A DNA stretch of 64,000 nucleotides from Bdellovibrio sp. (lineage in GTDB: Bacteria > Bdellovibrionota > Bacteriovoracia > Bacteriovoracales > Bacteriovoracaceae): the NCBI GenBank assembly GCA_016187935.1, contig JACPIU010000008.1, positions 182,916 to 246,915 of the forward strand. Direction: 5' to 3'. The notes beneath the pieces are model-generated. The model was given only the letters and a program-made list of their open reading frames with translations, made no database searches and was not told the DNA's origin. Both the position numbers and the translations under genes were made by a program. Below are positions 1-64,000 of the stretch, piece after piece. Numbering within the stretch: the stretch's first letter is position 1; every line of letters begins with the position of its first letter.

Positions 1-784
1 CCAATATCGGCGAATAATCACAAATCACAGTTTGCTTGAAAGCGGTTTGATCCCATAATGCCATCACACCGCAAATCTCTCCCGGTGATCTTTCCGCGAG
101 AATAAAATCTTCAATCTTAAGTCCCCGGGTGCGATCTGAATTACTGAAATCTTCACTCGTCCAAACTGGAGCAAACTGAAAACGTTGATAATTTCGCTGG
201 AGACAATCCACGATGGCAGCCAGATCTGATTGCAAGGCCTGGCGGATATTCACATCACCTAGCTTAGAACGGGAAAATAGAGATGGGCCAATCGGCAACA
301 AAAATGAAGAAAGTTCTCCATATCGCCTGTACTTGGGCATACCTTTGACGTTTCGACTTAAAATACGCATGGCCGTTTCGTTATCCGAAACAATGGTAGT
401 GATATAGCAATCGATACGATTTTCAGTTTCCTGCATTTTCTTGTGAAGTTCATACATGTTTTGATAACCATGAATAATAAATTTCCCACGACTTCGAAAT
501 TCACGGTCAATTCTAAGTTGCCCCAAATATCCCATACTCTTTTGTTGACCATCAATCCACATTTTGCGAACCGAGCGACTCCCCACGGCAATAATACGAT
601 TTTCATCTGTAGTTCTGGCGACTAAAGTTTGGTGGGTATCCCCTTCAATGCCGGCGCCAAAAAAGAAATTCGGGCTTCTCTCCAATGAAATAGAGATACT
701 TCCCGGCATGGGATTATTATGAAGAAAACATAGTAGCTCTTGGTTGTCAGATTCTGTCGCCAAGTTAAAATAAGTTGAACTCAT
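1..784 (-). CDS. GNAT-like N-acetyltransferase, C-terminus cut by window edge
   Basis: Reading the minus strand from an ATG at 784 gives about 261 codons with no stop up to base 1, so the end of the gene lies outside the window. The product starts MSSTYFNLATESDNQELL. It contains a GNAT-like core of the form GYLGQLRIDREFRSRGK, resembling the acetyl-CoA pyrophosphate-binding loop (motif A), followed by an NETAMRIL stretch typical of motif B. A second half-domain (residues about 180-261, starting VNIRQALQSDLAAIVDCL) looks like the beginning of another GNAT unit. The start lies one base after the stop of the upstream radical SAM gene, so translation is probably coupled. The family is inferred from motif shape; the substrate is unknown, but the position suggests acylation of a product made by the neighbouring radical SAM/GH3 genes. 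Confidence 0.7.
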   Translation of the reverse strand, partial: MSSTYFNLATESDNQELLCFLHNNPMPGSISISLERSPNFFFGAGIEGDTHQTLVARTTDENRIIAVGSRSVRKMWIDGQQKSMGYLGQLRIDREFRSRGKFIIHGYQNMYELHKKMQETENRIDCYITTIVSDNETAMRILSRNVKGMPKYRRYGELSSFLLPIGPSLFSRSKLGDVNIRQALQSDLAAIVDCLQRNYQRFQFAPVWTSEDFSNSDRTRGLKIEDFILAERSPGEICGVMALWDQTAFKQTVICDYSPIL

Positions 785-785
785 T

Positions 786-2147
786 TTAACGTGTGGCCTT
801 CAACAGCACGCCGGTCCAGTTTTCATCCCCTAGGGGGTAACGATCTCTCTTGGCCAATTCTTTATGGTGCATAAGATTCATTAGAAAAAATGGTTTGCGG
901 AAACCTTGATTCACCGAATGGACCAATCTCTTCATGATATTGCTGTATGAATAGAAAGTTCGTCGCGCATTGATGCATTGTTCGTGAACTTCTTCGGCGG
1001 ACATTAATTTGGGCCGAAAAGGGAGAAGATTGTAGCTGTAGGTATCATCCATCCACCACTTATCATAGATTAACCGTTTCTCCTGTTCTAGGCGCTTATA
1101 AAGTGTTGTCCCCGGGAAGGGAGTAAGATGATTAAAACCTGTGAGAAAAAAGGCATGTCGGGTTGCAAATTCCACAGACTCTTCAAAGGACTTCACCACA
1201 TCGTGGTCATAACCAAAAACAAAAGTTCCATAGATACGAATTTTATAGCGCTGAAACTTTTTCATGGCCTCTTCATAATCAATTCCAAGTGTATTGATTG
1301 ATTTATCCATTAACATAAGATTTTCCGCTTTTAGACTTTCAAAGCCAATCAATACGCCCTGACAACCGCTCTGCTGCATAAGTTGGAGAAGTTCCTCATC
1401 CTTGGCGGCACTGATCGTCGCCTGGCTGACCCATTTGATTTTGAGAGCGGCCAATTCACGAAAAAATTCTTTAGCCTTGCCTGGATTGGTCACTATGTTG
1501 TCATCAACAAAGAAAAAGAAGTCCGATTTGTCACGCAAAGACCTAACTTCCGACAAAATCTGGTCCATCGGTCGAAAATTTTGTGAACGTTTATAGACTG
1601 TCTGAATGGCGCAGAATTCACACCGCAAGCTGCATCCGCGACCTGCCTCGACTAATTGAACAGAGAGATATTTTTTATCCCGGAAGATAGAACGGTCAGG
1701 TGTGGATTTAAAGAGTTCAGGTCGGGTTGGTGCAGTATAAAATTTTTTAGCTGTGCCATTCTTGTAATCCTCAATGACCGTTTCCCAAATATCTTCAGCT
1801 TCACCAACGACCACTGTTTCAGCATATTGAGCGACTTCGTCCGGACATAAGGACGCATGAAATCCACCCATAACAACTGGTATATGACGCCGCCTATACT
1901 CACTGGCGATTTGATAGGCCCGCTTTGCGGTGTAGGTTTCAATCGACATCGCCACTAAATCAGTCGGCAGATCGAAAGGGATAGGCGCAATACGATCGTC
2001 ATGAAAGGTTATTTGGACGTCCTTTGGCGTAAGCGCGGCAATCACCGCGGGAGGGAGTGGCTCCATCTGCCAAAGGCGCACATACTTCTGCCCCTTACGG
2101 CGACCGATGGAGGGATGAATCAAGGTAAGTCGGAAAGAATTGGCCAT
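786..2147 (-). CDS. B12-binding-type radical SAM protein
   Basis: A 453-residue protein. Residues 1-140 have the B12-binding (Rossmann-like) domain layout common in this superfamily, including VVMGGFHASL and VVVGEAED. The radical SAM cluster motif is C172-x3-C176-x2-C179, followed by a TIM-barrel core with FFVDDNI, GFESL and FGYDHD segments. Such proteins use a 4Fe-4S cluster, SAM and often cobalamin for methylation or ring formation; the substrate cannot be read from sequence. It is first in a two-gene unit with the GNAT gene and lies divergent from the GH3 gene, with 54 bases between the starts. No Shine-Dalgarno sequence precedes the ATG, and a TATAAT box lies only 4 bases upstream, so the transcript may be leaderless. 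The protein at 3750-5072 is a paralogue with its cysteines at the same residue numbers. Confidence 0.85.
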   Translation of the reverse strand: MANSFRLTLIHPSIGRRKGQKYVRLWQMEPLPPAVIAALTPKDVQITFHDDRIAPIPFDLPTDLVAMSIETYTAKRAYQIASEYRRRHIPVVMGGFHASLCPDEVAQYAETVVVGEAEDIWETVIEDYKNGTAKKFYTAPTRPELFKSTPDRSIFRDKKYLSVQLVEAGRGCSLRCEFCAIQTVYKRSQNFRPMDQILSEVRSLRDKSDFFFFVDDNIVTNPGKAKEFFRELAALKIKWVSQATISAAKDEELLQLMQQSGCQGVLIGFESLKAENLMLMDKSINTLGIDYEEAMKKFQRYKIRIYGTFVFGYDHDVVKSFEESVEFATRHAFFLTGFNHLTPFPGTTLYKRLEQEKRLIYDKWWMDDTYSYNLLPFRPKLMSAEEVHEQCINARRTFYSYSNIMKRLVHSVNQGFRKPFFLMNLMHHKELAKRDRYPLGDENWTGVLLKATR

Positions 2148-2151
2148 AACA

Positions 2152-2157
2152 ATTATA
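2152..2157 (-). promoter_or_regulatory. -10 box close to the radical SAM start
   Basis: A perfect TATAAT on the minus strand ends four bases before the ATG at 2147, which would place the transcription start at or next to the start codon. I see no good -35 element at 16-19 bases. A TATACT on the plus strand (2170-2175) may serve the divergent GH3 gene. Confidence 0.35.
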
Positions 2158-2201
2158 TGAAATCTCGATATACTTAAATTGTAATCTCCTTTAGGTAAAA
2201 G

Positions 2202-3773
2202 ATGATAAGTAATTTATCAGCAAGATATTTTTTCCGCTCCACTATTCAGGGACTCTACCTAAGACATTTAGAGCGGCGCTTTCGCCGTTTTGAGTTCGCA
2301 ATTCGACACCCCCAAGTCATTCAAGTCAAAATACTCAAGTCTATTCTAAAAGCTAACCAAAATACTCAATATGGGAAAAAACACAATTTTTCCTCTATTT
2401 CCACGGTGGAGGATTTTCAAAAGCAGGTTCCCATAGTCGATTATGACTCGATTGCAAACGACATTCAGTCTTGTGCCGCCGGTGAAGAAAATATTTTGTG
2501 TGGCGAAAATATTAATCTGATGGAGCTGTCGGGAGGTTCGTCCGGCCCCGAGAAATTAATTCCCTACACAAAAAGTCTGTTACATGAATTCTCAGCTTCC
2601 ATTGATCCATGGCTCTTCGATCTCTATTCATCTATGCCTGAATTAAGAGGAACTAAAAGTTATTGGGCGATTTCACCCATTCATCGAACTTTGCGTAAAA
2701 CTTCGGCCGGAATCCCGATAGGAATCGATAACGACTTGGAATATTTCGGCCCTTTGACCAGAATGATCCTGAATGAATTCATGCTCTCTTCAAAAGAAAT
2801 CGCGGAATGCAAGGATGTCCACCGATGGCGCTTTGAAACAGCAAAATTGCTCCTTGCCTGTCACGAACTTGGCATGATCTCCGTCTGGAGTCCGACATTT
2901 CTTCTTCTCTTGCTGGAATATATACAAAGTGAAGCGCACCGATTATTTCCTTCCGCATTTGAATTTTCGCCCGGTAATCTTGCAAAAATCTGGCCTAAGC
3001 TAAAATTAATTTCTTGCTGGACTGATGCTTCCTCAGCTCTTTTTATTCCCAAGCTACGTCAGTGGTTTCCAAATGTCATTATTCAAAGCAAGGGCCTTCT
3101 TGCGGTTGAAGGCATTATTTCTATCCCGTTATCGGGTATTGAAGGGTCCATCGTGGCAGTTGCAGGACATTTTCTTGAGTTTATTGATCTCGCCAGACCA
3201 CAATCTCGACCGCTTCTGGCCTTTGAGCTTGAGGTTGGTGGACATTATAGTCCCCTTCTCACCACTTCTGGAGGGCTCTATCGTTATAATCTCAAAGATT
3301 CTGTACGATGCTTGGGATACTATCAAGCAACTCCCATCATTCGTTTTGAAGGAAAAATAGATTCCACCAGTGATTTATGTGGAGAAAAGTTAAATCCCGC
3401 TCAGGTCGAAGCGGCACTTCACAAGGTGGCGAGAAACATGAATTTCCTTTTTGAATTTGCCTTGATGAATCCTTACATTCCGAGAGAAGGTAATGCACCC
3501 TACTACATTTTGTTTTTAGAGGCTGCAATGACAACAGCTCAGGTTGAAACACTGAGTGAGAATCTCGATACTGAATTACGCCAAGGGCATCCTTATAATT
3601 ATGCCAGACAGCTTGGGCAGTTGGGTCATCTCCAAGTATGCCTTGTTAAAAATGCACTTCCTTTCTACCTCTCATCTCTGGAAAAAAGTGGATTGAGGGC
3701 CGGTACGATCAAACACAATATTCTTGATAAACGTCTCAATTGGATACAGCTATTTAACCAGCGGAAGGGGTGA
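2202..3773 (+). CDS. GH3-family acyl-adenylate/amide synthetase
   Basis: A 523-residue protein with the layout of the GH3 (auxin-responsive promoter) family, a branch of the adenylate-forming superfamily that activates a carboxylic acid with ATP and transfers it to an amine. The phosphate-binding loop is ELSGGSSGPEKLIPYT near residue 108. Further on are LYRYNLKDSVRCLGYY and the C-terminal signature KIDSTSDLCGEKLNPAQVE. The fold assignment is firm and the substrate is unknown. A weak AGG-type ribosome site precedes the ATG. The gene is divergent from the radical SAM gene at 786-2147 and its 3' end overlaps the convergent radical SAM gene at 3750-5072 by 24 bases. Two radical SAM enzymes, an amide synthetase and an acetyltransferase together suggest synthesis or modification of a small molecule. 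Confidence 0.85.
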   Translation: MISNLSARYFFRSTIQGLYLRHLERRFRRFEFAIRHPQVIQVKILKSILKANQNTQYGKKHNFSSISTVEDFQKQVPIVDYDSIANDIQSCAAGEENILCGENINLMELSGGSSGPEKLIPYTKSLLHEFSASIDPWLFDLYSSMPELRGTKSYWAISPIHRTLRKTSAGIPIGIDNDLEYFGPLTRMILNEFMLSSKEIAECKDVHRWRFETAKLLLACHELGMISVWSPTFLLLLLEYIQSEAHRLFPSAFEFSPGNLAKIWPKLKLISCWTDASSALFIPKLRQWFPNVIIQSKGLLAVEGIISIPLSGIEGSIVAVAGHFLEFIDLARPQSRPLLAFELEVGGHYSPLLTTSGGLYRYNLKDSVRCLGYYQATPIIRFEGKIDSTSDLCGEKLNPAQVEAALHKVARNMNFLFEFALMNPYIPREGNAPYYILFLEAAMTTAQVETLSENLDTELRQGHPYNYARQLGQLGHLQVCLVKNALPFYLSSLEKSGLRAGTIKHNILDKRLNWIQLFNQRKG

Positions 3774-5072
3774 AAGAATATTCCTTTTGCCATGCACTCT
3801 CTGCATAAACCAACGGAAATTCAAATTGGAAAGAAAGAGAATTGGCTTGATGAGATAAGGCGGGTCCGACAGACGTTTAAAAATTGAACCATAGCTATAA
3901 GCCGTTTTCCAGACATTATCGACACCCGCCTTCAATTGTTCGGGCGTCATATTCTTTGGCATAAATACAACTTCATGACCATTGTAACGGGCCCAATCAC
4001 GAGATAATATTCGCCCTTCTTTATCCAGTCGTGAAAAGGCTTCAGTTCCCGGAAAGGGCGTGTATATTGTAAACTGGGGCAAATCAATCCTGGCCTTGAT
4101 CACAAAATCTAAAGTATTTGCACAGCTGTGAATATCATCTGTCTCAAAACCAAAGACAAAACTTCCTTGCACGACAATGCCACGCCGATGGAATTCTTTG
4201 ATCGCCGCCTGATAATCGTTGACACGACTAAAGCCTTTATTGGCCGCATCCAAGGCCTCTTGATCTAAAGATTCAAAACCAATTAGAAAACCTTTGGCAC
4301 CACTCGCCACCATTAAATCCATCAGGTCAGGACGGTTGATAACATCGATCGTGACACAACCGACCCACATCTTTTTTAATTTTTTAAACTCGGTAAAAAA
4401 CTCTCTTGCATATTGTGCGTCTCCCGCCACATTCGGATCAAGAAAGGTCACCATTTTTCCTGGCATGGCCTTGATCTCCCGAATGACCTGGGCGACATCT
4501 TTAGCATGAAACTTTTGATGAAATCGATGGGCCACACAAAAATCGCATTTGCGATTGCATCCCAAGCTCATTTCCACCGTATTACAAGCGATATAGTGCG
4601 AACGTTGAATAAATTGGCGATCGGGAGAAACTGCCAACTTTGGCCGATACTCCCGCATTTCATAAACACGCTTCAGACAACCATTCTGAAAGTCTTGCAA
4701 AATTTGAGGCCAAACTTCTTCAGCATAACCTTTAACCGCCACGTCAACATGCTCTAAAACTTCTTCCGTCATGAGAGTGGCATGCACTCCCCCCATCACA
4801 ATTGTAGCGCCTTTTTTTTTAAAGTGCCGGGCCACTTCGTAGGCGTGTGGAGAAGCACTTGTAATCGCCGTTATACCGACGATGTCAGGATTCCAACTAA
4901 AATCAATTTCCTCCACCATCTCGTCAATAACCCGAATCTCGGCATTCAGCTCATCAGGAACCAGTGCCGCCAGAGTAGGCATAGTTAGAGGGGCATAGCG
5001 AAGATATTTTTGATACATCCCTGTACCAAAACGTTGAATAGCATGTTGGGTGTGAACTAATAAAATCTTCAT
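3750..5072 (-). CDS. B12-binding-type radical SAM protein (second copy)
   Basis: A 440-residue protein parallel to the one at 786-2147: an N-terminal B12-binding-like domain (residues 1-135, with VMGGVHATL and a DIVGITAIT segment), the cluster motif C172-x3-C176-x2-C179, then the radical SAM core with TFLDPNV, GFLIGFESL and GSFVFGFETDD. The shared length and cysteine spacing indicate an old duplication. The sequences differ enough that they probably act on different steps. The start codon at 5072 has only a weak ribosome site. Its 3' end overlaps the GH3 gene by 24 bases on the opposite strand, which makes the three genes an interlocked cluster. The rpsA terminator lies just upstream, so it needs its own promoter; I could not identify one. 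Confidence 0.85.
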   Translation of the reverse strand: MKILLVHTQHAIQRFGTGMYQKYLRYAPLTMPTLAALVPDELNAEIRVIDEMVEEIDFSWNPDIVGITAITSASPHAYEVARHFKKKGATIVMGGVHATLMTEEVLEHVDVAVKGYAEEVWPQILQDFQNGCLKRVYEMREYRPKLAVSPDRQFIQRSHYIACNTVEMSLGCNRKCDFCVAHRFHQKFHAKDVAQVIREIKAMPGKMVTFLDPNVAGDAQYAREFFTEFKKLKKMWVGCVTIDVINRPDLMDLMVASGAKGFLIGFESLDQEALDAANKGFSRVNDYQAAIKEFHRRGIVVQGSFVFGFETDDIHSCANTLDFVIKARIDLPQFTIYTPFPGTEAFSRLDKEGRILSRDWARYNGHEVVFMPKNMTPEQLKAGVDNVWKTAYSYGSIFKRLSDPPYLIKPILFLSNLNFRWFMQRVHGKRNILSPLPLVK

Positions 5073-5087
5073 TGTGATATCTTATCA

Positions 5088-5115
5088 TAAAAAAGGGCGC
5101 CCAATTGAGCGCCCT
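5088..5115 (-). terminator. Rho-independent terminator of rpsA
   Basis: On the minus strand a 7-bp GC-rich stem (AGGGCGC/GCGCCCT, arms 5109-5115 and 5094-5100) with an 8-base loop is followed by six T residues. It begins about 25 bases after the rpsA stop. Confidence 0.85.
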
Positions 5116-5140
5116 TCCTATTTGAAGATATCAATTTTTT

Positions 5141-6874
5141 TTACTTAACTGAAAAACCTTTCAGTTTTTCGGCCATCGTCGTGGTGCGAGCATCTTCTTT
5201 AGTTAAGTCGCGCATCGAACGCTCTTCGGCTTGACCAACCGCTTTGATAGAGAGGGCAATTTTCTTGGCCTCAGTATCAATCGAAATGATCATGGCAGAG
5301 ACCTTATCGCCTTTCTTGACTACATCAGTTGTCTTCTCAACACGGTTCTCGGACAATTCAGAAATGTGAATAAGTCCTTCAATACCCGTCTCAACTTCAA
5401 CAAATGCCCCGAAATCGGTCACGCGAACGACTTCTGCTTCAACCACTGTTCCAACGGGAAGACGAGTTTCAATTTTCTTCCAAGGATCTTCTTCAAGTTG
5501 CTTAATACCAAGGCAGAATTTTTGATTCTCTTTATCAACGGTCAATACAACGGCTTCGATTTCTTGACCTACTCGGAATTCCTCATTGGGATTGACGTTT
5601 TTCTTGGTCCATGAAACGTCAGAAATGTGAATAAGAGCATCCATTTCCTCACCTACATCGACGAAGGCGCCAAACTCAACGATAGTTTTGACTTTGCCTT
5701 TGACTTTTTTACCCACAGGAAATTTCTTTTCCAATTCATCCCATGGGTTAGCCTGCAATTGCTTAAGACCCAAAGAAATACGTTTGTTTTCAATATCGAC
5801 ATCAAGAACTTGGGCCTCAACAAAATCACCCACATTGAAGTGCTTGGATGGGTTTTTAATCTTGTTGGTCCAGCTCATTTCACTTACGTGAATAAGGCCT
5901 TCAATACCATCACTCAGCTCCAGGAAGATTCCATAATCTTTAACCGAAACAATTTCTCCCTTCACTTTTGCACCGAGAACATATTTTTCTCTTGCCTGAT
6001 CCCATGGGTTTGGTTGAACTTGTTTGAGTCCAAGTGAAACACGTTCTTTTTCAGAATCAAACTTCAAAATTTTGACTTCAATCTCATCACCGATATTGAG
6101 TAAATTGGAAGGATGCTTCACGCGGCCCCAGCTCATATCAGTAATATGCAGAAGACCATCAATACCGCCAAGATCAATGAAGGCCCCGTAGTCGGTGATG
6201 TTTTTCACAACACCCTTAACAATCATGCCTTCTTGAATTTGGCCTAAGATTTCACTGCGCAGTTTGCCGCGCTCTTCTTGCAATATGGCACGACGAGAGA
6301 GCACGATATTTCCGCGCTTCTTGTTAAATTTAATAACTTTAAAGTGCATTGTCTTTCCAATGTACTTATCAAGATAGCGAGTTGGGCGAAGATCAATTTG
6401 CGAACCGGGAAGGAAGGCCTTAACGCCGATGTCGACGGAAAGTCCGCCTTTAACTTTGGCAACAACAGTTCCTTCGACTGGATTACCTTTCTCACAGGCT
6501 TCAGAAATTTTATCCCAGGCCTTCAAGATTTCGGCCTTGTCTTTGGATAAAATCAAATTACCCATGCTCGATTCTAATTTTTCTAAGTACACTTCGATCA
6601 CATCGCCAACTTTGACTTTCAAAGAACCATCAAAATTTTGGAATTCTTTGATCGAGACAAGGCCTTCTTGTTTGTAGCCAATGTCCACCATGATGTAATC
6701 ACCGGAAATCTTCACCACGTTGCCTTGAAAAACTTCGCCTTCGGCATAGTTTTTGGTGGTGTTGGAATCAAGAAGTTTGCCGAACTCCGTTTTTTCGACT
6801 GTTTCGACGTCTTCACCAAAGACGACATCGAATCCTTGCATCCATTTTTGTTTAACGACCTGTTGCTGAACCAT
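5141..6874 (-). CDS. rpsA: 30S ribosomal protein S1
   Basis: A 577-residue protein built of six S1 RNA-binding (OB-fold) repeats. The recurring elements are VKGxVxxxxDYGAFxxL, EGLIHxSExSW and KxxSLGLKQL. S1 helps the ribosome recruit structured or weakly led mRNAs. The longer open frame reaches a TTG at 6952, but I place the start at the ATG at 6874 because AGAGG precedes it at normal distance and the family N-terminus fits. The gene has its own promoter and terminator, so it is expressed apart from the glycosyltransferase gene upstream. A short ORF with a strong ribosome site (6852-6914) overlaps this start in another frame. Confidence 0.95.
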   Translation of the reverse strand: MVQQQVVKQKWMQGFDVVFGEDVETVEKTEFGKLLDSNTTKNYAEGEVFQGNVVKISGDYIMVDIGYKQEGLVSIKEFQNFDGSLKVKVGDVIEVYLEKLESSMGNLILSKDKAEILKAWDKISEACEKGNPVEGTVVAKVKGGLSVDIGVKAFLPGSQIDLRPTRYLDKYIGKTMHFKVIKFNKKRGNIVLSRRAILQEERGKLRSEILGQIQEGMIVKGVVKNITDYGAFIDLGGIDGLLHITDMSWGRVKHPSNLLNIGDEIEVKILKFDSEKERVSLGLKQVQPNPWDQAREKYVLGAKVKGEIVSVKDYGIFLELSDGIEGLIHVSEMSWTNKIKNPSKHFNVGDFVEAQVLDVDIENKRISLGLKQLQANPWDELEKKFPVGKKVKGKVKTIVEFGAFVDVGEEMDALIHISDVSWTKKNVNPNEEFRVGQEIEAVVLTVDKENQKFCLGIKQLEEDPWKKIETRLPVGTVVEAEVVRVTDFGAFVEVETGIEGLIHISELSENRVEKTTDVVKKGDKVSAMIISIDTEAKKIALSIKAVGQAEERSMRDLTKEDARTTTMAEKLKGFSVK

Positions 6875-6914
6875 ATGAACCTCTAAATTGAGTGCTGTTG
6901 TGCACTCGTGACAT
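6852..6914 (-). CDS. Possible 20-aa leader peptide overlapping the rpsA start
   Basis: The minus strand carries GGAGG five bases before an ATG at 6914, a stronger ribosome site than that of rpsA itself. The frame encodes MSRVHNSTQFRGSYGSATGR and stops at 6852-6854, 23 bases inside rpsA, in a different frame. Translation of this ORF would pass through the rpsA ribosome site and start codon, so it could couple or regulate S1 synthesis. It may equally be chance. Confidence 0.35.
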   Translation of the reverse strand: MSRVHNSTQFRGSYGSATGR

Positions 6915-6981
6915 TTTTTCCTCCGCAATGCAGAGGCATTACTACCCTCCAAAGAAGGGTGGGTAATTTTTGGAATTGCAA

Positions 6982-7010
6982 AATTTATGATATTCGATAG
7001 GGTGAGTCAA
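6982..7010 (-). promoter_or_regulatory. Sigma-70-type promoter of rpsA
   Basis: On the minus strand, TTGACT (7005-7010) and TAAATT (6982-6987) are separated by exactly 17 bases. They lie about 110 bases upstream of the rpsA ATG, in the only intergenic gap available for this gene. Confidence 0.65.
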
Positions 7011-7063
7011 TCAAAATATGACTCTCAATTCGCCCACTCTAAAGCCTCTCTAACTATTTGAAT

Positions 7064-8275
7064 TTAAATAGATTTTCTAGCGTTTAATAATTTTCTCAAG
7101 CGGATGCCACGATCATACAGATTGAGCAGTTTCTCCTGAGCGCTCATTTCAATCCAGGCAGGTAAAAACACCTTGGCATCTAAAGCAAGATTCTCGTGAT
7201 AATCCATCAAATTATCACTAATTTTATAAGCACTAGACCACATTTCTCGAATGTCATTCTTCTTATAAAGCTCACCGATCCAAGGCTGCTTCCGCTTCAG
7301 TTCGATATAAGACGACATTTTGGGAGCAACAATGGGGACTTTGGTTTTGAGTGCCAATAATGAAAAATCTTCAATGATTTCATCCGAAAGTGTCCACCAT
7401 AAATGAATTGAAGCAAAAGGTGGATACAGCCCGTCAAATTCACAAATTTCAATCATAAAACTCTTGGCCCATGGCCGAGAGAAGGTATGGAGGTGTTCAA
7501 CAAAATAGCTTTTGGTTAATAGCCGATCAACAAAAATTTTCAAACGGATTGGCTGCTTAGTTTTCTCTTTCAGCACTGTTATCGCGGCAAACATCGCCTG
7601 AGGAGCGTCCATATTGCGCAATAAGGGAGTAACATAACTCCCAATCACCAACTCCATGTGAGAATCGGGTCGTTCCTGAGAGATAATGGGATTATCCTCG
7701 GTATCATCTGTGGGCGATGGCCATAACACCAATCCTTTACGGGGATGAATCTTCATCTCTGTCCAAATATTTTCCAACAATTCTGGATTGTGAACAACAA
7801 AGCGATCTATTCGTTCAACGAAAGGGCGCAACCAAATTTTGCGATGGGATTTAACAATCTCATGATTAATAGAGAGGACAAAGGGTATTTCAGGGGAAGT
7901 ACGAAGCGCCAAGCCTACCAAAATCAAATCGTCGAGAGAATAGGCATGCACTAATTGTATATTATATTGCTTAATAATTTTACGCAGCCAAAAAAAATCT
8001 CCAATCCGCCCGGTCCATGAGGTATGCAATGATTGGCGAGGATAAATTTTAATTGCTTCCGGCGCTCGTTGTTTCAAGGCCTGGTCTAGAGGAGATTTGC
8101 GATCCAAGTAAATGACAGCATCGGTACCGGATGTTTTTTGCCATTGGATTGAACGTAATGATTCACGTTCAATTGTTCCCCAGCGATGCCCGCGCAAGAG
8201 GTGTAGGATACGCATGCCTCCAGAGACGCGACGTCCATCTGTTCCCGACAATGGCCTCGAGTTTTCACCGTACAT
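7064..8275 (-). CDS. Glycosyltransferase, GT-B fold (GT4-like)
   Basis: A protein of about 403 residues with two Rossmann-like halves. An N-terminal RILHLLRGHRWGTIERESL segment and a C-terminal EDFSLLALKTKVPIVAPKMS segment correspond to the donor-binding region of GT4-like enzymes. It is the last gene of the bamA-lpx operon, which suggests addition of a sugar to lipid A/LPS core or another envelope glycan; the acceptor is unknown. The start is uncertain. The ATG at 8275 has an AAGGTG site and overlaps the upstream lipoprotein gene by 11 bases. The ATG at 8215 is where family similarity appears to begin, but its GGAGG is only one base away. The open frame extends to 8305. Confidence 0.75.
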   Translation of the reverse strand: MYGENSRPLSGTDGRRVSGGMRILHLLRGHRWGTIERESLRSIQWQKTSGTDAVIYLDRKSPLDQALKQRAPEAIKIYPRQSLHTSWTGRIGDFFWLRKIIKQYNIQLVHAYSLDDLILVGLALRTSPEIPFVLSINHEIVKSHRKIWLRPFVERIDRFVVHNPELLENIWTEMKIHPRKGLVLWPSPTDDTEDNPIISQERPDSHMELVIGSYVTPLLRNMDAPQAMFAAITVLKEKTKQPIRLKIFVDRLLTKSYFVEHLHTFSRPWAKSFMIEICEFDGLYPPFASIHLWWTLSDEIIEDFSLLALKTKVPIVAPKMSSYIELKRKQPWIGELYKKNDIREMWSSAYKISDNLMDYHENLALDAKVFLPAWIEMSAQEKLLNLYDRGIRLRKLLNARKSI

Positions 8276-9395
8276 ATTCGACAATTTCACCTTCTGCAGA
8301 ACCAAGTTTAATCTTGGTTTTAAACTTTAGCAGTATACGGGTCTCATCTGCGGAAAACCAAATTTCCATATCACCTTTATTTTCCTCAACCCCGGGAATA
8401 TGATTAGTAGCGCGCATCATTACCGCATCAAATGTTTTACCCATTACTTTTACTTTTTCAGTTCCAATGACGTCGATCTTTGAAATATATAATTTTCCAC
8501 GATTGATTATAGGAAATTCATAATGCTGTCCTTTTTGCGCCGGCAGACCTCGCATGAAATACAAGGCAGAAAAACTATCTTGGAAGTACTTTGGAAGATC
8601 TCCCCGCTTTTCAGCTTTGCTGATTTCGCCTTTTTTCTCTTTTTTGTACCAATGATACGTTTTTAACTTTTCATGATCAAATAACTGAAGGTCATCAATA
8701 TTTTTGCCAGATTCACGTTGGGCCAAAAAATATTTAATTGGTAAAAAAGTTGTTTTAGCGACATAACTCTCAATTACGTCATCTAATTTATAGAGCATTT
8801 CATAATAAGTGGCCGATTTTAGCTCCCCACGGAAATGATGCGCATCCACATCACCAATCCGCATGTCTGGCATACTCTTTAATGTTACGTTTCCGACTGT
8901 TATCCCCAAATACGTAATCTTGATGACCTGAACCTCCGTAACAGAAAATTTCTGATGGAACTTAGGCCAAAAAATTTCTGATTGCCGATCAAGTCCAGCA
9001 AATTGCCCACCTGATTCCGTCGTCTCCGATGAAACAGGTTCAGGGGTTGCCGTGGGGACGGGGGTCGGCAGTGGAACAGGGGACTTAATAACAACTTTAG
9101 GGGCCTTTTTTCCGCCTTTGTTATTACCAGACTCATTTTTTGTTTCTGATTTAGGAGTCTCGGCCGCGGGAGTAATCGGATTGACTAACTCAGTTTTATT
9201 ATCTGCAACAATGCCGGGCGGTTGAACAATGAATTTCTCTTCTATTGGGGCCGGTCGAAATTTTTTGAATTCCTCATTATCTATATTGAAATTTTTCGCC
9301 AAATCGGCCAACTCTGCATCGCTAAGTGGTTTGGTCTTTTGAGCTGAGCAGGAGATGCCTAAAACTAATATTATTAACAAAAACAACTGTGACAT
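8265..9395 (-). CDS. DUF3108-containing probable lipoprotein
   Basis: 376 residues. A short hydrophobic leader ends in LGISC, a usable but imperfect lipobox with C16 as the likely modified cysteine. A low-complexity linker rich in Pro, Thr and Lys covers about residues 60-130. The C-terminal 230 residues resemble DUF3108: a beta-rich domain with YLGITVGNVTL, a central EMLYKLDDVIESYV and a final MEIWFSADETRILLKFK. Members are usually periplasmic or outer-membrane-attached and of unknown role. The gene lies ten bases after lpxK in the lipid A operon, which points to an envelope function. The family call is from motif memory. Confidence 0.7.
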   Translation of the reverse strand: MSQLFLLIILVLGISCSAQKTKPLSDAELADLAKNFNIDNEEFKKFRPAPIEEKFIVQPPGIVADNKTELVNPITPAAETPKSETKNESGNNKGGKKAPKVVIKSPVPLPTPVPTATPEPVSSETTESGGQFAGLDRQSEIFWPKFHQKFSVTEVQVIKITYLGITVGNVTLKSMPDMRIGDVDAHHFRGELKSATYYEMLYKLDDVIESYVAKTTFLPIKYFLAQRESGKNIDDLQLFDHEKLKTYHWYKKEKKGEISKAEKRGDLPKYFQDSFSALYFMRGLPAQKGQHYEFPIINRGKLYISKIDVIGTEKVKVMGKTFDAVMMRATNHIPGVEENKGDMEIWFSADETRILLKFKTKIKLGSAEGEIVEYVR

Positions 9396-9404
9396 ATTAT
9401 TCCC

Positions 9405-10457
9405 TTAACAAAATGATAGGATCATTTCTTTGATTTTTTCTTCCTGATCATAAAATTTGATTTCAATACCGAGATAATAAATTGGCAAATCATTGACTAA
9501 ATGGCGAATCTTAACAATGTCTTTTTCAGTCACTACGACAATGGCATTTTGATCATTGGCCTTAGATAACACTTTGGAAATTTCCTCGCTGGTATAAAAA
9601 TGATGATCGGGATACGAACCTACTCCAACTAAATTCATTTCGTAGTTTTGCAATGTCTTAAAAAAAGATTCCGGAGATGCCACACCTGCCATAGCAAACA
9701 CCCGTAGACCTGCAAAGGAAGATGTTGGGTAAGCCAACTCACCACGAGAATTAAACAACCCAGTTGATTGATATCCAATAAGGCCGATGGGGACCGTGGG
9801 AGAAATATATTTTTTAATCATCGATTGAAGGGCCTCAATTTTAGCACCTGGGACTAAATCCGAACGATTGATGATGACAATATCTGCATCTCGCAACGCC
9901 GTCGGACCTTCCCGCAAATAGCCCAGAGGTGCCACTTGGTAAGAACTTAACGGCAAGACGGCATCAAACAAAACGATATTCAAATCACGTGCCAGCTTCA
10001 AATGTTGGTGGCCATCATCCAACAAAACAACATCAGGTTTTTCACTTGGAAAATAATCAATTAAATTTTGCGATCTATTTTTCCCGATCACTATGCTGGC
10101 ATGTTTCAAGTTCATAGCAAAAAGTAAGGCCTCATCACCAAATTCCTGAGGATTGAAACCCAACCGGCGACCGGAATGTAAAATGCCCTGCTGCCCTTCC
10201 AATCGACCTTTGTAACCACGAGTTAGAATCATAACCTTTTTCTGTTTGGCTTCTAAAAACTTACCTAACCATAAGGTAAAAGGCGTTTTGCCGGTACCAC
10301 CAAAAGATAAATTCCCGACGGAAATAATGGGGACCTTAAATTGAAATCTCTCGAACGTGCCGTAGTTATAAGCAGCTCGTCTTAAGCGGTAGACGCTCTC
10401 CCATAAAATAGCAAAAGGCTGCAAAAAAATACGTAAGATCTTTTTAACAACTTGCAT
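9405..10457 (-). CDS. lpxK: Tetraacyldisaccharide 4'-kinase
   Basis: 350 residues. LpxK phosphorylates the 4' position of the lipid A disaccharide at the inner membrane. The Walker A motif GGTGKT is at residues 53-58, inside SVGNLSFGGTGKTP, the LpxK signature, followed by LTRGYKG. DDGHQH (the DxGxQ/H motif) lies near residue 142. The N-terminus is hydrophobic and basic, as expected for a membrane-associated enzyme. The length is normal. The start overlaps the end of lpxB by 14 bases, indicating translational coupling. Confidence 0.92.
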   Translation of the reverse strand: MQVVKKILRIFLQPFAILWESVYRLRRAAYNYGTFERFQFKVPIISVGNLSFGGTGKTPFTLWLGKFLEAKQKKVMILTRGYKGRLEGQQGILHSGRRLGFNPQEFGDEALLFAMNLKHASIVIGKNRSQNLIDYFPSEKPDVVLLDDGHQHLKLARDLNIVLFDAVLPLSSYQVAPLGYLREGPTALRDADIVIINRSDLVPGAKIEALQSMIKKYISPTVPIGLIGYQSTGLFNSRGELAYPTSSFAGLRVFAMAGVASPESFFKTLQNYEMNLVGVGSYPDHHFYTSEEISKVLSKANDQNAIVVVTEKDIVKIRHLVNDLPIYYLGIEIKFYDQEEKIKEMILSFC

Positions 10458-11622
10458 TTTCCATCCCGCTTGCGGCCTTCAGGTCATGATCTTCCTTGAG
10501 AATCTTCGCCATCGTGATCGCTGTCAGACCTTCATCATCAGGCATGGCCCGGGCCAGTTCTCCCAATTTTTCCCGGACTTGCAGAAAAGACGCCGAATTC
10601 TCACTCCAACTCTGGATAATTCTATCTACATTAAAAGAGTTTACTTGATCCTGAATCAATTCAGGGAAAATTTGTTCCTGCGCGACCAAATTTGCCAGCC
10701 CAATATGTCCACTGTACTGAATGAAATTTTCAAAGATGAATTGATTTAAAAGAGATCCTCGATAAAAGATAATTGTAGGGGTTTCAAAGAGAGCGGAAAG
10801 TAACGTTACAGTGCCGCTAGTTGCAAAAGCCAGATCGGTATTCAAAAAAGTCTGTGGTAGTTCTTCCTCTTCAATCACGCATTCCACCTGGCTCAGATAG
10901 GGTCGAAAAATTTCGAACGGAAGATTGCGAGATCGTGACAGAGAAACTCTTATCGGGTATGTGTGACGGAGATGCCGGATACATTCCATATAAAATGGAA
11001 GATGATAGCGAATTTCAGATGCACGACTGCCTGGTAAAATGAGCAAGTTTATCTGGCCTTTCAGGTCTTTACCACGCCTCTCATCGAGTTGTTCCGCATG
11101 CCGTTTGAGAAATGCGCGATGTCGTCGCATAAGCGGGTGAGGAACACTCACAATATTTTTCACTCCATGTTGTCGGAACCATTTCTCCTCAAAGGGCAAA
11201 ATGCTAAAAAGCGTATGCACCGTTTTAGCAATGACTTGTGCACGCTTAGGTCTCCATGCCCAGGCCTGCGGAGCAACAAAATACAGGACCTGAACACCTA
11301 TTTTTTTGAGTGCTTGTGCTAAACGCAAATTGAAATCCTGAAAATCAATCAGGATGGCATAAGCAGTTTTACGCCTTCTGCACTCTGAAATAATGAATTT
11401 TTTGGTCTGAATATAAAACGGAATTTTCCCGACAACTTCAGAAAAACCCATTGAAGAAAAGTCATTTAAATGAAACAGCAGTTCAACACCTTCTGATCGC
11501 ATCCAATCCCCGCCGACGCCCCAAAAGGAAAAATCAGGACATAACTTCTTTAAATCCGCAAAGAAACTTTGGACATGCTCTTCACCCGATTTCTCACCCG
11601 CAATAATCAAACAGTTATTCAT
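10444..11622 (-). CDS. lpxB: Lipid-A-disaccharide synthase
   Basis: 392 residues, the usual LpxB length. The N-terminus IIAGEKSGEEH matches the AGExSGD motif. WGVGGDWMRSEGVELL, YFVAPQAWAWRPKRA and LPGSRASEI are classical LpxB segments. The enzyme (GT19) joins UDP-diacylglucosamine and lipid X. Its start overlaps the end of the Gfo/Idh gene by four bases (ATGA type), so the two are coupled. Confidence 0.93.
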   Translation of the reverse strand: MNNCLIIAGEKSGEEHVQSFFADLKKLCPDFSFWGVGGDWMRSEGVELLFHLNDFSSMGFSEVVGKIPFYIQTKKFIISECRRRKTAYAILIDFQDFNLRLAQALKKIGVQVLYFVAPQAWAWRPKRAQVIAKTVHTLFSILPFEEKWFRQHGVKNIVSVPHPLMRRHRAFLKRHAEQLDERRGKDLKGQINLLILPGSRASEIRYHLPFYMECIRHLRHTYPIRVSLSRSRNLPFEIFRPYLSQVECVIEEEELPQTFLNTDLAFATSGTVTLLSALFETPTIIFYRGSLLNQFIFENFIQYSGHIGLANLVAQEQIFPELIQDQVNSFNVDRIIQSWSENSASFLQVREKLGELARAMPDDEGLTAITMAKILKEDHDLKAASGMENASC

Positions 11623-12572
11623 AGCTTCGCAAGCGAAATGACATGGCCAGTTTCAACGGCCTTCAGTACTTGATCAACAAGATAGACCGCCCGGGCACCG
11701 TCAACTGCAGAAACCGTAGGCGGGGTATGCCCCAAGATGGCCTGATAAAAGGAACGATGCTCTTCCAAAAGATGATCTCGTTTCTGATAGTCAAGTACAT
11801 CAGCAACAGTATGTGAGGCCCCAAAAAACTTTAAGCGACAATTATGCATGTCCACTTGCAGATGTCCCTGCGGTCCCTGAATATCGAATTTTCGCACTTC
11901 TTCAACGTGGTTCCTCCCGGCAGTTAAAAAACACTTTTTACCACTGGCGAAGGTCACAACACTCGACACAAAATCATAATTACTCGTTCTAATTTTGAAG
12001 CCTATCGCCTCAACCGTGGCAGGCCACTCATCAAAGAGATACAGAAGTAAATCAAGATCATGGATCATGAGATCGCGCACCACATCCACATCTGTCGCAC
12101 GGCCTTTAAACGGAGCGGCCCTATCAATTCTTACCCAGGCAGGCCCTTGCAAGGACTTATTGTATGGCCCTTTTTTAATTTGTTCCCAGATCAAATGAAA
12201 TCTTTCACTATGTCCGACATGAAAGACAATCCCTTTCTGCTTGGCCAGAGTTGTTAACTCTTGTGCTTCAGCGTAGGTGGTTGTCATCGGTTTTTCACAA
12301 AAAACGTGTTTACCTTTTTGTAAAACCTCTTTGGCCACAGAATAGTGATAGGAAGTGGGGGTAACGATAATGCAAGCATCAACATCGTCAATCACATCCT
12401 TTAAATTCGCCACTATTTTTATTTTTGGAAATTGCACCTTTAAACGATCACGCATTTCAGCGCTCACTTCCACAATGGCCATTAAAGCGGCATCGGTGCA
12501 TTTCTGAACTTTTTCAACATGCCATTTGCCCAAAAATCCATAACCGATGACCGCAACTCTGACTTGCTCCAT
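11619..12572 (-). CDS. Gfo/Idh/MocA-family oxidoreductase in the lpx operon
   Basis: 317 residues. The NAD(P)-binding fold starts VAVIGYGFLGKWH (GxGxxG), the EKP motif occurs in VFCEKPMTTT near residue 93, and the catalytic-type VRDLMIHDLDLLLYL segment follows. Members oxidise or reduce sugar hydroxyls. The gene lies between lpxA and lpxB, where many bacteria carry lpxI. GnnA, which oxidises UDP-GlcNAc at C3 for amide-linked lipid A, belongs to this family, but the partner aminotransferase GnnB is not present here. The exact reaction is therefore open. The ribosome site and spacing fit co-translation with lpxA. Confidence 0.85.
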   Translation of the reverse strand: MEQVRVAVIGYGFLGKWHVEKVQKCTDAALMAIVEVSAEMRDRLKVQFPKIKIVANLKDVIDDVDACIIVTPTSYHYSVAKEVLQKGKHVFCEKPMTTTYAEAQELTTLAKQKGIVFHVGHSERFHLIWEQIKKGPYNKSLQGPAWVRIDRAAPFKGRATDVDVVRDLMIHDLDLLLYLFDEWPATVEAIGFKIRTSNYDFVSSVVTFASGKKCFLTAGRNHVEEVRKFDIQGPQGHLQVDMHNCRLKFFGASHTVADVLDYQKRDHLLEEHRSFYQAILGHTPPTVSAVDGARAVYLVDQVLKAVETGHVISLAKL

Positions 12573-12584
12573 GACAATTTGCTC

Positions 12585-13385
12585 CTAGGTGAAAAAGGGG
12601 GCAATGCCTACTTCACTCTCACGAATGGCGCGCGCCATCTCCTGTACAATTTCATTATCCTTATATTCATGCATATGTTCTTCCTGGTTAACAAAGGCCC
12701 TCGGTGCATACGCTGAAGATTCCATAAGACGGAAGAAATCAACCACTTCAGCGATTACCTGCTTGCTAACGCCAGTGCGTCTAAGTCCGATTATATTGAT
12801 ACCTTTCAGCCTAACTCGGTTACCATACGCGGTACAAAAAGGAGGAATATCGCGATCAATAGCAGTGGCGCCACCAATGTAAGCACCTCGTCCAAGTGTA
12901 ATAAATTGTCCAATATTTGTTCCACCACCGATGATTACACGATCACCCATTTTCACATGACCGGCCAAATTCACTGAGTTAACAATGGTACAATTATTTC
13001 CAACCACAGCATCGTGAGCAATATGGACTTTGGCCATTAAAAGACAGTTGGAGCCGAGTCTAGTAATTTTATTTTCCTTCATCGTTCCCCGATGAATAGA
13101 GACATATTCACGGATCACATTGTTATCCCCAATAAGTACACGTGTATCTTCCCCCTTATAAGAAGTATCTTGTGGGGGCTCCCCGATTGAACAAAACTGG
13201 TACACCGTATTCTTAACACCTAATTCCGTATTACCGCGGATGATCGTATGCCCATAGATTTTTGTCCCATCCCCGATTTTGATTTTCCCGTCCAAAATCG
13301 AATAAGGGCCAACCTCGACATCGTTACCCAAAATGACTTCACCAGAAAGAATAGCTGTGGAGTGAACTTTTACGTTTTGACTCAT
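12585..13385 (-). CDS. lpxA: Acyl-ACP--UDP-N-acetylglucosamine O-acyltransferase
   Basis: 266 residues of left-handed beta-helix hexapeptide repeats with a C-terminal helical domain. The segment [14 protein letters not shown] contains the catalytic histidine of LpxA. LpxA commits UDP-GlcNAc to lipid A in the cytoplasm. It follows fabZ in the conserved order lpxD-fabZ-lpxA. Confidence 0.94.
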
Positions 13386-13399
13386 AAATCACCTCTCAA

Positions 13400-13891
13400 T
13401 TAAAACTTCACTGAAGCCAGTACACTGGCTTCAGACATTAAATCACCATTGCAAAATACTTGGCAGTCACATCCCATAATTTGCCCTCGATAGCGATTAC
13501 ATGTCGCTTTAATGGTTAAATCCATGTTTGGCAGTATGGGGCGACGAAATTTGGCGTTACTAACGGAAGCTAGGGCCATTTCACTATGGTTTCCCTCAAA
13601 TGGATTGGGATGATTGAGCACAATGACGAAGCTTGAAGCCTGGGCCATCATCTCCACTTGAACAACCCCGGGGAAAATGGGACGCCCGGGAAAATGACCT
13701 TTAAAAATTTCCAAATCGGGTTTGGTAAAATACTTAGCGGTAACAACGGCCCCTAATGTGTCACGATTGTCCTTTAGTACTCCTTGCCCCCATTTCCAAT
13801 TTTCACAGACAATTGATTCAACGCTATCAATGAAGAGAAACGGATCACGATGGGGCAAAAATGCCAACACCTGTTTATTATCAAAAAGCAT
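13400..13891 (-). CDS. fabZ: 3-hydroxyacyl-ACP dehydratase
   Basis: 163 residues with a hot-dog fold. LPHRDPFLFID at the N-terminus and GHFPGRPIFPGVVQVEMMAQA, with the catalytic His and Glu, identify FabZ. It sets the balance between fatty acid elongation and the 3-hydroxyacyl-ACP pool used by LpxA and LpxD. It lies four bases after lpxD. Confidence 0.94.
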   Translation of the reverse strand: MLFDNKQVLAFLPHRDPFLFIDSVESIVCENWKWGQGVLKDNRDTLGAVVTAKYFTKPDLEIFKGHFPGRPIFPGVVQVEMMAQASSFVIVLNHPNPFEGNHSEMALASVSNAKFRRPILPNMDLTIKATCNRYRGQIMGCDCQVFCNGDLMSEASVLASVKF

Positions 13892-13894
13892 ATC

Positions 13895-14947
13895 TCAATC
13901 CTTTTCTTCCCGTTTAATCAAGCTTCGTATCTTAGCTTCGGCCCGTAGCCACTCTCTCACAGGTCGGGCAGGATGGCCGGCAACAATAGATCCATCAGGC
14001 AAGTTCCCGGTCACTCCTGCAAGTCCAGCAATCTGGCATTGTTTGCCAACCTTAATGTCAGGGGCAAAGGCAGCGCGACCGGCGGCCACGCTGTAATCAC
14101 CAAATTCGCAACTTCCTGCAAATCCAGTCTGGCCACAAACAACAACTCCTTTCCCTAGTTGACAGTTATGTCCAATCTGAACTTGATTATCAATAATTGC
14201 ACCTGATTGGATCATCGTATCAGCGAATGTCCCGCGATCGATTGTGGTACAAGCGCCAATTTCAACATTGTCTTCAACAACAACACTTCCCAAGTGCCAA
14301 ATTTTATGGTGAACACCTTGATGAAAGTAGTAACCAAAGCCATCCGCTCCAATCACACTCGATGCATGAATTCTGCATCCCCGGCCAATTTTCACAAAAC
14401 GATAAATGACCACATTAGGAAAAAGAACGGAACCCTCGCCAATCTCGGTCTGAGACAGAATAGTAACGCCAGGAAAAATTTGGACGTCCTTACCAATCTT
14501 GACCTGACTGCCTAAAAAAACGCCTTGTGCGATCCAGGCCGAGGGGTGTACTTCCGCCGTTCCCATCTGGCGGCCATCCACCATGTCATTGCAGACACTG
14601 TTCAGTTGATCAAAAAATAATTTAGACATTCTGGCCATCGCCAACTGAGCATTATCGATGACGCATAAACAACATTTTTGCTTCCTCAAGACTTCAGGCG
14701 ATAAGCTTTCCTGGGCCTGAGTCCGCAGGTCCTTATTAACCACCACGGCACACTCCGAAGGCATCCCTTGATTTGCAGTGGCTTCTAGAAAGAGCTTTAA
14801 AAACTTTTTATCTTTAATGAAAATCAAAGATTGCGGCTTGAGCTTTTTAACTGTTGAAATGGTAACAAAACTATCTTGCCAACTGTCAGGTGACAGCAAG
14901 GTTAAAGAAGGTTCGAGATTTTTGAGTTCATCAAAACTGATTTTCAT
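13895..14947 (-). CDS. lpxD: UDP-3-O-acylglucosamine N-acyltransferase
   Basis: 350 residues: an N-terminal uridine-binding domain (about 1-105) followed by hexapeptide repeats. [12 protein letters not shown] carries the catalytic histidine, and a C-terminal helix follows. GADGFGYYF is the typical LpxD segment. It adds the second acyl chain to the lipid A precursor. There is a gap of about 70 bases to skp upstream, with no evident terminator. Confidence 0.94.
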
Positions 14948-15017
14948 ACACTAAATCAGGAAGCCTGTAAAAAGTGTTAGGCCCAAAGGCCTTGCACTTA
15001 CGGAAATGTGACCACCA

Positions 15018-15536
15018 CTACTTTGGATTTCGCTTATTATATTCGGTAATCACTGCATCTGTGAGGTCTTTTTCATTTTTGGCATAAACCACAGGAGCGG
15101 TCGAAGCCTCAAACGTCACATCAACACTTTCCTTTTTTGAAATATCAGCAATAACATCCCGTAATTTTTCCAGGATAGGACGCTTTAAAGTTTGTTCCAT
15201 CTGTTGAATTTCTTTTTGGTACCCCATAGTCTTTTGTTGCAAAGCCATAATTTTATCTTGAATTTCTTTTTCTTTTTCAACTCGCGCTTTATCGTTCATG
15301 ACCAATTGCTGTTTTTGATAATCTTCCTGTAATTTACGAATAGCATCTTCTTCTTTTTTGATAACTTCTTGCTTGCCATCAAAATTTTTCTTCAATTTTT
15401 CACGAACATCTTGACCTTGCTTAACCGTAATCAAAACTTTTTGAATATCTACTTTTCCCACAGACACCTCTGCCCAAGCTGTCTGCAAACCCATTACGCA
15501 AACAAACAAAACCAATAATTTCAAACTTTTTGTCAT
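15018..15536 (-). CDS. skp: OmpH/Skp-family periplasmic chaperone
   Basis: 172 residues: a signal peptide (residues 1-22, ending LQTAWA), a beta-strand segment VGKVDIQKVL, then a long Lys/Glu/Gln-rich coiled coil and a C-terminal return. This is the Skp tentacle architecture. Skp carries unfolded outer-membrane proteins to BamA, whose gene lies immediately upstream. AGGAGAAGAGT precedes the ATG. Confidence 0.9.
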   Translation of the reverse strand: MTKSLKLLVLFVCVMGLQTAWAEVSVGKVDIQKVLITVKQGQDVREKLKKNFDGKQEVIKKEEDAIRKLQEDYQKQQLVMNDKARVEKEKEIQDKIMALQQKTMGYQKEIQQMEQTLKRPILEKLRDVIADISKKESVDVTFEASTAPVVYAKNEKDLTDAVITEYNKRNPK

Positions 15537-15557
15537 ACTCTTCTCCTATGGTGCAAA

Positions 15558-17840
15558 TCAGAATAATTGTCCTATATCAAAATGGAATTGGCTACCAGCA
15601 TCGTTAGGTCCCGGGTTCAGAGGGTAACCGAATTCAAAACGCAAGACACCAATGGGTGAAAACCAACGTAAACCAAAACCATAATCCATGTGGGCCTTAA
15701 ACTGGCTTGGTTCCCCCGCATCACCTGCGTCAAAGAATACAACCCACTTAAGTCCGGCTTCGCGGGCCAAGGGGTGTTCGATTTCTATCTGGCTATATGC
15801 AGTGAAAAGTCCGCCTTCATTAAATGGGCGCGTAAAACCATTGACCAAAATATTCCGCTTTGGGCCAATCGCTTCATAATTATAACCTCTTAAATTCCTT
15901 GCCCCACCAAGAGTAAATCGCTCAGCACGCGGAACAGGACGTCCTCCCACCAATTCCAATTTAGAAGTAAAAAGGCGTGAGCGGAATACAAAGTCACCGT
16001 ACACCTTGTTGAAATACCTGCCATCGCCCTCGGACTTGTACCATCTCTTATCACCGCCTACACCAGCATATTCAGCGGCAAGGCTCCAATAATAACCAGC
16101 GGACGGTTCAAAAGTATTATCACGCTTGTCCTGGACTATCGAAGTACGCACCACAGAGGCAATGCCGTTTTCAACAGCTTCATCAACGGTTGGATCGTTG
16201 ACCGCGCGAATTTGAGTATCTTCTATTCTGTAGGTCACATAAACCCTGGTGTACTCTGCAATAGGATGGCCCACACGCAAGTCCAAGCCATTTCTTTTGT
16301 AACTGAAGGAGCTGGATGCTTCGTTATTTTGGGAATAAATATCAAAACCAGCGGTCCATTTTGTGTCGAACAGATAGGGTTCAGTGAATCCCACATTGTA
16401 GGTTTTATTAGTTGATGAGAGTGACAGTCCAAAAGACAAGTTTTGGCCGTAACCCATGAAGTTATTCTGGCCAATCGATGCCTGCATGAAGGCACCTGTT
16501 GCAGTAGAATATCCAGCTCCTACCGAAATCTGACCGGTATTGCGCTCCTTCACATTAATTTCTACATCAAGCACATCATCTTTGTCCTTGCGAGGCACGG
16601 TGTTGAAAACGACACTTCCCTGCTCAAAAAATCCAAGACGATTGACATTCTCACGACTCTTGCGCAGGTCTGTTCCAGAAAAGCGAGTTCCTTCACGAAT
16701 TTTCAATTCACGACGAACTACTTTGTCCCGGGTTTTAGTATTGCCTTTGACAATAATTTTTCCGAAATAGGCCATTTTGCCTTTTTCAAAAGAATACTCA
16801 ATATCAACCTTATTCGCACCAGGAACGACGTGCAATGTCCGCAAGACGTTGGCAAAGGCATAGCCCTGATCCTGATAGAGTTCGGTTAAAGTCTGGATAT
16901 CTCCACGCAAGGTTTCTTCTGAATAAATATCATTCTGTCGAAGCTTAAGCTTCTCCATGATTTCACTTTCAGGAAAAAGAAGTTCTCCTTGGAAGTTTAT
17001 TTCATTAACCGAAAACTTAGGGCCTTCATTCACCTTCATGGTGATAAATACCCATTTCTTGTCTTCCGAGACGGTAACTTCGGGTGTTCCGACATTAACT
17101 TGCAAGTGCCCCTTAGTTTTATAAAAATATTTAATGCGCTCTACATCTGTTTGAAAATTAAGTTCTTTAAAATTGCCCGATCCAGACATAAAGGAAAAAA
17201 GGGACTCTTCCCGAGTCTCCATAATGTCCTTCAAAATAGCGTCAGAAAACACTTTATTGCCGAGAAAGATGATGTTCTTCACCCGGACTTTATCAAACTC
17301 TTTAATTTGATAGGTAACTTCAACCGTTTCATCCTTATTTTGTTTAATGCGATAATCTGCATAGGCCAAATAAAAGCCTTTTTCTTCGTAATGCTTTTGG
17401 AGTGCTGCAGAATCCTGCTTGAGCGAATTGATATCTAAAATTGAAAAGTCTTTTGTCTTGATGTGTGTCTTCAATTCATCGGTATCAATTTCATTGTTTC
17501 CATCAAAATTGATTTTCGAGATAATGGGACGTTCTTTCACAATAAAAATTAAAGCTCCGTTTGGCCCTTCTTCGGCCGTGACCGTTTCAAAATATTTAAG
17601 CGAGTATATCTTTTCAATATCCCGCCGAAGCAGGTGAGTATCTAGATCCATGCCTGGACGAACCCCAATTTTCTCCAATATCGCTTCTTTCTCAACTTTT
17701 TTTTGGCCTTTTACTTCGATTGATTGGACGCGAAACAGCTTTTTCTTGGGACCGAGCAATACATTGGCTTCGACTTTTGAAAAAATGAAGGCGCAAATGA
17801 GCAAAGAGAATATCGTGTGGAAAATGAAAAATTGTTTCAT
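15558..17840 (-). CDS. bamA: Outer membrane protein assembly factor BamA
   Basis: 760 residues: a signal peptide (1-25), five POTRA domains (about 33-375) and a C-terminal Omp85 beta-barrel. Barrel landmarks include GRPVPRAERFTLGGARNLRGYNY in two parts (the lid-lock VRGF/Y-like motif) and a final strand ending in FDIGQLF. BamA inserts beta-barrel proteins into the outer membrane. It is the first gene of the bamA-skp-lpxD-fabZ-lpxA-Gfo-lpxB-lpxK-lipoprotein-glycosyltransferase unit, with its promoter in the AT-rich gap upstream. Confidence 0.95.
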   Translation of the reverse strand: MKQFFIFHTIFSLLICAFIFSKVEANVLLGPKKKLFRVQSIEVKGQKKVEKEAILEKIGVRPGMDLDTHLLRRDIEKIYSLKYFETVTAEEGPNGALIFIVKERPIISKINFDGNNEIDTDELKTHIKTKDFSILDINSLKQDSAALQKHYEEKGFYLAYADYRIKQNKDETVEVTYQIKEFDKVRVKNIIFLGNKVFSDAILKDIMETREESLFSFMSGSGNFKELNFQTDVERIKYFYKTKGHLQVNVGTPEVTVSEDKKWVFITMKVNEGPKFSVNEINFQGELLFPESEIMEKLKLRQNDIYSEETLRGDIQTLTELYQDQGYAFANVLRTLHVVPGANKVDIEYSFEKGKMAYFGKIIVKGNTKTRDKVVRRELKIREGTRFSGTDLRKSRENVNRLGFFEQGSVVFNTVPRKDKDDVLDVEINVKERNTGQISVGAGYSTATGAFMQASIGQNNFMGYGQNLSFGLSLSSTNKTYNVGFTEPYLFDTKWTAGFDIYSQNNEASSSFSYKRNGLDLRVGHPIAEYTRVYVTYRIEDTQIRAVNDPTVDEAVENGIASVVRTSIVQDKRDNTFEPSAGYYWSLAAEYAGVGGDKRWYKSEGDGRYFNKVYGDFVFRSRLFTSKLELVGGRPVPRAERFTLGGARNLRGYNYEAIGPKRNILVNGFTRPFNEGGLFTAYSQIEIEHPLAREAGLKWVVFFDAGDAGEPSQFKAHMDYGFGLRWFSPIGVLRFEFGYPLNPGPNDAGSQFHFDIGQLF

Positions 17841-17868
17841 TCTTTATTATGCGTCAAATTCAGAATTA

Positions 17869-17897
17869 ATAACAAAATACCCGTCAAAAAGTATCAA
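17869..17897 (-). promoter_or_regulatory. Probable sigma-70 promoter of the bamA-lpx operon
   Basis: On the minus strand, TTGATA (17892-17897) and TGTTAT (17869-17874) are 17 bases apart, in a very AT-rich 114-base gap. They lie about 30 bases upstream of the bamA ATG. The -10 match is only moderate. Confidence 0.4.
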
Positions 17898-17954
17898 TAA
17901 AAACTTATTATTACAAACAGTTATTTTACTTTTCAAATTGCCCTGATGCGATTC

Positions 17955-18626
17955 TTAACCGCGCGTGAAAAGATGGCCATCTTTCATCCATAAATTCTGG
18001 TTAAAATGGGAAGCCACTTTAGTATCATGAGTAACGACTATCAGAGTAGCTCCATACTGAGTTGCCAATGTTTTTAAAAGTAAAGTCACTTTTTCCGAGT
18101 TCACACTGTCAAGATTGCCAGTAGGTTCATCACACAGAAGGAGTTTGGGACGCAAAGATAATGCTCGAATTAAATTAATCCTTTGCTGCTCTCCGCCTGA
18201 TAATTGATACGGCATTTTTTCCAAACAATGCTGCACTTCAAGGTATTCTGCCAATTTTAGAACAGACTGCTCAATATCAGCAGTCAAAACGTTGCCGATC
18301 AAGGCCGGCAGAAGAATATTACTGCGACAATTCATCGAAGGCAGTAAAAAATGAAATTGAAAAACAAATCCAACAAAAAGATTGCGATAAACCGCTAGCT
18401 CCTGATTGGAAAAGTCCGCCAAATCTTTTCCATCGGCATAAATATTGCCTGAGGTCGGTCGGTCCAAACCACCCAGGAGGTACAGTAATGTTGATTTGCC
18501 AGAACCACTCGCCCCTTGAATAGCATACTGGTTACCGGCCATAAAATCGAAATTTACCCCGGAAAGTGCTTTAGTTGAGGCATATGATTTGGACAAATTT
18601 CGAACTGTGACTAAAGGTCTTTCCAC
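17955..18626 (-). CDS. lolD: Lipoprotein-release ABC transporter ATPase
   Basis: 223 residues. The Walker A is GASGSGKST, the Q-loop is in FVFQFHFLLPSM, the signature is LSGGEQQR, the Walker B is LLLCDEPTGNLD and the H-loop is VVTHD. It resembles the LolD/MacB ATPase branch and directly follows its permease gene. The complex extracts lipoproteins from the inner membrane for transfer to the outer membrane. No terminator is visible after it. Confidence 0.88.
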   Translation of the reverse strand: MERPLVTVRNLSKSYASTKALSGVNFDFMAGNQYAIQGASGSGKSTLLYLLGGLDRPTSGNIYADGKDLADFSNQELAVYRNLFVGFVFQFHFLLPSMNCRSNILLPALIGNVLTADIEQSVLKLAEYLEVQHCLEKMPYQLSGGEQQRINLIRALSLRPKLLLCDEPTGNLDSVNSEKVTLLLKTLATQYGATLIVVTHDTKVASHFNQNLWMKDGHLFTRG

Positions 18627-19844
18627 TTAATTAAACTCCATTCTGAGACCGGCAATAATCGGCCGATTCATAAAACGCCTCAACCCAAAAAACGCCAAAA
18701 TAATAATTTGGGCCAAGGCCGGGGCAAAGACAAGAAAATACTCAAACAGTCCTAATTTAATATCTAATCGCCCTAAGTGATAAATTTCACCTGGCACCTT
18801 GAGAAGGTCAAGATTATGCAAAAGAAGATCAAATATTTGCACAAAGACGAGAGAGATTAAGCAGGAAATAAACCATAATGTCATAAGAAAACAAGGCCAA
18901 AGTATGAATAACTGTTTCTCTGATAAACCCAAGGCCCTAAAGAGAAAAATTTCTTGCGCCTTTTTTTCATGAATATAAACAATGAATCCAAAAACATTAA
19001 AGAGAGAAACCAATACAATGACTTGAAGAACAAGCGCCAAAACCGTTTTTTCAATTTTCACAGCTTCCAACAGAATGCCAAAATCACTCCAGAACGGACG
19101 TATTTGGTAATGTTTTGGTAATTTTTGTTTTAATTTCTCTATAAAGCTACTTACTTCGGACTGCTGTTCTTCCGCTAAGGTTAAAAAAATATGATTGCCC
19201 ATGGTTTCATCTTCAACATCTCCCCAATTAGCACCAATAATCGTCCTGAGATCATTGAGCGTGAGATAAGCAACACGGGAGTCAAATTCAAAAAGCCCAT
19301 GGTCAAGCAATTGGTGAACCTTGAAAGCATTCAATGTCGGAAGCATCCTATTGCTCTCATGCCCTTGGGGAAGGGCCAAGACTATTTCATCTCCAACTCC
19401 TACCCCCAGATACTGGGCCAACTCTTTTCCCAAGGCGATCTGCCCGATCCTCAAATCAATCTTTATCCCCATAGCATTGCTATATTCTTCCGGGGTCACA
19501 CTCCTGAGTAAAATACCGCGAGAGTTTTGTTGCCTGATGATGAAGGCTTCCGTTTGATAAACGGTGGTGCGCCGAACGTTTGCAAACATTTCACTGGCCT
19601 GCTCAAAATCCTTTTCAATTTGCAATAAACTTAGCTGACCCTTGCGTGAAACAATCTGAATGTCGCCGGAGATCGATCGAAGTTTATGCCTCATTTCGCG
19701 ATCGAAACCATCCATAATTCCCAAGGCGCAAAGAATCACCGCCATAGAAAAAGCTAGACCAATTCCAACGCCAATTAGAAATTTGCGAGTGGCCCTGTCA
19801 ATCAATAATATTTTGAGAACGGGGATGAATAATCGCAGAATCAT
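18627..19844 (-). CDS. lolC: Lipoprotein-release ABC transporter permease (LolC/LolE type)
   Basis: 405 residues with the MacB/FtsX/LolC arrangement: an N-terminal TM segment (about 22-45), a large periplasmic domain, then three TM segments in the C-terminal half (about 265-400). GFDREMRHKLRSISGDIQI near the N-terminus is typical of LolC/LolE. Only one permease gene is present, so the transporter may be a homodimer (LolF-like) or use a second permease encoded elsewhere. Its start overlaps the prfB stop by four bases. Confidence 0.85.
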   Translation of the reverse strand: MILRLFIPVLKILLIDRATRKFLIGVGIGLAFSMAVILCALGIMDGFDREMRHKLRSISGDIQIVSRKGQLSLLQIEKDFEQASEMFANVRRTTVYQTEAFIIRQQNSRGILLRSVTPEEYSNAMGIKIDLRIGQIALGKELAQYLGVGVGDEIVLALPQGHESNRMLPTLNAFKVHQLLDHGLFEFDSRVAYLTLNDLRTIIGANWGDVEDETMGNHIFLTLAEEQQSEVSSFIEKLKQKLPKHYQIRPFWSDFGILLEAVKIEKTVLALVLQVIVLVSLFNVFGFIVYIHEKKAQEIFLFRALGLSEKQLFILWPCFLMTLWFISCLISLVFVQIFDLLLHNLDLLKVPGEIYHLGRLDIKLGLFEYFLVFAPALAQIIILAFFGLRRFMNRPIIAGLRMEFN

Positions 19845-20987
19845 GATGGAGTACCTTGAGATTTCTGCTCCACCATCCAGCGAAGATAGGCATCAATAAA
19901 ACTGTCAAGATTGCCGTCGAGTACGTCCTCCGCAGTAAAAACTTCATGACCGGTACGATGATCTTTGACTAGTTTATAGGGATGTAAAACATAGGAACGA
20001 ATTTGGGCCCCCCAACCGATATCTTCCTTGTCCGCTTCAACAGCATCGGCCTTGGCGCGACGCTTTGCCATTTCCATTTCATAGAGTCGGGAACGCAAAA
20101 TCTTTAAAGCTAATGCCTTATTTTTGAGCTGACTGCGTTCTTTTTGGCAGACAACCACAATCCCCGTTGGCAGGTGAGTAAAGCGGACCGCCGAATCAGT
20201 CGTATTGACCCCCTGGCCGCCTGCACCGCCGGAACGAAAAACATCTATCCTCAGGTCTTTATCCGCAATCACGATTTCAATGTCGTCTTCAATTTCCGGT
20301 GTTACCCAGATTGAAGCAAAGGAAGTGTGTCTGCGAGCATTGGAATCGAAGGGAGAAATACGCACCAGTCGGTGTACTCCCGATTCGGATTTCAACAGAC
20401 CATAAGCAAAAGGTCCCTCGACCATAAATGAAACAGACTTGATTCCGGCCGTCTCTCCCTCTTGAGTATCAATCAATGAAAGTTTAAACCTTTTATTCTC
20501 GGCCCATTTTATTATCATGCGATACAACATTGACGCCCAATCACATGACTCTGTTCCCCCCGCCCCTGCGTTGATACTGACAATGGCATTTAAAGAATCA
20601 TTTTCATCAGAGAGGAGAACCTTTTGTTCCATTTCTTTAAACTGCTTAATAAATTTATCATATACGCTTACAGCTTCCGTACCAGAATTCACATCTCCTT
20701 CTTGAGTGCAAAAATCATATAAAATTAAAAATTCATCACGTAATTGCTCTAAGATAAGATAGCTTGCCGTGATGTCCTTTAAGAGAGATTTTTCTTGTTG
20801 AATTTTGGCGGCATTGGTGGAGTCGTTCCAGAAACCATCCATGGCTTCGATGTGAGTAATTTCTTCTATTCGAGCAAGCTTGGACTCAATTTCAAAGTGA
20901 CCTCCGAAGCATGGATAATTTATCTTCGTAAGATTTTAGAACAATCTTTTTTTCATCAAGCTTAATTTGTAAAGTTTCGTCAATCAT
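19841..20987 (-). CDS. prfB: Peptide chain release factor 2, programmed +1 frameshift
   Basis: RF2 recognises UGA and UAA stop codons. The gene is split. A 31-codon first frame starts at an ATG at 20987 (preceded by AGGAAG) and stops at TGA 20892-20894. The second frame runs from 20893 to 19841 and encodes 350 residues. Reading through by skipping T20894 gives a 381-residue protein with RISPFDS (the SPF stop-recognition motif) and SGGAGGQGVN (the GGQ hydrolysis motif). This is the known autoregulatory RF2 frameshift, not a damaged gene. The gene lies 16 bases after ybeY and overlaps lolC by four bases. Confidence 0.95.
20892..20906 (-). promoter_or_regulatory. prfB programmed frameshift site
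   Basis: The minus strand reads CGG AGG TCA CTT TGA: an internal Shine-Dalgarno-like CGGAGG three bases before the slippery CTT and the in-frame stop TGA. The spacing is the same as in the classical Escherichia coli site. When RF2 is scarce, ribosomes pause at TGA and slip +1. Confidence 0.93.
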
Positions 20988-21003
20988 GGTCTTCCTAAGA
21001 TAA

Positions 21004-21519
21004 TCATGGATAAATCATGCCCATCATTTGATCTTCAAGTCTTTGCATGAGTTTTTCTTCTTTTCCAGAAAGCTCATGGTCAAATCCCAAAAGATGCAAT
21101 AGGCCATGAGTATAGAGATGTAAAATTTCCTGTTCAAGGGAAATATCAAACTGCCTGGCCTGTTTTTGCGCCACAGGAACACAGATAAAGATATCGCCCA
21201 AGGCCAAGAGGGATGGCAAGGGATGTTCATGATGCCCTCGTCTTAAGCTATCGAATAAGGGAAAGGACAAAACATCAGTGGATTTAGTGATTTTTCGATA
21301 TCGGGTATTGAGCATTTGAATCCGCTGCGCACCACACAAAACGACGTTCCAAGTAACAATCTTGACCCCTTTAATATCTAAAAGCAGAGCTGGCTTAAGC
21401 AAAGTCTTCAAAAAGGCCTTGTGCACATTCTCCAAAGCATTCACTCGAAAACCTTCTGGTCTCAATCTTTTTAGCGTACAGTGATAGCGGATTTTAATTT
21501 TTATCAATCCAACCTTCAT
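21004..21519 (-). CDS. ybeY: Endoribonuclease YbeY (rRNA maturation factor)
   Basis: About 171 residues from the ATG at 21519. HGLLHLLGFDHE gives the zinc-binding histidines of YbeY, and TDVLSFPLF is the other family hallmark. YbeY acts in 16S rRNA 3' processing and ribosome quality control. The open frame extends to 21597, but that would overlap the divergent mazG gene, so the shorter start is preferred; no strong ribosome site marks either. It is the first gene of ybeY-prfB-lolC-lolD. Confidence 0.9.
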   Translation of the reverse strand: MKVGLIKIKIRYHCTLKRLRPEGFRVNALENVHKAFLKTLLKPALLLDIKGVKIVTWNVVLCGAQRIQMLNTRYRKITKSTDVLSFPLFDSLRRGHHEHPLPSLLALGDIFICVPVAQKQARQFDISLEQEILHLYTHGLLHLLGFDHELSGKEEKLMQRLEDQMMGMIYP

Positions 21520-21565
21520 AGATAGAGGGACATAGCATATTACACTTAAACGGAACGAAGAATCT

Positions 21566-22357
21566 ATGGATAAACTGACCCAGGCCTTCCACACCATTCA
21601 GAAGTTGCGCGATCCAGTTCATGGATGCCCTTGGGATCTTGAACAAACTCATCAAAGTTTGGCCAAATATCTAATCGAAGAATGTTATGAATTTTTGGCC
21701 GCTCTGGCCTCTTCTGATGACTTGGCCATGTCGCAAGAATTGGGCGACATTTTACTGCAGATTTATCTCCATAGTATTTTGGCCGAGGAACGGGGTGTTT
21801 TCTCAATTGATCAAGTAGCACAGCAATTGCAAGAAAAAATTATCCGCCGTCATCCCCATGTGTTTGGAGATGTCAAAATCAAAAACGCTCATGAAGTTGA
21901 AGCCAATTGGCAGAAAATCAAGGCCCAGGAAAAAGAGGGGAAGCAACCCACTACTTTTTTCCCGGATGACTTACTTAAATTACCTGGTTTACTGGCGGCA
22001 TTAAAAATAGGCAAGGTTTCTGAAAAGATCAATTTTGATTGGGAAAATGCCAATCAGGTCGCCATGAAAGTCGAAGAGGAATGGAAGGAACTTCAAGTTG
22101 AGCTGCAAGCACAGAATAAAGAAAAAACAGAGGAAGAACTGGGCGACTTCCTCTTCACGATTGTCCAACTGGCACGACATCTCAACATTGATCCTGAATT
22201 GGCCTTGATAAAGGCCAATCAAAAATTTCTCAATCGTTTTCACAAAATGGAAGAGTATCTGAGGAGAGATCAGAAAAATATCCATGCGCTTTCATCTCAC
22301 GAACTGGATCAGTATTGGAATCGCGCTAAAGGTAAAGTTACAAATGTTAAAGCTTAA
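21566..22357 (+). CDS. mazG: Nucleoside triphosphate pyrophosphohydrolase MazG
   Basis: 263 residues in two MazG domains. The first has RDPVHGCPWDLEQTH, EECYEF and ELGDILLQIYLHS, with the Glu/Asp metal ligands. The second repeats the pattern with EEELGDFLFTIVQL. MazG hydrolyses NTPs, including aberrant nucleotides, and can affect ppGpp levels. It starts a two-gene plus-strand unit with coaE, and its 3' end overlaps coaE by 14 bases. Confidence 0.93.
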   Translation: MDKLTQAFHTIQKLRDPVHGCPWDLEQTHQSLAKYLIEECYEFLAALASSDDLAMSQELGDILLQIYLHSILAEERGVFSIDQVAQQLQEKIIRRHPHVFGDVKIKNAHEVEANWQKIKAQEKEGKQPTTFFPDDLLKLPGLLAALKIGKVSEKINFDWENANQVAMKVEEEWKELQVELQAQNKEKTEEELGDFLFTIVQLARHLNIDPELALIKANQKFLNRFHKMEEYLRRDQKNIHALSSHELDQYWNRAKGKVTNVKA

Positions 22358-22988
22358 AGCAGAGTACATCAAACTAGTTCCAGAGAAGCGTATTCATAGT
22401 TGCCAAGTTCCCGTGATTGGTCTCACTGGAGGTATTGCTTCGGGCAAATCCACCGCCAGTCGATATTTGGAGGAAATGGGATGTTTCATTATATGCGCAG
22501 ATAAATTGGTAAAAGAGATTTATCGTGAGGAAGCAACCATCGCTCAAATTGCAGAATTGGCCCCCACTGTTATCAAAGAAGGGAAAATTGACTTTGCACT
22601 CTTGCGCTCAATTGTTTTTCAAAATCCTCCCATTAAGCAAAAAGTGGAGGCCATCATTTACGCTCAATTGCCCCGTTACTTTCAAGCTAAGGCCAACACT
22701 TTGCCTGCGGCCTTCATCGTCTATGATGTCCCACTTCTCTTTGAAAAAAAACTTGCGCCTCTTTTTGATTTAACTGTTTGTGTGTATTGTTCCGCCCAAA
22801 TACAAAAGGAACGCCTCATAAAACGCGATGCCATTAGTGCCGAATTGGCCGATAAAATGATACAGGCACAGATGCCACTTGAACTTAAGAAAGATATGTC
22901 CGATTTTGTGATCACGACACTTGCCAGTCACGCAGAACTAAAAAACCAACTGAGGAATTTCTTGGAGAAAATTACGATTGTTGAATAG
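22344..22988 (+). CDS. coaE: Dephospho-CoA kinase
   Basis: 214 residues from the ATG at 22344. IGLTGGIASGKST is the P-loop, ADKLVKEIY follows, and VYDVPLLFEKKL is the CoaE lid/substrate segment. It performs the last step of coenzyme A synthesis. An upstream in-frame start at 22284 lies inside mazG and is less likely. It overlaps the convergent membrane-protein gene by 17 bases. Confidence 0.93.
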   Translation: MLKLKAEYIKLVPEKRIHSCQVPVIGLTGGIASGKSTASRYLEEMGCFIICADKLVKEIYREEATIAQIAELAPTVIKEGKIDFALLRSIVFQNPPIKQKVEAIIYAQLPRYFQAKANTLPAAFIVYDVPLLFEKKLAPLFDLTVCVYCSAQIQKERLIKRDAISAELADKMIQAQMPLELKKDMSDFVITTLASHAELKNQLRNFLEKITIVE

Positions 22989-25344
22989 GGGTATCGAGTT
23001 CAATCGGAGGCTCGGGCGCAACCGGAGTTTCATCCACCTTTTCTACAATCAGCTTTCGCATCTGCTCACCGACTTTTTCGGCATCCCTAAAAGATTTCAC
23101 AATCTGTTTGAGGGTTTCAATTAAGCCATTTTCATTGCTCTCAATATTGGCAACCATTTTCGATATTTCATAATCACCCGGGATAGATTCGGATCTATCA
23201 GGTAATTTTGGCATTGATCCCAATTCCCTCACGGATTCATCAAAATTCATTTCGAGCTTGGCCAGCCCGACTTCCAACTGGGTAAAGCAAGTGCCGAATT
23301 CGCTAAAGCTCGTATCGATACTTTTAACTAGTTTTTTTAACTGAGAGAACTCATCCTCAAGCGCCCGATCATTTTCATGCGTCTTCGATTTGAGAAGACA
23401 GTGATCAAGCGCCTGGATAATGTCAGATTTATTTGTATCAATAATTTTCTTCGCCTTTTTAACTTGATCCTTTAACGGGCCAAGAGATTTGATCGAAACC
23501 ACATTATGCTCAAAACCACTCTTATATTTATCTAAAGCTGCCGTGGCGATCTTGCAATCATTGGCAAAGATCTTTAAATTGCTCAAGAGCCAGTGTGTTT
23601 GCTTTTCTAATTCAGCACGTGAGAGTGCAAGATTAATAAAGTTCTTCTTAGCGTCTTTAAAACTGTCAATGGCCACTTTTTGAATATTCATACTCTGGGT
23701 AATGGCCTTGGAAATATCGGTTTTGACTTTCATTTGATCGCAGATTTCATTTTCTAATTTCTCAATCTCACATAACAGTCCATTTCTCTGATCTGTTATA
23801 TAATTTCCGATAGTTTGAAATTTTTCATAGATTCCGGCGATCCCACTTACCTCAAAATCATTCGCAAGCGCTTGCATTGCGGCCGCGTTATCAGAAGAAT
23901 TTAGCAGATAATCCAGCATTTTATTAATCGGAACAGTTAAACTTACCAGTTGTAAATTCAGCGTTTCCTCCATGGCCTTCATCGGATAGAAAAATACCAT
24001 GACCTTTCGCTGGCCCGAATATTCAATCGGAGTCACATACATTTCATATGAAGAAGCTTCCTCTGTATCCTTAGGGCGCACTTTAATCTGATAAATACCT
24101 GGCAAATTATTAGTCAATGCTGACTTGATCGGATCTTCATGCCCTAAATTTGTATATTGCAGAAGAAAATCCCAGCTCAAATTATTTTCAAAATCTTTTT
24201 GCCCGGTCAAATTCCATTGTTCAAAGAAAATATGATTGGCCCATACTACGCGAAGATTTGTGTCAAATAGTAATGAGGCAAAAGGCAGACCATCTTGCAC
24301 AAGCGATCCGAAGGCCAAGCGACGCTGTGTGTACTCTCGCAGTTTCATAAATGCTTGGCCAAATTTTTGGGAAAATCCCGCGATCTCGGTATTGTCAAAA
24401 ACTTCTTGCGATAATATCCCGCGTTTAATGATATCGAGAGTCGTTTGCTCTTGTTGCAACTGCTGCCTTCTATTGGTAAAGCGATGGATGATTGCACCTG
24501 AGATGAACGCAAGTAGTAAGAAAATGGCCAGTAGTCCCAAGGCTTCAAGCGCATGTTTATTTAAATTATTCAGGCCCTGTTTTTTTGCAGCTGCGGTTGA
24601 AACGCTCTCTTTCGCCCAAATTTCAACTTGGCCATCAAATTTATCCAGAGCGACTCTGAGATTTTCTGTATTTTTATGTAGAATGGACAGTTCCTCAATA
24701 TCGGAATTCATTTGATTAAGAAGTGTCTCAACTAATTTTTTATCCGCACCGGAAAGAATTGAACCATTAACAATTTCTTTTGCCCGTGTGAAATCCGACT
24801 CTAACGATGCAACAAAAGGTTCAAGTCGACCGGTTGTCGTCAAGGCAGTGGCCCTTTCAAGGAACTGCTGTGCCCGTTGACCCGATCGCTCTGAAATGGC
24901 AATTAATGTCGGCCATCGTTTCGATCTGGCAAGACTCTCTAATGACGCCAGTTTTTCTATCAAAACATTTAAAGGTCCTTGTACCTGCGGGCGAGACATA
25001 ATCTCTGAGAATGCTTGTTCCACCGCTTGCATCTGCGGTTCAATCGAATTAATGCTGATTACACTTGGCATCTGTTGGATGGCCTGCCCTATTTCTTTTT
25101 TGATGCGCTCAAAATATTCATTAGACTCGCGCAAATCTCCATGTAAAAAAGATAATTTTGCCTTCTGATAATTTCGATTTTCCAAAACTGATGCAATTGA
25201 AGGCCCAACATTGTAGACGCTGGCCAGAAACTCCGGATCAAACCCACCCTTAAATTGCAGATAATACGCCGCCCATCCAGCTGCGAATATATTGATTAGC
25301 AATACACTTGAATAAAAATAGAAATTAATGCTGCTTTTTTTCAT
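22972..25344 (-). CDS. Chemoreceptor-shaped membrane protein, function unknown
   Basis: 790 residues. TM1 covers about 9-29, a long helical periplasmic domain about 30-262 and TM2 266-287. A HAMP-like/helical linker follows, then a PAS-like domain (about 345-450, with LLFDTNLRVVWANHIFF) and a long helical, probably coiled-coil C-terminus to about 770, ending in a Pro/Glu-rich tail. The layout is that of a methyl-accepting chemotaxis protein, but I cannot find the conserved signalling hairpin (the AIEAARAGE-type tip), and there is no kinase, GGDEF or other output domain. It lies after fliA at the 3' end of the flagellar operon with a good AGGAAGG ribosome site. A role in flagellar placement or control is possible; I do not recognise the family. 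Confidence 0.75.
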   Translation of the reverse strand: MKKSSINFYFYSSVLLINIFAAGWAAYYLQFKGGFDPEFLASVYNVGPSIASVLENRNYQKAKLSFLHGDLRESNEYFERIKKEIGQAIQQMPSVISINSIEPQMQAVEQAFSEIMSRPQVQGPLNVLIEKLASLESLARSKRWPTLIAISERSGQRAQQFLERATALTTTGRLEPFVASLESDFTRAKEIVNGSILSGADKKLVETLLNQMNSDIEELSILHKNTENLRVALDKFDGQVEIWAKESVSTAAAKKQGLNNLNKHALEALGLLAIFLLLAFISGAIIHRFTNRRQQLQQEQTTLDIIKRGILSQEVFDNTEIAGFSQKFGQAFMKLREYTQRRLAFGSLVQDGLPFASLLFDTNLRVVWANHIFFEQWNLTGQKDFENNLSWDFLLQYTNLGHEDPIKSALTNNLPGIYQIKVRPKDTEEASSYEMYVTPIEYSGQRKVMVFFYPMKAMEETLNLQLVSLTVPINKMLDYLLNSSDNAAAMQALANDFEVSGIAGIYEKFQTIGNYITDQRNGLLCEIEKLENEICDQMKVKTDISKAITQSMNIQKVAIDSFKDAKKNFINLALSRAELEKQTHWLLSNLKIFANDCKIATAALDKYKSGFEHNVVSIKSLGPLKDQVKKAKKIIDTNKSDIIQALDHCLLKSKTHENDRALEDEFSQLKKLVKSIDTSFSEFGTCFTQLEVGLAKLEMNFDESVRELGSMPKLPDRSESIPGDYEISKMVANIESNENGLIETLKQIVKSFRDAEKVGEQMRKLIVEKVDETPVAPEPPIELDTPIQQS

Positions 25345-25368
25345 TATACGCCTTCCTAGCTTTGGCCA

Positions 25369-25527
25369 CTAATCCACCCACAAAAGTGGATTCGAATGGT
25401 ATCTCGATTGCTCATGGCCTGCATTCTTCAAAAACCACTTCTTGCGATTTTGCTTGGACCAAACTTGATGGCCCCATTGATTAATTATGAACGATTCTTT
25501 CAGTGATGAAAAAGGATTTCCTGGCAT
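25369..25527 (-). CDS. Possible 52-aa small protein between fliA and the membrane protein
   Basis: On the minus strand an ATG at 25527 opens a 52-codon frame beginning MPGNPFSSLKESF and rich in Trp, Lys and Asn. It ends in NPLLWVD, 24 bases before the next gene. The same frame is open further upstream to a TGA just before 25570, with no other good start. The ribosome site is weak (GAGAA). It fills the otherwise empty gap between two co-directional flagellar genes. I do not recognise it. Confidence 0.3.
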   Translation of the reverse strand: MPGNPFSSLKESFIINQWGHQVWSKQNRKKWFLKNAGHEQSRYHSNPLLWVD

Positions 25528-25565
25528 TTTCTCAAGCAATTTTTTAGTTTCCCAATCATCTTTGA

Positions 25566-26357
25566 CTATTCTTGTCCGACAAGATCATCGACAGAGTCGA
25601 CAACTAGCCGAAGTTTCGATCGAAGACGCAGGACCGCTTGCGTATGAAGTTGTGAGACCCTCGATTCCGTCACATCGAGTACCTGTCCAATTTCCTTAAG
25701 ATTTAGGTCCTCATAATAATACAGGGATAATACAAGTTTTTGTTTATCTGGTAGAGTTTTAATTCCTTCCTTGATTTTCTCCTTGAGATCCTTGTAATTG
25801 ACTGCCTGGTAAGGATTATTGCTACGTGAGCTTTCCATAAGCCCGGCCATCAATTTCTTGTCACCTCGACTGAAACTGGCGGTGTCATCAATGTTTAAAA
25901 GAGAAATGGATTTGGCCTTATTGAGAAGGTCATGGAACTCATCTTGTGACATATGAAGTTCAGCGCACATCTCTTCATCTGTCACGGGACGACCAAATTG
26001 AGATTCGAGCTTGGCGTATGTTTTTTCTACTAATTTTGCCTTTTCACGAATAGAACGCGGCACCCAATCTTGGGCGCGCAATTCATCCAATATGGCCCCC
26101 CGAATCCGGAATTCGGCATAAGTTTTGAATTTGTTATCGCGAGAAGGATCAAATTTCTCAATCGCATCCATCAAGCCGATGACTCCACAAGAAACTAAAT
26201 CGTCCAGCTCAATATTGGATGGCAAACGAGAAGCAATTTTTTGTGCTACGTATTTTACCAGAGGGGCATATTCTATAATAATCTCATCTTTAACTTCCTG
26301 ACTTACTGTAGATCGATAATCCTTGAGGCCTTTTAACTTCTTTGCCAGGGATGACAT
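25566..26357 (-). CDS. fliA: Flagellar RNA polymerase sigma factor (FliA/WhiG type)
   Basis: 263 residues from the ATG at 26357, which has AAGGAG nine bases upstream; the open frame reaches 26408. Region 2 has YAPLVKYVAQKIASRLP, DLVSCGVIGLMDAIEKFDP and TYAEFRIRGAILDELRAQDWVPRS. Region 4 has LPDKQKLVLSLYYYEDLNLKEIG and VTESRVSQLHTQA. It directs transcription of late flagellar and motility genes. It follows flhG by ten bases. Confidence 0.93.
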   Translation of the reverse strand: MSSLAKKLKGLKDYRSTVSQEVKDEIIIEYAPLVKYVAQKIASRLPSNIELDDLVSCGVIGLMDAIEKFDPSRDNKFKTYAEFRIRGAILDELRAQDWVPRSIREKAKLVEKTYAKLESQFGRPVTDEEMCAELHMSQDEFHDLLNKAKSISLLNIDDTASFSRGDKKLMAGLMESSRSNNPYQAVNYKDLKEKIKEGIKTLPDKQKLVLSLYYYEDLNLKEIGQVLDVTESRVSQLHTQAVLRLRSKLRLVVDSVDDLVGQE

Positions 26358-26367
26358 CAGGTTCTCC

Positions 26368-27276
26368 TTAGCTAAAACGGTGTTGGACGTTATCAGCACT
26401 TCGAACATCAGGGCGCAGCGCCGTGCTTACGTCACGAGATACGTCAACCCCTTCCTCGGTTAATTTTGAAACGATACTTAAAAATTTTCTCTGGTCATTT
26501 TTTTCCTCGGAAAAAAATTGCCGGTCAAAACTTTCCGGGTCTACGCCGTAATCATGAATATGCCCGACGAATTCAAGGCGTCCTGCCAAAAAGCGTTCCA
26601 CCGTTTCACCGAGCGATTTAACAATCCTGAGATATTGCGCTTCGTCCTTAATTCTATTGAGAAGCACGCAATTATGATCGATTCCATGGATATTCTTGAG
26701 CAATTTGATTACAGAATACGAGTCCGTCAGTGATGAAATATCTGGATTCACGACAAGAAGACGCTTGTCCGCATAAGCGCAAAGAGAAAGAACTTCTCGT
26801 CCTGCTCCGGCAGGACAATCAATGATTATGCTGTCATACCGCTTTTCACATTGAACCAGCAAATCAATAACTTTGCATTCAATTTTTTCATCACTAAAAA
26901 CAATCTTTTCCTGCCCGTGATGCCCGGGCAGAAGATCGAAATACGAAGTCGAAAGAATTAGAGAATTCAAATCGACTTCCCCGGAAAGATAATCATACAA
27001 TCCGAAGCTTGGCCTAAGCCCAAGTTTCAAAGCGGTATTGCTCAAATTATAATCGAAGTCGATGCAAATTACTTTCTTTCCCGATTCCCCCAATGAGCGA
27101 GCAAGCTTAAGGGCCATGGTAGTTTTGCCTACTCCACCTTTACCGCTGGCAATTGCAATGCTCTGGGAGCGTACCGATGCGTTTTTTAGATTTGAAATTT
27201 GTTTGCTTTTTCCAGGGAAACCCGAGACAGAAGTCCGCTGGGAATCCAACCATTCTGAGGCATTGTTAGTCGACAT
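26368..27276 (-). CDS. flhG: MinD-like flagellar number ATPase FlhG
   Basis: 302 residues from the ATG at 27276, preceded by AGGAGACAGG. The deviant Walker A is IASGKGGVGKTT, the switch region is VICIDFDYNLSN and the Walker B is SIIIDCPAGAG. FlhG restricts flagellar number and normally stimulates the FlhF GTPase through an N-terminal DQAxxLR motif. Here the N-terminal tail reads MSTNNASEWLDSQR and has no clear DQAxxLR. This matters because the adjacent FlhF lacks GTPase residues. The C-terminus is longer than the usual amphipathic helix and ends in an Asp/Arg/Ser-rich tail. Confidence 0.88.
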   Translation of the reverse strand: MSTNNASEWLDSQRTSVSGFPGKSKQISNLKNASVRSQSIAIASGKGGVGKTTMALKLARSLGESGKKVICIDFDYNLSNTALKLGLRPSFGLYDYLSGEVDLNSLILSTSYFDLLPGHHGQEKIVFSDEKIECKVIDLLVQCEKRYDSIIIDCPAGAGREVLSLCAYADKRLLVVNPDISSLTDSYSVIKLLKNIHGIDHNCVLLNRIKDEAQYLRIVKSLGETVERFLAGRLEFVGHIHDYGVDPESFDRQFFSEEKNDQRKFLSIVSKLTEEGVDVSRDVSTALRPDVRSADNVQHRFS

Positions 27277-27381
27277 CCTGTCTCCTGCTAACACCAAACT
27301 TAGTTAATCTTGCACATCGCCGATGATCGCTCCTGCTTTCATTGGCATTCCGTCCATCCTGCACATTCGTGCTTCAAAATC

Positions 27382-28800
27382 TCAAAGATGAAACAATCCC
27401 GCCAAAATTCGTTCAGGCGTTGCTGCCTCCAGATCATCTGGAACAACATCACCGGTACTAAAAAATTTTAAAGGAATTTTATTAAAAGCATAGAGCAGGT
27501 TAAAAAGTGCTCCATAGTTTAAACATAAATCAAGATGACCAATAACAATGCCGTCTGTCAGCTTTTGATAGCAATTCAATATTTTTCGGTTATATACTTC
27601 CGAATGGATGGCGGACAAGGAAACAAAGGTTTCGACATTATTAAAAGAACGCTTAACTCCATCTATCAGTTGCTTGACTTCAAAGGATTGACCGGCGGTG
27701 ACTTTAAAATCAATAAAAACATTTTTACCAAGTTCACAATTTTTTCTGCAAAAAGATAGTATCTCGCTTATTGACCTTGCTACCACCGTTTCAATGCCAA
27801 AAATTTTGCAAGAAAAATTCTGATTTTCCTGTTCTTCGGAACCTTGGATAATCTCTCCTTGGTCAGTCTTGCGTATGGGGAAATAACTTACCACAACAGA
27901 ATTCTGGTTAAGTGAAGCTAACTTCCGAATCAGAGTCGTTTGCCCGCATGATGTTTCAGAAACGAAGACAGTTAAATGTGGACCTGATACGTCTTCCTTG
28001 GCAAAATGGGCCGAATCAGTCTTAATAACCGTCATCATTTCCTTGAGTGCGGTTTCAAAAATCAGCTCAGTATTATCCAACGCGATCTCTGGTAACTCAT
28101 ACTGCAATTTAACCAAAAGTTTTTGAATATAAGAGTTATCAATATCAAGGGAACGCAAGGTATTCCTCAACTGATATAAACCTCGTGCCTGGGATTTTTC
28201 TTTTGTTTCAAGATTTTTACTCAAATCGAAAATCTTTCTTTCTAAATCTGCAATCTTATCCAAAGCCGATAAATACAAATCACGTGCTTGAGATGCGCTC
28301 TCTGTCGGCGCTTGATTCATAGATGAAACCGGTCGTTGCGGTTTAGGCGATGCCGCTCGGGTCTGTACGGGAGCCGGAGCTTCTTGCTCAGTCGTAGCAC
28401 TTAAAAACTCATCCAGGCCCCGGCCGGCAGGAACATTGCGCTCATTGTTTTGCACCATTTGCACTTGTTTATTTAAGGCAATATTCCCGTAATCATTCGC
28501 GCTTTTCTTCGGTTGAGTCTGATTGGTAGAATATTGTCCGATCATCTTTTCTATATGTTCTGAATCAGCTTGGTAAAACTTTTCTCTTGCTTCAGGTGTA
28601 ATGGCCCGATCAACATTGGCCTTACGAGAATAGTTACGTTCGGAAATCGCGGCGGTAATTTCAATTTTCTTCTTCTTGAAGGCGCCTTTTAATCCTTTGT
28701 TTGTCACGGTTTTAAGAATGACCGCATCAGGGCCAAGTTCTTTTTTAATTTCTTTCAGTGCTTCTTCAAGAGTTTCGGCCTCGAATTTTCTTACAAACAT
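27382..28800 (-). CDS. flhF: FlhF-like flagellar placement protein with degenerate GTPase motifs
   Basis: 472 residues. The N-terminal B domain starts VRKFEAETLEEALKEIKKELGPDAVILKT, quoted here in part only, and is typical of FlhF. A disordered linker spans about 85-170, an N domain about 170-260 and an SRP-type G domain 270-472. The G-domain end, STGDVVPDDLEAATPERI, is conserved. The nucleotide motifs are not: the P-loop is SETSCGQTT (281-289) with Gln287 where the lysine should be; the DTAGR motif is replaced by DFKVTAGQ (364-371); and TKLDE is replaced by GHLDL (421-425). The protein is therefore probably not a working GTPase. It lies between flhA and flhG. FlhF normally marks the pole for flagellar assembly. 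Confidence 0.88.
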   Translation of the reverse strand: MFVRKFEAETLEEALKEIKKELGPDAVILKTVTNKGLKGAFKKKKIEITAAISERNYSRKANVDRAITPEAREKFYQADSEHIEKMIGQYSTNQTQPKKSANDYGNIALNKQVQMVQNNERNVPAGRGLDEFLSATTEQEAPAPVQTRAASPKPQRPVSSMNQAPTESASQARDLYLSALDKIADLERKIFDLSKNLETKEKSQARGLYQLRNTLRSLDIDNSYIQKLLVKLQYELPEIALDNTELIFETALKEMMTVIKTDSAHFAKEDVSGPHLTVFVSETSCGQTTLIRKLASLNQNSVVVSYFPIRKTDQGEIIQGSEEQENQNFSCKIFGIETVVARSISEILSFCRKNCELGKNVFIDFKVTAGQSFEVKQLIDGVKRSFNNVETFVSLSAIHSEVYNRKILNCYQKLTDGIVIGHLDLCLNYGALFNLLYAFNKIPLKFFSTGDVVPDDLEAATPERILAGLFHL

Positions 28801-28801
28801 G

Positions 28802-30877
28802 TTATAACCTCACTGTCCCAAGTGAACGAATGTGGATTTCCGGACTCAATTCATTGTGACTAACCACAAATAGATTCGGTAAAAACTTTTCTGTCAATTT
28901 TTTAAAATGCTTTCTCACCACTGGCGAACATAGCACCACCATTTTTTCACCATGAGTAGTGGCCTCTTCAATCTTCTCATTCAAGCTGGCCAATACTTTT
29001 TGAGTAATTTTTGGATCGAGAGATACTTGAGGGCCATGATCGGTTTGAATGATATTTGTCGCAACGGCTTCTTCAATGCTTCGATCCAACGTAAACAACG
29101 GGATATCACCCTGATCGCTTTTGATACCCTCGGTGATTGTTCGATAGAGGGCCTGGCGTACCAACTCTCCCAGGGCATCGGCATCTTTTAAAGTCGGACC
29201 GTTCTCCGCTAAAGATTCCAATATACTTCTTAGATCGCGAATAGAAACTCCTTCCCTAAGTAAACCCTGTAATACCCTTAAAACTGTTCCCAATGGCAAA
29301 ATATCCGGAATCAAGTCAGATACTATTTTAGGATAGGTTTCTTTAAAATTGTCGAGAATTCTTACTAATTCTTGTCGGCCGAATAGTTCATGCAAATTGG
29401 TCTTGAGAACCTCGGTTAAATGTGTGGCCGCAATAGTGGACAAGTCAACTACAGTGTATCCATTGTATTGGGCCTCTTCTTTTTGATCTTCGGTAATCCA
29501 AATCGCAGGCAATCCAAATACTGGTTCCTTTGTCTCAATGCCTGGCAATTTTTCCGTTACCGTACCCGGGTCCATGGCCAAGAAATGATCTGTCATCAGC
29601 TCACCTTTGGCCACTGTCACACCCTTAATTTTAAGCACATAACCACCGGGTCTTAATTCTAAATTGTCTTTAATTCTTACGGAGGGAATTATGATTCCCC
29701 AATCGAGAGCGAATTGCTTTCGGATATGGGTAATTCTCTCAAGAAGATCTCCTTTTTGAGCAGAATCCACCAGGTCTACAAGACCATAGCCAACTTCTAA
29801 CTCGATCAACTCGAGATTTAAAAGTGACTCAAGATTATCGGGTGTAGTCTTCTTTTCTTCCACTTCTTTACTTTTTGCTGATTCCGCTTCTTTTTTTATG
29901 TTTCTTTCAATTCTATAAGCACCGAAAGCAAGACCTGCACCAACAAGAATAAAAGGAATTTTTGGTAGACCAGGAATCAGGGCAAAAATGAAAAGAACTC
30001 CGGCCGACATATATATGGCCCGTGGCTGAAATTTAATTTGCTTGGTCATCTGATCGCCGAGAGCACCACTGTTGGCATTGCGAGTGGTTAAAATACCAGC
30101 AGCGGTTGAAATAATCAGACCTGGAATTTGAGAAACCAAACCATCACCAACAGTCAACAAAGTGAAAGTACGGCCTGCATCTACAAATTCCATATTATTT
30201 TGGGCCACACCGATAATAATACCGGCCACGATATTCAATGCCGTAATTAAAAGACCGGCAATGGCATCACCACGAACAAATTTTGAAGCACCATCCATGG
30301 AACCATAAAAATCAGCTTCCTCGGCAATTTCTTTGCGCCGCAGTTTTGCTTCACTCTCGTTAATCAATCCGGCATTTAAATCAGCATCAATGGCCATCTG
30401 CTTACCGGGCATGGCATCCAAGGTAAAACGGGCGGCGACTTCAGCAACACGGCCAGCACCTTTTGTAATAACAACAAAGTTAATAATAACCAAAATGAAA
30501 AAAATCACAATTCCAACAAAGTAATTTCCTTCCACAACAAATTCGCCAAAAGCGCGGATAATTTCACCTGCTGCATGAGTACCATCGGTTCCACCTCTTA
30601 AAAGGATGACCCGAGTCGACGCTACGTTAATTGAGAGGCGAAACAAAGTAATCATCAAAAGGATAGAAGGGAAAGTGGAGAAATCCAGCGGCCTTTTACT
30701 GTATACGGACATCAACAAAATAATGATTGATGACGACAGCGTAAAAGCAATCAGCAAATCCAGCAATAATGCCGGCATTGGAACAACCATGACGGCCAAA
30801 ACAAGCAGCAACCCGATAGCTATGGCCAGCTCTGAGTTTTTTGATAGGTCACGAAAACGATTTAGCACAGTATCCAT
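28802..30877 (-). CDS. flhA: Flagellar type III export gate protein FlhA
   Basis: 691 residues. Eight TM segments lie in the first 330 residues, with the FHIPEP-family signature around RFTLDAMPGKQMAIDADLNA. A large cytoplasmic domain for chaperone-substrate docking follows. Length and domain order are normal. FlhA forms the nonameric ring of the export gate. It starts seven bases after flhB and ends one base before flhF. Confidence 0.95.
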   Translation of the reverse strand: MDTVLNRFRDLSKNSELAIAIGLLLVLAVMVVPMPALLLDLLIAFTLSSSIIILLMSVYSKRPLDFSTFPSILLMITLFRLSINVASTRVILLRGGTDGTHAAGEIIRAFGEFVVEGNYFVGIVIFFILVIINFVVITKGAGRVAEVAARFTLDAMPGKQMAIDADLNAGLINESEAKLRRKEIAEEADFYGSMDGASKFVRGDAIAGLLITALNIVAGIIIGVAQNNMEFVDAGRTFTLLTVGDGLVSQIPGLIISTAAGILTTRNANSGALGDQMTKQIKFQPRAIYMSAGVLFIFALIPGLPKIPFILVGAGLAFGAYRIERNIKKEAESAKSKEVEEKKTTPDNLESLLNLELIELEVGYGLVDLVDSAQKGDLLERITHIRKQFALDWGIIIPSVRIKDNLELRPGGYVLKIKGVTVAKGELMTDHFLAMDPGTVTEKLPGIETKEPVFGLPAIWITEDQKEEAQYNGYTVVDLSTIAATHLTEVLKTNLHELFGRQELVRILDNFKETYPKIVSDLIPDILPLGTVLRVLQGLLREGVSIRDLRSILESLAENGPTLKDADALGELVRQALYRTITEGIKSDQGDIPLFTLDRSIEEAVATNIIQTDHGPQVSLDPKITQKVLASLNEKIEEATTHGEKMVVLCSPVVRKHFKKLTEKFLPNLFVVSHNELSPEIHIRSLGTVRL

Positions 30878-30884
30878 TTTCTAA

Positions 30885-31967
30885 TTACCCTACGGCCTTC
30901 TTTTTTCGTTTCAATTTATAAACAAACGCCAAAACCTCTGCCACCGCCTTATAAAGTGAACGCGGGATGGTCTCTCCTATTTTAACCGTTTTGTACAAAG
31001 TCCTCGCCAGAGCAATATTTTCTACTATCGGAATTCCATGACTTGACGCAATCTCCCTAATTTTAAATGCCAAATGATCCGGCCCTTTTGCCAACATAAT
31101 TGGGGAAATCATGGTTTCGGGATCATATTTCAAGGCCACGCTGATATGGGTGGGATTGGTAACAATGACATCGGCCTTGGGTACATCGGACATCATCCGC
31201 TTCTGCGCCATTTGCCGCTGAATGGTTTTAATTCTTTGCTTTATTTCAGGCGATCCTTCTTGTTCCTTGTGTTCCCGCTTGGCCTCTTCTTTGGTCAACA
31301 TGAGTTTCTTCCTATAACTCATTTTTTGATAGATGAGGTCGAGGCCTCCAAGCGCCAGGAGGCCGAAAATGATGGCAAAGGCCACCTTAAAAATCAAACT
31401 CTTTGCCACCAAGAACGACTCCAGCAGATCAATATGGAGATGGCCTGTCACCTTATAAAATTCATCTTTGAGTAAGACATAAGAAATTGAAAAGATAATA
31501 ATGAATTTAAAAATAGCTTTAAGCGCCTCGACTAATGACCGCACACTTAACAATTTTTTGAACCCACTCAGCGGATTGATACGTTCCAATTTCAAAGTCA
31601 GTACATCTGGTGCGAACAATACCCCCACCTGGATAATATTAGACAGAATGGTTAAGGCGAAGGCCGTAACACAAACAGGAGCGGCACATTTCACCAATAA
31701 CATAGCTGACCTTGAGACCAGAATTTTCCTTCCTTCCTCGGCCATGGCAATTTCGACATTCAAAGAAAAAAGCCATTCAAAAAAATAGGTGAATTCTTCG
31801 TACATGTACACAAGACTTAAAGAAAGTGCCAGGATAGTACCTCCAAGGACCAAGGCGGAAGTCAATTCACGCGAGGAAGCAACCTCACCCCGCTGGCGGA
31901 ACTGTTCCAACCTATGCGCCGAAGGCTCTTCGGTTTTATCGGCATTGCTATCAAAATCTTCTGCCAT
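30885..31967 (-). CDS. flhB: Flagellar export switch protein FlhB
   Basis: 360 residues: four TM segments (about 35-205) and a cytoplasmic domain. The autocleavage motif NPTH is intact at residues 271-274, so substrate-specificity switching should be normal. The N-terminal DKTEEPSAHRLEQ motif is typical. It lies between fliR and flhA in the operon. Confidence 0.95.
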   Translation of the reverse strand: MAEDFDSNADKTEEPSAHRLEQFRQRGEVASSRELTSALVLGGTILALSLSLVYMYEEFTYFFEWLFSLNVEIAMAEEGRKILVSRSAMLLVKCAAPVCVTAFALTILSNIIQVGVLFAPDVLTLKLERINPLSGFKKLLSVRSLVEALKAIFKFIIIFSISYVLLKDEFYKVTGHLHIDLLESFLVAKSLIFKVAFAIIFGLLALGGLDLIYQKMSYRKKLMLTKEEAKREHKEQEGSPEIKQRIKTIQRQMAQKRMMSDVPKADVIVTNPTHISVALKYDPETMISPIMLAKGPDHLAFKIREIASSHGIPIVENIALARTLYKTVKIGETIPRSLYKAVAEVLAFVYKLKRKKKAVG

Positions 31968-31990
31968 CTACTTACTTCCTCTTGGCGCGC

Positions 31991-32770
31991 CTAACTTACA
32001 AGTTTGAACCAAGTTCCCAGGAAATCGGTATATAACTTAAAACCCACGTTAAAAAATTCATGGGAAGTATTGATGATGACCAACAATCCCAAGGCTATAT
32101 TTATAATGAAGCTGACAATTAAAATATTTAGCTGGGGTACGGATCGCGCAATAATCCCCATAACAACGACCGTGACTAAATTCGTAATCAGGATTGGCGT
32201 TGCCAAAAACAGCGAAGCAGCAAAAAGAGATTTAAAAACATTGAGCAAAATTTCCGGGTTTTTTGGCAAAGAAAAAAATGTGCTGAGATTAATAGTAAAA
32301 AAAGAAGTATAAATTCCTTTAAAAATCGGGAGAAGTGCCCCTGAAGTTAAAATCATTATCAGAATGGTCCAAGAAATCATCTTTTCCAACGGACCGGTTT
32401 GACCTCCCATATTTGGATCAAAATACCTAACGGCACCAAAGCCAATTTGTTGAGACATCAAAGTGCCCGCTGAATTAAAAATGGTCAAAAAAGTATTTGC
32501 CAAGAACCCCAAGGCCAAACCAATGAGTGCCTCCCCCATGGTTAAAAAAACTAAATTATTAACTCCAAAATGCTGAACATCGGCCAAAACCGGACTTTGA
32601 ACATTGGCAAAAAAACAATAGGCAACGATGAGTGAAAACAAAACCTTCAAGACGGTAGGAACCGAAGTATCATCAAAAAGTGGCATCTGCAGCAGCACTG
32701 TACTCCACCTGATGAAGCATAGCCAAAAGGCGACGAGAAGTTCTAGATCAACGATTTGAAAATTAATCAT
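31991..32770 (-). CDS. fliR: Flagellar export protein FliR
   Basis: 259 residues, almost entirely hydrophobic, with about six membrane helices. It has the FliR-type central segment GEALIGLALGFLANTFLTIF. FliR forms the export gate core with FliP and FliQ. It follows fliQ by nine bases. Confidence 0.92.
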   Translation of the reverse strand: MINFQIVDLELLVAFWLCFIRWSTVLLQMPLFDDTSVPTVLKVLFSLIVAYCFFANVQSPVLADVQHFGVNNLVFLTMGEALIGLALGFLANTFLTIFNSAGTLMSQQIGFGAVRYFDPNMGGQTGPLEKMISWTILIMILTSGALLPIFKGIYTSFFTINLSTFFSLPKNPEILLNVFKSLFAASLFLATPILITNLVTVVVMGIIARSVPQLNILIVSFIINIALGLLVIINTSHEFFNVGFKLYTDFLGTWFKLVS

Positions 32771-32779
32771 GACCTTTTA

Positions 32780-33055
32780 TCACCTGCCCTGAATAAAGTT
32801 AGGGATATTTGTTATGAGATCATGAGTATAAGAAGTCAGAGTATCACTCATCCAAGGGCCAAAAATCACGATGGCCCCACCGACAATTAAAATTTTGGGA
32901 ATAAAGGCCAATGCTTGTTCATTGATTTGCGTAACAGCTTGGAAAAGTGATACAAGCACACCGGTAAGAAGTGCTCCAAGCAACATCGGCGCGGCCACCA
33001 ATAACCCGATTTTCATTCCTTGGTTCGTAATTTCGATAACATTATCAAAATCCAT
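32780..33055 (-). CDS. fliQ: Flagellar export protein FliQ
   Basis: 91 residues with two TM helices, and the FliQ pattern LLVAAPMLLGALLTGVLVSL with FQAVTQINEQALAFIPKI. Four or more copies wrap the FliP/FliR core. It lies between fliP and fliR with eight- to nine-base gaps. Confidence 0.93.
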   Translation of the reverse strand: MDFDNVIEITNQGMKIGLLVAAPMLLGALLTGVLVSLFQAVTQINEQALAFIPKILIVGGAIVIFGPWMSDTLTSYTHDLITNIPNFIQGR

Positions 33056-33063
33056 AAATAATC

Positions 33064-33801
33064 TCAGATGTTAAAGGAACGTAAAATTGCACCAGTGACC
33101 AATTGCCAACCATCGACTAAAACAAACAAAAGCAGCTTGAACGGAAAGGAAACGATGACAGGAGGTAACATCATCATACCCATTGCCATGAGGACTGATG
33201 CCACGACCATGTCCAAAATTAAAAAAGGAATGTAGAGCAGAAAGCCCATTTGAAAGGAAGTCTTGAGTTCGGAAATGATAAAGGCAGGAACAAGAAAATG
33301 GATTGGGACTTCATCAACTGTCTTGGGAGCTGCAGTTCCCGTAATATCATAGAAAAGGGCTATGTCACTTTTACGTACTTGCTTGCTCATGAACTGTCTT
33401 AGAGAAAATTCAATTTCGTTAATGGCAACTGTGCTGGTAATTTTCTTGTCCAAATACGGGGAGAGAGCATTGTCATAAATATAAACGCCTGTATCGCGCA
33501 TGACAAAGACCGACAGAAAAATGGCCAGTCCCACCAGCAGTTGATTGGGAGGCATATTTTGAGTACCTAAGGCCTGCCGGGTAAATGCCAGAACAACAAT
33601 GATGCGGGTAAAGCATGTGCAGAGAATTAAAATGGCAGGGGCCAAAGTCAAAACGGTGAAGAGCGCCATCAATTGCATGGTATCGACCAGATCAGCGCCA
33701 TTTCCCATACTGATACTTACGCCCGGTAATTTAACCTGGCTTTGCGGCCAGGCAGCACCACTCATGAGGAGTAGAAAGATACTGGCAAAATAGCGTTTCA
33801 T
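33064..33801 (-). CDS. fliP: Flagellar export protein FliP
   Basis: 245 residues: a cleavable signal peptide (1-19) followed by four TM segments. FTRIIVVLAFTRQALGTQNMPPNQ and DMVVASVLMAMGMMMLPP are FliP signatures (read as separate segments). The five FliP subunits build the export channel. The start overlaps the fliO stop by four bases, and GAGGT precedes it. Confidence 0.95.
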   Translation of the reverse strand: MKRYFASIFLLLMSGAAWPQSQVKLPGVSISMGNGADLVDTMQLMALFTVLTLAPAILILCTCFTRIIVVLAFTRQALGTQNMPPNQLLVGLAIFLSVFVMRDTGVYIYDNALSPYLDKKITSTVAINEIEFSLRQFMSKQVRKSDIALFYDITGTAAPKTVDEVPIHFLVPAFIISELKTSFQMGFLLYIPFLILDMVVASVLMAMGMMMLPPVIVSFPFKLLLFVLVDGWQLVTGAILRSFNI

Positions 33802-34994
33802 TGAAAAGACCTCAATGATTTGACTTTGCTTTTGATTTTGTCCGATATTTTTACCTCATCAATCACAGGTTTCTCATTTAAGAAAGTTGCCAGACTTCCT
33901 GGACCGGAACAATGCTTTGCTCCTGTTTCGCCTTTCGGGGCACTGCCAATTAATGCCGCCAAATTTTCCTTTTCGGTAGTTGCAGCAGCAATATTGGCGG
34001 CGGCAATCGCATTATCTTTCTGAACATCTTTGATTCTAAAATTTTGTTCTCTCTTGGCGCTATCATTCAATGTCGTGTCAAAATTATCACCTGTGGTTTC
34101 TCGCTCCTCATTTTTGATTAAAGTTGGAACATTTTGTATTTCTGAAATCAAATTAATGCCGTTATCGGTATTGGCCAAAAGAAAAACCTGGGTATGTGCC
34201 TTGATCAAGACAAGCGATTTCTTCGGTGCCAAATGAGTGGTGCTGAGGACAACAACGCCCTCTTTGGTGGTCAAGAGACCAAGTCTCCCTTTGCCTAAAA
34301 CCCCACGCTTAAACACGGTTACTATTGCATAAAACAAGAGCAGAACAAGGGCCAAAAAGGCGGAAAATTTCAAAATGTATTTACCCAAGGTAAATTTTGA
34401 TGCCGCACGAGCATTGCCTGAGGCAAAACTTTTAACACTGTCAGCGATTTTAGCGGTTGCACCCACAGTATCTTTTTCGCTTTTCGTTGATGTTTTACCC
34501 GATAGTTTCTCCAGGTATTGTTCATCAAATTTCTCAGCACTGGCCGCGGTAGTCGGAGTGACAATTTTATCGGCACGAGACTTGCTCTCCATATTCATTG
34601 TTATTGTCATCTCTTTGGCCTGCTCACCCACTTTCACTTCTTGCTCGAAGTTAGCTGGCAGATCCGTAGGGAAGATAGCGCGGACTCGCACTTCATCTTT
34701 ATTGTACTGATATGCTAATAATTGTATATTCGTTCCTCCGACCGTGATTTGCTTTTCAATCCTTGGCCAGATGATGACATCTTTCAAAGTGAATTGAAGA
34801 ATCTTTCCGCGGGCCAGAATTTCTGGAGCATTTGCAGGTCTCTGATTAAAAGTGAAATGAATGTTGGTTCTTTCACTATCTTGAGTAAATTTAATTCCTT
34901 CAATCTTAGTGCGGATAAATGCATTCCCGCTGGATATACTAAGAAGGAAAACACTCAAAATCATCAATGTTTTCAGCCGCAAACCCTTCAGCAT
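33798..34994 (-). CDS. fliO: FliO-like protein with long periplasmic N-terminal domain
   Basis: 398 residues, far longer than usual FliO (about 120). It has a signal peptide (about 1-25) and a beta-rich AMIN-like domain (about 27-130, with IEGIKFTQDSERTNIHFTF). A linker rich in Thr, Ala and Lys follows, then one TM (about 205-225) and the FliO cytoplasmic domain, with KKSLVLIKAHTQVFLLAN. A charged C-terminal tail of about 100 residues ends the protein. FliO assists FliP complex assembly. Position between fliN and fliP supports the call. The AMIN-like part suggests peptidoglycan or envelope binding, which is inference. Confidence 0.8.
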   Translation of the reverse strand: MLKGLRLKTLMILSVFLLSISSGNAFIRTKIEGIKFTQDSERTNIHFTFNQRPANAPEILARGKILQFTLKDVIIWPRIEKQITVGGTNIQLLAYQYNKDEVRVRAIFPTDLPANFEQEVKVGEQAKEMTITMNMESKSRADKIVTPTTAASAEKFDEQYLEKLSGKTSTKSEKDTVGATAKIADSVKSFASGNARAASKFTLGKYILKFSAFLALVLLLFYAIVTVFKRGVLGKGRLGLLTTKEGVVVLSTTHLAPKKSLVLIKAHTQVFLLANTDNGINLISEIQNVPTLIKNEERETTGDNFDTTLNDSAKREQNFRIKDVQKDNAIAAANIAAATTEKENLAALIGSAPKGETGAKHCSGPGSLATFLNEKPVIDEVKISDKIKSKVKSLRSFQ

Positions 34995-35006
34995 ATGGCC
35001 CCCTCT

Positions 35007-35399
35007 CTATCTTAATTTTTCAATGCGCTCGATAGGACTAATGACATCAACAAGACGAATGCCAAATTTTTCGTTCACCACAACTACTTCACCTTTTGCG
35101 ACCAACTTTCCGTTGACCAGAATTTCCAATGGTTCCCCGGCAAGTTTATCTAATTCCAAAACTGATCCTTGCCCGAGTTGCAGTAAATCCTTCACCATAA
35201 CCGAGGTACGCCCAAGTTCCACGGTTACCTTGAGAGGAATATCGAGGATAAAATCTAAATTCTGAACCTTGAGCTTATTGAGAGCGTCATCACCGATGCG
35301 CATTTGATCAGCAAGCTTTTTAACTTCATAAATATCAACATCCTCAATGGACTTGTATTTACTCTTGCCTTCTCCAGTATTCGTCGTCTGATCAGTCAT
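35007..35399 (-). CDS. fliN: Flagellar motor switch protein FliN
   Basis: 130 residues from the ATG at 35399, which has GAGGAGGAA upstream; the longer frame to 35426 lacks such a site. The SpoA (surface presentation) domain contains [20 protein letters not shown] and the conserved [19 protein letters not shown]. FliN sits at the base of the C-ring. It follows fliM by about 55 bases. Confidence 0.94.
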
Positions 35400-35453
35400 G
35401 GAAGATTCCTCCTCACCGGCGAACAAGCCGGCATTCCGTACATCCTATACATT

Positions 35454-36449
35454 TCAATTTTTCCCGATCACCCTCGTGACTTGAATGGCACGATTTCCTT
35501 TGTATGTTCCAATAAGACATTTCACTTTCTCAACTCCTTCAACGGCGACACTAACTTCGCCCGAGGCTTCTTGTTGGAGAGGAATAATGTCTCCCTTTTC
35601 AAGCGTAATCAAATCACCAACAGTCATTTCGGCTTCACCAAGACTCACAACTAATGTGGCGCTTGTCTGCTTGAGATGTTTATTCATGGCCTGCGTCCAA
35701 ATGCTATCCGCCATGTCATTATCAGTTTGGAAACTAGAACTCAGTTTGTGTTTAATCGGTTCAATGGTGGAGTAGGGAACCACAATCATGATAGTTCCAG
35801 AGGCAGATTCGAATTCCACTTCCAGAGTGGTGGCGATAATAACGTCGGAAGGTGGTACCACTCCCACGAACTGTGGGTTTATTTCGGTTCTGATGTATTG
35901 GGCATCAATGCGATGGACTGGTGCCCATGCTTCTTCCAAATCGCTAATCGCCATTTCCATCACTTTCTTCATGAAAGACAATTCGATTTGTGTAAATTCT
36001 TTTCCTTCAATCTTAGTGAAAGGGCGATCTGTTCCACCGAAATACGAATCAATAATGGCATATGAGAGCTTCGACTCAAATACCAAGAGGACAGGTCCGC
36101 GCAATTCGTTGAACCTCATGATACACATACATGAAGGTATAGGAAGAGTGTTAACAAATTCGCCAAACTTCAGAAGATCAGTTGAAATCATTGAAATGGA
36201 AGAGATTTTCCTCAGAGAATTGGATAGCGATACTCGAAACTGACGGATAAATCTTTCATAGATAATTTCCAAAATTGGCATTCGACCCCGAATAACCCTG
36301 TCTTGATTAGTGAGGTCATAAGTTTGTATATTTTCGTCTTCGTCACTCGTGGTGTCCAAACCACCATTTTCATCTATACTGACCGATGATTCATCATTAA
36401 CGGCATTTAAAAGTGCATCTACTTCTTCTTGACTTAGAACTTGGGCCAT
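35454..36449 (-). CDS. fliM: Flagellar motor switch protein FliM
   Basis: 331 residues. The N-terminal EVDALLNAV helix is the CheY-binding region (LSQEEVDALL). The central CheC-like domain includes the GGTDRPFTKIEGKEFTQIE segment, and a C-terminal SpoA domain follows. AGGAGGGG precedes the ATG. FliM couples chemotaxis signalling to rotor direction. Confidence 0.95.
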   Translation of the reverse strand: MAQVLSQEEVDALLNAVNDESSVSIDENGGLDTTSDEDENIQTYDLTNQDRVIRGRMPILEIIYERFIRQFRVSLSNSLRKISSISMISTDLLKFGEFVNTLPIPSCMCIMRFNELRGPVLLVFESKLSYAIIDSYFGGTDRPFTKIEGKEFTQIELSFMKKVMEMAISDLEEAWAPVHRIDAQYIRTEINPQFVGVVPPSDVIIATTLEVEFESASGTIMIVVPYSTIEPIKHKLSSSFQTDNDMADSIWTQAMNKHLKQTSATLVVSLGEAEMTVGDLITLEKGDIIPLQQEASGEVSVAVEGVEKVKCLIGTYKGNRAIQVTRVIGKN

Positions 36450-36514
36450 ACCCTTTCCCCTCCTGGGACAGAATCTGGAATTAGATCAACTCTCTAGGTC
36501 TTCAAAAAAACATC

Positions 36515-37114
36515 CTAATTAATTTGAAAACCCACATAATAAACATCGATGACCATGCTATCGACCAAAAAATTATTAATGGCCGATTTAATCTCCTCTT
36601 TTAAAAACTCTTTCCCCTCGGCATTTAATAGATCATTGGGTCTTTTGGAGTTTAAAATACTAATAATCGAATCTCTAATCTGTGGTTGACGTGCCTTGAA
36701 CTCCTCTTCGCTGGAACTCTTCTTAAATTTGAGCACGGTATTTAAGCGCACATACCTGCGCGGCCCATCTGTTTGGGCCAAGTTGGCAGTGAATGGCTCT
36801 AAGGGAAAAAGCAAACCATCTTCTTCTTTGGCCTTGCCGGTGACTTCATTTTGAGTATTTTTTTCTTCACTCTGCAATTGGGCCTGCATCTCGGTTCTAA
36901 CAACATCTTTAATATCTGGCTCAGATGCCTTTTTTGTATGAGCTGCCCATTGCATACTTGCAATTAAACCTGTTACCACCGTATTTAAAATAACAAGCAC
37001 CAGCAAAAGTGGATTTTTACCGCCTGCACCCGCGACATCCCTTTTCTCCTGGAAATCTTCTTTTTTGACGGCGTCCTTGGAATCTTCAGATTTTTCTTTG
37101 TTAGCTTCGGCCAT
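36515..37114 (-). CDS. fliL: Flagellar basal-body associated protein FliL
   Basis: 199 residues: a cytoplasmic charged tail, one TM (about 33-54), a linker and the periplasmic FliL domain, with LEPFTANLAQTDGPRRYVRL and a C-terminal VYYVGFQIN. FliL supports stators around the rotor. It is the first gene of the fliL-to-fliA operon and is read from the promoter at 37182-37211. Confidence 0.9.
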   Translation of the reverse strand: MAEANKEKSEDSKDAVKKEDFQEKRDVAGAGGKNPLLLVLVILNTVVTGLIASMQWAAHTKKASEPDIKDVVRTEMQAQLQSEEKNTQNEVTGKAKEEDGLLFPLEPFTANLAQTDGPRRYVRLNTVLKFKKSSSEEEFKARQPQIRDSIISILNSKRPNDLLNAEGKEFLKEEIKSAINNFLVDSMVIDVYYVGFQIN

Positions 37115-37181
37115 ATGCCCCTTCCATGGAGTTTAGGACCTAGAGCAAAATTTGCTCCTTAAATTAATGGCCCTGTCAAAA

Positions 37182-37211
37182 AGTATACAGGTAGGTCTCA
37201 ATACCTATCAA
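37182..37211 (-). promoter_or_regulatory. Probable promoter of the flagellar operon
   Basis: On the minus strand, TTGATA (37206-37211) and TATACT (37182-37187) are 18 bases apart and lie about 70 bases upstream of the fliL ATG. Between the two boxes lies an AGGTA/TACCT inverted repeat, so a regulator could bind there. No sigma-54 or sigma-28 consensus is visible in this gap. Confidence 0.5.
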
Positions 37212-37253
37212 GGGGGATACTTTTGATATGGAATTTTTTACCCTTATGTATCC

Positions 37254-37276
37254 TCCTAGGTATTTCTTGCCTAGGA
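37254..37276. repeat. Palindrome upstream of the flagellar promoter
   Basis: A perfect 7-bp inverted repeat, TCCTAGG (37254-37260) and CCTAGGA (37270-37276), has a 9-base spacer. It lies about 45 bases upstream of the -35 box of the fliL promoter and 17 bases from the HU terminator. No T-run follows on either strand, so an operator is more likely than a terminator. Confidence 0.45.
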
Positions 37277-37292
37277 AACAAGTTTTGAACGT

Positions 37293-37325
37293 CAAAAAAA
37301 AAACACCGGCCTTTAAGCCGGTGTT
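37293..37325 (-). terminator. Rho-independent terminator of the HU gene
   Basis: On the minus strand, AACACCGGC (37317-37325) pairs with GCCGGTGTT (37302-37310) across a six-base loop and is followed by a run of about nine T. It begins about 30 bases after the HU stop. Confidence 0.92.
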
Positions 37326-37356
37326 CTCTTAAATACCCGACAAGGTCAGGATATTA

Positions 37357-37635
37357 CTACATAATTTCTTTCCATGCTTTCCCTGGGCGGAACTTGGGAA
37401 GCACTTTAGCTTTAATTTTGATCTTTTCGCCAGTTGAAGGATTGACGCCAATACGCGCAGCCCTCTTCACTTTCCCGAATGATCCGAAACCGATCAAGGA
37501 GACATCGTCACCTTTTTTAACAGTTTTTTTAATTGTTTCAAGCATGCATGTTAAGAACGCATCAGCGTTTTTCTTTGTCATGTGCGCCAGTTCTTTTTCA
37601 GCTAAAATGGCTTCAATCAGTTCTTTTCTGTTCAT
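37357..37635 (-). CDS. HU/IHF-family DNA-binding protein
   Basis: 92 residues from the ATG at 37635, with GGAG seven bases upstream. An in-frame ATG at 37647 precedes that site and is less likely. MNRKELIEAIL at the N-terminus and IGFGSFGKVKRAARIGVNPSTGE, quoted in part, mark the HU beta-arm with its conserved proline. It ends in FRPGKAWKEIM. HU bends and compacts DNA. The gene is monocistronic with its own terminator. HU cannot be separated from IHF subunits by sequence alone. Confidence 0.93.
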   Translation of the reverse strand: MNRKELIEAILAEKELAHMTKKNADAFLTCMLETIKKTVKKGDDVSLIGFGSFGKVKRAARIGVNPSTGEKIKIKAKVLPKFRPGKAWKEIM

Positions 37636-37702
37636 CAGTAACTCCATACGAAAAAGTTAATAGAATAGAGGAAATGTTTGCTCAGATTTCACCATCTGAC
37701 AA

Positions 37703-37735
37703 CAAAAAAATAAAAGGGCCTGCAAATGCAAGCCC
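37703..37735 (-). terminator. Rho-independent terminator of the DsbA-like gene
   Basis: On the minus strand, GGGCTTGCA (37727-37735) pairs with TGCAGGCCC (37716-37724), with one G-T pair. It is followed by a T-rich stretch (four T, A, seven T). It begins about 30 bases after the stop of the DsbA-like gene. Confidence 0.85.
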
Positions 37736-37762
37736 GTCATAGCGTATGATTTCGTCGTTTGT

Positions 37763-38563
37763 TTAGAGATTAAGTTTACCGCGTTTTTTCAACTCTTCGA
37801 CGATATTATTAAAATGCGAAGTTGGATATGCTCCTCTGACTGGAACACCGTTCAACACAAATCCTGGCGTTCCTTGCATGCCAAATTTGGCAGCTTCCTG
37901 TTGATCGGCTTCAATACGATCAAGCACCTCTTTGCTTGAAATGTCTTTCGCCACTTTTTTCATATCAGCGCCAACTTGCTTAGCTGCTTCCTTTAGATAA
38001 GCTTCACCATTTTGAAGTTTCCTTTGATTTTTATAGATTTCATCATGAAACTTGAATGCCTTTTCAGCGCTCTGTAACCGAATAGCTTCGTAATACTGGG
38101 ACGCCAACATTGCACGCTCATGGAAACTCAAAGGCAAGTGCTTATAAACAAACCGCAGCTTATTTCCGTATTTCGACATTAATTCCATTACAGTGTTATA
38201 ACCACGGGCACAGAAAGGACATTCGAAGTCAGAGTATTCCACCAATGTGAGAGGCGCATCCTTCGAGCCACGAATCGTCTCATCACTACGAATTGCTGGG
38301 GCCAGAGGATTCGTGAACGACTCTTCTAATTGTTTTTTTTCATCTTCATCACGATTTTTGGCCATGTTTTGTTGAGCATCTTTAACGGCATTTTGAAATG
38401 CCGTAATAATTTCAACCGGATTTTTCTCAATCGCCTCTGTCAAGACTTTAGGATTTTCTTTCAGAGTTTTGGCCAGCTTTTCTTTAAATTGCGCATCCGA
38501 CATACAACCGAAAAGGCCAAGCATCAAAAAGGAGAATCCGATAAATTTCACTAACAAAACCAT
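37763..38563 (-). CDS. DsbA-like thioredoxin-fold lipoprotein
   Basis: 266 residues. The signal sequence ends in LFGC (lipobox, Cys20), so the protein is probably lipid-anchored. A helical segment (about 22-85) precedes the thioredoxin domain. The redox motif is CPFC (Cys115, Cys118) in YSDFECPFCARGYN, and GTPGFVLNG contains the cis-proline loop. It resembles the DsbA/Thioredoxin_4 family, which oxidises or shuffles disulfides in the periplasm. The gene is single, with its own terminator. Confidence 0.85.
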   Translation of the reverse strand: MVLLVKFIGFSFLMLGLFGCMSDAQFKEKLAKTLKENPKVLTEAIEKNPVEIITAFQNAVKDAQQNMAKNRDEDEKKQLEESFTNPLAPAIRSDETIRGSKDAPLTLVEYSDFECPFCARGYNTVMELMSKYGNKLRFVYKHLPLSFHERAMLASQYYEAIRLQSAEKAFKFHDEIYKNQRKLQNGEAYLKEAAKQVGADMKKVAKDISSKEVLDRIEADQQEAAKFGMQGTPGFVLNGVPVRGAYPTSHFNNIVEELKKRGKLNL

Positions 38564-38601
38564 GTCACGTCCCTTGTTAAGAGTTAAATGCTGAATGCTA
38601 T

Positions 38602-38616
38602 ATTCAAATTTTGAAT
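38602..38616. repeat. Palindrome in the leader of the DsbA-like gene
   Basis: ATTCAAA-T-TTTGAAT, 7-bp arms around one base. It is flanked by two GCTGAAT direct repeats (near 38590 and 38620), between a minus-strand TATAAT (38643-38648) and the gene start at 38563. It could be an operator or a leader structure. Confidence 0.3.
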
Positions 38617-38683
38617 TTGCTGAATATGCTAACTTTATATGTATTATAAGCAGTGCAGGCCTCTGGCGTCTACATTGAATTAG

Positions 38684-39655
38684 CTAGGATTCGGTCAAAT
38701 CTCTGACAATTTTGTCCAGATATTTATTAAACTTTCTACAATGGGGACGAATGTAGGGGTGACCTATCAAATGGACGCGAGATTCCATGCTTCCCTTCAA
38801 GAAAGAGCGCATTGTCGCAAAAATACCGAAGGCAGGCACAGCAACCTTCGAATACAAGTTTATAGAAAGAGTAATGTACAAGAGGGTATGCACTATCAAT
38901 GTACCTATAATCAGGGTATTTAGAATATCTTGTTGTTGAGCTAAAAAATAGGTCACTCCTTTGGTATGTTTTAAATATTCAATTGAAAGCTTGACCATAT
39001 CTTGGTGGATATCAGCAATGATGATGTAGAGGGCACCAGCGACGATCATACTGGTCACGACTATCATCATGAAGAATTGCAAAAAGAAGTTTGATTCAAA
39101 CACCGGACCATGAATTCTGGTAAATTTCACCGGCACATCAAAGTGCAACAGTTTTTTGTTTTTACTGGAATTTTCCAGGATATTAAAAAAATATTCACTG
39201 AAACGTGTGAGGAGTTTTAAATCGGTAAAAAAATCAGGATCATAAACTGCCATTTCACCATTGGTTACCTTCTCGCAATAATCTCCAATTATTTTAAAAG
39301 GCCGCAACAATATTTCTGCCATATACAATCCCGCTACCCACAAGCAGAAAGCAAATCCGATGAGAAACGGAGCTAAATTAGCTAAAGTTGATAATATGTA
39401 GGCAAAATAAGCTTCTGATAGGTCTAGCGAACTCGGAAATCCATTCACCTCGTAGAAAGCCAAATTGATTCTCAAAAAAATCCAGAGAAATATCCATAAG
39501 ATGAACAGTGCCATAAAAGGAATGATCGTGACCTTGAACCCCGTCCATATTCGAAATTTGGCCTCATCGTCTTTAAGAAAATTCTTAAAACCGAAAAACT
39601 GCGAGATCACGGGCCAGTATGACTTCCAAAAGTCGATCACTTTTTGTTTTTTCAT
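38684..39655 (-). CDS. Membrane protein with two TM-pair/HAMP-like modules
   Basis: 323 residues from the ATG at 39655; the open frame extends to a TTG at 39745 with no clear ribosome site. Two TM segments are followed by a HAMP-like stretch, RPFKIIGDYCEKVTNGEM. Two further TM segments are followed by a second similar stretch, VPAFGIFATMRSFLKGSME. There is no kinase, cyclase or receptor output domain. I do not recognise the family. It may be a sensory or scaffold protein that signals through a partner. It is monocistronic and divergent from the lipoprotein gene at 39931. Confidence 0.65.
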   Translation of the reverse strand: MKKQKVIDFWKSYWPVISQFFGFKNFLKDDEAKFRIWTGFKVTIIPFMALFILWIFLWIFLRINLAFYEVNGFPSSLDLSEAYFAYILSTLANLAPFLIGFAFCLWVAGLYMAEILLRPFKIIGDYCEKVTNGEMAVYDPDFFTDLKLLTRFSEYFFNILENSSKNKKLLHFDVPVKFTRIHGPVFESNFFLQFFMMIVVTSMIVAGALYIIIADIHQDMVKLSIEYLKHTKGVTYFLAQQQDILNTLIIGTLIVHTLLYITLSINLYSKVAVPAFGIFATMRSFLKGSMESRVHLIGHPYIRPHCRKFNKYLDKIVRDLTES

Positions 39656-39865
39656 CTCACGAAACCTAAATTGGTAAACACCTATCGGTATTTGTGCCCT
39701 AATACTTATACTCATTGGCGGAATTTTAAACGGCCGCAATTCCAACTGATCAAACTTTAGACAGATGCCATCTCATCCAACCACGCCTTATCACGTAAAA
39801 GTTATCATACTTCAACGGTCACCCGTAATATCAATCTGTTATACCCTAAACCCGAACTGCTCACC

Positions 39866-39882
39866 TTGGCACGTTTTCTGCA
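39866..39882 (+). promoter_or_regulatory. Sigma-54 promoter
   Basis: TTGGCACG-N4-CTGCA fits the -24/-12 consensus with one mismatch (CTGC for TTGC). The invariant GG (39868-39869) and GC (39880-39881) are exactly 12 bases apart. Transcription would start near 39893, about 38 bases before the ATG at 39931. Confidence 0.7.
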
Positions 39883-39930
39883 AAGCAAGCACTGACATAA
39901 TTGTTTTATACTGTATGAAGGAGAGAAACT

Positions 39931-40599
39931 ATGAAACCGCACAGTTTAGGCCATTTTTTTAAGATTGTGCCGTTGGCCCTGTCATTAATATTGACTATGG
40001 CCTGCGGAAAAAAGAACTCCGTGAAGAGTTCCACGCCAAGCGTAGGAACAACAGTCATGGGAATTCCAAACCTGCCTGCAACTTTGGCTGGACAGATTCA
40101 ACAAATTATAACCAGCAATCCTTGCAACCAAGGGCAGAGAATCCCTGAGATTCAATTAAATACAACGGGTATTGCTCCAAGTGGCAATACGACGACGATC
40201 ACAGGATCTTACAACCCGGGTCTGATTAGCGGGCCGGTCACAACAATGTATGTGGGCAGAAGTACCTTTAATGACATCATTGTGATTACGAAGATTGCTA
40301 ATGGGCCTCAAGTTCTCGGTTATAACATTACTGTGTCAATGTGTACCTACAACCCTTTCATAATGCCGGGCCGGCCCTTGAGTGGTTTTAGTACCCCGAT
40401 GGGTCTCGTCCTTACAGATTACACCTCTTGCGGTTGGGGGAGCACCATTGGGAAAGTTATTATGACCGCAGCCGCTTTTCAAAACTATCCCCAAGCTCTA
40501 GTTGAGACTACTTTTGCTCCTATTGTTTGTAACGGAACAAGTGGTGGATACACAGGAGGCGGATACGTAGGTGGTGTCAACATCCCTGGTGGCTACTAA
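39931..40599 (+). CDS. Probable lipoprotein, function unknown
   Basis: 222 residues. The leader MKPHSLGHFFKIVPLALSL ends in LTMAC, a lipobox-like site with the cysteine near residue 30. The mature part is rich in Thr, Gly, Asn and Pro, with two Cys-containing beta-rich stretches and a Gly/Tyr-rich C-terminus (GGYTGGGYVGG). It has no recognised domain. AAGGAG precedes the ATG, a sigma-54 promoter lies upstream and a terminator downstream, so it is a one-gene unit controlled by an activator. Confidence 0.8.
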   Translation: MKPHSLGHFFKIVPLALSLILTMACGKKNSVKSSTPSVGTTVMGIPNLPATLAGQIQQIITSNPCNQGQRIPEIQLNTTGIAPSGNTTTITGSYNPGLISGPVTTMYVGRSTFNDIIVITKIANGPQVLGYNITVSMCTYNPFIMPGRPLSGFSTPMGLVLTDYTSCGWGSTIGKVIMTAAAFQNYPQALVETTFAPIVCNGTSGGYTGGGYVGGVNIPGGY

Positions 40600-40637
40600 A
40601 TCTTAGCTCTCCTTCGTCTTTAAATTCATACAAAAGT

Positions 40638-40668
40638 AACCCCAGTTATGCGACTGGGGTTTCTTTTT
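40638..40668 (+). terminator. Rho-independent terminator of the lipoprotein gene
   Basis: AACCCCAG (40638-40645) pairs with CTGGGGTT (40654-40661) across an eight-base loop, followed by TCTTTTT. Confidence 0.88.
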
Positions 40669-40702
40669 AACCTATATGAGTTCGGGATTAAGGTTTTTTT
40701 AC

Positions 40703-41977
40703 TTAATAAGCTTTTTCGATTCTGAAACCGGGAAAATAGTGTTTCAAAATGGCACGATAATCCATTCCCTGCTGGGCCCAAGCTAATACACCCAATTGAC
40801 ACAATCCCACACCATGCCCGAGTCCCTTCCCGATTATGGATAAATCACTTTGACCGATCTTGAGACTGAAATTATTGGAAGCTACAAGAATACGTCCAAA
40901 ATAGCGTCGAAGAAGTGTCTTACTTACCATAAACAATTTTTCACCAACATAAACTTTAATTCTTTTATTCTCTATTCTATCTGGAACAAAAATTAATTTT
41001 TCAGTATTCAAGAGTTCGATCAAGTTTGCCCCACCAGGATCATCCTTAAAGGCCCACTTCAAGAAGTCTCGAAATCGTTGCAACGAGATAACGTTTTTCC
41101 ATTCTTTTTCACCTTTGCCATCACATTTACCACATTCTACACTGTGATAACCTTCAACGACATTATCCCAAACTTCTTGGGGAAGAAGCGTCCGACCTCC
41201 ACATTTAGCATGAAAAAAAATGGGCACAATCGTATCAGAAGATGTTACTAAAATCTCACCGGCAGTTTGTTTGGAAGCCTGTTTTGTCAGGACCGTGATA
41301 TCGGCCAATCCACCGCTCACTTGATGTTTCTCAGAACTCTCCAAATCATAAAAGGCTTCATGCCCTATCGCACGTGATACTTGCTGATCAGACATCTTAT
41401 GAATGGCATATGTCCTCGCCGCCACGGCTTGGGCCTTCAAGGCCTCCAATGGCCAGTTTCCATTCATCTCCTTGGCCAGTAAGGTTTGCAGATAATTCTC
41501 AATTGGAATTTCATTCACAACATCACAGGCATCTTCGTCTCTTTTGGCCAACACTTTGATCTGTCCACGATATAATTCATTTTGATAGCTGAAATAACCT
41601 TGGGGTGATTGCAGAGAAGCGAATAAAATGGGACCGGCATTCAAATTAAGTTTTTGATTTTTCAATTTTGCCAACCCTGAACAATTGAATGCAAGAGAGG
41701 TCCGACCTGCAAAATATTTTCTCTCGTTTTTCACAAAAATTTTTCGTTCGATATCTCTTCCCTTAATCATCACCTCTTTGAGCCCTGAACCAATCAATAC
41801 TCGAATGGCATTGCGTTTTTTCAGCATCGTTCTTACTGCATTAACATGGTTTTCTGGAACAAGTGTGATCGGTCTAGAGGCGCCGAAAGCATCCTTGGCG
41901 GCCCAAGGTCCTAAGCCTAGCGATATTCCCCACACCAAGCACTGTAAAAACTGAAATCTGGTCAGTGTTGCCTCCAT
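40703..41977 (-). CDS. SpoIID/LytB-domain protein (peptidoglycan-directed)
   Basis: About 424 residues from the ATG at 41977; the frame is open to 41998 and neither start has a strong ribosome site. A signal-like hydrophobic N-terminus precedes the SpoIID core. LLAKEMNGNWPLEALKAQAV, quoted to there, holds the catalytic-type Glu; FHAKCGG and VECGKC form a probable metal-binding Cys cluster; and GKGLGHGVGLCQLGVLAWA is the C-terminal signature. SpoIID is a lytic transglycosylase acting on denuded glycan. In a non-sporulating Gram-negative it more likely serves division or cell-wall remodelling. Confidence 0.85.
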   Translation of the reverse strand: MEATLTRFQFLQCLVWGISLGLGPWAAKDAFGASRPITLVPENHVNAVRTMLKKRNAIRVLIGSGLKEVMIKGRDIERKIFVKNERKYFAGRTSLAFNCSGLAKLKNQKLNLNAGPILFASLQSPQGYFSYQNELYRGQIKVLAKRDEDACDVVNEIPIENYLQTLLAKEMNGNWPLEALKAQAVAARTYAIHKMSDQQVSRAIGHEAFYDLESSEKHQVSGGLADITVLTKQASKQTAGEILVTSSDTIVPIFFHAKCGGRTLLPQEVWDNVVEGYHSVECGKCDGKGEKEWKNVISLQRFRDFLKWAFKDDPGGANLIELLNTEKLIFVPDRIENKRIKVYVGEKLFMVSKTLLRRYFGRILVASNNFSLKIGQSDLSIIGKGLGHGVGLCQLGVLAWAQQGMDYRAILKHYFPGFRIEKAY

Positions 41978-42051
41978 CCATGGAAATATCTGGACCAACT
42001 AGTTTAGTCCGACATGAGCATTCCTTTGCCCATCTACAATTAAATCATATT

Positions 42052-42963
42052 CTAGAAAGAAGTTTGCAAAAAAAGCATGGCCTGTTTCATATCTTCCCAG
42101 GTTGCCCGTTTCATATTGGGATTTATAAGAAGGAAATCGGGGTGATAAATCGGCATGAAAAAGCAATTTAACTCATGGCCGTCAGAAAATTTAAGCTCAT
42201 TGGTAAAAATTTGCCCATGGATCTGAGAAAGGCGCTCACGCCGAAGTAAAAGCATATTGGTGGCAGTGGCCCCCAAAGCGAGAAGCAGTTTGGGACGCAG
42301 TAAGCGCAAATCCTGATAAAATCTATCGTGTTTAATCTGTTTGGTTTCCTCATTAAAATCAACACCAAGGGAAAATGCGATCTGGTGTCCATGGAGGGCC
42401 ATCGATTTAAGCATTTTGCCAAGAAGTAACCATTTTTCTTCCAGAAAATTATTCTCGGCCTTTTCGTGGGATTCTTTTTCCGGCGAACCAACCACCAATA
42501 GATCCACTTTGTGTTCCCCTAAAGAAGTCTGGGAAAAGGAAACATCATCAGGGTTAAACCTAATCATCTTGTGGGACCCCGGAGTTTCCGCAGCTATCTT
42601 GATTGTGGTGTTGAACGTACCTTTGGGAGCACTATTGGGTATTGATTCCTTTGTAACCACCGGAGTGATGTTAGTGGCGGCAAAGGCCTCAAGTGCGGAA
42701 AGGGTCGTATCCATTTCCGAAGGAACAATTACCTCTAGAGGTATACTAACCGCCTCCGAGGCGGGCCGAGTCGGTGAAGAAGGATTGACCTCTTTTCTGC
42801 GATTACCCAACAATTTTTGCTTGAGGGATGCGAGATACCAACCCTGACCGGCAAAAAGCTCTTGCAACAGGAATCCACGTCCCATCTTCTCTTCCAAATC
42901 TTTTTCCAAACGCCGAAGCTCCTGGAATTTTTGCTTGAAGTTTTCCGGTTGTGTATCTGTCAT
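42052..42963 (-). CDS. Uracil-DNA glycosylase-like protein, motif 1 degenerate
   Basis: 303 residues. The first 130 residues are polar and variable. The rest follows the family 4-like UDG fold: VDLLVVGSPEKES where the GEAPG catalytic motif should be, then LRPKLLLALGATATNMLL, and a motif-2-like YHPDFLLINPNMKRATWEDM. The Fe-S cysteines of family 4 are absent. Catalysis on uracil is doubtful, and a binding or altered specificity role is possible. The gene is single and divergent from the zinc-ribbon gene at 43099. Confidence 0.65.
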   Translation of the reverse strand: MTDTQPENFKQKFQELRRLEKDLEEKMGRGFLLQELFAGQGWYLASLKQKLLGNRRKEVNPSSPTRPASEAVSIPLEVIVPSEMDTTLSALEAFAATNITPVVTKESIPNSAPKGTFNTTIKIAAETPGSHKMIRFNPDDVSFSQTSLGEHKVDLLVVGSPEKESHEKAENNFLEEKWLLLGKMLKSMALHGHQIAFSLGVDFNEETKQIKHDRFYQDLRLLRPKLLLALGATATNMLLLRRERLSQIHGQIFTNELKFSDGHELNCFFMPIYHPDFLLINPNMKRATWEDMKQAMLFLQTSF

Positions 42964-43098
42964 ATTTTGCCCAAGCTGAAATTTGTAAAAAACTTAAACC
43001 AGCGCTGGAATTTGTCCGAAAAAGAAATGTAACCAGCGCCGACAATCATTCTTGCTCATGTCGGCATTCGTAAATCCTGTACAGCAGGTGAGGGCACG

Positions 43099-43311
43099 AT
43101 GTCAAAAGACTCAGAATACAAAATCCAGATGCTTGAAGAATTCTACGGTGATGCAGAAATAGTTAAACGAGGTCTGGAGATCTGCGATATATGCGGCTCC
43201 AAACTTGTCCAGGGACATATGACCGATTTCGATCATCTTCTAGTAAAAGAATCTGCTCACTGCCCTGAATGCGGTCACAATAAAAGAAAATACCTGCATC
43301 TCGTACACTAA
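43099..43311 (+). CDS. Small zinc-ribbon protein
   Basis: 70 residues with two CxxC knuckles, CDIC and CPEC, about 25 residues apart, a layout able to bind one zinc. The acidic N-terminus (KIQMLEEFYGDAEIVKRGLE) is probably helical. It has a clear GGTGAGGG ribosome site and ends 21 bases before the convergent korB stop. Function unknown; nucleic-acid or protein contact is typical of such ribbons. Confidence 0.75.
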   Translation: MSKDSEYKIQMLEEFYGDAEIVKRGLEICDICGSKLVQGHMTDFDHLLVKESAHCPECGHNKRKYLHLVH

Positions 43312-43332
43312 TGTGACATCTCTAGCAATCCG

Positions 43333-44343
43333 CTATTTTACTTGCCAGGTCTCCCCAGATTTCAAAAAGGAAACCATATCTCCCTTTCCCTTCTTCTTCG
43401 TGACATTTTCAATTTGCTTTTGCACTTCCTCATCATAGCTTGGGGCCTCAACATTGCGGAACACGCCCAAGGGGAGCGGAAATTCTGGTCGACTTAAACG
43501 TGTCAACATACTGGCAACATTGTAGTCAGTAGCATCATGTACGATTAAATCTTTTTCAGTAATGCCATTTTCCCCAATGGTAACGATCACAGGATTAAAT
43601 CCTTTCAGCATCAAACCTTTATTTCTGTCTTTTCCAAAGATCATTGGCTTGCCATGCTCAAGGCGCACTGTAGTGTCATCTCGCCTGTCCTTATTCGTCA
43701 CCTCATCATGAGCACCGTCGTTGAAAATAACACAGTTCTGTAATACCTCAATGAAGGCCACGCCTTTATGTTGGCAAGCTTCCACCACAACATCGGTAAT
43801 TTGCTTCGGATCAGCGTCAATTGTACGGGCGATAAAGGTAGCGCCGGCACCTAATGCCAATGCAGCAGGTATAAACGGACGGTCCACAACACCATAAGGC
43901 GTGGATTTAGTCACAAGCCCCATGGCCGAAGTTGGGGAATATTGCCCTTTAGTGAGACCATAGATTTCATTGTTAAACATAATCACCCGCAGACCAATAT
44001 TCCTGCGAAGAGTGTGAATCATGTGATTTCCGCCGATGGCCAATCCATCGCCATCACCAGTGACAACAAAAACCTCAAGCTCTGGGTTGTGAAGTTTCAG
44101 ACCCGAGGCAATGGCGGTGGCACGACCATGAATACTATGCATACCGTAGGTTTCTACGTAATAAGGAAATCGGGATGAACATCCAATGCCTGAGACAAAA
44201 ACCAAATCTTCTTTTTTCTTACCGATTTTTGTCAGTGCCATTTGAATACTGGAGAGAATGGCATAATCACCACATCCCGGACACCACTTAACTTCTTGGT
44301 CACTGATAAAGTCTTTCTTTTTATATACAGGTACGTCAGTCAT
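43333..44343 (-). CDS. korB: 2-oxoacid:ferredoxin oxidoreductase, beta subunit
   Basis: 336 residues. WCPGCGDYAIL (Cys21, Cys24) and SGIGCSSR open the TPP-binding half. VTGDGDGLAIGGNH is the TPP/Mg motif, followed by NNEIYGLTKGQ. With the alpha subunit it oxidises a 2-oxoacid, most likely 2-oxoglutarate, to the acyl-CoA while reducing ferredoxin. It starts 43 bases after korA with AGAGG upstream. No ferredoxin-type delta subunit is present here. Confidence 0.9.
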   Translation of the reverse strand: MTDVPVYKKKDFISDQEVKWCPGCGDYAILSSIQMALTKIGKKKEDLVFVSGIGCSSRFPYYVETYGMHSIHGRATAIASGLKLHNPELEVFVVTGDGDGLAIGGNHMIHTLRRNIGLRVIMFNNEIYGLTKGQYSPTSAMGLVTKSTPYGVVDRPFIPAALALGAGATFIARTIDADPKQITDVVVEACQHKGVAFIEVLQNCVIFNDGAHDEVTNKDRRDDTTVRLEHGKPMIFGKDRNKGLMLKGFNPVIVTIGENGITEKDLIVHDATDYNVASMLTRLSRPEFPLPLGVFRNVEAPSYDEEVQKQIENVTKKKGKGDMVSFLKSGETWQVK

Positions 44344-44386
44344 ATTTTATTCCTCTGTTTTAAAATTTTAACTCAAGTCTCATCTG

Positions 44387-46219
44387 TTATCTTTCGATTG
44401 TGTGGTTAATGACCTCAACCAACTCGGATATTTTAAACGGTAATCCCTGAACCTTGTTATAACCAATCGTTTGACAACCGAATCTAGAATCCAGAATAGT
44501 CTTCAACTGGCCCATATTGAGTTCAGGCACCAATATACGCTTGAATCCCTTCAGTAATTCTCCAATATTTTTGGGCATCGGATTAATGTACTGAAGGTGC
44601 ATCAATGAGACTTTCTTGCCACTCTCTCGGGCCTTCGCAACCGCCCCATGAGTAGCGCCATAAGTACCTCCCCATGAAACAACCAGAACATCTCCTGTCT
44701 TGTCTCCTTCCAATTCCTGCAACGGAATGTTGTCAGCCACCTTAGCGACTTTCTCGGCACGAATTTTAGTCATGATCTCATGGTTTTTCGGATCGTGGGA
44801 AACGTTTCCTGTATCCACCCATTTCTCCAAGCCACCGATTCGATGCTCATAACCGGGCATCCCTGGAACGGCCCATGACCGCACCAACTTGTCGTCGCGT
44901 TTATAGGGCAAGAATTTTTGGCCTTCTGGCAGTGAACCAGTAAGACGATGAGTCCGAATTTTAGGATAGGTCTTTTCCAGATCAGGGATACGCCATGGCT
45001 CAGCACCGTTAGCGATATAACCATCCGTCATCAACATGACTGGGGTCATATGTTCCAAAGACAATCGAGCGGCTTCAAAGGCCATATGGAAACAATCACC
45101 CGGCGTCTTGGCGGCAACAATAATTAAAGGGCATTCCCCGTGTCTGCCATACATGGCCTGCATCAAATCCGATTGCTCGGTTTTAGTAGGAAGACCTGTG
45201 GATGGTCCCCCACGCTGAACATCAACGATAACCAAAGGGAGTTCATAGATCACGGCGAGACCTAAGGCTTCGCCTTTTAAGGCGATACCGGGGCCTGAAC
45301 TTGTGGTAATTGAAAGAGCGCCACCGAAGGAAGCCCCGATAGCGGAACAAATTCCAGCAATCTCATCCTCGGCCTGGAAAGTTTTCACATTATAATTCTT
45401 CAATTTGGACAACTCATGGAGAATGTCTGAAGCAGGCGTGATCGGGTAGGATCCCAGAAAAAGTTCCATGCCGACGTTTTGAGCGGCATAAGCAAATCCC
45501 CAAGCGGTCGCTTCATTGCCATTGACTTGACGATAAAGCCCCGGAGTTATTTTGGCGGGAGCGACACGGAAAGTGGAAACTTGGATCTCAGTTGTTTCTG
45601 CAAAGTTGAATCCTGCTTTGAGTGCCGCAATGTTCGCTTGGGCCACTAAGGGGTTCTTGCCAAATTTTTGTTCGATCCATTTCACTGTGGGAGCTAAATC
45701 ACGATTAAAAAGAAAATAGGTAATCCCAAGAGCGTAGAAGTTTTTACAACGCCCTTTGGCCTTAGCATCAATATCAATATTGGCCAAGGCCCTCAGAGTT
45801 TGCTCAGTAACTTGTGCTTTAATCACTTGATAACTATCGAGTTCACCGCTACTCAGAGGATCTTTGTCATAACCAGCTTTTTTCAAACCGGCTTCATTAA
45901 ACGAGTCAAGATTGACGATAATCGTACCACCCTTACGAAGAGCGACTATATTTGCCTTAAGGGCGGCCGGGTTCATGGCCACAAGTACGTCAGGATCGTC
46001 TCCTGGAGTACTCACGTCAATAGCGCCAAAATTAACTTGAAATCCTGAAACTCCCGCAATCGTTCCTGATGGAGCACGAATTTCTGATGGATAATCTGGG
46101 AAAGTAGCAATGTCATTTCCCATCAAGGCCGAGGTATTTGAGAACTGAGTTCCGGTCAACTGCATTCCGTCACCAGAATCACCGGAGAAACGGATGACAA
46201 CACTTTCTAAATCTTTCAT
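44387..46219 (-). CDS. korA: 2-oxoacid:ferredoxin oxidoreductase, fused gamma-alpha subunit
   Basis: 610 residues. An N-terminal gamma domain begins VVIRFSGDSGDGMQLTG (about 1-190). An alpha domain (about 200-600) follows, with LGSYPITPASDILHELSK, QAEDEIAGICSAIGASFGGA and QRGGPSTGLPTKTEQSDLM. The fusion is the KorA arrangement known from actinobacteria and several other lineages. The first gene of korAB, it has AAAGGG upstream and a TATAAT box further up. It would supply succinyl-CoA in place of the 2-oxoglutarate dehydrogenase complex. Confidence 0.9.
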   Translation of the reverse strand: MKDLESVVIRFSGDSGDGMQLTGTQFSNTSALMGNDIATFPDYPSEIRAPSGTIAGVSGFQVNFGAIDVSTPGDDPDVLVAMNPAALKANIVALRKGGTIIVNLDSFNEAGLKKAGYDKDPLSSGELDSYQVIKAQVTEQTLRALANIDIDAKAKGRCKNFYALGITYFLFNRDLAPTVKWIEQKFGKNPLVAQANIAALKAGFNFAETTEIQVSTFRVAPAKITPGLYRQVNGNEATAWGFAYAAQNVGMELFLGSYPITPASDILHELSKLKNYNVKTFQAEDEIAGICSAIGASFGGALSITTSSGPGIALKGEALGLAVIYELPLVIVDVQRGGPSTGLPTKTEQSDLMQAMYGRHGECPLIIVAAKTPGDCFHMAFEAARLSLEHMTPVMLMTDGYIANGAEPWRIPDLEKTYPKIRTHRLTGSLPEGQKFLPYKRDDKLVRSWAVPGMPGYEHRIGGLEKWVDTGNVSHDPKNHEIMTKIRAEKVAKVADNIPLQELEGDKTGDVLVVSWGGTYGATHGAVAKARESGKKVSLMHLQYINPMPKNIGELLKGFKRILVPELNMGQLKTILDSRFGCQTIGYNKVQGLPFKISELVEVINHTIER

Positions 46220-46266
46220 GGTTGGGAGCCCTTTGATTAAGATAATCAGGTAAAACCTGAAAAAAT

Positions 46267-46295
46267 ATTATAAATTGATGAATGAGAATACCTTG
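46267..46295 (-). promoter_or_regulatory. Possible promoter of korAB
   Basis: A perfect TATAAT on the minus strand (46267-46272) lies about 50 bases before the korA ATG. The -35 region is poor (TTCAAG-like). Confidence 0.4.
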
Positions 46296-46343
46296 AACAC
46301 CCTGTATTTGGCCATGGGGAAAGTCCCTCCACACTCTAAGACA

Positions 46344-48215
46344 CTACAGAGACAATTTCTGCAATCGGTCATAGAGATTTTGAGCTTGGCGATGATCAAG
46401 ATCAAACAAATTGCACAATTCTAAAGCGGAAAGCTGGCGCAACTCGGTCACACTCATCTCTAATCTTTGAATAATTTTTTGTTTGGCCTTGGCCCCAATA
46501 CCTTCAATCCCATCCAACCAGCCCCCCAATCGATCTTTGTGAAAAGCATGATGATGGAGTTTCCGCGAAAAACGATGGGCCTCATCCCGCATGAATACTA
46601 AAATTTTCATCAAGGCTCGTGATTTGATTAGTGGTAAAGGATTAGAACGACCGGGAATAAAGATGCGCTCCTGCTTCACAACATCGCCACCTCGTTCTTT
46701 TGCCAGAGCAACCACAGGAATAGACAACTTGTATTCTTCTAAAAGAGAAACAAACTGCGACAGTTGCCCTTTTCCTCCATCAAGCACAAAGACATCCGGA
46801 TAATGTCTCTTCTCAAATCTCTTTGCCAGTGCCTCACGCATGAATGCAAAATCATTATTTCCCTCAGGACGTGCAGTCAAATGATAGAAACGATAATCCT
46901 TTTTAACAGGCCTGCCTTCTTCAAAAACCACAATTCCTGCCGTCGGCCGCTCCCCTTGCCAAATGGCAATATCAATACACTCCAAACGCTTGGGCCTTTC
47001 TTTTAAGTGTAGTAAATTTTGCAAGAATCCAAGGCCGACAAATGGGCCCTCTTCATTAAGAACACGAATACGTTGCCCCTCACGAGCATGCTCTGAAGCT
47101 AAACGAAAAAGTTCCGGATAGGCAATTTTTGGTGAAAAAACTTCAATGGGAGCATCACAAACCTTAGACACCCCGACCTGAAAAAGCGTGGTTGCAGGAG
47201 CGGATAAATCTGTGACGATCGCAACCGGCAACGAGTCGTGTGTTTCAGCATAATATTGGAGAGCAAAGCGAATGAGTTCCATTTCAATCTCTTCTTGGCA
47301 ATCGGCCAATGGAAAATGAAATGCTTTACTACCTAAGAGAAGATTGTTTCTTACTAAATAGAGAGAAATGTCCACCTCAATTTCACCCACATGGTAAGCG
47401 AGAATATCAATGTCCTTATGCAAACCATCTAGTTCCGCATTGGTTTGTTTTTCTGCTAAGACAAATTTCTCTAAAAGCGGGAGAGAATCCCGAATAAAAG
47501 CAGCATGCTCAAAGGCCTCTGTCTGGGCAAAAGCAAGCATTCTTTGCTTTAAGTGATCGATCGTTTTATCCGGAGCACCTTGAAAAAAAGCCAATGCACT
47601 CTGCATTAATTCATCATACTCTTTCTTTCCAACGAGCTGCCGACATGGGGCAGTACATTGTTTCATTTGATAAAGCAGGCATGGCTCTCGACGCGAGTTA
47701 AATTCCTGCAAACTACAATCACGCAGGCCAAAACACTTGATCATCAAGCGCAAAACTTCAGAAACTTCTCCGGCATTGGGAAAGGGTCCAAAAACTAAAG
47801 TTTTTGGATCATTGCGCTTTGGTCGACGCAAATAACGGAAGGTAGGAAAAGATTCACCCAAGGCAATGACAACATAGGGATAAGATTTATCGTCACGAAG
47901 ACGGATATTGTATCGTGGTGAATGCTTTTTGATTAGATTATGTTCTATGATCAAGGCCTCAGCTTCATTACCGGCGATAATAAAGTCAAAATCCCGGACT
48001 TTTTCAACCATATGAATGGTTTTTAGGGCCTTAGATGATTCATTAAAGTAAGTAACAACCCTGGCCTTGAGATTTTTGGCCTTTCCAACGTATAAAACTT
48101 CATCATCCTTGGCCTTCATAAGATAGCAGCCAGGGCCTGTCGGAAGCGATTTGGCCTTCGCTAATAGTTTTTCCTGTTGCGGCCCCTTGCAGGGAGTCTT
48201 TACGGTATCACTCAC
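46344..48215 (-). CDS. uvrC: Excinuclease ABC subunit C
   Basis: 623 residues: a GIY-YIG nuclease domain (GPGCYLMKAKDDEVLYVGKAK), a Cys-rich segment with CTAPC, a UVR helix pair, the RNase H-like 5' nuclease domain (IVVFEEGRPVKKDYRFY) and tandem HhH motifs at the C-terminus. It makes both incisions in nucleotide excision repair. The start is a GTG at 48215. It lies divergent from the zinc-finger/Tudor-like gene at 48262, with 46 bases between the starts. Confidence 0.95.
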   Translation of the reverse strand: MSDTVKTPCKGPQQEKLLAKAKSLPTGPGCYLMKAKDDEVLYVGKAKNLKARVVTYFNESSKALKTIHMVEKVRDFDFIIAGNEAEALIIEHNLIKKHSPRYNIRLRDDKSYPYVVIALGESFPTFRYLRRPKRNDPKTLVFGPFPNAGEVSEVLRLMIKCFGLRDCSLQEFNSRREPCLLYQMKQCTAPCRQLVGKKEYDELMQSALAFFQGAPDKTIDHLKQRMLAFAQTEAFEHAAFIRDSLPLLEKFVLAEKQTNAELDGLHKDIDILAYHVGEIEVDISLYLVRNNLLLGSKAFHFPLADCQEEIEMELIRFALQYYAETHDSLPVAIVTDLSAPATTLFQVGVSKVCDAPIEVFSPKIAYPELFRLASEHAREGQRIRVLNEEGPFVGLGFLQNLLHLKERPKRLECIDIAIWQGERPTAGIVVFEEGRPVKKDYRFYHLTARPEGNNDFAFMREALAKRFEKRHYPDVFVLDGGKGQLSQFVSLLEEYKLSIPVVALAKERGGDVVKQERIFIPGRSNPLPLIKSRALMKILVFMRDEAHRFSRKLHHHAFHKDRLGGWLDGIEGIGAKAKQKIIQRLEMSVTELRQLSALELCNLFDLDHRQAQNLYDRLQKLSL

Positions 48216-48261
48216 AATGCAATAAACTCCCTAGATTATTCTCCTGTTGCCAAGGAAAGGT

Positions 48262-48687
48262 ATGTCTCAATTATCCGCCGGTAAAGAAATTTCAAGCTAC
48301 TGTAACAAATGTAAACTTACTCTAGCTCATACAATTGTTGTAATGAAAAATGATCGAGTCCCCGGCAAAGTGACTTGCAATACTTGCAAGTCTTCCCATG
48401 CATATAAAGACCCGGAATCTGCTGCCGCTTCGGCCAAAGCCGCCGCCAAAAAGCGTGACAAAAAGCGAGATAGTCGGCCTCAAATTCCTCTGGCCGAATT
48501 TTGGCAACAGTCCGTCAATAAGGCACGCGGACCAGGCCGTGCTTACTCACCTAAAACAGTCTTTGTTGTTGGAGACCTTCTTGAGCATTCCGTGTTCGGC
48601 ACCGGTGTGGTTGATAAAATTTTTGATAAAACAAAAATGGAAGTCATCTTTCAAGACCATATTCGTACACTAATGCATAGTCTCTAA
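48262..48687 (+). CDS. Small protein with CxxC zinc finger and PcrA/CarD-like Tudor domain
   Basis: 141 residues from the ATG at 48262, which has AAGGAAAGG upstream. The N-terminal CNKC and CNTC pairs are about 27 residues apart and could bind zinc. A Lys/Ala-rich linker follows. The C-terminal VGDLLEHSVFGTGVVDKIF then fits the small beta-barrel pattern of the UvrD/PcrA tail and of CarD-type RNA polymerase-binding modules. It sits divergent from uvrC, which suggests a link between transcription and repair. That is inference. Confidence 0.7.
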   Translation: MSQLSAGKEISSYCNKCKLTLAHTIVVMKNDRVPGKVTCNTCKSSHAYKDPESAAASAKAAAKKRDKKRDSRPQIPLAEFWQQSVNKARGPGRAYSPKTVFVVGDLLEHSVFGTGVVDKIFDKTKMEVIFQDHIRTLMHSL

Positions 48688-48722
48688 AATCCAGCAAGCC
48701 GATGAAAGGTTATTAAAGAAGT

Positions 48723-50174
48723 TTATTGGTAGAAGCCGTAACCGCCGCCAGCGCCAAAATACCCGCCAAATCCAGCGTTAAATCCCATTGAGAGACCCAT
48801 GTTGCCCATGGCATAGGGAGCTCCACCATACATACCCTGGCCCCAATAATTATTGTAAAGATTAGCACCAGCGTTCTGATAATTTTGCTGAAGAGCTGAC
48901 ATCGCTGCAGCTTGGGCAGCCATATTCCCTTGAGCTCGGGCCATTCCGGCCTGCTCTTGTTGCATTGTGGCCTGTTGTACGGCCATCATTTGTTGCTGTT
49001 GCTGCTGCCACATTTGTTGCTGAGCGGACATTCCTCCTTGCCCACCCAAGCCACCACCTGCTCCCCAGTAACCACCCATACCATTACCCCATGGATACGG
49101 GCCAACGCCTAATCCACCACCAAGTGAGCCCGGCCCTCCATATCCACCAGGGCCACCCATTCCGCCGAGCCCACCATAGACTCCAAAACCCGGGCCACCC
49201 ATACCACCATAACCACCCATTCCTGGCATTCCAAAACCACCGTAACCGCCCATTCCAGGCATTCCAAAGCCACCATAGCCGCCCATTCCAGGGCCACCCA
49301 TACCGCCCATTCCGCCCAGACCAATATTAAAACCTAATCCGCCACCAAAACCTGGACCACCATAACCACCCATGCCGGGCATTCCAAAACCACCATAACC
49401 ACCCATACCGCCCATGCCACCCATGCCGGGCATTCCAAAACCGCCATATCCGCCCATTCCACCCATACCGCCCATTCCCATGGGATTGCCCATGCCGAGA
49501 CCAAAGTTAATTCCCATTCCGAAACCAGGATAGCCAAAACCACCACCCATACCAGCACCAGGATACGGGCCCATCATTCCGGCCATCATACCCGGAGTAT
49601 AACCAGCAGCGATGTAAGGATTTCCTCCTCCACCAAAACCATTACCCCACATGCCACCATATCCAGCGAAGCCACCTCCCATTCCACCGCCCATACCATT
49701 GCACATTCCAGCGGCATTAAATCCCATCTCAGGAGTAATGGGATTGGCACCACGGCTTTCATAATAACTTAAAAATGAATTGTATCGAGATGTGCATTCC
49801 TCATGACCACGAGTATAAGCACCGGCCCAAGCTTCTTGTGTCCGATTCTGATAATAAGAACCAAGCCACACACTTCCCACCATGGCCAGAGGTCCGGCCA
49901 CTATGCCCAAGGCTTCAACCCAAGGCGATGGTCCTTCCGGTGCTCGTGCCGCTTCACAGTCAATACAGTCGTACCCTGCATAAGAACCGCCACCACCACC
50001 GCCTCCTCCACCAGCTTCGGCGCGCATACAGAACTGCCAATCGCGTGGATAAGCGACGCGGTCGATATTCTCACATCTTGAGAGCTGGGCCATACCGGGA
50101 GACGCCGATAGACACAGGGTAAAGAGGAGTAGAGTTTTAACAAAAACTGAGTTCCGATTAAAATGGGAGCGCAT
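48723..50174 (-). CDS. Exported Gly/Met/Tyr-rich repeat protein
   Basis: 483 residues from the ATG at 50174, which has GGAGA upstream. A signal peptide ends at about residue 30 (SASPGMA). Cys-containing N-terminal segments CENID and CIDCEAA lie either side of a nine-Gly run. A hydrophobic segment near 90-105 follows, then about 250 residues of imperfect GGYGGFGMPGMGG-type repeats. A Gln/Met/Ala-rich helical stretch and a Gly/Tyr-rich tail close the protein. It resembles structural or surface Gly-rich proteins by composition only. The repeats could form a flexible or self-associating surface layer. Confidence 0.75.
   Translation of the reverse strand: MRSHFNRNSVFVKTLLLFTLCLSASPGMAQLSRCENIDRVAYPRDWQFCMRAEAGGGGGGGGGSYAGYDCIDCEAARAPEGPSPWVEALGIVAGPLAMVGSVWLGSYYQNRTQEAWAGAYTRGHEECTSRYNSFLSYYESRGANPITPEMGFNAAGMCNGMGGGMGGGFAGYGGMWGNGFGGGGNPYIAAGYTPGMMAGMMGPYPGAGMGGGFGYPGFGMGINFGLGMGNPMGMGGMGGMGGYGGFGMPGMGGMGGMGGYGGFGMPGMGGYGGPGFGGGLGFNIGLGGMGGMGGPGMGGYGGFGMPGMGGYGGFGMPGMGGYGGMGGPGFGVYGGLGGMGGPGGYGGPGSLGGGLGVGPYPWGNGMGGYWGAGGGLGGQGGMSAQQQMWQQQQQQMMAVQQATMQQEQAGMARAQGNMAAQAAAMSALQQNYQNAGANLYNNYWGQGMYGGAPYAMGNMGLSMGFNAGFGGYFGAGGGYGFYQ
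49180..49480 (-). repeat. Coding tandem repeats in the Gly-rich protein gene
   Basis: Several units of about 24-36 bases encode GGYGGFGMPGM and GGMGGM blocks. They are near-identical at DNA level, so slipped-strand copy-number change is plausible. Boundaries are approximate. Confidence 0.6.
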
Positions 50175-50190
50175 AATTTTCTCCACAATC

Positions 50191-50351
50191 ATGAGGGAGT
50201 CCAAAAATCACTATTTCGGCCTCCCATACTCGTTCGATGTGTTATCGGAACTTTACGCAGAAACTTGAGTAAAACCAAAAAAAGTGACTTGGACGCAATG
50301 ATTCGCCAATACTTGATGGATATGATTAGGAATGAAGAATTACTAAACTAA
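50191..50351 (+). pseudogene. Possible small gene split by a frameshift
   Basis: An ATG at 50191 encodes 25 residues, MRESKNHYFGLPYSFDVL and on to AET, then a stop. In the -1 frame the sequence continues without a break as NLSKTKKSDLDAMIRQYLMD and ends in RNEELLN at 50351. Joined, it would be about 54 residues with protein-like composition. There is no good ribosome site. It may be a decayed gene, a site of -1 frameshifting, or chance. Confidence 0.3.
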
Positions 50352-50352
50352 A

Positions 50353-50799
50353 TTAAGCGCGTTTAATAGAAAAAGCGCGAATCTTCCCTACCAAATAGGC
50401 GACAATTTCTTCGTCCGTGCCGAAGACATCCTCGACTAATTCTGACTCAAGAAGAAAATTAGTCACACGTAGGGCGAGTTGATGAAGGGATTCAACAAGG
50501 TAAAGGCCTGCAATATTCTCACCGCTGAATGATTTGATAATTTCTTTTCTGGCATGATTATAGATTTCTGATTCAGTCACATCCTCTGTCACATTTTCAA
50601 TGCCCAACTTTTCTTCTACCTCTTCCAAAGCCTGCTGTTTAATGTCATCGTCTGTCGCCAGACCGACATTAATTTCCGTCGCCAGAGCTTCGATCAAATC
50701 GAGTCTTCCAGCAACGTTAAAGTCTACAATCTGATCATCTTTCAGGTGATTAACAATATAACTGGCAAGGGCCTTGAGCGTCTCAAAATCAGTTTTCAT
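50353..50799 (-). CDS. DUF507-like protein
   Basis: 148 residues from the ATG at 50799, which has AAGGA ten bases upstream; the open frame reaches 50919. Helical and acidic. The LASYIVNHLKDDQIVDF, DLIEALATEIN and DIKQQALEEVEEKLG segments fit the DUF507 pattern of one or two copies of a helical unit. The function of the family is unknown. No operon partner is evident, and the gap to murJ upstream is about 260 bases. Confidence 0.6.
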   Translation of the reverse strand: MKTDFETLKALASYIVNHLKDDQIVDFNVAGRLDLIEALATEINVGLATDDDIKQQALEEVEEKLGIENVTEDVTESEIYNHARKEIIKSFSGENIAGLYLVESLHQLALRVTNFLLESELVEDVFGTDEEIVAYLVGKIRAFSIKRA

Positions 50800-51063
50800 C
50801 AGGTGTCTTCCTTGATTGATTTGATCGACGTGATTGGTTGTTTGGTCGGCCATAGTTAACAGCATCCATGAGCAAACATTTTCCTTTAATCTCCCATCAC
50901 TCAAAAGAACATCTTTCAAGAAATGGCATTAAATTTAGCACCAAAATGCCAATTTTTTGCTTCGCTTTAAAAACAAAATCAAATTTAGTTTATCAGATAA
51001 GTTCCTGACCTCACAAGCAATAACTTAAGAATTTCATAACCTTTTTACTGTTTAAATATTCTT

Positions 51064-52653
51064 TTATTGTCTTCGTCGCGCATTCCAAAGTGTTTTGAGT
51101 GTCGCTGTTTCACCAAGCAAAAGCAGACTAATACTAAAGATCAAAAGACCAAGAAGCGCTAGAGCTGCGAGAATGACAGCACGATACAGAAGGGATTCCT
51201 GATGCGGATAGTAACTTTGAAAGTAGTGCACAATATGAAATGTGACCACTCCACTAAAGATAGATTTCAAAACTAAGGGTCTGACAAAAAATAACCAAGA
51301 CAAATTTAAATATCGTTGCAAATAAATTGTCTGGCATGCCACATTTAAAAACATCGCCAAACCTGTTCCCAAGGCCAATACGGCAAAACCATAATGAGGA
51401 ACGGCCCACCAACAAAACAAAATATTGACCAAAATTGATCCCACCGAAAAGATCACGGCAACAGAAGGTCGATCAAGAGTATAAAAAGTCGGGGCGAAAA
51501 CTTTATAAATACCGTAAAAAGGTAGACCCAGCAAATAATAACGAAAAGCAGCGGCGGTATTAAAAGCATCCATTTCTATGAATTTACCGCGCAAAAAAAC
51601 CACATTAATAATTGGACCGGCCAAGGCCAACATGACCGCTGTGGCCGGAATGAGCAACACGGTTAAGAGATTGTAGCTTGATTGCAAAAAATTGATCGCT
51701 TCCTGACGGTCACCCTTTTTCCAGGCATCAGAAAAATGAACTAAATTAGAACTGGCAATGGAAACTCCCAACATGCCGACAGGGAATTGGAATAAGCGAA
51801 AAGCATAAGTCAACCAGCTCACAGCACCAATCACGGTTCCGGTGGCCAAGATAGTGTTGATCAGAACATTGACCTGAGCGGCAGCAATACCAATCGTGCC
51901 AATGCCAAGACGTGAGATAATTCTTTTTTGGTTGGGCCCCCAGAGTTTGATCGGTCCAGTGAAAGGAATGCGCTTGGCAACCAGAGGAACTTGCAATCCC
52001 AATTGCGCCATCCCTCCTAACATTACTCCAATCCCGAGGGCATAAATAGCATTTCGCCCTTGTGAAATAAGCAGCGCAGGAACTCCAATCATACACAAAA
52101 TAGAGAAAAAGTTAAAAGCAGCCGGGGCCAAGGCGGGGATGAAAAATATTTTTTGCGTGTTGAGGGCACCCATCGCCAATGCCGCCATTGAAATCAAAAA
52201 AAGAAAAGGGGACATTATTTGAGTCAGCACAACTGTGACTTGAAAAATCTCTGGATTGTTGACAAAACTTGGCGCCACAAAGGCCACAATCGAATTAGCA
52301 AAAATTATCATACAAAAGGAAATGATTCCGGTGACGATTCCCAAGAGGATGCTCATGGACCAAAACAAACTGTGGCTGCCACTGGTATCCTTCTGATTTA
52401 CTTCTGTAAAAATGGGAACAAAAGCCGAGGAAAAAGCCCCTTCAGCAAAAAGATCACGCAACATGTTAGGCAAGCGATAGGCAACTAAGAAAGCATCGGT
52501 CAGACCTGATGCCCCAAAAAGATGGGCCATCAATTGTTCTCGCACCAGTCCCAAAATACGACTGATAAACGTTGCCACTGCCATTTTAGCAGACGAGAAA
52601 AAAACTTTACGCGTTGTCTGCCCTACTACCTGTGCTGACACACGGCCCTCCAT
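51064..52653 (-). CDS. murJ: Lipid II flippase MurJ
   Basis: About 529 residues, with some 14 TM segments. [20 protein letters not shown] at the N-terminus and [16 protein letters not shown] are MurJ/MviN signatures. It moves lipid II across the inner membrane for cell-wall synthesis. The start at 52653 is the best of several; the open frame reaches 52728, which would collide with hppA on the other strand. Confidence 0.92.
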
Positions 52654-52726
52654 GTCCCGAATACCTATACACTTTTTATGCCCTATGGTAACACTTTTAG
52701 TCTGCAAGACTAAGGAGAATCTCCTC

Positions 52727-54733
52727 ATGAACCCGATAATAAATTATGTTTCATTTGGCCCATGGATTGCCGTGGCCGGTTTTGCTTTTACCGCCCTGAC
52801 TTATATCTGGATCATTACGCGGCCGAGCGGCAATCCACGAATGCTGGAGATCGCTGGCGAAATCGAAACAGGTTCCATGGCCTTCCTAAAAAAAGAATAC
52901 ACCATCCTTCTTGGGCTCCTTTTTCTTGTCACAGCACTGCTCACATACTTTTTAAGTAAAGATACAGGACTCTGCTATATCCTGGGCGCCTTCTCCTCCA
53001 TGACCTGTGGTTATATTGGTATGAAGGCCGCCACCAAGGCCAATGTTCGAACGGCACAAGCGGCCACTTCCAAAGGACTGGGTCAAGCACTCTCCATCGC
53101 CTTTTATGGCGGGTCGGTGATGGGAATGACAGTGGCCTCAATCGGTCTGTTCGGAATCTCCCTGCTTTATATATATCTTACCGACAGTCCCACTATTGAA
53201 GCACTCAATGGTTTTGCCATGGGCGCTTCCTCAACTGCACTTTTCGCACGTGTCGGTGGAGGTATCTTTACCAAGGCCGCCGATGTCGGTGCCGATCTGG
53301 TAGGAAAAATTGAAGTCGGAATTCCCGAAGATGATCCCCGCAACCCCGCCGCCATTGCCGACAATGTCGGTGATAATGTGGGAGACACCGCCGGGATGGG
53401 TGCCGATATTTTCGAATCATACGTGGGCTCTATTGTTGCCACGATGTTTATCGGTTCGACCATGGCCCAAAAATCAACCGAAGCGGTGGTACTTCCGGTG
53501 CTCATTGCCATGATTGGACTCTTGGCATCGGTGGTGGGTATTCTCTCCATGAACATACTGAAAAGCATCGGTGCAAGCGTGGCCCTGCGCTTGGCCCCTA
53601 TTATTAGTCTGATTCTGCTTTTTGTAGGGGCTTACTATGCCGTGGCCGGTCTGAATTTTGAAACAACTTTTATCAGTCTTCTGGGTCCGTTTTATGCCAT
53701 GATTGTTGGTTCCTTGGTGGGACTCTTCATTGGGGTGATTACAGAATATTTTACTTCCAGCGATTTTTCTCCCGTCAAACGCCTGGCGAAGGCCAGTAAA
53801 ACCGGTCCCGCCACCAATATTATTGCCGGTCTGGCGGTGGGCATGTATTCCTGCATCCCGCCGATTCTGCTCATCTGTGTGGCCATCTATTTTGCTCACT
53901 TCTTTGCCGGTCTGTACGGTATCGGTTTGGCGGCGGTGGGCATGTTAGCCACAACGGGAATCACGATGACGATTGATGCCTATGGGCCCATCTCTGACAA
54001 TGCCAGTGGAATAGCCGAAATGAGTAGCTTAGGTTCCGAGGTACGCAAAATAACCGAAGGTTTGGATACCCTCGGAAACACCACTGCCGCCATCGGAAAA
54101 GGATTTGCCATTGGATCGGCGGCACTAACTGCTTTGGCCATGTTCTCTGCCTATTCAACCTCGGTTGGCCTGGCCAGCATTAACATTTTAAATCCACGGG
54201 TAGTGATTGGGCTTTTTCTGGGAGGTCTGCTCCCTTTTTTCGTGGGGGCCAATACCATGAGTGCGGTTGGTCGTGCCGCTCAAAAAATTGTGGAAGAAGT
54301 GCGACGCCAATTTCGGGAAATTCCTGGATTAATGGAAGGCAAGGGCAAGCCGGATACAAAACGCTGTATAAATATCTCAACCCTTGCATCCCTGCGTGAG
54401 ATGATTTTACCAGGTCTAAGCGCCATCTTCGTGCCTCTCATTATTGGATTTTCTTTGGGAAAGGAAGCGCTTGGTGGCACCTTGGCCGGTGCAACTCTCA
54501 CTGGAACTCTCTTGGCACTTTTCATGGCCAATGCCGGGAGTGCCTGGGATAATGCTAAAAAATACATCGAGCAAGGTGCGGTTTCCGGCGAGAAAAAAGG
54601 TTCAGATGCTCACAAAGCTGCCGTGACCGGCGATACAATTGGTGACCCCTTTAAAGACACCTCTGGACCGGCCATGAACATTTTAATCAAGCTCATGGCC
54701 ATTGTGGCAATGGTGATCGCCCCACTCTTATAA
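52727..54733 (+). CDS. hppA: Membrane-bound ion-pumping pyrophosphatase
   Basis: 668 residues from the ATG at 52727, which has AAGGAG upstream. About 16 TM segments. The pyrophosphate site contains [19 protein letters not shown] and [35 protein letters not shown] has Ala where K+-independent enzymes have Lys (position 460 in the usual numbering), which points to the K+-dependent class. Whether it pumps H+ or Na+ cannot be read here. It recovers energy from pyrophosphate. The gene is divergent from murJ and 26 bases before the dCMP deaminase gene. Confidence 0.95.
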
Positions 54734-54759
54734 ATGGTAATTTTTGACATAGGATTTTT

Positions 54760-55296
54760 ATGAACTCGGGTATCAATTACATCAAAGTCGAATCAGGACT
54801 CAATTGGGATGATTATTTTATGTTGCTGGCCATGATCACCAGCTTTAAAAGTAAAGACCCTGCCACCAAAGTCGGATGTGTCATTGTCGACAGCAATCAA
54901 CGCCAGGTGACCATGGGATACAATGGCATGGTGGCAGGCATCGATGAATCCAAACTTCCCTGGGGAAAAGACAAAAGTGTTCCTCTAAAATATCAAAAGT
55001 ATGGGTACGTCGTTCACAGTGAAACAAATGCTATTCTCCACGCCCCTCGTTCATTGGAAGATTGTCGCATGTATGTGACGCTTTTCCCTTGCAATGAATG
55101 TGCAAAGTTAATCGCTTCGAAAAAAATTAAAGAGGTCATTTATCTTTCTGATAAACATAAAGATCAGGAAGGAACAGAAATGGCGAAATATCTTTTTGAT
55201 CTCGCCAATATTACCTATCGCCAGTTAATTCCGAATGAACGCGTCATGAAAACCATGGAGCAGCACCTTTTGACACTACTTCAAGAGGCCCTTTGA
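54760..55296 (+). CDS. Deoxycytidylate (dCMP) deaminase
   Basis: 178 residues. The zinc site is His86 and Glu88 in [10 protein letters not shown], with Cys111 and Cys114 in PCNECAK. This is the CDA-fold dCMP deaminase pattern, close to ComEB. The enzyme supplies dUMP for thymidylate synthesis. It follows hppA on the same strand and is probably co-transcribed. Confidence 0.9.
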
Positions 55297-55552
55297 GCAT
55301 GATTTGAGCGAATCAGTGTCAACATGTCTCTGAAAGAAAATCACTCAAGAAATAGTGCCTCCAATTTTCTTAAAAAATCTCATTTGTACGTTGTAAAAAG
55401 TTAGGTTTTTTTGCACTACTTTCACTCAAATATTGGTCATAATGAATCAAGAAGGGGTAGTAGGGCAAAGGCCTTACTTTCGGACCAGGATAGGAAAGAA
55501 GTGAAGGTCGCTGCCCCGGGTAAACCACACACACAGACACAGGGAGGCGTTT

Positions 55553-55927
55553 ATGTACATGGCTATTGCTGTCGAACATCCCAAACATCCATCTCGTCGT
55601 GACCAATACCATATTTGGTATTTGGACATTGATGATCGTGGAAACGTCGTCGGTATCGGCAAAAAAACCCGTGAGGAACTGATCGAGGCCCTGTTTCGCA
55701 GCTACGATGCCACTGGCCGTTCTAATTGGCGTGCATTTAAAAAAGGAGATGAGCAATCAACGCCAATCGAAATCTATGATTTCATCTCGCAGAACATTTT
55801 TGAAAACACCCATTTTGGAGAACTGCCTACGCTGGCGGAATTTCAGAAAACTTTGAATCTCCTGCGTACTCGATTTGCTATGCAGGCCACTGAGACATCG
55901 GAGCTGCTAGCTCAACATTCTGCCTAA
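55553..55927 (+). CDS. Conserved-looking protein of unknown function
   Basis: 124 residues, with GGAGG six bases before the ATG. The N-terminal half is beta-rich (YHIWYLDIDDRGNVVGIG) and the C-terminal half helical. No family is recognised. It is a one-gene unit with a strong terminator. The 256 bases upstream (55297-55552) hold no gene or clear promoter that I can see. Confidence 0.7.
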   Translation: MYMAIAVEHPKHPSRRDQYHIWYLDIDDRGNVVGIGKKTREELIEALFRSYDATGRSNWRAFKKGDEQSTPIEIYDFISQNIFENTHFGELPTLAEFQKTLNLLRTRFAMQATETSELLAQHSA

Positions 55928-55939
55928 ATTCATTGTTAT

Positions 55940-55978
55940 GAAGTGAGGCCCTAGGATGGGACCTCACTTCGGTTTTTT
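55940..55978 (+). terminator. Rho-independent terminator
   Basis: A long stem, GAAGTGAGG/CCTCACTTC with extra C-G pairs inside, is followed by GGTTTTTT. It ends the 55553-55927 gene on the plus strand and lies just before the convergent 55983-57716 stop. Confidence 0.88.
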
Positions 55979-55982
55979 ATGA

Positions 55983-57716
55983 CTACAGCGCCATGGGCAG
56001 GGAGTTCTGACCCAACTCTTGGCGGAGATCTTGAATTTGGGTTTCGCCATTCAAGGCCTTTTTCAACAACTCCAAATTCTTTTCAATCACTTCTGCTTCC
56101 GTCTTGAGCGGAATCTCGTAGGGATTTAAATAGGCGGCATCAAGACGTTTGCGCACAGTCGCCAGTTCCGCCTTTGAGAGTCCAAGGTCAAGGCGACAAG
56201 ATCTGGCCTCATCCACCAGAGACACCAGCTCCCCTTCCAGATTGATTTCTTTTTTCATGCGAGTGCGCACTAGATTGTCCCAGAAATCCCGGGGCAGTTG
56301 CACTACCACATTGACATAAGGAATAGGCAGCTTGAAATAAGTTTTCAGAAATGTTTTGGCCAAAAGACCGGCGACATCAAGTCCCAGACGCTCGGCCACC
56401 TTAAACGCTGCCGTTTTGCCACTGACGTGCTGACTTACATAGCGAGCAAGAATGTGTGGCTTGATGGCGGCCGAGTAGATGCCCTTGAACTTTTGATCTT
56501 TGTCCCGCACCACAACAAACTTGTCATTGCCTACCAGCTCATATGACCAGTTATTTTTCCGGGCGCGTTTATCAATTTTCTGTACAACTTTGGCGCGTGC
56601 TTTTTCCTGATAGGCCATCAAGCTTTTGCGATACTCGGCCCCGCTTCTAAAATGTTGGGGCGCAGGTGTTTTTGAGAGATAAACCAAATCGGCCGCCAAA
56701 TCAATCAAAGGGGCGGCCATGGGCAGGTTGTACTCAAAGCGTAGTCCTGATTCAAGCAAAGCGATCATTTGCGATTCATGATAATTCAAGCGATCAATCA
56801 ACTTGTCAGTCACGCGATAAACAAACATGGTGATAATCGCACCATAAGGCCACCAACGATTTTTGGTGATGTCAGCGTATTGCTCAATTCTTCTGATTTT
56901 ATTTTTATAAATGATATTGGCAGCAGGATTGGCGAAGTTGAGTACAAAACCGGGAAGTTTCAATTTTTTCTTATTCACCCGTTTATCCCTATTCCATACC
57001 ATCTCATAACTTTTCGTCTCAGGATGATGGATCATTTCGAATTCATCCATAAAAGCACTGATGCTATCCACATTCCAGGTCTCTTCGGGATAGAGCACAT
57101 TGGCCAGATCAATAAAAGGCGCTTTGGAGTTCACTTCTATATCAGGTGAAGGATAGTGAAACTCGGCCAAGGAAAAAGAGCTTTCTTGGAAAGCATGTCC
57201 ATCGGCTGATTTTTGCAGGATTCCCTGTCTTTCCGCCCAGCGATCATTCATGCGCAAATCTTTCCAAGCATCCAGCACCAGGGAATCGGCGTCAGAATCG
57301 CACTCGCTCAAATCGCTCTCTTTCGGTTCTTTATCCTTAAATTCTTTTTGTGCCAGCTTCAAGGCATGTTCGGCGCAATTTTTCTGGCGAAAAATACCTT
57401 TCAAACTGAAATCTTTTATCAAGAAGCCACCCAAAATAATTTTGGCATAACTTAAATGACTCAAGGTCAAGTCGAAAACCGCCAGGGGAAATCCCTCCTG
57501 GGTGGAAACGGCGGCAAATTTATGACCGATCAAATGCAACTGATAATTGTTAATCTCCTCTCCGCTTTGAATCATGGGAAAAGGACGGTTGAACATTTCT
57601 TTCAAGGCATTTTGATCTTGCAATGACAAATCACTGGATGAAAAAGCAGCATGCCCCCACATAAACGCCAGTAATCCTAAAAAAATACTTATGCGCATGA
57701 AGTTTAAATTATACAT
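55983..57716 (-). CDS. Secreted protein of unknown function, partner of the subtilase
   Basis: 577 residues from the ATG at 57716, which has AAGGAG six bases upstream; the frame is open to 57731. An N-terminal signal peptide ends near FSSSDLS. The body is mixed alpha/beta with no recognised domain. It has four Cys, and a hydrophobic stretch at about 290-310. It follows the subtilase stop by 17 bases, so the two are co-expressed. It could be a substrate, chaperone or inhibitor of the protease; nothing in the sequence decides. Confidence 0.7.
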   Translation of the reverse strand: MYNLNFMRISIFLGLLAFMWGHAAFSSSDLSLQDQNALKEMFNRPFPMIQSGEEINNYQLHLIGHKFAAVSTQEGFPLAVFDLTLSHLSYAKIILGGFLIKDFSLKGIFRQKNCAEHALKLAQKEFKDKEPKESDLSECDSDADSLVLDAWKDLRMNDRWAERQGILQKSADGHAFQESSFSLAEFHYPSPDIEVNSKAPFIDLANVLYPEETWNVDSISAFMDEFEMIHHPETKSYEMVWNRDKRVNKKKLKLPGFVLNFANPAANIIYKNKIRRIEQYADITKNRWWPYGAIITMFVYRVTDKLIDRLNYHESQMIALLESGLRFEYNLPMAAPLIDLAADLVYLSKTPAPQHFRSGAEYRKSLMAYQEKARAKVVQKIDKRARKNNWSYELVGNDKFVVVRDKDQKFKGIYSAAIKPHILARYVSQHVSGKTAAFKVAERLGLDVAGLLAKTFLKTYFKLPIPYVNVVVQLPRDFWDNLVRTRMKKEINLEGELVSLVDEARSCRLDLGLSKAELATVRKRLDAAYLNPYEIPLKTEAEVIEKNLELLKKALNGETQIQDLRQELGQNSLPMAL

Positions 57717-57733
57717 AGAAAACTCCTTCAACT

Positions 57734-59509
57734 TTATTCAAGAATTTCAATTGATTTAATTTCAAAGCCCCACTCATTGACCGAACTATCTGTTTTCAAG
57801 ACAGCGCGAACCGTATCACCCTGAACTGCCCGAGAGACGGCTTCCGTTCCAAAGCCCGTCAACGTATCAAAGAGATTGCCGTCTTTGTCGTAGAGCGCGA
57901 CATGATCGGAGCCATTCTCCAAATGGTGTCGGCCGAAGTGCACGCGCACCCATTTGGCCCCAGGTGCGCTGAGGACATATTCTTGTTGAGTGCTGTTTAC
58001 GTAGGGATGATCTGATTCCACATGATAATCCTGCATCGTCCAAGTCCCACGTTCTCTTGGAATACGATTCCCAGCAGGCACCAATCCCGCCACAGCATTG
58101 TAGGCATTAATGCGTCCACCTGAATTTACCAACCAATTGAGTTCAATTGAACGATCAGAGGTTTCTATCAAATATTTCTTAAGCGCCGCCGGGTTATTTT
58201 TAAATTGTTCAGGATTTAAACCGACCATGAGGGCCGCCAAACCAGCGACATGGGGAGAGGCCATGGAAGTTCCCGACATATATTGATATTTCTTTTTCCC
58301 CAAAACAGTTGAATAAATAACATGTCCTGGAGCAGCCAAATGGACCCGGGTTTTTCCATAATTGGAGAAGAAAGCGCGCTGATCATTAAAATCAGTTGCC
58401 GCGACTGAAACCACTCCGGGCAAATCGTAGTTAGCGGGATAACTGGCGAAGTAATCGTTATTAAGAGCGGCATTACCGGCCGCAGCGGAAAAGAAAACGC
58501 CTTCTTCCGTAGCATAACGAATGGCCTCGAAAAGAACATCCGCTGACTCGTTCCCCCCCCAACTGGCGTTGATGACATCGGCCCCCATCTTGGCGGCATA
58601 GACAATGGCTTCAACCGCACCTTCTAAAGTGCCGTCCCCCTTCTTGCCTAAAAATTTAAGCCCCATCAGTTGTACTTTACCATTGATGCCAGCGATGCCC
58701 TTTTGATTATGAGAGGCCCCAATTACACCCGAAACATGTGAACCATGGCCATTGTCATCCTGAGGGTCATTGGTGTTGACTGGTTTTTGTTCTTTATTTA
58801 ACGACCAGTTCCAGCCATTCACATCGTCAATGTAACCATTACCGTCATCGTCGATTTTATTGCAACTCTTATTGCGGCACTCAGGTGCAGCGGCCTTTTC
58901 AGTGTCACTGGCGGGAGTCCACGTTCCACTTTCGCCCAAGTTAACCCATAAGTTCTCTTTTAGGTCTTGATGTTTTAAATTAATGCCGGTGTCAATCACC
59001 GCCACGATTACATCACGGGCAGCCGTTTTAATTTGGGGAAAAGCATCCCAGGCCTTGAACATTTTCATATCAGAACCCGGGGTCATAGGATATTTGTTGT
59101 CTAATTTCTGACCAATATTGATGAGTCCCCATTGACGAACAAAATGCTGATCACGCGGGGTATAGCTTGAAACTTCATCAGTATCAAAAGCATAGTAATA
59201 ATAGTTGGGTGAAACCGCTGAGACTTCCGAAAGCCCTTTCAATCCTTGTTGTACATTCTTGAGATCCGCCTCATCACCAACAATTTTGTACACGCCTGGT
59301 GCTTTAAGCGAGATCACTTGCCTTACTTTGAAGTCTTGCATTTTGGTTTGCAAAGACAACAAACTAGCTCCACTTTTCACAGTGACAATCAGCTCTCCAG
59401 GAACATGATTGGTGGTGTGTTGTGGGCCGGGTTTCAATCCTAACGAGTAGGCGCTCGGAACCATCATGATTCCCAAGGCCGCTCCCATTGCAAAATTCAC
59501 TCCTCTCAC
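57734..59509 (-). CDS. Secreted S8-family serine protease (subtilase)
   Basis: 591 residues, with a GTG start preceded by AAGGAGG. A signal peptide (about 1-22, ending SAYS) is followed by an inhibitor-like propeptide (about 35-110). The catalytic domain (about 125-455) has Asp173 in VIDTGI, His255 in GHGSHVSG, Asn346 of the oxyanion hole and Ser415 in GTSMASPHVAG. An insertion with paired Cys and a DDDGNGYIDD calcium-binding-like loop lies at 207-230. The C-terminal 110 residues form a beta-rich domain. It is likely exported and self-processed, and could serve nutrient or prey protein digestion, which is inference. Confidence 0.93.
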   Translation of the reverse strand: MRGVNFAMGAALGIMMVPSAYSLGLKPGPQHTTNHVPGELIVTVKSGASLLSLQTKMQDFKVRQVISLKAPGVYKIVGDEADLKNVQQGLKGLSEVSAVSPNYYYYAFDTDEVSSYTPRDQHFVRQWGLINIGQKLDNKYPMTPGSDMKMFKAWDAFPQIKTAARDVIVAVIDTGINLKHQDLKENLWVNLGESGTWTPASDTEKAAAPECRNKSCNKIDDDGNGYIDDVNGWNWSLNKEQKPVNTNDPQDDNGHGSHVSGVIGASHNQKGIAGINGKVQLMGLKFLGKKGDGTLEGAVEAIVYAAKMGADVINASWGGNESADVLFEAIRYATEEGVFFSAAAGNAALNNDYFASYPANYDLPGVVSVAATDFNDQRAFFSNYGKTRVHLAAPGHVIYSTVLGKKKYQYMSGTSMASPHVAGLAALMVGLNPEQFKNNPAALKKYLIETSDRSIELNWLVNSGGRINAYNAVAGLVPAGNRIPRERGTWTMQDYHVESDHPYVNSTQQEYVLSAPGAKWVRVHFGRHHLENGSDHVALYDKDGNLFDTLTGFGTEAVSRAVQGDTVRAVLKTDSSVNEWGFEIKSIEILE

Positions 59510-59841
59510 CGTCTCCTCCTTGTGACTCCCCTAAGGGCCAAATAAAAATCTTATACATCTCTAATGTATTCGCTACAGTATGTGGAAAAAGACGCAAGGG
59601 TGAACGGCAAGATTTGCCGATAGATTAAAAGACTGACCATTTCGCTCAAGAGATCATTCATGGGCCTTCAAATATCAAAAATCCAAATTGCTCCCTAGTG
59701 CGGTAAAGCTTGAGGATAGGCCCTTGTTCGCGCTGCAGAAAGTAAGATATTTTCTATTCCTATGAGTATTCATTTGCCCACAAGACATTTATAATCTGCC
59801 CCGTCTAATTGCATTTACAAGCATATTTACAGGAGAAATTT
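59510..59841. other. Intergenic region between the subtilase and serA genes
   Basis: 332 bases without a gene. It holds an inverted repeat CGGCAA-GAT-TTGCCG (59605-59619) and a plus-strand TATAAT (59790-59795) suited to serA, about 46 bases before its ATG, without a good -35. I find no clear promoter for the subtilase. Confidence 0.5.
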
Positions 59842-60789
59842 ATGGGCCGACCACTCATCGTCGTAAGCGACGGGTTTGACAAATCCTTGTTTGAACAACT
59901 CAAAAAGATGCCTGAACTTGAAGTCCACCCAGAGAGCAAACTGACACGTGACCAAGTCATGGAACTGCTTCCCCGCATGGAAGGATTGATTGTCCGTTCG
60001 GCCACTAAAGTTGACCCCGCCCTGCTTGATAAGGCACAAAACTTAAAATTAGTTATTCGTGCTGGCGAGGGTGTCGATAATATCGAGGTTAAATACGCCA
60101 ACAAAAAAGGCGTCAAAGTCGCTAATACACCCGGGGCCAATTCCAATTCGGCCGCCGAGCATGCCATTAGTTTAATGTTCACCGTTTTGCGCAAGACAGC
60201 TTGGGCCCATGCTTCCATGCTTCGAGGAGAATGGGAAAAAACTAAATTCAACGGCAACGAAATGGCCGGAAAAACCGTCGGCTTCGTAGGCTTCGGCCGT
60301 ATTGGCCAAATCGTCGCCCGCCGACTTTCCGGTTTTGAAATCAAAGTTCTCTTTTACGACCCCATGGTGAAAAGCTGTGACATTGCTTACGCCAAGCCGG
60401 CCAGCATCGAGGACGTTTTCAAATTATCCGATATCGTCACCATGCATATGCCTCTCTTGGATAGCACACGCAACATGATCACCGAAAAATTTTTACGCTT
60501 GATGAAGAAGACCGCCATCTTGATCAACGCTGCCCGAGGTGGCATCGTCGACGAAGACCAGCTCTATACCTGCTTGAAAGAAGGCACGATCAGGGGCGCT
60601 GGTTTCGATGTTTTTGCTTCTGAACCACTACAAAAAGATTCCAAATTGCTGAGTCTTGATAACATTGTGCTCACTCCCCACTTGGGTGCCAGCACCGATG
60701 AGGCCCAATTTCGCGTGGGAGAAATGGCAGTCAATCAAATTCGTGAATTTTTTGTTAATAACAAACTCTTAAACGAGGTCAAAGCCTAA
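59842..60789 (+). CDS. serA: D-3-phosphoglycerate dehydrogenase-like oxidoreductase
   Basis: 315 residues from the ATG at 59842, with AGGAGAA upstream. It is a D-2-hydroxyacid dehydrogenase with the NAD motif GFGRIGQ, the Arg in INAARGGIVDE, a Glu in FASEPL and the His in LTPHLGAST. There is no C-terminal ACT or ASB domain, so this is the short form. RAGEGVDNIE fits the SerA type. The stop overlaps the purA ATG (TAATG), so the two are coupled. Serine synthesis feeds the one-carbon units used in purine synthesis. Confidence 0.8.
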   Translation: MGRPLIVVSDGFDKSLFEQLKKMPELEVHPESKLTRDQVMELLPRMEGLIVRSATKVDPALLDKAQNLKLVIRAGEGVDNIEVKYANKKGVKVANTPGANSNSAAEHAISLMFTVLRKTAWAHASMLRGEWEKTKFNGNEMAGKTVGFVGFGRIGQIVARRLSGFEIKVLFYDPMVKSCDIAYAKPASIEDVFKLSDIVTMHMPLLDSTRNMITEKFLRLMKKTAILINAARGGIVDEDQLYTCLKEGTIRGAGFDVFASEPLQKDSKLLSLDNIVLTPHLGASTDEAQFRVGEMAVNQIREFFVNNKLLNEVKA

Positions 60790-62060
60790 TGCAATCTTTA
60801 GCAATAATTGGCGCCCAATGGGGCGATGAAGGAAAAGGAAAAATTACCGACCTGCTGGGACAGAAGGCCGATTTGGTGGTTCGCTACCAAGGTGGAAATA
60901 ATGCTGGTCATACCATTATTGTGGGTGACAAAAAAATTGTCCTCCATTTGATTCCCTCCGGTATTTTGCATCCCCATGTTCTTTCGATCGTAGGCCACGG
61001 AGTAGTTTTTGATCCCGGAGCCTTTCTAGATGAATTGGTCAAACTGGATAATTACGGTCTCAAAGTTACCCGCGATAATTTGGCCATCTCGGAAAATTGC
61101 ACCATTATTACTTCCTACCATCGCTTGATTGACACTTTACGAGAGAGCAACGGTCTTCGCAAAATCGGTACAACCGGTCGAGGAATCGGCCCGGCCTACG
61201 AGGATAAAGCGGGACGCCGGGGTATCAAACTGCGTGATATCACCAATCGCGATCTTTTGAAGCAAAGATTGGCGGAATGTTTGGTGGAAAAAGAAGTGCT
61301 CTTCAAACATCATTATCATGCCGCCTATCCGTCGCTTGAGGATGAAACCAATCGTCTCTATGAGATGGGACATAAATTGGCGCCTTTCCTGTGCGATACC
61401 TTTGGGCTGATCGATCAGAGTTTGCAACATAATAAGAAAATTCTATTTGAGGGGGCCCAAGGCGTCTTACTGGATGTGGATTACGGCAGCTATCCTTACG
61501 TGACTTCCTCCAACACCAGTTTCGGCGGCATCTACACCGGTGCCGGTCATCCCAACCGTTCTATTGATGAAGTGATTGGAGTTGCCAAGGCCTACACCAC
61601 ACGCGTGGGCGAAGGCCCGTTTCCCACAGAGCTTCACGATGCCATCGGTGAAAAAATTCAAAATGTCGGAAAAGAATTTGGCGCAACAACGGGTCGAAAA
61701 CGCCGCTGTGGTTGGCTAGATATCCCACTGCTCAGGTACAGTATCAAGGCCTCCAACCTTACCAGTATCGCTTTAACCAAACTTGATGTGTTGAACTGTC
61801 TGGATGAATTAAAACTTTGTTACGCTTATCGCTATCGTGGCAGAGAACTCGACTGTGCCTATCCTGGGATTGATTTGAGTGAAGTGGAACCTCTCTATAA
61901 AACTCTTCCCCCGTTCCGTGATTCTTTCCAAACCAACAAAACTAGTCGTGAATTTGAGGCCTATATCCAAACGATCGAAGAGATGGCCGGGATACCCATT
62001 GGAATACTAGCTTTCGGCCCGGAAAGAAATCAGATAATATTTAGGAAAGCTTATTTTTAA
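60789..62060 (+). CDS. purA: Adenylosuccinate synthetase
   Basis: 423 residues. GAQWGDEGKGKITDLLG carries the P-loop. NAGHT, GTTGRGIGPAYEDKAGR and LFEGAQGVLLD are PurA signatures, and TTGRKRRCGWLD lies near the C-terminal half. It makes adenylosuccinate from IMP and aspartate with GTP. The ATG overlaps the serA-like stop. Confidence 0.96.
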   Translation: MQSLAIIGAQWGDEGKGKITDLLGQKADLVVRYQGGNNAGHTIIVGDKKIVLHLIPSGILHPHVLSIVGHGVVFDPGAFLDELVKLDNYGLKVTRDNLAISENCTIITSYHRLIDTLRESNGLRKIGTTGRGIGPAYEDKAGRRGIKLRDITNRDLLKQRLAECLVEKEVLFKHHYHAAYPSLEDETNRLYEMGHKLAPFLCDTFGLIDQSLQHNKKILFEGAQGVLLDVDYGSYPYVTSSNTSFGGIYTGAGHPNRSIDEVIGVAKAYTTRVGEGPFPTELHDAIGEKIQNVGKEFGATTGRKRRCGWLDIPLLRYSIKASNLTSIALTKLDVLNCLDELKLCYAYRYRGRELDCAYPGIDLSEVEPLYKTLPPFRDSFQTNKTSREFEAYIQTIEEMAGIPIGILAFGPERNQIIFRKAYF

Positions 62061-62074
62061 ATTAGAGGATTTGT

Positions 62075-62524
62075 ATGAACCGACGTTGGATATTGTTATT
62101 CATTTTAACGCTGCTCAATTTTCAAATCTCCACAGCATTGGCACAAACAGATAGTAATACGGATGCTGAAGCCGACTTTGATGAATTAGAAGAGGAAGAG
62201 TTTGCCAAAGAAGATGCCACTGGTGGGATGGATACTGTAAACATTGATGAGAGCAAGAAGGAACAACCTCAGGCCCAGGCAACCGCAGCGCCTGAAGCTA
62301 CTCCCGAACCAAAAATTGATAAAGCGGAACCTCCGAAACCAGAAACTAAAGTGACCAAGAAAAAGACCACTCCAAAGGTAGAGAAAAAAGTGGCCAAGAA
62401 GGCGGCCAAAAAAGCAGAGAAAAAAACGGTAAAGAAGGCGGATAAAAAAACCGCCAAGAAAACCGCCAAAACATCAACCAAAAAAGCTAAAGCTAAGACA
62501 AAGGCCAAGACCAAAAAATCTTAG
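62075..62524 (+). CDS. Exported protein with acidic N-part and histone-H1-like lysine tail
   Basis: 149 residues. A signal peptide (1-24, ending ALAQ) and an acidic segment (25-65, with DELEEEEFAKED) are followed by a Pro/Ala/Glu linker. A tail of about 65 residues made of Lys, Ala and Thr repeats (KKAAKKAEKK, KKTAKKTAK) completes it. The tail resembles bacterial H1-like proteins, but the signal peptide predicts export. It follows purA by 14 bases and overlaps the convergent mtaB by four bases. Function unknown. Confidence 0.75.
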   Translation: MNRRWILLFILTLLNFQISTALAQTDSNTDAEADFDELEEEEFAKEDATGGMDTVNIDESKKEQPQAQATAAPEATPEPKIDKAEPPKPETKVTKKKTTPKVEKKVAKKAAKKAEKKTVKKADKKTAKKTAKTSTKKAKAKTKAKTKKS

Positions 62525-63822
62525 TGAATAATCTCTCCATGCAGCTTGCTCTCATCAATATTAGTGAGATGAACGGGAAGAATTTGATTTTTCAAATCGG
62601 CATCACTTCTCACAGCACAACGTAAATAATTGGTGGTCAGACCTTCCCATTCACCTTGAGCATTTTTCTCTTCAAAAAGCACCGTCGTAGCACGCCCGAT
62701 TTGGCTTTGCATGAATTCTTGCTGTTTGGCCTCGCCGAACATGAGTACGGCACGGACCCGGTATTTCTTGGTTTGATGGGGAATATGGTTATCCATTCGC
62801 GCCGCCAGGGTTTTATTGCGTTTACTAAAAGGAAAGGCGTGCACATGAGTAATGGGAAGATCACGCAGGAGCTGATAAGTCCGCTGAAATTGCTCATCGC
62901 TTTCACCGGGATAACCCAAGATAATATCCGCACCGATGCCAGCGTTGGGAAAATAGTCCTTCACCATGGCCACGATCCTGCGATATTCATCCACGCTGTA
63001 TTTTCGACGCATGGACTGCAAAATCTGATCATCGCCCGATTGCAGCGGCAGGTGAAAATGGTCCATGGCCTTAGGCGAATTTTTCATAATTTTTAAGAGG
63101 TCTTCAGTAATAGTATTGGGTTCGACCGAAGACAGACGCAAGCGCTCCAGCCCTTTCACCTCAAGCAGGCGTGCCACCAACTCCGAAAAAGCCGTGCCAC
63201 TGGCCTCAGCGTATTCCCCAATATTCACGCCGGTCAAAACAATTTCCTTAAAACCTTGCCCAATGACCTTTTGGGCAAAAGTCACGGCTTCATCCGGTTG
63301 CATGGCACGAGAACGGCCACGGGCCTGGGGAATAATACAGTAGGAACAAATATAGTTGCAGCCATCCTGAATTTTTAAAAAGGCACGAGTATGAGAGTCA
63401 GCGGAAGTGGTGGCAGCACCCCAAAACTCAAAATCCTTATCCACTTTAACAATCTGCTGATCCTCTTCATCCAAATAATCAAAGACCTTATATTTTTCGG
63501 AGTTACCCAGAACCAAATCAACCCCTTGGATACCAGCAATCTTTTGCGGTTCCATTTGAGCGTAGCACCCCACCACCACAATTTTGGCCTCAGGGGAGGC
63601 CTTATGTGCCCGACGAATTAAATTACGACAAGTCGAATCGGCCTGATCAGTCACCGTGCAGGTATTGATCATCACCAAATCGGCCGTTTCCCCAAAAGGC
63701 ACAATCTCATACCCACGATCAGCAAAACCCTGGGCCAGGGACCCCGACTCCGCAAAATTGAGCCGACATCCAAGGGTGTGAAAAGACACCCGTTTTTTTT
63801 GAATAATTTTGGTTATATCCAT
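62521..63822 (-). CDS. mtaB: tRNA t6A37 methylthiotransferase MtaB
   Basis: 433 residues: an N-terminal UPF0004 domain with HTLGCRLNFAESGSL and MINTCTVTDQADSTCRN, and a radical SAM core with CNYICSYCIIPQARGRSR (CxxxCxxC). A C-terminal TRAM-like part follows. The pattern fits MtaB better than MiaB or RimO. It adds a methylthio group to t6A at position 37 of ANN-decoding tRNAs, including tRNA-Lys. A tRNA-Lys gene lies 135 bases upstream on the other strand. Confidence 0.9.
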   Translation of the reverse strand: MDITKIIQKKRVSFHTLGCRLNFAESGSLAQGFADRGYEIVPFGETADLVMINTCTVTDQADSTCRNLIRRAHKASPEAKIVVVGCYAQMEPQKIAGIQGVDLVLGNSEKYKVFDYLDEEDQQIVKVDKDFEFWGAATTSADSHTRAFLKIQDGCNYICSYCIIPQARGRSRAMQPDEAVTFAQKVIGQGFKEIVLTGVNIGEYAEASGTAFSELVARLLEVKGLERLRLSSVEPNTITEDLLKIMKNSPKAMDHFHLPLQSGDDQILQSMRRKYSVDEYRRIVAMVKDYFPNAGIGADIILGYPGESDEQFQRTYQLLRDLPITHVHAFPFSKRNKTLAARMDNHIPHQTKKYRVRAVLMFGEAKQQEFMQSQIGRATTVLFEEKNAQGEWEGLTTNYLRCAVRSDADLKNQILPVHLTNIDESKLHGEIIH

Positions 63823-63906
63823 AAATTGTGCCTCACATTATGCAAAAAAAAGTCTTCTGACAACCGCCCAAGTTTAATAAACATAGGGCCAACTCCCCAA
63901 TTCTAT

Positions 63907-63935
63907 TTGACAGGCATCCCCACTTCCCCTAAAAC
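63907..63935 (+). promoter_or_regulatory. Promoter of tRNA-Lys
   Basis: A perfect TTGACA (63907-63912) and TAAAAC (63930-63935) are 17 bases apart and lie about 22 bases before the tRNA 5' end. Confidence 0.65.
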
Positions 63936-63957
63936 GTCCACATCCGAGAAGTTTCGT

Positions 63958-64000
63958 GGTCTCATAGCTCAGTTGGTAGAGCAGCTCACTCTTAATGAGC
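63958..64000 (+). tRNA. tRNA-Lys(CTT), cut by window end
   Basis: The acceptor strand GGTCTCA, D-arm GCTC/GAGC and anticodon arm GCTCA/TGAGC, with loop CTCTTAA, are present. The anticodon CTT reads AAG (Lys). The variable loop, T-arm and 3' acceptor strand lie outside the window. Confidence 0.92.

Follow-up and report, generated by a model that had tools for sequence, protein, structure and literature searches.

The window, by which we mean the whole analysed stretch of 64,000 nucleotides, carries a flagellar operon on its minus strand, for which open reading frames and profile searches gave the gene order flhB-flhA-flhF-flhG-fliA. Related loci belong to Bacteriovorax, Halobacteriovorax, Bacteriovoracaceae and relatives, and from these names we assign the group, hereafter the class, to Bacteriovoracia, a GTDB class represented by one family in the genome set used. 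The nearest relative, from the same genus, is contig MEPP01000004.1 (Bdellovibrionales bacterium GWA2_49_15). The features of the locus are as follows:

28802..30877, minus strand: flhA, the upstream neighbour in the flhF operon (open reading frame; FHIPEP, E 1.6e-269)
27382..28800, minus strand: flhF, pseudo-GTPase form, 472 aa (open reading frame; TIGR03499 FlhF, 75.6 bits; predicted NG fold)
28516..28800, minus strand: FlhF B domain, residues 1-95, class signature GPDAIILKT..GAFKKKKIEITAAISE (alignment A2; dN/dS 0.03; pLDDT about 90 over most of the domain)
27991..28296, minus strand: FlhF N domain, residues 169-270 (helices in the AlphaFold2 model; dN/dS 0.03)
27934..27960, minus strand: degenerate P-loop SETSCGQTT, residues 281-289, with Gln287 replacing Lys (Gln in 150/150 class frames)
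27697..27711, minus strand: degenerate G3, DFKVT, residues 364-368 (D364 alone invariant in the class)
27526..27540, minus strand: degenerate G4, GHLDL, residues 421-425 (D424 invariant, Lys lost; the class signature LDxCLNFGALFN is new)
26368..27276, minus strand: flhG, 302 aa, with an intact deviant Walker A and without DQAxxLR (start codon and Shine-Dalgarno sequence; profiles; class alignment A3)
27232..27276, minus strand: FlhG N-terminal helix MSTNNASEWLDSQRT with a class-invariant Trp (51/51 in A3; 138/138 tabulated N-termini)
25566..26357, minus strand: fliA (sigma-28), start ATG at 26357 (TIGR02479, 275.9 bits; start codon and Shine-Dalgarno sequence)

The window FlhF was identified by its locus, its B domain and its profile match. 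The gene occupies the expected place in a flhA-flhF-flhG-fliA locus, and its product combines a B domain with an SRP-type NG fold. Its score lies below the curated cut-off of TIGR03499 (174.15 bits), and the same profile is matched by all 58 aligned class FlhFs, with a best E of 6.1e-22. A search of the genome (4.4 Mb, 99% complete) for SRP-type GTPase domains, which the sequence-only reading had proposed as a check, found no second FlhF; besides two full-length proteins of Ffh/FtsY type, it gave a single weak match to an unrelated P-loop.

The start of flhG was placed at the ATG at 27276, not at the TTG at 27297. The residues GDR preceding this Met were rejected as protein sequence and correspond to the upstream Shine-Dalgarno sequence translated in frame. 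The Shine-Dalgarno sequence of fliA overlaps the flhG stop codon (window 26355-26371), and the QEVQ-like end of FlhG, conserved across the class, was read as this overlap rather than as a protein motif. Downstream of fliA, window 22972-25344 encodes a predicted protein of 790 aa with no Pfam family above the cut-off and only a weak PAS-like match.

The G domain of the window FlhF departs from the sequence definition of an SRP-type GTPase (GxxGxGK[ST], I-box DTYR, G3 DTxG, G4 [TS]KxD) in every motif. A canonical FlhF of the same phylum, with GPTGVGKTT, DTYK, DTTGR and SKLDE, served as the reference. In the P-loop, SETSCGQTT stands in place of GPTGVGKTT, so that Gln287 occupies the Lys site, as claimed from the sequence alone, and the first Gly is gone as well. 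G4 reads GHLDL instead of TKLDE, again as claimed, and D424 is all that is left of it. G3 retains D364 and has otherwise lost DTAGR. The earlier reading of this site as DFKVTAGQ was right about the loss; its 'TAG', which we considered as a displaced relic of DTAGR, is a chance resemblance, as the nearest relatives from the same genus have DFKVVGGQ or DFKVVDGQ at this site, with DYKxxxxE as the consensus of the class. The same reading counted three degraded motifs. All three are indeed degraded; the number lost is four, since the I-box/DTYR region is gone too.

What replaced these motifs is itself conserved. Invariant among the 58 aligned class FlhFs are S281, G286, Q287, K293, D364, I398, E401 and N404, together with D424, C426, G430, N434, P443 and G450. 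The alignment indicates that the motif state of the class is fixed, constrained and new, not an erosion.

To assess how widely this state occurs, we collected 150 class FlhF frames from two overlapping collections, representing 103 distinct sequences. All 150 have Gln at the P-loop Lys site, within AQ in one frame and GQ in all others. FlhF of this type is present in 119/129 Bacteriovoracia genomes, and its absence mostly coincides with flhA not being found. The P-loop Lys is kept in 70/70 FlhFs from about 20 other families of the phylum. In a maximum-likelihood tree built with the motif columns left out, the class FlhFs form one clade (100/100), and the loss of Lys needs one change. The tree thus places a single loss on the stem of class Bacteriovoracia, and the sequences indicate that it is ancient and fixed for the whole class rather than peculiar to the window genome.

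Elsewhere in the phylum, other FlhFs are altered in part. Members of a large sister clade (f6, probably Bdellovibrionaceae, f11, f18 and f21-23) keep GxxGxGKT, while their G3 is altered and often their G4 too. Such half-eroded loci include L174, L176, L177, L180, L193, L194 and L204-L215, where FlhG is without DQAxxLR. In families f3 and f16, FlhF is compact (349-382 aa) and has a good P-loop but lacks DTxG, and here too FlhG is without DQAxxLR (L184-L189).

Purifying selection on the class FlhF is strong. In a comparison of the window with its congener, dN/dS is 0.07 for FlhF and 0.09 for FlhG, values that are safe only as 'far below 1' since synonymous sites of this pair are near saturation. 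By part, the same FlhF comparison gave 0.03 for both the B and N domains, 0.07 for the G domain, 0.018 for the P-loop window and 0.21 for the linker. Six close class pairs range from 0.06 to 0.14. A profile score of 75.6 bits, so far under the curated 174, could have pointed to a sequencing error, a pseudogene or neutral decay. The low dN/dS, the presence in 119/129 genomes and the same Gln in all 103 distinct class sequences refute this explanation, which we consider next to impossible; related genomes do not restore the motifs.

The AlphaFold2 model of FlhF has a mean pLDDT of 78.5, with 85-95 in most G-domain blocks and lower values near residues 310-330 and 450-472. It adopts an SRP-type NG fold, and its best structural matches are all FlhF (2PX3, 2PX0 and 8R9R; Z about 18), led by B. 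subtilis FlhF 2PX3 with Z 18.2. In GTPases the P-loop Lys begins the helix that follows the P-loop, and Gln287 begins this helix in the model.

The pocket might be reworked rather than dead, binding a nucleotide or another ligand through Gln287, Ser/Thr288, Asp364 and Asp424 and still cycling. Gln287 and Asp424 never vary, Ser/Thr288 is retained in 57/58 aligned sequences, and the model is of good confidence in the fold surrounding the site. However, the P-loop has lost its Lys and first Gly, G3 its Thr-Ala-Gly and G4 its Lys, all together with the I-box, and FlhG is without the DQAxxLR activator. We therefore regard a cycling pocket as quite improbable, and class FlhF would not bind GTP in the usual way.

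FlhG, the neighbouring ATPase, has changed in parallel. As the sequence-only reading had noted, its deviant Walker A is normal: KGGVGKT(T) is intact in the window (KGGVGKTT) and near-invariant in the class alignment A3. The reading had also found no clear DQAxxLR motif, and this holds well beyond the window, with DQAxxLR in 0/140 class FlhGs. At its place lies an N-terminal helix with the consensus MSxxxxSxWLxSxN, whose invariant Trp occupies the Leu position of DQAxxLR. The helix is predicted for residues 6-17 with low confidence, and the C-terminal 26 residues, in which a membrane-targeting helix was sought, have a pLDDT under 50.

The losses in the two proteins do co-occur. In other families of the phylum, all 17 DQA-bearing FlhGs adjoin an FlhF with intact motifs and none adjoins a degenerate FlhF. 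Five canonical FlhFs in those families have no detectable DQA in the adjoining FlhG, some of these loci being truncated. A formal test on the tree involved about four independent changes, too few for significance. The missing motifs, the absence of DQAxxLR and the lack of a second FlhF copy together support the claim that the GTPase cycle was lost along with its activator.

We searched 125 class genomes for FlhA and found it in 114. Among cultured members, the literature describes one polar flagellum for Halobacteriovorax marinus (PMC5760749) and one polar sheathed flagellum for Bacteriovorax stolpii and B. starrii (PMC7175336). Polar monotrichous flagellation thus coexists with a pseudo-GTPase FlhF. 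A search for FimV/HubP gave no match in the class, but none in any control genome either.

The reading we favour, and hold to be rather more probable than its competitors combined, is that FlhF turned into a pseudo-GTPase a single time, in the common ancestor of the class, and now places the flagellum as an adaptor that works without nucleotide, the GTP step being gone and control being exerted via FlhG. FlhF would keep its B domain and SRP-type NG fold as a scaffold. The NG domain would dock on a polar site, while the B domain would recruit the first flagellar ring proteins, so that a single flagellum is assembled there. The step of FlhG-stimulated GTP hydrolysis would have been dropped. In FlhG, the catalytic helix has been lost and the ATPase site kept, with the conserved Trp helix as a new element. 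Since FlhG keeps this site and carries the Trp helix, it is probably FlhG that exerts what control of FlhF remains, and any on/off switching would probably consist of ATP-driven FlhG binding and release.

Work in other species bears on this model in both directions. In Shewanella, FlhF contacts HubP through its NG domain, independently of nucleotide, and FliG through its B domain (PMC11236974). For this reason 'adaptor' describes the class FlhF better than the 'nucleotide-independent landmark' proposed from the sequence alone, itself a plausible reading. V. cholerae FlhF with a mutated G3 is still able to recruit polar FliF, yet the protein depends on GTP binding to function (PMC7226244), and in P. 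aeruginosa the FlhF-FliG contact is favoured by GTP (PMC12713375). The need for GTP binding in V. cholerae and the effect of GTP in P. aeruginosa count against a GTP-free reading. So do the invariant S281, G286, Q287, D364, D424 and G450, as a pocket lined by them could bind something.

One genus, g32, keeps FlhF where there appears to be nothing to place. Its four genomes (G032, G065, G075 and G083; 99, 98, 94 and 88% complete) gave no match for FlhA, FlhB, FliG, FliM or flagellin, and for FlhG only distant MinD/ParA-type matches. Nevertheless, three of the four encode an FlhF of 346-375 aa with a GQ[ST] P-loop, and the next gene in each encodes a FliA-like sigma factor. This FlhF falls inside the class clade on the tree, with a dN/dS of 0.062 (0.020 for FliA). 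At loci L037, L038 and L039, the open reading frame upstream of flhF, 169-173 aa and of no known family, shares 4 bases with the start of flhF; a FliM remnant was considered for this frame and rejected (hhalign probability 0.1%, no Pfam family). In the deep-branching genome G001, which has flagellar genes and is 75% complete, flhG is missing from the locus, where flhF is followed by fliA (L036:1625-3971), and was not found elsewhere in that genome.

From the gene content of g32 and G001, pseudo-FlhF persists after FlhG and the flagellum have gone. In g32 it cannot serve to place a flagellum, which counts against the adaptor reading, and more generally placement may not be the sole job of FlhF. 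These sequences hint at a second, non-flagellar role. Tentatively, and with less confidence than the placement model, the class-wide pseudo-GTPase could be a general nucleotide-free polar adaptor or a FliA-linked regulator that outlives the flagellum, with g32 keeping pseudo-FlhF and FliA as a working module. A stronger version holds that the main ancestral role in the class was a separate function tied to fliA, such as sigma-28 control or marking the pole for another machine, and that its flagellar role shrank as the GTP switch disappeared. The constrained, short pseudo-FlhF before fliA in three g32 genomes fits this version. However, g32 is one genus and may represent a late co-option, and elsewhere flhF lies between flhA and flhG, and genomes without it are mostly ones that gave no flhA either. 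We consider an ancestral fliA-linked role unlikely. Under the preferred adaptor reading, flagellar placement in Bacteriovoracia, which are mostly predatory, probably needs no GTP switch of the kind believed to drive placement elsewhere.

The class FlhF shares much with the known SRP-type GTPase FlhF (TIGR03499; B. subtilis 2PX3, S. putrefaciens 8R9R): the flhA-flhF-flhG-fliA order, the B-N-G domain order, the NG fold (Z 18), a single copy and polar-flagellate hosts. It differs in having lost the P-loop Lys, the I-box, G3 and the G4 Lys, and in scoring below the family cut-off. Judged by its motifs, it is an orthologue of FlhF without the sequence hallmarks of a functional SRP-type GTPase. Class FlhG resembles FlhG/YlxH/FleN as a MinD-like ATPase with an intact deviant Walker A that adjoins flhF, but has an invariant Trp helix instead of DQAxxLR. 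FleN of Pseudomonas is also without DQAxxLR (PMC12713375), and FlhF there is treated as a GTP-binding protein in published work. Mutants in the FlhF GTPase motifs of Vibrio alginolyticus, V. cholerae and P. aeruginosa reveal GTP-dependent steps; these are laboratory changes that cost function, whereas the loss in the class is natural, fixed and compatible with flagella. With pseudo-GTPases and pseudoenzymes in general (PMC10211241), class FlhF has in common a conserved fold, lost catalytic motifs and purifying selection. Our literature search, which covered few subscription papers, found no report of a pseudo-GTPase in the SRP-GTPase family FlhF, and no paper on FlhF in Bacteriovorax or linking FlhF to pseudoenzymes.

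Annotation pipelines may miss the class FlhFs, whose scores lie far below the curated cut-off, or call them GTPases. Whether the GTP cycle of FlhF is needed for placing and counting polar flagella is disputed, because mutants of different species disagree. Evolution has removed the GTP site in this class and cultured members still have one polar flagellum, which makes the class a natural experiment on that need. The paired erosion of the activator motif and the GTPase motifs across the phylum offers steps by which the switch may have been dismantled. Our results suggest that FlhF is a scaffold at its core, and that its switch can be given up or transferred to FlhG.
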